A stretch of 22,336 nucleotides of DNA, from the IMG/VR virus record IMGVR_UViG_3300044858_004685, positions 1-22,336 of that record; one strand, given 5' to 3'. This document shows, piece by piece, positions 1-22,336 of this stretch (position 1 is the stretch's first letter; each line of letters begins with the position of its first letter). The position numbers and the translations under genes were made by a program. The notes beneath the pieces were generated by a model. It saw only the letters and a program-made list of their open reading frames with translations, made no database searches and was not told the origin of the DNA. This DNA is from a virus.

Positions 1-2
1 AA

Positions 3-1994
3 ATTGGCTCTGTTAGGCGAGTTTGGATGAATAGCGTCCTTGTTTACAACTCTGAAACCAATGACGAAAAAAGCCTAAAATTTATTGAACACACAACTAT
101 TTATACTGGCAATCAAACTACACCATCGTCAGTAATTCAGTCAAAAGAATCCAACCCAGTACCTGCTTTTACTGGAATGTCTTTTTTACTTTTTAATAAT
201 TATCCGATTGCTAATTACGACGGCACTGGATTTCCTACTATTGATATTGAAGTGATTGGAGAAAGTGGAAACAATCCAAAAATAAAAAATATTTTGAAAA
301 CTATTTGTAAATTAGCTGGTAGAACAGACGATCAAATTGACGTAACTGATATTCCTAATGATTACCAAATTCAAGGATTTGATTTATTGTTTGATGGGAC
401 ATCTTTTGCTGATCAGTTAGAAGAACTTATGAGAGCTTTTTTTATTGTGACAGGGGAGCCAAAAGATAAAATCATTTTTAAAAGACAAGAACAATCATCT
501 GATCCTATTTTTATCCCTAAAAGCTCTTTTGGGTCTAAAAAATTTGGAGAAAATCCTATTGACTTTAATGAAAAAAAACTGACTCATTTTAGAGAAACCC
601 CTAGTGCTGTTACGGTATCTGGGCTAAATGTTTTAAAAAATTATGAAACTATTACCGCAGTAGCTAAAGACCCATCAGATACTCACACAAACGAGTTTAG
701 TTTTCAAACTAAGCTAATAGATATAGATATGTTTTTCATGAATATTGCCTCAAAAATTCTTTTTTTAGGGAAAACGCAATCAAAAACTTTTTCAAAAATG
801 TTTTTATTACCAGCATGGGAAAATTTAAAGGTTGGGGATATAATTTTTACTGATAATAATAACAATTATCATCAAGAATTGATGCAAATTACAAAGAAAG
901 TAAGAGGAGTAAATTATTTAATTGAAATTGAAGCTACTCGATTTCAAGGAGTAGGATATTTACCAGATATTCCTGTAGATAACGAATTTCCACCAGACAA
1001 TAACATTCCTCGTCCCTATAACGAATTTCCACCAGACAATAACATTCCTCGTCCCTACGGACGCGCTAACGCTATTCCTATTGAATGCCCAATAGTTAGT
1101 AGCCGAGATGCAGACATGGGAATTTATGTGGCGATTGAAGGTAACTCTAGTTTTAACAGAGGAGCATTATTTTATTCTGATGACAACGGATTAAGCTATG
1201 ATTTTGCTGTTGGCAACATTGCCAACAGCGTAACTGGTACTGTATTAAGCTTCTCCCCAAATTTTAACAACGCTTCTCCTAGTTTTATTGACGATTCAAA
1301 TTGGATACGAGTAAGCATGAATTCAGGGCAATTAGAGCCAGTTACTCTTGAAACATTTCTATCAGGCAAACAATTAGGCTGGTTTTCTACTGGAGAAATT
1401 ATAGCTTTTAAAAATGCTGCTATTGTGTCCAATAATCCCCTAACCTTTGATATTTCATATACAATTCGTGGAGTCAAAGGAACTGAACCGGCTATCTCTA
1501 GGCATATAATAGGAGAAAAATTCGTGTTACTAACTAATTATTTAGTTCGATACCCCTTAAATCTTTCTGATATTAATCGAGAATATTTATTAAAAGTAGT
1601 TCCTAATGGATTACTTGAAACTGATATAGAGGAGGAAGTCTCTCACACAATCACCTTAGAAGGATTGAAGCCCTTCCCTTGCGCTGTAAGAGGGGAAAAA
1701 GATAACAACGATTTAATTATTACTTGGTATCGACGGACGCGGTTAGATGGTCGTTGGATCGACTATATTGATATTGCTTACGCAGCAGGAGAGTTGGACA
1801 GCTATGTAGTTAGAATTTACGATGGAAACACAATAAAACGAGAATGGTCAGTATTGTCAGCCCGAAGCGTCGTTTACACAGAGGCACAACAAATAGCCGA
1901 TTGGGGGTCAGTCCAATCGGCTTACACAGTACGAGTTTTTCAAAATTCAAGCTATCCAGTGCCTTTTAAAGAATCACTGGCAACGATTATCTAA
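3..1994 (+). CDS. GTA ORFg15-like phage tail hub/tip (host specificity) protein, 5' end outside the window
   Basis: This is a tail-tip/hub protein of the type encoded by the last gene (ORFg15) of Rhodobacter-type gene transfer agents and by many siphophages. It would sit at the distal end of the tail and contact the host. The frame is open from the window edge through the first Met at 27, and the residues before it (RRVW) fit the family's RRIW-A-DG segment, so the true start lies upstream. Counting from Met27, residues about 45-62 (PVPAF-G-SFLLFNNYPIAN) match the 'VPAYRGLAYVVFEDLPLADFG' hallmark of the Phage-tail_3 region. Residues from about 550 on (the WYRRTRLDGRW block, then VRIYDG and YTVRVFQNS) match the family's C-terminal beta domain. 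A 13-residue NEFPPDN repeat lies in the middle. It is the only convincing + strand gene and is convergent to the tail operon. Family call is confident; exact role is inferred. Confidence 0.82.
   Translation: MGSVRRVWMNSVLVYNSETNDEKSLKFIEHTTIYTGNQTTPSSVIQSKESNPVPAFTGMSFLLFNNYPIANYDGTGFPTIDIEVIGESGNNPKIKNILKTICKLAGRTDDQIDVTDIPNDYQIQGFDLLFDGTSFADQLEELMRAFFIVTGEPKDKIIFKRQEQSSDPIFIPKSSFGSKKFGENPIDFNEKKLTHFRETPSAVTVSGLNVLKNYETITAVAKDPSDTHTNEFSFQTKLIDIDMFFMNIASKILFLGKTQSKTFSKMFLLPAWENLKVGDIIFTDNNNNYHQELMQITKKVRGVNYLIEIEATRFQGVGYLPDIPVDNEFPPDNNIPRPYNEFPPDNNIPRPYGRANAIPIECPIVSSRDADMGIYVAIEGNSSFNRGALFYSDDNGLSYDFAVGNIANSVTGTVLSFSPNFNNASPSFIDDSNWIRVSMNSGQLEPVTLETFLSGKQLGWFSTGEIIAFKNAAIVSNNPLTFDISYTIRGVKGTEPAISRHIIGEKFVLLTNYLVRYPLNLSDINREYLLKVVPNGLLETDIEEEVSHTITLEGLKPFPCAVRGEKDNNDLIITWYRRTRLDGRWIDYIDIAYAAGELDSYVVRIYDGNTIKREWSVLSARSVVYTEAQQIADWGSVQSAYTVRVFQNSSYPVPFKESLATII
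981..1058 (+). repeat. 39-bp in-frame tandem duplication in the tail hub gene
   Basis: Two adjacent 39-bp units (981-1019 and 1020-1058) are identical except for the last base (T versus C, both Tyr codons). They encode two copies of a 13-residue unit, NEFPPDNNIPRPY, in a Pro/Asn-rich linker between the N-terminal hub part and the C-terminal beta domains. The near-perfect DNA identity points to a recent slippage or recombination event. The reading frame is kept. Confidence 0.95.
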
Positions 1995-2072
1995 GCAGAT
2001 AGCAGTATTTAATTTAAATATGCTAAGTATATCTAGTGTCTTCTTCTAATTTGATTGTAAATAACCTTATTG

Positions 2073-2095
2073 ACAACCAAAATCCTTTTGGTTGT
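2073..2095. terminator. Perfect 10-bp hairpin between convergent genes (possible bidirectional terminator)
   Basis: ACAACCAAAA and TTTTGGTTGT form a perfect 10-bp stem around a 3-nt loop (TCC). It lies 79 bp after the hub gene stop and just past the stop of the converging short gene. The stem is AT-rich and no real T-run follows on either side, so intrinsic termination would be weak. Position is the main argument. Confidence 0.4.
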
Positions 2096-2096
2096 A

Positions 2097-2300
2097 CTAA
2101 GGGAATTGGATCAGATTTTTTTCAATAACCGATCTACTAGCCTTTGCTTGGTCAATTAATTCGCAAATTTCTTGGGCTAACTTACCATGTCCTTGTCTTG
2201 CTTCGTGTGCAGCCATCTGTAGGGGATCAGAATAAAATTGCTGATCTTCTCCTTCTACATGACTTTTTAGAAGTGCTAGGATATGGCGGGCAGTGGACAT
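2097..2300 (-). pseudogene. Fragment resembling the N-terminus of a cyanobacterial AAA-family ATPase (67 aa)
   Basis: The predicted protein starts STARHILALLKSH and continues through a block, MAAHEARQGHGKLAQEI, that I recognise from the first 55-60 residues of an AAA ATPase family common in cyanobacteria. After about residue 56 the resemblance ends and 11 unrelated residues lead to a stop, so the ATPase core (Walker motifs) is missing. The ATG at 2300 is preferred over a GTG at 2309 because GAGG lies 8 nt upstream of the ATG and overlaps the GTG. The flanks hold a transposase remnant and the convergent hub gene. It could be a real small protein, but a truncated gene is more likely. Family recognition is from memory of the sequence pattern. 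Confidence 0.5.
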
Positions 2301-2375
2301 GATAGACACCTCGTTAAGTTAAACTCTCCATCATACTTAATGATTTTAACTGTGACAGGGACTACGCCGATTTAA

Positions 2376-2483
2376 AAAGCTGTAGAATTAATTAATCATC
2401 GTCCTCGAAAATGTCTTGACTATCGAACCTCTTTTGAGGTATTCTATGAATTATTATCAGACATTGATGCACTTCATTTTTGA
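2376..2483 (+). mobile_element. C-terminal remnant of an IS30-family transposase
   Basis: Read on the + strand from 2376, the frame gives KAVELINHRPRKCLDYRT, then SFEVFYELLSDIDALHF and a TGA at 2481-2483. This matches the characteristic end of IS30-family transposases (LNNRPRK-L-YRTPYEVF...ALH-stop). An in-frame TAA at 2373-2375 closes the frame upstream and no further transposase sequence is visible before it, so only about 35 codons remain. No terminal inverted repeat or target duplication is evident. The last 27 nt overlap the 3' end of the coiled-coil gene on the other strand, so the insertion or a later deletion probably set that gene's present end. Confidence 0.65.
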
Positions 2484-2678
2484 ATTGGCGCTTTCTATTA
2501 ACGATAAACGCTTTACCAAAATATCTAAATACGTTTGCATTGCCTCTGATTGCTGTTCCAAAAGAGCTAGTTGCTCTAATGAAATGCTTTCATGTGGCGA
2601 TTCCAACGCCTTGTTTAAAGCAGTTAGCCTTTCTTCAAGCTCCGTTTTCTCTTGTTTTAATCTATCTAACCAGGACAT
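2457..2678 (-). CDS. Small coiled-coil protein resembling crAss001_48-related phage proteins (73 aa)
   Basis: The protein is almost wholly helical: an N-terminal heptad stretch (LDRLKQEKTELEERLTALNK), then LEQLALLEQQSEAMQTYLDIL. That layout (E-K-ELEE, then LL-EQ--AM--Y--IL--R) is the pattern of the small 'crAss001_48-related' proteins found in many phages; their function is unknown. The ATG at 2678 is chosen because AGGAGG lies 7 nt upstream, while the TTG six bases earlier does not fit. It follows the 226-aa gene by 26 nt and is the last gene of the tail operon. Its final nine residues are encoded by DNA antisense to the transposase remnant and may not be original. Confidence 0.72.
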   Translation of the reverse strand: MSWLDRLKQEKTELEERLTALNKALESPHESISLEQLALLEQQSEAMQTYLDILVKRLSLIESANSKMKCINV

Positions 2679-2704
2679 AATCAATCCTCCTCTATTGTGT
2701 AAAC

Positions 2705-3385
2705 TTATTCTAACTTTTCACGATCCAAAAACGAATAAATTTTTTTAATCAATTCTCCACTATCAGAAAAAACATTACTATCGGAATATTTGGTTGTACT
2801 GGCTTCTTCAAAAAATATATTAATTCCCTCTGACCATTCAGCTTTTAACTCTGAGTCATCTACTTGCTCTAATAGATTATTACTAAGAGATTGAAGTTCT
2901 TGAAGCTGTGTTTTGACATGAGGTGCTTTAGCATAAATTCTTCCCCAAGTGGTCAAAAAATCAAGAGTTTGTTCGGCAATTAAAGGGGTTCCGTCCGCAA
3001 GACTAACTTTAAAAAAAGCGTCGAGGGCAGGGGCAAGAAGCGCAAAAATTGGTAATTCCCAACTATTGACAGAAGCGGTAAGAACAAGTAGGCTGATTCT
3101 AGATGGACTATCAGCGGGAATACTATTGCGAGATAAAATTGACGCAATAAATAACCAAACAACCTCATTATTAATCTCGCTGTCATTCTGTAGAAGCTTA
3201 CGTCCCAATACTCCTAATCCGATTTCTAAAGCTTCGATCGATCCCAGTGTCAACAGAGCGGCAAACTCTCTAACATGACTATCTACCTTTTTCAGATTGC
3301 CGAAAGCTCTATCAATTTCTTCTCTAGCTTTATCACTATTGCCAGAGTCTAAAAATTGCTGTACTATTCTAAGTATCGTTGTCAT
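2705..3385 (-). CDS. Unknown alpha-helical protein in the tail operon (226 aa)
   Basis: I do not recognise a family. The protein is predicted to be mostly helical and fairly hydrophobic in residues 45-135, with short Leu/Ala-rich helices that resemble a helical-repeat fold rather than membrane spans. The C-terminal third is acidic. It starts 35 nt after the NlpC/P60 stop, has no clear Shine-Dalgarno sequence before the ATG at 3385, and is followed 26 nt later by the coiled-coil gene. Its place after the tape measure and P60 genes, where other phages carry distal tail proteins, makes a tail-associated role possible, but nothing in the sequence shows one. Confidence 0.75.
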   Translation of the reverse strand: MTTILRIVQQFLDSGNSDKAREEIDRAFGNLKKVDSHVREFAALLTLGSIEALEIGLGVLGRKLLQNDSEINNEVVWLFIASILSRNSIPADSPSRISLLVLTASVNSWELPIFALLAPALDAFFKVSLADGTPLIAEQTLDFLTTWGRIYAKAPHVKTQLQELQSLSNNLLEQVDDSELKAEWSEGINIFFEEASTTKYSDSNVFSDSGELIKKIYSFLDREKLE

Positions 3386-3420
3386 TCTGTTTGGGGCAAA
3401 GGGATAAAGGTAGCTTTCTA

Positions 3421-3852
3421 TTATTTTACCACTCCTAAAGTAGGTACTCGATAAATTAGTACAGGCGGGTATTCATGAATATAGGTCTTCATCACGCCAT
3501 TTATTGAGTCAGCGTGAATGTACTCACTATCTCCCAGATAAATCCCCACATGACCATTTACTCCTGACTTACGAAACATCAAAATATCTCCTTTACACAA
3601 ATCACCTTCAACTCTATCTAGTAACCGATCAAGAAATTTGACTAAGAAGTTATTCCGGGGAATCCGTTCATAGTTTTCAATAATGAAATCATGGGGCAAG
3701 AATCCGACTTCAATCCCTACGCCAGCGATAAATCCTACACAATCGGTTCCAATCCCTTTAAGCGATTGACCATGAAACCAAGGAGTACCGAGCCATTCAA
3801 GAGCTTCGGTAACAATTTGATTACCCAAAGAATCGTTTTTTAGTTCGTTCAT
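3421..3852 (-). CDS. NlpC/P60 family cell-wall peptidase of the tail (143 aa)
   Basis: A cysteine peptidase of the NlpC/P60 (CHAP-like papain) fold, which cleaves peptide stems of peptidoglycan. The catalytic Cys38 sits in GTDCVGF, the His is His101 in NGHVGIYLG, and His113 in EYIHAD is the usual third residue. The 143-aa length fits a stand-alone domain like GTA ORFg14. The start at 3852 lies 32 nt inside the 3' end of the tape-measure gene, so translation is probably coupled. In GTA and related siphophage modules this peptidase directly precedes the hub gene; here that hub homologue is on the opposite strand 1.4 kb further on. It probably assists local wall opening during DNA injection. Confidence 0.92.
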   Translation of the reverse strand: MNELKNDSLGNQIVTEALEWLGTPWFHGQSLKGIGTDCVGFIAGVGIEVGFLPHDFIIENYERIPRNNFLVKFLDRLLDRVEGDLCKGDILMFRKSGVNGHVGIYLGDSEYIHADSINGVMKTYIHEYPPVLIYRVPTLGVVK

Positions 3853-6800
3853 TTTGTGTATTTTCCCGTTCTTTCAATTGATTCAAACTATAACCCATAT
3901 CATTCCGTGATTCTACAGTCACGTTATTGGTGTTATTAATTACCAAAGACTGATTAGAGCTATTGTTATTTGAGGTTGTGGAGTAATTAGGCTTACCCCC
4001 GACAAATCCTCCATTAGCATAGTTCTTAATAGGAGCATTATTTCTGTAGTCTAGATAGGCTTCTGTTTCTTTAGGGTTGAGAATTAATTCATCTTCATTG
4101 GCTACGATTAATCGAGGTTTTCGGCCTCCCGACATTGCTCGTTCACGCTGAAAAGCTGAAATGATATTTTTCTCTATCGGAACATTAGCATCTCCAACTT
4201 TCCCACCATCACTAAATAGGCTGAATCCTGTACCTAGAGAAAAGGCAGAAGCCGGAGCAGAAGCAAAGCTAGAGGCTCCTACACTACCAAGTGATCCAAT
4301 CGAACCAAGTCCCCCAAGTCCTCCACTAAAAATCCCTGTTATTCCGCTAAGTAGTCCATTAAATAAGCCACCTCCGCCACCGCCACCAAAAATAGAAGAA
4401 AAGATGTTACCTGCTGGTTTAAAGATACTGTTTAGGGCGTTAGTGAAGAAATTGCCTACTGGCCCGATGATTGCATTAAATAGCGACTCAAAAGCTTGAG
4501 TAATTGGCTTTGTAAATCCATCGATAGCAGAAGTTAGGGCATCAATAGCAGGCTTGGTAATACCCTCAACAAATTTTGTCATAATATTTAATCCAAGACT
4601 ACTAAAAGCTGATCCTATTCCTTTTCCTTCTCTAATGTCAGAGAAAAAGCTTTCAGCTGCGCCACGATTTGGGGAAGCGTCTAACTCCGCTCGTTCTAAT
4701 CTTAATTCTGCAAGTTTTTCCCATTCCGAGCGAATATTAGCCACATATTCAGCGTACTGTGGCAAGTCTTTGTAAGGTTCTAAATAATCCTCTAGTTCCT
4801 CTTTTTCTTTTTGTAGGCTAATACGTTCGGCAAGGATAGCAGAATTATCAAATAATCCAAAACCAGACTGAAATTCTAGTTGCATTCTTTGGATAGTTAA
4901 ATCATTTAACCGATCACGAATACTCCTGACTGTATCTCTGGTTTTTCTAAATGATGCTTCCAAGGTAGCTACTCCCTGATTTCTGCCTAATTGTTCAATT
5001 GCTTGATCAAGAATTGTTACTTGTTCTTTAGCTAATTCAGCGTTTTTAGCTAAAGCATCAATACTATCTGTCATTTCTTTGAGAAATTCAGGGGGGAGAG
5101 CTATGCCTTTTCTTTGAAATTCTCCTAAGATTTCTTTTATTGCGTCGCTGTATTTTTGTTGAGCCTCAGCATTTAAAAGTAAAGTCCGTCGCTGGTCTTC
5201 TAGTGATTCAATCTGAGAGCGATATTGTCGAGAGACTTCTGTAGCACTCTTATTAATTTCTTCTTGTACTGTCAAATACCCTTTAGAGTTGATAGTCAAA
5301 TCAGCAACATTTTCGGAAGCATCTCTTAAAGTACGTTCTAATGCACGGGCATCTTCCTCTTGCTGCCGTCTAAATTTCATTGATCTGTCAAGAGCATTGT
5401 TTAGATTTTGTTGCTCTTCTAGCCGTCTTGAAAACTCCTCAGCGTTTTGGTTGGCTGTTTCAGCGTTGCGAATTTGATCAGCGGCCGCATCAAGATTACC
5501 CGTAGGAAGATTAGGAACGGGAGGTAAATTAGGACTCTGGAAGTTAATCGGATTGTCTTTAGGAACCGGTGGTAAATCGGCATCCCAGAAGTTATCTCGG
5601 TTTTGATTAGGTAGAGCCGGTAATTGGGCTATAGGTGGAGGACTACTAAATTCTGGACCGCCTTTTCCTTCTTTTGTTTTTTCTTTTGTTAAAACACGGG
5701 CAGGAGAAGGGTTAGGGGTGGAGTCTTTAATGGATTGGCTAATTGCATTAGTAGCATTAGTTATTATTTTTCGATTATTTAGTTGATTGCCGTTAATGTT
5801 TGCATAAGCAGTTACAATATATTCTTTCCCATTAATGTTTACCAGTCCAACGTTACCAATAACTTTAGAGTTATTTCCAATTTTTCCGCCGATTTCATTA
5901 TTATACTTAAAATTTCTTGTTTGTCTCAGAGATTGTTCAGCTAATTGACTTGCAGGATTTTGATTTTTAATTAAAGACTGCATAGCTAACGTTACGTCTT
6001 GTGCTGTTGAAATGTTTGGAGTTCCACTGCCTGGTATATTTAAATACCTAGAAATAGTAGTGTTTTTATAACCTTCTTTTCTGGCTAATTCTGTAGCTTT
6101 GGTTAGCCCACCTAGCCGATCAATTAAAACATTAGTTGCCGTATTATCTGACTTTTCTAGCATTAACTGTACTAGCTGTTCAACTGTTTTAACTTGATTG
6201 GCTTTTAATTGTCCGTGTGGATCAACCAAAGGCAATTTTATGGCGATAGCATCTTTTAAGGAAAGTTTTCCGCTTGTTATTTCTTTGGCAATCAAATCAG
6301 CAATAATAACTTTAATTGTACTAGCTGGTGACGCTGGGGGTGTTTGAGCATTTTTAGAATATACAGTTTTTCCGCCAACTTCTTGAACTAAAACAGATTG
6401 AATATTTTTTGGTAATCTGTTGGTGATTTGTTGCTGAACTGATGGAGAAGGGTTAGGGGTGGAAGTTGATGGAGTGGGTGAACCGCCTTGATTTCTTCTG
6501 ATTTGTCGAATACGGTTTGATGCTCCGCTGTTAGCAGGATTGCCGTCATATCGCAGTGCGTCTAGTTCGGATTGAGTACGAGGGGCATTTGGTTGGTATT
6601 TTCGTAAAGACTGATCGTAAACCTTTAACAGGTCTTCCATCCGTTTCATACCTTGCCCTGGGTAATTAGCCCCTGGGAAAGATGCCCATTCTTTGCGGGT
6701 TGCGTTAATTGCCCCACGAATATCTCCCTTAAGAAGCTCGTCTAATCCACCTCTCATTAAAATCCGGCTTAATGCGACTAAATCTTGAGAGACAGGAGAA

Positions 6801-9800
6801 AAATCTTTTAATCCTAATTTCGCTTTTTCTTCATCCCATGTAAAATCCATAATCTGGTATCTTCCAGATGCCGATGAACTGGTCGATCCAAACGGGATTC
6901 TTTGGCGTGGATGGTCTGCAAAAGAACTAAATTGTCCATGTCCAAAAAGAGTGTTATATCCCTTATTTGGCATATTGGCAGTACCTTCTGCGTAAGCAAT
7001 AATATCAAGAAAGGCCTTGACGTGAGGATTGTTTAAATGCTGAGATAATTCTTGACCGCGTGGTGTTAACCCTTTGGGAATTGAAGACAACTGTGGCGGT
7101 GGCGGCGGTAAAAACCCTCCCCCATTCCACACAGGAGCAGGGGTGAAATTATTAGGTGCTGGTAGTATTAAACCTCCCTTAGCTTTTCTAATTGCCTCCG
7201 CAGTTTCTTCTATACTTTTTACTAAGTCTTCCCCAGAAGTCTTAATATTTGGGGGAATAGCCACTAACTCAGAATTGATTAATTTAATTGGTTCTGGAAG
7301 TGTATTAAGATTTGTGACAATATCCTTGATTGATTGGGGAATAAAGCCTAATTCTTTATTGGTTTGTCGGATTAAATCAGCTAGAGTACGATTGAGGTCT
7401 TCCTGAGTCCGTTTAATATCCTCAATCGTTTTTAGTCGGTTTCTTTCAGCGTCTTGCTGTTGCTCTTGTAAGTTACGGATATTTCTTAGAGTAGAGATAT
7501 AGGAAGTTTCTATCTCCTCGGTTCGGGATTGGAAGGTGCGTCCGCGACTAGCAATATCAGCTTGTCCCTGTACAAATTCTAGGAAAATGTCGCCTAATTC
7601 TTTACCAGCGTCGCTTGTACCGGGTATTAATAAACGGTTTTTAACTTGCTGTACCCTGATTCTATCGGTCGCATCCAGTAGCTGATTTTGGGCATTTAAG
7701 AGGTTCTTATCGAGTTCCCTGACTAAATCAGTGTAACTTTCAGATAGAGAACGATTTTCTCTAAAAGCTGACAGTTGAGCATCTTCAATCTGTCTTCTAT
7801 AATCTTCAATCTGACGATTAAAGTCGATTATCTGACGGTCAAGGTTGCGGTAGTAGTCTTGTAGTGATGTTTGTTGCTGTAATAGGTTAGCGCGGGCTTG
7901 TTCTAGGGCTAATCGGGTATTATCAACCTCTTGCTGAATCACATTAGGGTCGTCTGACGCACTTTCTAATCGACGATAAGCCTCTCCTAACAATCTCTCT
8001 TGGTTGCGAACTTCTGATAAGGCATCCCGATAGGAAGCGGCTGGCCCCCCAAAGGGTAATTGCCTTAAAGTAGCAATTCTCTCGTTGACATTGGCACCGA
8101 CTATTGATGCTTGTCTGGCATTTCTTGCGCGCTCTCGTCTAGCGTTAGCAATTTCTAGTTCTGTATCAACAATTGATTTATCAATAGTTAAAGTTTGTCG
8201 TCTAATAGATGCTTGCTGTTTAGCTGTTTCTAATACCTGTTCTAATTCAAAAGGCACTTGATCTCCCAACTGTTGTAACCGATCACCTATAGCTTCTGGT
8301 GACACACTTCCCTGCTGTAATGCCGTTCTAAAATCTATTCCATTTAATTCAGGCATTAACTCAGTTATTCGCTGATTAATCTGATCTGTTAGAGTGTTTT
8401 GTAATTCTTTTTCTTTAGTTGCCAGTAATCCATTAAGCGAATTAAACTGATCCTTGACAATAGATAGGCTCTGTTCTCTAACGGTCAAGTCTATTTCAAA
8501 CGGCTTCAGGTTCCCAGATAAAACTTGTCGTTTAATATCTGTTTCAGACAAAATAGTTCGACCACTAGAGACAAATTCAATATTAGATAAAGCTCTTGCT
8601 ACTTTATTTATTTGTTCTGTTAATCGTTGATAGTTGACTAAATTCTCTTTGACTGCTTCGTTATATTTTTCTTGCGATTCTTTTAATTTTCTAAGTTGAA
8701 CTTCAGTAATTTCTAGCTGGATACTAGCATTATCTTTTTGGGAATTAGAAGACTCTGGATCATCTAAAACTTTTTTAATTGCTGTAATTCTTTCTTCTGT
8801 AGATGCTATCTCATTAACAATAAGCCCAATTTGAGGAAAGTATTTTTCCGTTAAAGCTTGTATTTCTTGGTTTACTTTCGCAATTTCTTGACGAACAGAT
8901 GTAGCTTTTTTAACGTCAGCATCTCCACTAGCTATGATTTCATCTATCTTGAGGTCTTTCGCTTTTTGCCGCAATGTGTCAAGTTTACCCGTAAATTCGG
9001 TAATCTTTGTATCACTAAATGTGTCAGTTGATAATTTTAAGATTTGTGTTGTATCACTTAGTCCCCCCGCAGTAAACTCTAAACTTTTATCTCTTTCTCT
9101 GTTGTTTTTAAATTGCTGAATTGCGGTTGCACTATCAGTTATAACAGTAGAAGCTTTAGGTATAGGTAAAGGTTTTTCTAGTAATCGTCTCAATTCTTGT
9201 AACGATTCTTGAGTTGATTTAAGGGATCGTTTAGACTCTTCGGAGCCTGCGTTGATGTATTGATAAAGCCCTTTAAAAGCTTCCATTACACCAAAGACTA
9301 AAGCAGTCCATCCTAGCCCTTTAACAAATCCTATACCTATTTGTGCAATTGATGCTTTTGTAGATGCTGCGGTAACTCCTAGTGCTTTTAGCCCTAACTT
9401 TAAAAGACCAAGCCTGTGTAACATTTGAACAAATACACCCGATACGACAATCCCCATCGAAACAAAAGTAGCTACAATTTTATCTCCATGATCCTCTAAA
9501 GTCCTAAGTCCACTGATAACTGTAGGTATCCCTAATTTAGCCACTTCTAATAAAGGTTTTCCCATTTCTACGCGAAGCGAGTTTAATTGATTTTCAAGTT
9601 TTGCAACTTGGGCAAAAGCCGTGTCATTAATTACATTAATCCCTCCTGCTGATTCTAAAGTAGTTTGAGTTGCAAATTTCGACAAAAATTCATCTGATGC
9701 CACTGATCCAGACTCAATTAATTTAATAAATTCTTGAGACGTTACACCATAAGCTCTAGCGGCAATCTGTAACGCGCCTGGCATTGCTTCACCTAACTGA

Positions 9801-12800
9801 GAGTTAAGTTCTTCCATTGAAACACGACCTTTACTAGCTATTTGAGTAATAGCTAGTAAAGCTCTGTCTTGCTGTTGGGAATTAGCACCTCTAGTAGCCA
9901 ATCCTAATGTTATTCCTTCAAAAATTTTATCTTTTTGAAACTCTAGTGAAGTGTTCATTACAGCAGCACTAAACTGCTGATAGTTTTTGGCAGAAGACAA
10001 AAAAGATGTTCCAAGTTTATCTGCTTGTACTTTTAGCCTAGATAAAGCAGACTCAGCGTCGTCTGTGGTTAAGGATAAAGCCATTTCTAACCGCTCTGCT
10101 TCAATTGCTGTTTGAAAAGCTTCTTTTCCAAATTTATTTAATAAACCAATAGTTGATTCAAGAATGTTAAAACCAACTATACCTAATATTGCGTTTCTTA
10201 TTAGTCCAGCAACTTTCTTAATTGGTTCTGGTAATTTATCAAGTGATCTTTGAACTTTATCAGCAATGGTGCTAAGTTGCTCTAACTTACTTTTACTTTT
10301 AAAATCATCAATTTTATCAAGAATCCCTCCAATATTAAAAACTTTTCTCCCTACCTGTTTAATATTTGTTTTTATTGTTTCACGGTTTAGGGGTTGCATT
10401 TGTTTAGCAGATTCTTCCATCTCCCATTGTCTAAACTTTACTTCATTTCTTACATTACTAGGAAGTGCATTAAAAATTCCTTTCCCTGCTTTTTGGACAT
10501 TAGTTTTTAAAGATTCACGGTCTAAAGATTTTACTTTCCCGACAAAATCTTTTATCTCTATCTCCTTAAATTTTAATTCAGTTTTTATTCCATCTAGTCC
10601 TAGTATTAAACCTTTTTTGATGTCACGACCAATTCGCATCATAACTTTTGATGGAGATTGAATCTCAAGTGTATCTCTAATTGTTTTCGGTAAGGTTAAA
10701 GCAATTTCCCGCATTTCTGCATTTAAATCACCAGACTCGCTTTTAATTCCTATTTTTATCCCTTCTATAATGTCAGAGCCAAGTCCTTTAGTCTTATTTT
10801 TATTTGCTAAAACAGGATTTAAGCTTAAGATTAGTTTCTCTAAATTAGCCTCTATTAACTCTTTATTCCCACCAGAAGCTATTGATTTTGCCGATTGTTC
10901 TATAGCCTTTGCGAATAGAGTCTTAAAGCCTACTGTAGTAGTATCGACACCAGTTTTCTGAATTTGTTGAATTAGTCCTGATTTAATAGGAGATAATTCT
11001 TTTATACCAATTGTTTCTTGAGCAGTCTGAACTTTTTTTCCTGTACTACTTAAGTATCCTTTTGCAGACTGAACAGAAGCACCGACTCCCCCAGAAGCTA
11101 TAGAAGTGGGCTGTCCAGCTTCTTTGAGTAATTTTAGTATGTCTTCTAAATCAGAAGAGGCTTGTTCTTTGGCAGCTAATATTTCATTAGCTACTTTTTT
11201 TGCTTGATCTAATTCACCAGAATCTATTAATGTTTTTAATTTTTGATAACGATCACTAAACCATTTTCTAATTGCGTCAGTTTGAGCCTGTGCTTTAACA
11301 ATATCAGCAGATGCAGGATTACTTTGAATTAAAGACTTTAGGTCTTTTGTCTGTTTAGACAGTGACACAAGTTCTTTTTCTTTAACACCTATATTGCTAC
11401 TAACTTTATTGTCGGTTGTTATATTTTTAGACGGGTTATTTTTTGAACTAATACTAGGAATCTCAAACGATTTCTCTTCAGTGCCTAATTTAATGTTAGG
11501 AATATTGGTTGCTACTATACTATCAACTTTTAAATGTTCTAAAGGTTTTGTAGCTTCTTTGACTTCTTTTAGCTGTGTTTCGATAGCTACTAATTCTCTT
11601 TGTTTTAATTGCAAAGATGACATATCAAATAGTTCTAATTGATCAGGAATATCTTCAATATTCTCCTGTAATTTATCAACTTCTTTATTCAATATCTTGA
11701 TAATTTCTGCGTTTTCAAGGTAGTCAGAAGAAGAATGTGACGCAATACCGGAAATAACTTGACTTTGCTTGGATACATCTGATGCCCCCATAGTTTGTTC
11801 TGCTAGTCTAATAGGGTCATTTTCTCCCATATAACGAGAAAAATTATCTATTTGAGTAGTCCCGACCATTGACGGGGTAGCAATAGCTACCCCTTTTATA
11901 TTTTCAATACCAGCTTGGTTTGCTAATCTAGTCGCACCTTCAGAAACAAAACCCCCAGCAGAATAACCAAGTAAATCAATTTGAGCATTAGGATTTAATT
12001 CTCTAGCCTTGATAACTGCAGCAAGCATTGAAACTGAATCTTCGTTAGTCCCTGACAATCCTTGCCCCACCGTTTGAGCGGCTGCTTCACCAGCCCATTT
12101 CAAAGGATTATCTTTAATGGATGTACTTAAATCAGTTGCTTTATTAGCAATAGGGATAACTAAAACCCCATCTTCTAGTTTTGGTTGAAGATTTTCAGCA
12201 ATTTCTTTGCTTCCTTCTCCCTGTTTACCAGCAAAACCCCCAGAAACAAAAACTATTTTTTTTGCTTCACTTACAGCTTTTTCGTCTAGTTGGACTGTTG
12301 CTGATTGTTTTCTAGCTTTTGCGATAGACTCACCTGATTTTAGTTCTTTTCTTGCATTAGCAAAAGTATCGATAGGAGACATTGCAACTTGTCTCATTGA
12401 ATCAGATACTTTTAGCAATTGTTTTGCTAACTCTTGTGCTTTACTAGGGTCTTGAGTATTATAAAATTCAATGGCTAACTTTTTTAATTCTGCCATTTCT
12501 TCTTTTGTTCTTTTAGTTGCGTCTGCTATAGCCTCAGAACCTTTTTGTGCCGATTCAGTTTCTAAATGCTCGTTTAATACTGTTTTGCCTTTTCTAACTG
12601 TTTTCCCAGCAAGCTTACCAAGATCGGAACCACCAGTTTCATACAAGTTTGTTCCTGCTTCTTTGTCAAAAGCTTTAATATTATTCCTGGTAAATATATC
12701 TGCGTAAGTGTAAGCCGCGCCTTCTGAATAGCTCTTTAAAAAGTTGGCAGGCATTGACATTACTGCACTGACAAAATTCTTTCTAGTTTCAGCAACTTTT

Positions 12801-13597
12801 AGTATTGCTGGTAATACTGCTGACAAAATTTTGGCCAATGATCCTGACAAAATTTGCGACAATAACTCCACGGCCACCATTGCACTAAACCCACCACCTC
12901 GAATATTGGGTCTTTGAGATATATTTTGCTGCTCTGGTGCAACAGGTTTTTGAGTTATATTTTGTTGTTCTACTGAACCGGGTTTTTGAATCGTACTTTG
13001 CTGTTCTGTTGTAACAGGTATTGTCTTGATTTGAGTTTGTTTATGCTGTTGATCAAGTTTTGTTAGATTTTGATTACTTGTTGTTATTGATACGTTTTGA
13101 TTGGCTTTTTTTCTTGTTTTTTCTTGTGCAATATTTGTTTTTTCGTGGTCTTTTTGAAGTTTTGTAAGATTTTGACTGTCTGTTGTTGGCTTAATAGTAG
13201 TTTCTTTAGAAGACTCAATAACTTGATTTTGTAAAGCAAGAGTTTCTTCTAATTGTTTTTGAAGTGCCAATAATTCTGTGTCATCAACTTGAACTTTAAT
13301 GACTTTCTTATTAAATTCATCGATGCGCTTTTCTGTAACAGTTAAATACTCGTTTAATGCTTCTAATGCAACGTGATTGACATTAGGAGCAATAATCTTT
13401 TTATTAAGTTTATCATAATGATTCTCTTTAACCGTTAGATGCTGGTTCAAGGCATCTAACGGACGGTGATCGACCTTGGGAGTAATAACTTTTTGCTCTA
13501 GGGAAGAAAGCTGGTCTTTAGCCGATTTGATACCGGCATCATACTGAGATGTATTTAGCCCTAGACCGATTTCTAAAGTACCAAGTGATAAAGACAT
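3821..13597 (-). CDS. Giant tail tape-measure protein with alpha/beta-hydrolase, GH104 muramidase and PBP/beta-lactamase-like domains (3258 aa)
   Basis: The start is the ATG at 13597: it shares one base with the upstream stop (TAATG), has GGGGAG 8 nt upstream, and begins MSLSLGTLEIGLGLNTSQYD, the usual N-terminus. Approximate residues: 30-125 three ~31-residue repeats; 195-235 Gln-rich repeats; 445-640 alpha/beta-hydrolase fold (GYS546AGG, Asp594, His621); 977-995 SPSKVM-GRDIKKGL motif; 1165-1310 TMP_3 tape-measure domain; 1375-1450 hydrophobic segments; 1460-2110 coiled coil; 2190-2330 lambda-R-like GH104 (Glu2204); 2405-2620 class-A beta-lactamase/PBP-like (S2426TIK, S2483DN, K2572IG); 2700-2960 coiled coil; 3020-3110 Gly-rich hydrophobic; then a GGFVGG-type tail. 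It would set tail length, be packed in the tube and be ejected into the envelope. Enzyme activities are inferred from motifs. Confidence 0.95.
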   Translation of the reverse strand: MSLSLGTLEIGLGLNTSQYDAGIKSAKDQLSSLEQKVITPKVDHRPLDALNQHLTVKENHYDKLNKKIIAPNVNHVALEALNEYLTVTEKRIDEFNKKVIKVQVDDTELLALQKQLEETLALQNQVIESSKETTIKPTTDSQNLTKLQKDHEKTNIAQEKTRKKANQNVSITTSNQNLTKLDQQHKQTQIKTIPVTTEQQSTIQKPGSVEQQNITQKPVAPEQQNISQRPNIRGGGFSAMVAVELLSQILSGSLAKILSAVLPAILKVAETRKNFVSAVMSMPANFLKSYSEGAAYTYADIFTRNNIKAFDKEAGTNLYETGGSDLGKLAGKTVRKGKTVLNEHLETESAQKGSEAIADATKRTKEEMAELKKLAIEFYNTQDPSKAQELAKQLLKVSDSMRQVAMSPIDTFANARKELKSGESIAKARKQSATVQLDEKAVSEAKKIVFVSGGFAGKQGEGSKEIAENLQPKLEDGVLVIPIANKATDLSTSIKDNPLKWAGEAAAQTVGQGLSGTNEDSVSMLAAVIKARELNPNAQIDLLGYSAGGFVSEGATRLANQAGIENIKGVAIATPSMVGTTQIDNFSRYMGENDPIRLAEQTMGASDVSKQSQVISGIASHSSSDYLENAEIIKILNKEVDKLQENIEDIPDQLELFDMSSLQLKQRELVAIETQLKEVKEATKPLEHLKVDSIVATNIPNIKLGTEEKSFEIPSISSKNNPSKNITTDNKVSSNIGVKEKELVSLSKQTKDLKSLIQSNPASADIVKAQAQTDAIRKWFSDRYQKLKTLIDSGELDQAKKVANEILAAKEQASSDLEDILKLLKEAGQPTSIASGGVGASVQSAKGYLSSTGKKVQTAQETIGIKELSPIKSGLIQQIQKTGVDTTTVGFKTLFAKAIEQSAKSIASGGNKELIEANLEKLILSLNPVLANKNKTKGLGSDIIEGIKIGIKSESGDLNAEMREIALTLPKTIRDTLEIQSPSKVMMRIGRDIKKGLILGLDGIKTELKFKEIEIKDFVGKVKSLDRESLKTNVQKAGKGIFNALPSNVRNEVKFRQWEMEESAKQMQPLNRETIKTNIKQVGRKVFNIGGILDKIDDFKSKSKLEQLSTIADKVQRSLDKLPEPIKKVAGLIRNAILGIVGFNILESTIGLLNKFGKEAFQTAIEAERLEMALSLTTDDAESALSRLKVQADKLGTSFLSSAKNYQQFSAAVMNTSLEFQKDKIFEGITLGLATRGANSQQQDRALLAITQIASKGRVSMEELNSQLGEAMPGALQIAARAYGVTSQEFIKLIESGSVASDEFLSKFATQTTLESAGGINVINDTAFAQVAKLENQLNSLRVEMGKPLLEVAKLGIPTVISGLRTLEDHGDKIVATFVSMGIVVSGVFVQMLHRLGLLKLGLKALGVTAASTKASIAQIGIGFVKGLGWTALVFGVMEAFKGLYQYINAGSEESKRSLKSTQESLQELRRLLEKPLPIPKASTVITDSATAIQQFKNNRERDKSLEFTAGGLSDTTQILKLSTDTFSDTKITEFTGKLDTLRQKAKDLKIDEIIASGDADVKKATSVRQEIAKVNQEIQALTEKYFPQIGLIVNEIASTEERITAIKKVLDDPESSNSQKDNASIQLEITEVQLRKLKESQEKYNEAVKENLVNYQRLTEQINKVARALSNIEFVSSGRTILSETDIKRQVLSGNLKPFEIDLTVREQSLSIVKDQFNSLNGLLATKEKELQNTLTDQINQRITELMPELNGIDFRTALQQGSVSPEAIGDRLQQLGDQVPFELEQVLETAKQQASIRRQTLTIDKSIVDTELEIANARRERARNARQASIVGANVNERIATLRQLPFGGPAASYRDALSEVRNQERLLGEAYRRLESASDDPNVIQQEVDNTRLALEQARANLLQQQTSLQDYYRNLDRQIIDFNRQIEDYRRQIEDAQLSAFRENRSLSESYTDLVRELDKNLLNAQNQLLDATDRIRVQQVKNRLLIPGTSDAGKELGDIFLEFVQGQADIASRGRTFQSRTEEIETSYISTLRNIRNLQEQQQDAERNRLKTIEDIKRTQEDLNRTLADLIRQTNKELGFIPQSIKDIVTNLNTLPEPIKLINSELVAIPPNIKTSGEDLVKSIEETAEAIRKAKGGLILPAPNNFTPAPVWNGGGFLPPPPPQLSSIPKGLTPRGQELSQHLNNPHVKAFLDIIAYAEGTANMPNKGYNTLFGHGQFSSFADHPRQRIPFGSTSSSASGRYQIMDFTWDEEKAKLGLKDFSPVSQDLVALSRILMRGGLDELLKGDIRGAINATRKEWASFPGANYPGQGMKRMEDLLKVYDQSLRKYQPNAPRTQSELDALRYDGNPANSGASNRIRQIRRNQGGSPTPSTSTPNPSPSVQQQITNRLPKNIQSVLVQEVGGKTVYSKNAQTPPASPASTIKVIIADLIAKEITSGKLSLKDAIAIKLPLVDPHGQLKANQVKTVEQLVQLMLEKSDNTATNVLIDRLGGLTKATELARKEGYKNTTISRYLNIPGSGTPNISTAQDVTLAMQSLIKNQNPASQLAEQSLRQTRNFKYNNEIGGKIGNNSKVIGNVGLVNINGKEYIVTAYANINGNQLNNRKIITNATNAISQSIKDSTPNPSPARVLTKEKTKEGKGGPEFSSPPPIAQLPALPNQNRDNFWDADLPPVPKDNPINFQSPNLPPVPNLPTGNLDAAADQIRNAETANQNAEEFSRRLEEQQNLNNALDRSMKFRRQQEEDARALERTLRDASENVADLTINSKGYLTVQEEINKSATEVSRQYRSQIESLEDQRRTLLLNAEAQQKYSDAIKEILGEFQRKGIALPPEFLKEMTDSIDALAKNAELAKEQVTILDQAIEQLGRNQGVATLEASFRKTRDTVRSIRDRLNDLTIQRMQLEFQSGFGLFDNSAILAERISLQKEKEELEDYLEPYKDLPQYAEYVANIRSEWEKLAELRLERAELDASPNRGAAESFFSDIREGKGIGSAFSSLGLNIMTKFVEGITKPAIDALTSAIDGFTKPITQAFESLFNAIIGPVGNFFTNALNSIFKPAGNIFSSIFGGGGGGGLFNGLLSGITGIFSGGLGGLGSIGSLGSVGASSFASAPASAFSLGTGFSLFSDGGKVGDANVPIEKNIISAFQRERAMSGGRKPRLIVANEDELILNPKETEAYLDYRNNAPIKNYANGGFVGGKPNYSTTSNNNSSNQSLVINNTNNVTVESRNDMGYSLNQLKERENTQNERTKKRFFG

Positions 13598-14828
13598 TAG
13601 CTTTTCTCCCCTACTAATTGAATTATTTCGTCGTATAGTCCGCAATCGACTATTATCTGAGTGGCGAAGACTGGCACTTGGCCAGCTTGCATAGCTTCTA
13701 ACAGAATTTGAGCGGTTTCTTGATCAAGAAAATATTTTTTATTTTCTTTAAACTGGTAAGGCAGAAAATCGCTAGGATTAAGACTTTGTGACTTAGAACC
13801 TTCTTTAGATTGTGCTATTAGGTAGGCGTGAACCATGGCAGCAATCTGACTAACCGTACCTGATAGTGAATTAATTTCTTCACATTTGACTTTTTGAATC
13901 CCTGAATATTTTTTCAGGATTAACCAGTCTGGCCAATCTTCCCACTCCTCGATAGATAATCCCCATGCACACCATTTGTAATAGATTTCTTCCCAATTAA
14001 TGGGGTTAGCAATTGCCTCTAACCGTGCATTAATTGCGTCATCTATTCGTTTTTTTCGTCGTCCTCCGTTGATTCTGATTCTGATTTTTCAGGCTCTGGT
14101 TTCTCAGTTTCTGGGTTTTGCCACTGGGTTATGTCTTGCCAGAGATAGTCTTGATAGAGTTTTACTACCATAAATTGAGACATATCATTAATGTCTTGTA
14201 TGGTGAAATCAACAGAAGATTTATCTTTAAGTTTAACTACCCGTCGAGGACTACCTAGAAAGTTAGCTAACAAGGCTTTATTGTAAGTTGCGTAGGTTGT
14301 TTCCCGATCCTTAAATAAAGCGTTTAATTCATCGAGATAAGGCTCTACAAGTTCTATAGATTCTCTTGTTAGTTCTCTTGTTTTTTTACGGTTGCTTAAA
14401 ATTGATTGCTGCACGATAGCGGCGGTTTCTACTTTTTGTTCTACGCTGTCGGATTTTACCCCGTCAAGGGCATCAACCATGACCTGTTCAATTCGTTCTC
14501 GGATCGAACCGTCGTTAACTACTACTCCTTCAATTTCAGCAGTGGATAGTCCCGTTTTTTGCCCGATAGCTTTAATTTTCTCAAGATAAGCTTTGTCAGC
14601 TTTTTCCCGTGCCTCTAAGTATTCCTTGACTGTTTCATTTTCCTTTGGATTAATCCCGTATCGTTTTAAGAATTTAATCCCAATTTCCCCATTTTCTTCT
14701 GTAGCAATTGTGTCTATCTTTTCTAATAAAGTATCATTGTCTTGAATGTAATAAATCCATTCTTTTTTTAAAGGGAAAAAGAATGTTTCATTAAACTTGA
14801 ATTTACCTAATACGCTTAACTTCGCCAT
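13597..14828 (-). CDS. Tail assembly chaperone, -1 frameshift fusion product (gpGT-like, about 410 aa)
   Basis: Translation starting at 14828 can slip -1 at A AAA AAC (14055-14049) and continue as RIDDAINARLEAIAN... without a stop to the TAA at 13599-13597. This adds 150 residues to the first 260. The extension frame contains a Trp-rich segment (WCAWGLSIEEWEDWPDWL) and then continues through MVHAYLIAQSKEG. A Met inside it (at 13836) would otherwise look like a separate 79-aa gene, but no ribosome-binding site precedes that Met. The arrangement (overlapping pair with slippery site, directly before the tape-measure gene) is the conserved signature of lambda G/GT-type chaperones, which coat the tape measure during tail assembly. 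The extension's stop overlaps the tape-measure ATG by one base. Confidence 0.85.
13994..14055 (-). promoter_or_regulatory. Programmed -1 ribosomal frameshift signal: A AAA AAC slippery heptamer plus stem-loop
   Basis: On the - strand the zero-frame codons read GAA AAA AAC GAA TAG, so the heptamer A AAA AAC (14055-14049) is in the exact phase needed. Twelve nt downstream a hairpin begins: CAATTAATG (14036-14028) pairs perfectly with CATTAATTG (14002-13994), and inside it GGTTAG (14024-14019) pairs with CTAACC (14009-14004) around a 9-nt loop, with a small asymmetric internal loop (3 nt against 1). The stem totals 15 bp. The 12-nt spacer is a little longer than the usual 5-9 nt. The -1 frame stays open for 150 codons. 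Confidence 0.85.
14043..14828 (-). CDS. Tail assembly chaperone, unshifted product (gpG-like, 261 aa)
   Basis: The protein is mainly helical with a strongly acidic, low-complexity C-terminus (EKPEPEKSESESTEDDEKNE) that ends two codons after the slippery site. I do not recognise the family from sequence alone. The call rests on position (between the tail tube and tape-measure genes), on the -1 frameshift arrangement and on the acidic C-terminus, which would act as the linker in the fusion form. The ATG at 14828 overlaps the end of the 93-aa gene by 26 nt; only a weak AAAGG lies upstream, so translation is probably coupled. Like lambda gpG it would be made in excess over the fusion form. Confidence 0.82.
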   Translation of the reverse strand: MAKLSVLGKFKFNETFFFPLKKEWIYYIQDNDTLLEKIDTIATEENGEIGIKFLKRYGINPKENETVKEYLEAREKADKAYLEKIKAIGQKTGLSTAEIEGVVVNDGSIRERIEQVMVDALDGVKSDSVEQKVETAAIVQQSILSNRKKTRELTRESIELVEPYLDELNALFKDRETTYATYNKALLANFLGSPRRVVKLKDKSSVDFTIQDINDMSQFMVVKLYQDYLWQDITQWQNPETEKPEPEKSESESTEDDEKNE

Positions 14829-15084
14829 TTATTTTTACCTTTTGGTTTCTTTTTGCACTTTGTTCAGTATTGAGCCACAGAGGATCAAGGGTTACAGATA
14901 CCTGTATTCTTTCTTGATTTTTTGTTCCGTCTGGTGGCTCGATTAATATCTTTTCTTGCTGACTTATTTCTCGATCAAACGTACCGAAAGAAAACCAGAG
15001 GTAATTATTGATTATTCTAGAATTGACTAACATTACCTCTTGGTCTTCATCGACAAGAAGTTTAACTATTTTAATTGAGGTCAT
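14803..15084 (-). CDS. Unknown small tail-operon protein (93 aa)
   Basis: No family recognised. The protein has alternating hydrophobic stretches (SIKIVKLLVD, EVMLVNSRII, RIQVSVTLDPLWL) that suggest a small beta-rich fold. It begins with an ATG that overlaps the last 14 nt of the tail tube gene, and its own 3' end overlaps the chaperone start by 26 nt, so it is embedded in the translational coupling of the operon. Its place between the tube and chaperone genes suggests a tail role, possibly a small tail-tube-associated or assembly protein, but this is only positional. Confidence 0.75.
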   Translation of the reverse strand: MTSIKIVKLLVDEDQEVMLVNSRIINNYLWFSFGTFDREISQQEKILIEPPDGTKNQERIQVSVTLDPLWLNTEQSAKRNQKVKINGEVKRIR

Positions 15085-15802
15085 CAGCTACATTAGGAGA
15101 GAATGGCGACGTTGCCATCGGTTTAATGTCAAACACATTGCCACTAATAGTTAGAGTTACGTTTCCTTGTAGGAAATTACCTTTTTCACCACTAACATTT
15201 TGGCTAACATTTGTCTGAAAACCTAAGCCGCCGCGCTGTCCCATATAGACAATTTCAAGGTAAATTCGATCACCTTTTTGCTCTGCGGCCTTTATGATTT
15301 CATATCCAGGATCACCAAATACAAGCGGACCCGATACCGACCCAGTACTCATGATTTCGGAGATAAATTTCTCCACCGCCATTTCACCAAAGACGGAATC
15401 AGTAACCTCGGTAGAGGAGGTGTCAACGTTAAAGGTCTTGGCACTCAAAAAAGGAGCCCAAGATTTAATTGTGCATTTTTGAGCGGGAGTAGCAAGGGTA
15501 GTAGCAATTTTGGAAGGTTCGATCTGGATTACTGTCTGAGTTAGCGTTGTCGTTTTTGTTCGGACGACCACATAATCACCGGCAGTCCCCACATAAATTA
15601 AATTGCCAGCATATAAAATTCGGCCAAAACCCCCAGTCGCCACGGTAAGAGTGGAATCACCTAAGACGATTGCACCACCTAAATCGGCTACTCGTGTGGA
15701 AGGTTCCTCTCCAAAACCATAAGTACCAGAGATAAAAAATTGCGTATCACGGCTAGGGGTGAGGTTGTCACTCCGATTTAATTCTAGAATTTGATTCGAC
15801 AT
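15071..15802 (-). CDS. Major tail tube protein (243 aa)
   Basis: Probable subunit of the tail tube, which polymerises around the tape measure. The C-terminal half (VFGEMAVEKFISEI, GPLVFGDPGYE, RIYLEIVYMGQRGG, then NFLQGNVTLTISGNV) has the Gly-rich beta pattern of siphophage major tail proteins. Length of about 240 aa and position (after connector and terminator genes, before the chaperone/tape-measure pair) agree. The start is taken as the ATG at 15802 (MSNQILEL); a GTG at 15811 is an alternative, and neither has a clear Shine-Dalgarno sequence. A 62-nt gap to the previous gene is the longest within the operon, so an internal promoter for this highly expressed gene is possible, though I see only AT-rich sequence there. 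Confidence 0.8.
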   Translation of the reverse strand: MSNQILELNRSDNLTPSRDTQFFISGTYGFGEEPSTRVADLGGAIVLGDSTLTVATGGFGRILYAGNLIYVGTAGDYVVVRTKTTTLTQTVIQIEPSKIATTLATPAQKCTIKSWAPFLSAKTFNVDTSSTEVTDSVFGEMAVEKFISEIMSTGSVSGPLVFGDPGYEIIKAAEQKGDRIYLEIVYMGQRGGLGFQTNVSQNVSGEKGNFLQGNVTLTISGNVFDIKPMATSPFSPNVADDLN

Positions 15803-15864
15803 TCTAATCACTGACTAAACTTTTCTAGTTATATTGTACTATAAAAGATTAGTAAATGTGTACT

Positions 15865-16314
15865 CTAAAAGTCTAAAAGCCTAGCAGTAGTGATTTTAAA
15901 GGTCGCTTTTGGTCTGATAATCCCCTCAGAAGTTTTGGTATAGGGGGTTAAGCGAGGCTGATCTAGAAAATTCCAGTAGCGAGAAGATTTAAGTGTTTCA
16001 ATCACTGGTGTTAGGGATTTCTCTAGATTGTACTGTTTTAGGGTAATGCAATAGTTGTTTATACCTACGGTATATCCTAGTAAATTTTCGTGATAAGGAT
16101 TAGGCTCTCTTTGAATAATTGCTTCGATGCCGCTATTAGGTTTTACTTTATAGTTAGGGGGTAATTCAGGAGGCTCTACCCAAATAGCATCAATTTCTTT
16201 TAAATTTTGCCCTGTAGGGCTTGTTATTTCGTATTTACCTAAGTCAGCGCCGATAAGTATCTTTAAATTGTTTCTAATGCTTAATAAAATATCTCTTAAT
16301 TCTGATTCACTCAT
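15865..16314 (-). CDS. Probable tail terminator / minor tail protein (149 aa)
   Basis: The protein begins with a helix (ESELRDILLSIRNNLKIL), followed by a beta-rich part with LLGYTVGINNYCITL and a final strand (ATFKITTARLLDF). That layout and length are like tail-terminator proteins (lambda gpU / HK97 gp10-neighbour type), which cap the completed tail tube. The gene overlaps the stop of the HK97 gp10-like gene by 8 nt (ATGAGTGA) and precedes the tail tube gene, exactly where terminator genes lie in siphophage modules. The function is mainly positional; the sequence alone does not prove it. Confidence 0.7.
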   Translation of the reverse strand: MSESELRDILLSIRNNLKILIGADLGKYEITSPTGQNLKEIDAIWVEPPELPPNYKVKPNSGIEAIIQREPNPYHENLLGYTVGINNYCITLKQYNLEKSLTPVIETLKSSRYWNFLDQPRLTPYTKTSEGIIRPKATFKITTARLLDF

Positions 16315-16705
16315 TTAATTTTTCCTTTAAGATTTCACTATAAGCCTCAATTGGATTATAGTCTTCTATAGCCGTGTCGATAAAAGGTCGGGCGGGAACA
16401 TCTGTTACCGTCCCATTGTTACGCTCTATTTGATACCCTTCATGGACAAGAGCGGCATGATCAGCCGTGTAACCGATTACTTTATAGGTATCCGATACAT
16501 CTTCAATAAATTGGCTATTTTTTAGCTCACCTGTATCTACAATGTCCCGGGGTGAGCCAACTACACTACCGTTTTTTCGTACAGTCTCCCGTGGCCAGTT
16601 CCATTTAGTATCCTCTATCTGAAAGTTAATCTCTTGGGCAAACTCGCCCACCATCTCATTAAAAGACTCAATGGCTAATTGTCTTCCTAGATTCCAGTTA
16701 ATCAT
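16307..16705 (-). CDS. HK97 gp10-like head-tail connector / tail completion protein (132 aa)
   Basis: Three blocks match the HK97-gp10_like family in order: VDTGELKNSQ (about residues 55-65), HAALVHEGYQ and DVPARPFIDTAIEDY near the C-terminus. Members act at the head-tail joint or in tail completion. It is the first gene of the tail operon and overlaps the next gene by 8 nt. The ATG at 16705 lies only one base after the T-run of a strong terminator hairpin, leaving no Shine-Dalgarno sequence. Either the messenger begins inside the hairpin (leaderless), the start lies further in (ATG at codon 18), or the hairpin is part of a regulated leader. Confidence 0.82.
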   Translation of the reverse strand: MINWNLGRQLAIESFNEMVGEFAQEINFQIEDTKWNWPRETVRKNGSVVGSPRDIVDTGELKNSQFIEDVSDTYKVIGYTADHAALVHEGYQIERNNGTVTDVPARPFIDTAIEDYNPIEAYSEILKEKLNE

Positions 16706-16739
16706 TAAAAAATAGCTGTAAGTTATCCTTACAGCTATT
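16706..16739 (-). terminator. Strong rho-independent terminator between the accessory and tail operons
   Basis: AATAGCTGTAAG (16711-16722 on +) and CTTACAGCTATT (16728-16739) form a perfect 12-bp stem with a 5-nt loop. On the - strand the stem runs into TTTTTT, so it terminates - strand transcription coming from the accessory genes. The T-run ends one base before the ATG of the gp10-like gene. The + strand side carries A's rather than T's, so it acts in one direction. Confidence 0.85.
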
Positions 16740-16761
16740 ATAGCAACTTTAGACTAACCGC

Positions 16762-17118
16762 TTACGAATAGTCAACTCTTATGTCTCGTGGTGAGATATT
16801 AATTTGTCTTAAAGACTCAAACAAAAATAACTCATCGTTAATACATTTTGTGGTTTGTTTGTCAATAGTTTCTATGCCTTGAGTTAAGGAATCCGAAAAA
16901 GTCTTACAGTCTTGCGTGTAAGTTTTTTAAATAAACCACTGCCCGCAATTGCAGTCTTTCTCGTCTATTATGTATTTTACCTGAAAAGATATATATTTTA
17001 AGCCATGATAATTAATATCTGCCGAAAAACTTGAGTAACTTTTCCAAAACTTACACTCTCTTTTACTTGGACTAAGAACGTTTAAAACTTGTTCTTGAAA
17101 CTCTTGAAATGATAGCAT
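16762..17118 (-). pseudogene. MLSFQEFQ-family small gene, third copy, with in-frame TAA after codon 63 and an open 54-codon continuation
   Basis: The first part (17118-16927) codes for 63 aa starting MLSFQEFQEQVLNVLSPS, with AGGAG 4 nt before the ATG. It ends CNCGQWFI then TAA (16929-16927). The same frame then stays open for 54 codons to a TAA at 16762: KTYTQDCKTFSDSLTQ, then GIETIDKQTTKCINDE, and finally LFLFESLRQINISPRDIRVDYS. This second part has no usable start codon near its beginning but reads like protein. Either a nonsense mutation split a protein of about 118 aa, or the 63-aa protein is complete and the rest is the remnant of another gene. The N-terminal DNA (22 bp up to the ATG) is identical to that of the copy at 17433. 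Function unknown. Confidence 0.5.
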
Positions 17119-17154
17119 GATACTCCTGTTGATTTATTGACAATCCTAATAAAA

Positions 17155-17433
17155 CTAAAACTTTAGTTGAATATTTCGCTCAATTTGAATGCATATCAAA
17201 ATAAAAGATTTAGCGTGTGCGTACTGCCAACTTTGAACATATTCCCTGTTTTCACTTAATAACCCAACTGACCAACTTTGATACTGGCAAGAATAGGAAA
17301 TTATTATTCGACTGTCTGTAATGTTTGCAAGATACTCTTCTCCTATAAGAGTAACTTTATGTTGCTCAAATATCCAATTACAATGAGGAAACTTTTGCGT
17401 AACTACAGATTGAAACTCTTGAAATGATAGCAT
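17155..17433 (-). CDS. MLSFQEFQ-family small protein, second copy (92 aa, unknown function)
   Basis: Paralogue of the gene ending at 17920: both start MLSFQEFQ, then share a P--W-FEQ motif, GEY-A-I--S-I, a Y-C pair, an A in the last third and a hydrophobic ILICIQI / VSYIQL end. The protein is mixed alpha/beta by eye with no recognised catalytic motif and no signal peptide. Its ATG follows the stop of the 159-aa gene by 2 nt, and ATGGAG at that gene's end serves as Shine-Dalgarno, so the two are coupled. No known family comes to mind. Confidence 0.75.
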   Translation of the reverse strand: MLSFQEFQSVVTQKFPHCNWIFEQHKVTLIGEEYLANITDSRIIISYSCQYQSWSVGLLSENREYVQSWQYAHAKSFILICIQIERNIQLKF

Positions 17434-17435
17434 AA

Positions 17436-17915
17436 TTACTCCATTACTTTTGTTGATTTGTGGTTAATAACCGATTCTATGTACTCAAAAACCATGTTAA
17501 ACGTTACTTCTCTTTCAGATGCTAACACTTTTACCTCTTCTGGAGTTAATTTATAGCACCTTGCAAAGTTATTTAAGAAGTATGGGTTAATCTCTATTAG
17601 TTGATTTATATCGTCTAAAGATAAATACCCTTTTCTTTTTATTTCTGAAAGGATACGCTTCATGTCCATAAGTACGCCTCCATTATCAGAATACCGCTTA
17701 TAGCAAATCCAATCAGTAAACCGTTCAAAAAGAATTTTTGAATGTTTCCAGTAATCGATTTCTGTTGTGTCCACGAATGAACACTGTCTATGAGGCATAC
17801 GCTTAAAATCAGGCAATGCAGGATGCTGATGTAAATACTTAAATCCTTGTTCAAAAGCTTCCTCTTGTGTCTCGTGATAAGACACTAATTTATCATTCCA
17901 GTAAAATCTAATCAT
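17436..17915 (-). CDS. Unknown protein in the accessory operon (159 aa)
   Basis: Not recognised. The N-terminal part (MIRFYWNDKLVSYHETQEEA) looks like a small alpha/beta unit, the middle has aromatic and basic residues (HRQCSFVDTTEIDYWKHSK), and the C-terminal 60 residues are helical (SLDDINQLIEINPYFLNNFA, LTPEEVKVLASE), faintly like a helix-turn-helix or helical-repeat region, although I cannot identify one. The start at 17915 lies 4 nt after the stop of the upstream MLSFQEFQ copy and the end lies 2 nt before the next copy, so it is sandwiched between two paralogues in one coupled operon. No clear Shine-Dalgarno sequence. Confidence 0.72.
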   Translation of the reverse strand: MIRFYWNDKLVSYHETQEEAFEQGFKYLHQHPALPDFKRMPHRQCSFVDTTEIDYWKHSKILFERFTDWICYKRYSDNGGVLMDMKRILSEIKRKGYLSLDDINQLIEINPYFLNNFARCYKLTPEEVKVLASEREVTFNMVFEYIESVINHKSTKVME

Positions 17916-17919
17916 TACA

Positions 17920-18192
17920 CTAAAACCCTAATTGAATATAGCTCACGACGGCATCGTGAACAAACCTTAAGTCTGTAGCTATAATTGTTTGATCGCCATA
18001 GTCTTTATCATTATTTTGCAAAATAACGATAAACCTATTTAATCGACAAAGATAACGTACTCCTATCTGGGAATTTTTTATTCTTGCCCAATATTCGCCA
18101 TTATTGTCAGAAGATTGATTTTGCTCAAATTCCCAAAGATAATAGGGAATATTTTCTTTGATTGTAGATTGAAACTCTTGAAACGATAACAT
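17920..18192 (-). CDS. MLSFQEFQ-family small protein, first copy (90 aa, unknown function)
   Basis: Starts MLSFQEFQSTIKENIPYYLW and carries the shared FEQ, GEYWARIKNSQI and YLC features of the family. The ATG at 18192 is fixed by the shared N-terminus; GGGAG lies about 10 nt upstream, with an out-of-frame ATG between. No transmembrane segment, signal peptide or catalytic motif is visible. It follows the 76-aa gene by 24 nt and precedes the 159-aa gene by 4 nt. Function unknown. Confidence 0.75.
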   Translation of the reverse strand: MLSFQEFQSTIKENIPYYLWEFEQNQSSDNNGEYWARIKNSQIGVRYLCRLNRFIVILQNNDKDYGDQTIIATDLRFVHDAVVSYIQLGF

Positions 18193-18216
18193 AACATAAT
18201 TACTCCCGTCGATTCA

Positions 18217-18447
18217 CTACTTTAGTTTAAGAATTTGACCAGTCTTAACACATATAGCTTCAAAATACAATAACTTGTTTCGTTGATTGTAATACTTAAA
18301 GATTTTGGTAACATCATCTTCTGTATTTATATTGCAAAAATACTGTTGAGGTATTCCTTCTTTGTTGTATATAATAGCCCCAGCAGTAAAGGTCTGGTGT
18401 TTAGGACTGCCATCTTTATCTTCTTCTGCAAAGTTTAAGTGAAACAT
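18217..18447 (-). CDS. Unknown small protein downstream of the FGE-fold gene (76 aa)
   Basis: Starts MFHLNFAEEDKDGSPKHQTF with AAAGG 5 nt upstream of the ATG. Sequence suggests a small beta-rich fold (AGAIIYNKEGIPQQYFCNI, then YFEAICVKTGQILKL). No family recognised and no motif of enzymatic type. It lies 54 nt after the stop of the FGE-fold protein, the gap being largely heptamer repeats, and is probably co-transcribed with it. Confidence 0.72.
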   Translation of the reverse strand: MFHLNFAEEDKDGSPKHQTFTAGAIIYNKEGIPQQYFCNINTEDDVTKIFKYYNQRNKLLYFEAICVKTGQILKLK

Positions 18448-18473
18448 AATTACCTTTGTTGATTTGTGGTTAA

Positions 18474-18501
18474 TAACTGATAATTGATAACTGATTACTG
18501 A
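18474..18501. repeat. Cyanobacterial-type heptamer repeats (STRR), four units
   Basis: Four consecutive 7-mers TAACTGA, TAATTGA, TAACTGA, TTACTGA, ending exactly at the stop codon of the FGE-fold gene. Short tandemly repeated repetitive (STRR) heptamers of this kind are known from cyanobacterial intergenic DNA. Confidence 0.75.
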
Positions 18502-19059
18502 CTAATTGTCGCAGACTACCCGAAAACCGTAGTCGAAGAGCGTTGTTAGATAAGGGATGATCTTGTCACGATTCGCACTGCGACAGATCTTCGGATCGTA
18601 GTACCAAGAACCGCCGCGCAGACAACCATCTTCGCACCACTCCCAAACATTACCACTCATGTCATACAATCCCCAACCATTGGGTTTTTTCTGTCCTACG
18701 GGATGAGTTGTGTTATTAGAATTTCTTCCATACCAAGCGTAATCTTTTAACTGATTATCATCATTGCCAAAATAATAGCGAGTGGTTGTCCCTGCACGAC
18801 AAGCATATTCCCATTCTGCTTCTGTAGGCAACCGATAATTTTTCCCTGTTAGCTGACTCAATTTCTGACAAAAAGCTATAGCGTCGTCATAACTGATTTG
18901 TTCTACTGGATTTTGGGGATTTCCTGAAAAATATGAAGGATTGGTTCCCATTACCTCTTGATATTGTTCCTGAGTAATTGGATATTTCCCAATCTTAAAA
19001 CTACCAATTTCTTGATCTTGACTTGCTGGTATTTCTACTATTTCAATTTTAATCGTCAT
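18502..19059 (-). CDS. FGE-sulfatase / C-type-lectin-fold protein, probable DGR target (185 aa)
   Basis: FGE-sulfatase (SUMF1/EgtB/PvdO) fold: FKIGKYPITQEQYQEVMG at residues 21-38, NPVEQISYDDAIAFC, the signature YRLPTEAEWEYACRAG, then GLYDMSGNVWEWCEDG and a C-terminal LRGGSWY...CRSANRD...GFRVVC. The second catalytic Cys region of real formylglycine-generating enzymes is absent, so enzyme activity is unlikely. In cyanobacteria such minimal FGE proteins with RGGSW-NNNP-type ends are the usual variable proteins of diversity-generating retroelements; here 17 of 25 codons between GGSW and GFRVV look like changed Asn codons. TTAGGAG lies 6 nt before the ATG. First gene of the accessory operon; probable ligand-binding or adhesin role. 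No reverse transcriptase or template repeat is in the window. Confidence 0.85.
   Translation of the reverse strand: MTIKIEIVEIPASQDQEIGSFKIGKYPITQEQYQEVMGTNPSYFSGNPQNPVEQISYDDAIAFCQKLSQLTGKNYRLPTEAEWEYACRAGTTTRYYFGNDDNQLKDYAWYGRNSNNTTHPVGQKKPNGWGLYDMSGNVWEWCEDGCLRGGSWYYDPKICRSANRDKIIPYLTTLFDYGFRVVCDN
18529..18603 (-). other. Candidate DGR variable region (VR) core
   Basis: The 25 codons after GGSW spell YYDPKICRSANR followed by DKIIPYLTTLFDY. Blocks that are constant in such proteins keep normal codons (CCG, TGT CGC AGT GCG AAT CGT, CCT), while the positions where templates usually carry AAC/AAT have TAC, TAC, GAT, ATC, GAC, ATC, ATC, TAT, CTC, TTC, GAC, TAC and similar. Ten end in C, as expected if only the first two adenines of AAC had been changed. 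The following GC-richer block (GGTTTTCGGGTAGTCTGC) is where an initiation-of-mutagenic-homing site would lie. Inference: no template repeat is visible to prove A-specific change. Confidence 0.6.
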
Positions 19060-19091
19060 TTCTTACTCCTAAGTGTTTTGTTTTTGACGGG

Positions 19092-19112
19092 TGATAACTG
19101 ATAACTGATAAC
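19092..19112. repeat. Heptamer repeats (STRR), three perfect TGATAAC units
   Basis: Three exact copies of TGATAAC in the gap between the 97-aa coiled-coil gene and the FGE-fold gene, 15 bp past the former's stop. Same repeat family as at 18474 and 20970. Confidence 0.8.
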
Positions 19113-19127
19113 TAAACTATCACTTTA

Positions 19128-19421
19128 TTAACTGTTAACAAACTGTTTATCTAGAAACTGTTTATCTAGATCGGCAAGCTGTTTATCTAGCTTTGCCCGC
19201 TTGTCAAGCAAAACATCATAGACTACTGACCATTTTTCGTCAGCTTTTCGTAAATCAATTAACTGGCACTGCACACGGAATAGCTGAGTTAAAACATTAT
19301 GGTATGCGATTCGCTTGTGGTGTTCATATTCTACCATTAACTCAGATTTTTTTTGGTCTAAGATGGCTTTTTCGATTTCAATTTTTCCTAGTAAAGAAAG
19401 AATTTCTTGAATGCGATCCAT
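19128..19421 (-). CDS. Small coiled-coil protein with own promoter (97 aa)
   Basis: Helical throughout: residues 1-30 (IQEILSLLGKIEIEKAILDQ) and 45-97 show heptad spacing, and the C-terminus is built from LDKQ units (LDKRAKLDKQLADLDKQF and so on) created partly by a 15-bp tandem duplication. No known family. AAGGAG lies 7 nt before the ATG. The gene has its own strong promoter (19454-19482), and its leader is nearly identical to that of the coiled-coil gene starting at 20777, so the two are probably co-regulated. No membrane segment or enzymatic motif. Confidence 0.78.
   Translation of the reverse strand: MDRIQEILSLLGKIEIEKAILDQKKSELMVEYEHHKRIAYHNVLTQLFRVQCQLIDLRKADEKWSVVYDVLLDKRAKLDKQLADLDKQFLDKQFVNS
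19141..19170 (-). repeat. 15-bp perfect tandem duplication in the 97-aa gene
   Basis: AACTGTTTATCTAGA occurs twice back-to-back (19141-19155 and 19156-19170), and its core CTGTTTATCTAG occurs a third time at 19179-19190. Each unit adds LDKQ-type residues in frame, so copy number can vary without frameshift. Confidence 0.9.
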
Positions 19422-19453
19422 GTTGAACTCCTTTGGTTTTTTGGTATATACCT

Positions 19454-19482
19454 ATAATGACAGGTATATGTTTGTATGTCAA
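19454..19482 (-). promoter_or_regulatory. Promoter A with inverted-repeat operator, before the 97-aa gene
   Basis: - strand: TTGACA (19482-19477), 17-nt spacer, CATTAT (19459-19454). A perfect inverted repeat, ATATACCT-8 nt-AGGTATAT, covers the -10 element and its flanks. Expected start of transcription lies about 26 nt before the ATG. Shares a long element with promoters at 20368 and 20811. Confidence 0.8.
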
Positions 19483-19685
19483 GTGTTTTTTTGTTTTTTT
19501 TTCAGCCGATAACGACGACATCTTTCGGCGTTAGTCATTGAATCAGGGTGGGGGGGTTTTCCTGCCGGATTGCCAGTAAAATGATGATTGCAATCCTTAC
19601 AGCGATAACGCTGTTTTCCTGACACAGAGAACCCTTTTTTAGAGATTCTCTGTGATTGGCATTTGGGACAATTAAAGAACTCCAT
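19479..19685 (-). CDS. Small zinc-ribbon protein (68 aa)
   Basis: The N-terminal half has a four-Cys zinc ribbon, C6PKC9 and C29KDC32, separated by SQRISKKGFSVSGKQRY. This is the layout of the InsA/IS1-type N-terminal zinc-binding domain. The C-terminal half is basic (MTNAERCRRYRLKKKQKNT) and resembles a short nucleic-acid-binding helix. No transposase catalytic part follows, so this is a stand-alone small DNA- or RNA-binding protein, perhaps a regulator, rather than a transposase. The ATG overlaps the end of the upstream gene by 14 nt (coupled). Its stop lies inside the -35 of promoter A. Confidence 0.75.
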   Translation of the reverse strand: MEFFNCPKCQSQRISKKGFSVSGKQRYRCKDCNHHFTGNPAGKPPHPDSMTNAERCRRYRLKKKQKNT

Positions 19686-20334
19686 AATCTCCTAGTGTAA
19701 ACATAGCCTCTATGTCTCCTTTTTTTGCTTTTGCTTTTGCTTCTGCTATTGCTTGACGATCTTCCTCGTTCTGTTTTCTTGTTTTGTCATCCATTTTGCG
19801 ATAGGCTTTTTCGGCTTCTTTGAAACTTTTAAAAACTGAAACGCTACCCCATGCTTCGGTCTGATAGCAATCTTGGAATAAACCAGATTGTAAATCTTTT
19901 TTAATTTTAAAGATAATTTTCTCGAAAATGGTATCAGTAACAGCACCTTCAAAACCGACTACATAAAAGGATTTTCCGTTAACAGATAAATGTGCTATAC
20001 AAGCGGCGCGTCCAGTATTGACACAGCCTAACGATTCCGCTCCTACCACATAACTTAGGTGGCGAGATAGCTTGTGTTGTAAAGACTGCTCTTTACTGGT
20101 CGTCGCTTGTTTTTTGACAGTCTTAACTTGATTGACTGTGACATTGTATGTCTGTAGTTTTTTCATATATTTTTCTGACCAAGCCTTAGCCGCTTCATAG
20201 CTACGGCGGTAAGATACTTTATCATCAGGAAAATAGCAAAACCATTTATCTTTATCGACACCAATACCTTTTTTAATTTCAACTTTTTCTGCTACTGCAA
20301 CGTAGTGACCAGGTGCTTGTCTGTTAAATTTCAT
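19672..20334 (-). CDS. Unknown protein with own promoter (220 aa)
   Basis: The start is set at the ATG at 20334 (MKFNRQAPGHYVAV) with AGAGG 5 nt upstream. The Met at 20361 coincides with the predicted transcription start of promoter B and can be excluded on that ground. The N-terminal 60 residues (WFCYFPDD, RSYEAAKAWSEKYMKK) resemble a small nucleic-acid-binding alpha/beta unit of the AP2/integrase-arm type, but this is a weak impression. The middle (YVVGAESLGCVNTGRAACIA) is unrecognised, and the end is a charged Ala/Lys helix. Overlaps the zinc-ribbon gene by 14 nt, so the two form a small operon. Confidence 0.75.
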   Translation of the reverse strand: MKFNRQAPGHYVAVAEKVEIKKGIGVDKDKWFCYFPDDKVSYRRSYEAAKAWSEKYMKKLQTYNVTVNQVKTVKKQATTSKEQSLQHKLSRHLSYVVGAESLGCVNTGRAACIAHLSVNGKSFYVVGFEGAVTDTIFEKIIFKIKKDLQSGLFQDCYQTEAWGSVSVFKSFKEAEKAYRKMDDKTRKQNEEDRQAIAEAKAKAKKGDIEAMFTLGDYGVL

Positions 20335-20367
20335 CGTAACCTCTTTTGTGTTTGTTGGCATATAACC

Positions 20368-20396
20368 AATATAACAGGTATATGTTTGTATGTCAA
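20368..20396 (-). promoter_or_regulatory. Promoter B with inverted-repeat operator, before the 220-aa gene
   Basis: - strand: TTGACA (20396-20391), 17-nt spacer, TATATT (20373-20368). ATATACC and GGTTATAT flank the -10 as an imperfect inverted repeat. The spacer (TACAAACATATACCTGT) is identical to that of promoter A. Confidence 0.85.
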
Positions 20397-20451
20397 GTGG
20401 GTTAAGAAATATTTTTAAACCCCGATGAGACTAGCCAAAATACATAACAGA

Positions 20452-20470
20452 CATAGCTTTAAGTGCTATG
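20452..20470. terminator. Possible weak terminator hairpin at the end of the 103-aa gene
   Basis: CATAGC and GCTATG form a 6-bp stem around a 7-nt loop and include the gene's stop codon (TAG). In the gene's direction the following sequence (TCTGTTATGTATTTT) is only moderately T-rich; on the + strand TTTTTT follows, but no + strand gene leads to it. Low confidence. Confidence 0.3.
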
Positions 20471-20777
20471 GTTTTTTGATCCTCAGCAATAGCCTCTTCC
20501 AAATTTCTTGATCGATTAGTCCGCCCTGATAATAAGGAATATGATAATAGACTTTTTCAAATTCTTCTTTTGAAGGAATCTCTACATTTAGTGACTTTGC
20601 TTCTGTCAATACTTTTGAGGTTTTGTCTTGAACTCTTTCTTTTTGCGCTTCTTTTTGCGCTTTAAGGTGTTCTAGATCAGATAGCTTGGCTTGAAAAATC
20701 TCAATTTGAGATTTTAAGTAGTCTATTTCAGACTGTAAGTCAGCAAGTTGAGAATCAATTTTGTCGATGGTAGCCAT
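20466..20777 (-). CDS. Small coiled-coil protein with own promoter (103 aa)
   Basis: The start is the ATG at 20777 (MATIDKIDSQLADLQSEIDY) with AAGGAG 7 nt upstream. A longer reading frame from 20891 would include promoter C in the coding region and has no ribosome-binding site. Residues 5-55 form a clear coiled coil; the C-terminal 40 residues (EIPSKEEFEKVYYHIPYYQG, then IWKRLLLRIKKP) look like a small folded or binding segment ending with a basic tail. No family recognised. The leader (CAAAGGAGTTCAACATGG) is identical to that of the 97-aa gene. Confidence 0.75.
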   Translation of the reverse strand: MATIDKIDSQLADLQSEIDYLKSQIEIFQAKLSDLEHLKAQKEAQKERVQDKTSKVLTEAKSLNVEIPSKEEFEKVYYHIPYYQGGLIDQEIWKRLLLRIKKP

Positions 20778-20810
20778 GTTGAACTCCTTTGTGTGTTTTG
20801 GTATATACCC

Positions 20811-20839
20811 AATATAACAGGGATATGTTTTCGTGTCAA
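20811..20839 (-). promoter_or_regulatory. Promoter C with inverted-repeat operator, before the 103-aa gene
   Basis: - strand: TTGACA (20839-20834), 17-nt spacer, TATATT (20816-20811). ATATCCC and GGGTATAT flank the -10. The covarying changes in both half-sites (ACC/GGT in A, CCC/GGG here) suggest that the inverted repeat is under selection. Confidence 0.85.
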
Positions 20840-20969
20840 GTAGTTTGTCAAACTTTTTTATTATCTTTTTGTAGTTCGTAGATTTACTCATGGTTACACT
20901 GATCGCAGAACTGCCAAAAATCTCGGAAAATCAAGCCAATAAAGCAATCACACACTTTTTGACAGATGA

Positions 20970-20990
20970 CAACTGATAACTGACAACTGA
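20970..20990. repeat. Heptamer repeats (STRR), three units abutting a stop codon
   Basis: CAACTGA, TAACTGA, CAACTGA end exactly where the stop codon of the 47-aa gene begins; a degenerate unit (CAGATGA) precedes them. Same family as at 18474 and 19092. Confidence 0.75.
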
Positions 20991-21134
20991 TTACAGCGTC
21001 GGATACTTGTCCAGCACTGTTTGTGCTTTCTGATTTAAAGATTGAGCAAATAACTCAATCTCTTTGCAGAAAATTTGAGCTTTTTTAATTTTAGGAATTT
21101 GTGTTGTTTCGATTGGTTGTTTATCGTTAGACAT
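20991..21134 (-). CDS. Short unknown gene with own promoter (47 aa)
   Basis: A short frame from the ATG at 21134 (MSNDKQPIETTQIPKIKKAQ) through IFCKEIELFAQSLNQKAQ to YPTL and a TAA. GAGG lies 9 nt upstream, and a good promoter (21168-21196) ends about 27 nt before the start. The protein is small, helical in its second half and without recognisable family. Support comes from the promoter, ribosome-binding site and spacing, which match the neighbouring cassettes, rather than from homology. Confidence 0.6.
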   Translation of the reverse strand: MSNDKQPIETTQIPKIKKAQIFCKEIELFAQSLNQKAQTVLDKYPTL

Positions 21135-21167
21135 GACTTAGTACCTCGTGTGTTTTGGTTACTTTCT

Positions 21168-21196
21168 ATTGTGGATCATTCTCCCAATAAAGTCAA
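21168..21196 (-). promoter_or_regulatory. Promoter D, before the 47-aa gene
   Basis: - strand: TTGACT (21196-21191), 17-nt spacer, CACAAT (21173-21168). It lacks the ATATACC-type operator of promoters A-C but shares the downstream leader (CCAAAACACAC then GAGG). ATTGGGA and TCCACAAT could be a different imperfect inverted repeat. Confidence 0.6.
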
Positions 21197-21228
21197 GTGT
21201 GTGGGAAAACTATTTTTGAACGTTTGTA

Positions 21229-21252
21229 CTACTGATAACTAATAACTAGAAA
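21229..21252. repeat. Degenerate heptamer repeats (STRR) abutting a stop codon
   Basis: CTACTGA, TAACTAA, TAACTAG and a partial AAACTAA unit run directly into the stop codon of the gene ending at 21253. More degenerate than the other three arrays. Confidence 0.55.
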
Positions 21253-22336
21253 CTAACTAATCTCTATGTCGTTAGCGTCAGCGAAGTCGTTGACATTCAT
21301 GAACCAGTCTTCCCATCCATCAGGGTCGGATAGATTGACTTTATCGACTGTCCACTGTCCATGTAAATATAGTCCTGCTTTCCACTTGTCAGGATATGGA
21401 TGCTTTGCTTTTTCGGTATCGTTGGGAGTAAGAATAAACTGGAGAATGTCTTTTCCCCATTTACCTTTTTTGATATTGTAAAAACAGGATAAGGCATCAA
21501 TTAAGTCGTCGCACTCTTGCTGGTAGTCAGCAAAGTTTTCTGGCAGTTTAAACTTAGATTTTTTAGCCGTCGGTTTTTTATCTGATTTAGGTTTTGGTTC
21601 GGCTTCCAATTGACTGTTTTTTAGTTGCTTATTTTCCTGTTCAAGTTGATAAATACGAGCATGCAGCTGAGTAACAGATTCGTTTAGAACTGTTATTTGA
21701 TTTGTTTCTCTTTGCAGTGGATAAACTGTAGATTCTAGGTCGTGAACTTGTTGCTTTAAGTTTTCAATCCATGCTTCATTGTACTCTTTGCCCTGTTTTA
21801 ATTCATGAATACTAGCCGTCAAGTGGTTAATAATCTCAGATCCTTCTTTATTTTCACGCTGTCTGAGATTGTGCATCTCTTGAATAGATTGAGTCAATTC
21901 AAGATTTTCCCATTCTAAGTTTTGAACTAAATTAGTTAATTGCCGATTTTTTCCCCATAGTTCCTCATTTGAAATAGAGGTCTTAGTAATTGCATCTTCA
22001 CCTAACAACATATCAACAAGCGCAACTTGTCGTTTTTCAAAGAAAGATAACTCGTTATCAGTCTTTAGTTGGTTGTCAATTTCTTGATCCTCTTGTGGGA
22101 TGTATTTGCAATTATCAAGAGAATCCCACAAATTATCAAATTTAACACAGTCATCTTGATCATAGTTTTCTAGTGCGTCCCAAAGCTTTTGGATGTCATA
22201 ATTTGCAACAAATAACCCTTGCGTTTTGACCGTAACATAATCACCGTTATCAGTGACTGACAATTTTTCTCCAAAACACTCTTGGTTAATTTGATTGAGG
22301 GTGCTTTGGAGCAACCTGATAATTGTGGTTTTTTCG
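21253..22336 (-). CDS. Unknown coiled-coil protein, 5' end outside the window (over 360 aa)
   Basis: The frame is open to the window edge; residues before the TTG at 22314 read KKTTIIRL and join smoothly to LQSTLNQINQECFGEKL, so the true start lies beyond 22336. Layout of the visible part: an N-terminal alpha/beta segment of about 70 residues (YVTVKTQGLFVANYDIQKLW), a long coiled coil (about residues 115-240) with Gln/Glu/Leu heptads, a Lys-rich linker (KPKSDKKPTAKKSKFKL), and a C-terminal globular part of about 95 residues rich in Trp (YLHGQWTVDKVNLSDPDGWE). No family recognised. It could be a structural or scaffolding-like protein, but the evidence is only architectural. Confidence 0.8.
   Translation of the reverse strand, partial: EKTTIIRLLQSTLNQINQECFGEKLSVTDNGDYVTVKTQGLFVANYDIQKLWDALENYDQDDCVKFDNLWDSLDNCKYIPQEDQEIDNQLKTDNELSFFEKRQVALVDMLLGEDAITKTSISNEELWGKNRQLTNLVQNLEWENLELTQSIQEMHNLRQRENKEGSEIINHLTASIHELKQGKEYNEAWIENLKQQVHDLESTVYPLQRETNQITVLNESVTQLHARIYQLEQENKQLKNSQLEAEPKPKSDKKPTAKKSKFKLPENFADYQQECDDLIDALSCFYNIKKGKWGKDILQFILTPNDTEKAKHPYPDKWKAGLYLHGQWTVDKVNLSDPDGWEDWFMNVNDFADANDIEIS

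Follow-up and report, generated by a model that had tools for sequence, protein, structure and literature searches.

Here, we identify a tape measure protein (TMP) of an uncultured virus as likely to be a modular multi-enzyme entry protein whose enzyme sets are swappable, released tip first and exchanged to fit the host. The window, i.e., the whole 22,336-nt stretch of IMG/VR record IMGVR_UViG_3300044858_004685, comes from a virus whose host is probably the bloom-forming cyanobacterium Microcystis. Close relatives of this TMP swap enzymes in one fixed slot, which gives the enzymes used for entry the look of a cassette that can be exchanged.

Table 1. Features of the window discussed in the text (coordinates on the 22,336-nt stretch).
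Feature	Position	Strand	Details
TMP gene	3824-13597	minus	3,258 aa from ATG; stop 3821-3823
Conserved 5' anchor of TMP gene, ~100 nt	13495..13597	minus	last kept stretch before N-terminal swapping
Predicted cutinase-like alpha/beta-hydrolase	11618..12325	minus	residues ~425-660; Ser546, Asp594, His621
TMP_3 tape-measure domain	9563..10126	minus	residues 1158-1345; Pfam
Two hydrophobic segments	9284..9484	minus	residues 1372-1394, 1420-1438; simple hydropathy
Exchange slot, approximate extent	5704..7098	minus	TMP gene nt 6,500-7,894; residues 2167-2632
GH104 lytic-transglycosylase domain	6521..7057	minus	catalytic Glu2204 (by motif)
20-bp direct repeat, copy 1	6444..6463	minus	before PBP cassette
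PBP-A/class A beta-lactamase-fold DD-peptidase-like domain	5768..6442	minus	by motif: Ser2426/Lys2429 (SxxK), SDN from 2483, Lys2572 (KIG)
20-bp direct repeat, copy 2	5703..5722	minus	after PBP cassette; 741 nt apart, in frame
Conserved C-terminal part of TMP	3824..5650	minus	85-96% identity vs 8 chosen relatives
NlpC/P60 peptidase gene	3421..3852	minus	143 residues; resembles RcGTA g14 type
Megatron-like baseplate protein (RcGTA type), C-terminal part	27..1994	+	opposite strand to TMP

The 3,258-aa protein is, by its sequence, a tape measure, i.e., a predicted tail-length ruler. It is very long, contains a TMP_3 domain (E = 3.2e-20, over the Pfam cut-off), is also matched by PHROG tape measure families, and has NlpC/P60 and megatron-like genes as neighbors. 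Four stretches exceed the threshold in a simple hydropathy scan; the strongest two form a candidate membrane-inserting part (residues 1372-1438), and the weaker ones lie at residues 248-268 and 1135-1154.

An earlier note on this DNA had placed an alpha/beta-hydrolase, a GH104 glycosidase, a PBP-like domain and an NlpC/P60 peptidase in one coupled gene pair, and this observation holds, by profile matches for three of them and as a prediction for the hydrolase. The note had read them as a candidate multi-enzyme entry machine. The NlpC/P60 peptidase is a separate gene, whose start overlaps the last 29 coding bases and the stop of the TMP gene, so that the TMP itself contains three of the four units. 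The two wall domains do lie near residues 2200-2600, as the note had it (Glu2204, SxxK at 2426, and Lys2572). As judged from alignments, the first belongs to the GH104/lambda R-type transglycosylases, with E = 2e-27 against lambda lysozyme (1am7) and 6e-38 against a PHROG endolysin; the catalytic Glu is present in 36 of 37 matches, the other one being uncovered. The second matches Pfam Beta-lactamase2 (E = 2.4e-25, over the cut-off), and its best sequence match in the PDB is PBP-A of Thermosynechococcus (2j7v, 6.5e-12). It resembles PBP-A of Thermosynechococcus elongatus in fold, by sequence, and in the SxxK and SDN motifs, which are intact in 27/27 and 26/26 relatives aligned there, respectively. 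It differs in being a domain of a tail protein rather than a cellular enzyme and in its third motif, which is KIG (KID in one relative) instead of the K[TS]G of the PBP-A family. Thermosynechococcus PBP-A is a DD-carboxypeptidase and DD-endopeptidase, and the family is reported from cyanobacteria only (PMC11189452).

The NlpC/P60 gene scores over the Pfam cut-off (NLPC_P60, 6.4e-9) and follows the TMP gene in all 44 contigs that have >450 bases beyond it. Of its catalytic residues, assigned by motif as Cys38 and His101, the Cys is kept in 46/46 sequences and the His in 45/46, the alignment not covering the remaining one. The equivalog model TIGR02219 represents the type of RcGTA g14, which we take to be an NlpC/P60 protein; it matches at E = 7e-12 but at 45.9 bits against a cut-off of 81.9 bits, and we rejected assignment of the gene as this equivalog. 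Residues 425-660 are predicted to form a cutinase-like serine hydrolase. On the isolated domain, Pfam Cutinase reached 2e-4, below the cut-off, with five further families weaker. Cutinases are the best structural matches (Foldseek 3e-4) of an AlphaFold2 model of modest quality, with a Z of 9.0 and an rmsd of 4.0 over 139 residues for a model with a pLDDT of 59, and the Ser-Asp-His motif triad is retained in the 10 window-type copies. We rejected the idea that only the window type has a hydrolase, because hydrolase-like domains with 19-22% identity are present in L050, L055 and L117, that of L050 matching Pfam LIP below the cut-off (2.2e-4) and that of L055 matching no hydrolase family in Pfam. 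In L053, a hydrolase-like domain without a Pfam match was seen by eye alone.

The evidence for exchange comes from 66 IMG/VR contigs, i.e., 67 records including the window, which were recruited by similarity to the window TMP and, therefore, are not a random sample. Both wall domains of the window lie inside a slot that is complete in 38 records, the window included. These 38 slots comprise nine architectures and 25 distinct slot sequences, assembled from GH104 (two forms, the second termed GH104b), two SLT-type, PBP-A-like, YkuD-like and M23 building blocks: GH104 with PBP in 17 records, GH104 with YkuD in five, GH104b with YkuD in four, M23 with SLT in four, GH104b with YkuD and PBP in three, and SLT with PBP in two. 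Six of the nine architectures occur in at least two contigs and three in a single contig, including a GH104 slot without PBP. The gain and loss of domains between relatives, which the note had suggested mapping, thus reveals a variable combination: the window set is just one among the nine found in this slot, and N-terminal modules, including kinase-like ones, are swapped in the family as well. By our domain assignment, every slot (38/38) has one glycan-cutting type, and 36/38 have at least one peptide-acting module, usually one or two. SLT2, the sole glycan cutter of two slots, matches weakly (Pfam SLT, 0.042 over 24 residues). The 5' flank is ≥95% identical in 37 of the 38 records, three of them aligned over just 44 to 138 residues, and 85% identical in the remaining one, which carries an insertion; identity of the 3' flank is 79-100%. 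The predicted catalytic residues that were checked are intact in the window and aligned relatives, bar one altered glycine. Because these residues are conserved, the domains do not look like relics, and we rejected that reading. The note's idea that a single tail unit combines different enzymes of the envelope type is supported.

Within the slot, the PBP cassette of the window is bracketed by the two repeat copies, and contig 3300044625_001977 has a single copy and lacks the PBP domain. Pfam does not match the YkuD-like module directly, a PDB search with it returned nothing, and its AlphaFold2 model has a pLDDT of 35. Lysozyme genes of Nodularia phages and of S-2L contain this module as well, and the homologous Nodularia phage domain matches Pfam YkuD below the cut-off (0.0021). 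In the motif His...[ST]xGC, His, Ser and Cys are present in 12/12 modules, and two phage lysozyme genes aligned to the module have Thr in place of Ser.

Two alternatives concern the exchange itself. Every relative is an IMG/VR contig, and reads could collapse in the conserved flanks, so that some alternative slots would be chimeric metagenome assemblies. We consider this very improbable, because most slot sets are found in more than one contig, which speaks against wrong strain joins. Alternatively, the slots might reflect ordinary TMP lysins combined with ordinary phage mosaicism, the swaps having no function of their own. Both phenomena are well documented (PMC10194240, PMC10684548, and PMC1796659); however, the retention of one glycan cutter per slot in our assignment, the intact catalytic residues and the near-constant flanks make this explanation unlikely.

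Two further alternatives concern the PBP-like domain. That it is a beta-lactamase, or a decoy, shielding the infecting phage or the cell from beta-lactams finds a starting point in its matches to NCBIfam class A profiles, yet all 24 among the matches listed fall far below the curated cut-offs. The class A deacylating residue is Glu166; the corresponding stretch of the PBP-like domain, between KEGY and TAQD, lacks a Glu, and a Leu aligns at the Glu166 place of the Toho-1 chains among the matches listed, which read Ala and presumably are mutants. Moreover, the best match is a peptidase, PBP-A, and the domain is swapped for wall peptidases within the same slot. We rejected a beta-lactamase function on the missing Glu and the slot exchange, and give this explanation almost no credence. 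In the other scenario, the PBP-like and YkuD-like modules bind the wall and anchor the tape measure, while the glycosidase and NlpC/P60 cut. DD-peptidase folds bind stem peptides, the third motif is unusual, and two of the 38 slots are without any peptide-acting module, indicating that this module is not essential. Nevertheless, the complete conservation of SxxK and SDN and the presence of the same fold in a lytic gene cluster of a Microcoleus phage, amid amidase, LytH-type and M23 genes, argue for catalysis, and we regard anchoring alone as distinctly improbable.

We consider a multi-enzyme entry protein with exchangeable sets likely. In this model, the tape measure ruler and its hydrophobic part would carry two swappable enzyme sets. 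The C-terminal set would act at the tail tip as a wall-opening cassette, in which the GH104 transglycosylase may cut the glycan strand and the PBP-A-like serine DD-peptidase may cut cross-links, with the NlpC/P60 peptidase next to them at the tip. The N-terminal set at the head end, in the window the cutinase-like esterase, would reach the envelope later. Such a tip-first order of release would fit the published TMP orientation, in which the C-terminus is at the tip and the N-terminus at the head (PMC5099701). Short, repeated, proline-rich linkers may serve as the recombination sites at which relatives swap enzymes, and swapping could fit the phage to the wall of its host.

The N-termini of the TMPs are exchanged as well. 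In seven of the 10 contigs listed, the 5' anchor is 93-95% identical over 95 to 103 nt, and no further DNA match of >80 bases follows until nt 3565 or ~5735. Long versions bear kinase-like and ParB-like modules. The type 1 kinase module exceeds its Pfam cut-off in L055 and L117 (34.4 and 38.1 vs 31.7 bits) and has the Lys, HxD..N and Asp residues in 6/6 copies. Type 2 falls below the cut-off (Kinase-like, 1.2e-4, 21.9 vs 25 bits), with HxD..N and Asp in 8/8 and Lys in 7/8, the last one being uncovered. The ParB-like region had chance-level matches only in a PDB search, and the NtB N-terminus had no convincing Pfam match and weak tape measure matches in PHROGs. One N-terminal module, L055 1940-2252, is similar to a portion of a hypothetical protein of 2,563 residues from a Prochlorococcus podophage. 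A tentative extension of the model, which we consider possible but doubtful, is two-ended delivery: the C-terminal cassette would open the wall, the N-terminal esterase, kinase-like and ParB-like effectors would enter the inner membrane or cytoplasm, and both would be exchanged within a host group in the manner of polymorphic toxins.

Aspects of this arrangement have counterparts elsewhere. T5 pb2, reportedly a fusogenic and muralytic tape measure, is similar, going by title, in combining membrane and wall activity in a TMP. Mycobacteriophage TMPs such as those of TM4 and Barnyard contain host-like motifs 1 to 3 (Rpf-like, Rv1115-like and mt3), and proteins containing motif 3 hydrolyze peptidoglycan (PMC1796659). 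They share embedded host-like motifs that vary between phages with the window family, but have other domain families and other hosts; the constant-flank slot, the PBP-A-like DD-peptidase and the N-terminal kinase-like cargo of the window family are not described for them in the available text of that source. Enterococcal phage TMPs carry a GH23 transglycosylase and no other lysin in the survey, as far as its available text goes (PMC10194240); they share the glycan cutter within the TMP, to which the window family adds peptide-acting modules. The RcGTA tail tip has a 150-residue peptidase gene, g14, and a megatron (PMC7296036), similar to the 143-residue peptidase gene and megatron-like baseplate protein here. 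By contrast, the available text describes a short TMP for RcGTA and mentions no enzyme domain in it, and the megatron-like gene of the window lies on the other strand, unlike in RcGTA. In L017, no inverted repeats were found between both end regions of an inverted segment. Polyvalent proteins, a class cited in PMC7824862, are large, have many domains and are injected; each likewise unites a number of effector-type domains and reportedly enters the cell along with DNA. In the window family, the carrier in any such delivery would instead be the tape measure. MinS1 has a 95-residue "kinase domain protein" gene separate from its 1,155-residue TMP (PMC8876498), and a lake phage has a D-alanyl-D-alanine carboxypeptidase as an auxiliary gene (PMC10611076).

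A 2023 study of phage modularity found a mosaic signal in tape measures and, in its available text, confirmed no genuine recent case (PMC10684548). The window family, with nine enzyme sets between near-constant flanks, provides candidates for recent TMP mosaicism, and the cassette gained or lost at the 20-bp repeat is a further one. The family could be used to test which bond of the wall is limiting for entry into a cyanobacterium, why peptide-acting modules accompany one glycan cutter, and whether cytoplasmic effectors, e.g., kinases, can be carried by a tape measure. It is also a suggested source of enzymes suited to cyanobacterial peptidoglycan.

The interpretation given in the note is supported in part. 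Multi-motif TMPs (Barnyard has motifs 1 and 2; PMC1796659) and TMP transglycosylases (PMC10194240) are known. We found no description of the window module set or of cassette exchange in the open-licence literature and, among the matches listed from its titles and abstract openings, no mention of a PBP or beta-lactamase domain within a TMP; the available text of PMC9022992 has nothing on enzyme domains in TMPs. No relative turned up when genome contigs were scanned with alignments of the C-terminal part and of the PBP domain; each scan was limited to two short patterns and, therefore, says little about prophages. Among 50,697 phage records, the conserved C-terminal part of the TMP has zero matches and the PBP domain a single one, there as a separate gene; a plasmid search with the PBP domain returned five records at 27-29% identity.

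We find that whole domains differ between tape measure proteins (TMPs) that are otherwise near-identical. The comparison covers 66 contigs with related loci, drawn from three viral_contigs scans and merged by coordinates, together with the window; 38 of these 67 records have a complete exchange slot, defined as running from the end of the conserved core to the start of the conserved C-terminal part, and the 29 records with an incomplete slot are excluded from the slot counts. The earlier note had proposed mapping how domains come and go between relatives, and that map now comprises nine module sets among the 38 slots, with 25 distinct slot sequences: GH104 with a PBP-A-like domain of class A beta-lactamase fold (PBP; 17 records), GH104 with a YkuD-like module (YKUD; five), a second GH104 form with YKUD (GH104b+YKUD; four), M23 with SLT (four), GH104b+YKUD+PBP (three), SLT with PBP (two), and one record each of SLT2, a second and weaker SLT-type domain, with PBP, of SLT2 alone and of GH104 alone. 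By our own assignment, every one of the 38 slots holds one glycan-cutting domain, and 36 hold at least one peptide-acting module. One extra contig, whose slot is incomplete, has its SLT domain after a stretch weakly resembling M23 (Pfam 0.07). Compared with the window, identity of the 5' protein flank is 95% or higher in 37 of the 38, three of these being aligned over 44-138 residues only, and 85% in one; the 3' flank is 79-100% identical.

The window (22,336 bases, IMG/VR virus) carries GH104 and PBP in this slot. The earlier note had read four enzyme units into its overlapping TMP and NlpC/P60 genes, and all four find matches, the hydrolase more weakly than the others. Beta-lactamase2 (2.4e-25), TMP_3 (3.2e-20) and NLPC_P60 (6.4e-9) score over the Pfam cut-off, and GH104 matches lambda lysozyme 1am7 at 2e-27. 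The N-terminal hydrolase domain, scanned alone, matches Cutinase below the cut-off (2e-4), with five further families (four hydrolase, one of unknown function) scoring worse. Its AlphaFold2 model has a mean pLDDT of 59, with 95 of 236 residues below 50, around 84 in the strand preceding the nucleophile and 68 and 80 in the following two ten-residue blocks. Cutinases are the best matches to this model both in Foldseek (3e-4; TM-scores 0.26-0.46 among the matches listed) and in VIA-align (Z 9.0, rmsd 4.0 over 139 residues); because models without a clear match typically reach a best Z of 7-8, this supports a cutinase-like fold but does not prove it. Four hydrophobic stretches occur in the TMP, three of them between hydrolase and slot, and NlpC lies downstream of the TMP in all 44 contigs extending more than 450 bases past it.

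Genes of the window referred to in the text
Gene	Position	Strand	Remark
Tape measure	3824-13597	minus	3,258 codons from ATG
NlpC/P60	3421-3852	minus	overlaps TMP gene
226-residue gene, function unassigned	2705-3385		match to Microcystis phages
Gene matching PHROG 18508 (label: kinase)	18502-19059		4e-65; amid tail genes

The slot module names differ in how secure they are. M23 (7e-11) and SLT (1e-18) of one relative, L018, and the PBP of another, L096 (67% identical to that of the window), are over the Pfam cut-off, and the SLT2 match is weak (Pfam SLT, 0.042). The YkuD-like module has no Pfam match of its own; lysozyme genes of phage S-2L and nine Nodularia phage records resemble it in their C-terminal part (24-26% identity across 91-93% of the module), with His and AGC residues lining up, and the Nodularia version matches Pfam YkuD below the cut-off (0.0021). 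Catalytic residues are widely kept among the copies. The hydrolase has Ser and Asp in 11/11 copies, ten of them window-type, and His in 10/11 (one not covered). The GH104 Glu is kept in 36/37 (one not covered), and the PBP has SxxK in 27/31 and SDN in 26/31 (all others not covered), with the third-motif Lys in 29/31 and Gly in 28/31 (Asp in one; two not covered for either position). The YkuD-like His, Ser and Cys are present in 12/12, the M23 residues in 4/4, the Glu of SLT in 7/7 and of SLT2 in 2/2, and in NlpC the Cys in 46/46 and both His in 45/46 (one not covered).

The DNA also bears signs of exchange. A perfect 20-bp direct repeat flanks the PBP cassette of the window, its copies 741 bases apart and in frame. 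The chance expectation from shuffles is 0.00, although the two copies are both situated within proline-rich linkers and could be related by descent. In contig 3300044625_001977 the PBP domain is absent and the repeat occurs once. At the 5' end of the TMP gene, in seven of the ten contigs listed, the DNA match (93-95%) is confined to the first 95-103 bases, with no match longer than 80 bases until base 3565 or approximately 5735, beyond which matching pieces resume at 89-98%. Where the match resumes at 5735, alignment between the core proteins persists at 35-40% in the lineages concerned; as judged from these alignments, the gap therefore reflects divergence or distant exchange rather than absence.

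The N-termini vary as well. The window-type hydrolase occurs in ten records (window counted), and the NtB class has no recognised enzyme domain in this region (L018 frame residues 121-1020, 96-100% conserved within one contig group). Long N-termini, in open frames reaching 5,680 codons, contain kinase-like domains of two types. Type 1 scores 34.4 and 38.1 bits against a Pfam cut-off of 31.7 and has Lys, HxD..N and Asp in 6/6 TMPs; type 2 is below the cut-off (1.2e-4) and has HxD..N and Asp in 8/8 and Lys in 7/8 (one not covered). Some long N-termini have a module matching PHROG 21 (label: portal protein; 2e-58), 37% identical to part of a hypothetical 2,563-residue protein of a Prochlorococcus podophage; we call this module ParB-like from a motif, a label that Pfam did not confirm. 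The longest frame (L055, 56-17095) is a single TMP with hydrolase-like, kinase, ParB-like and wall domains. Of the 11 long N-termini listed, 10 contain SPS[KW] spacers, mainly GNASPS, with between one and three in each. The GNASPS[KW] spacers are probably helical, and in L055 they separate N-terminal modules at frame residues 2325, 2690 and 3153. N-terminal class and slot set occur in many combinations: among complete slots, window-type N-termini have four slot sets (8 records), NtB three (6), kinase type 1 two (2) and kinase type 2 three (5).

We suggest how such a protein might act. TMPs are described as having the N-terminus at the head and the C-terminus at the tail tip (PMC5099701), and the wall cassette would therefore sit close to the tail exit. 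GH104 would cut glycans. The PBP-A-like domain could cut cross-links, because PBP-A is a DD-carboxypeptidase and DD-endopeptidase (PMC11189452), and NlpC/P60 could cut peptides, because RcGTA g14, similar in size, degrades peptidoglycan (PMC7296036). The N-terminal hydrolase would be the last to arrive.

In 50,697 phage records, from which those very near the window may be missing, the TMP's conserved C-terminal portion had no match, and a kinase-containing stretch of L055 likewise had none in the phage records. The N-terminal 1,432 residues matched 703 records, none of which covered 80% of this query; all 40 matches listed are confined to the vicinity of TMP_3. The region spanning GH104 and PBP matched 563, none reaching 80% coverage, and the 30 listed all lie at the GH104 end. 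The PBP fold was found in one phage record, that of Microcoleus phage My-WqHQDG, which encodes it in a gene of its own (653 residues). There (L136 4735-10376), the beta-lactamase-fold gene adjoins amidase, LytH-type and M23 genes. The nearest precedents are motifs in mycobacteriophage TMPs and GH23 domains in TMPs, and no description of the present module combination was found among the open-licence papers listed in literature searches. Smug and co-workers, in a study of modularity, were unable to confirm a recent mosaic TMP (PMC10684548).

The host is likely Microcystis or a close cyanobacterium, as we infer. The 226-residue gene adjoining the NlpC gene shares approximately 92-96% DNA identity with a gene in nine phage records, all Microcystis phages or cyanophage MaMV-DH01 (two phages listed twice), and a relative contig searched likewise gave the same nine. 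PBP-A enzymes are reported from cyanobacteria only (PMC11189452). The position of the 226-residue gene relative to an inverted segment varies among relatives. This multi-kilobase tail segment is inverted between relatives, and in contig 3300044620_001600 it is bounded by a 29-bp inverted match of 90% identity (L089 12563-12591 and 20750-20778). A gene like that of the RcGTA-type baseplate protein (megatron; window 27-3385 region) and the TMP gene are on opposite strands in the window and five related contigs, and share a strand in 18 others (tblastn).
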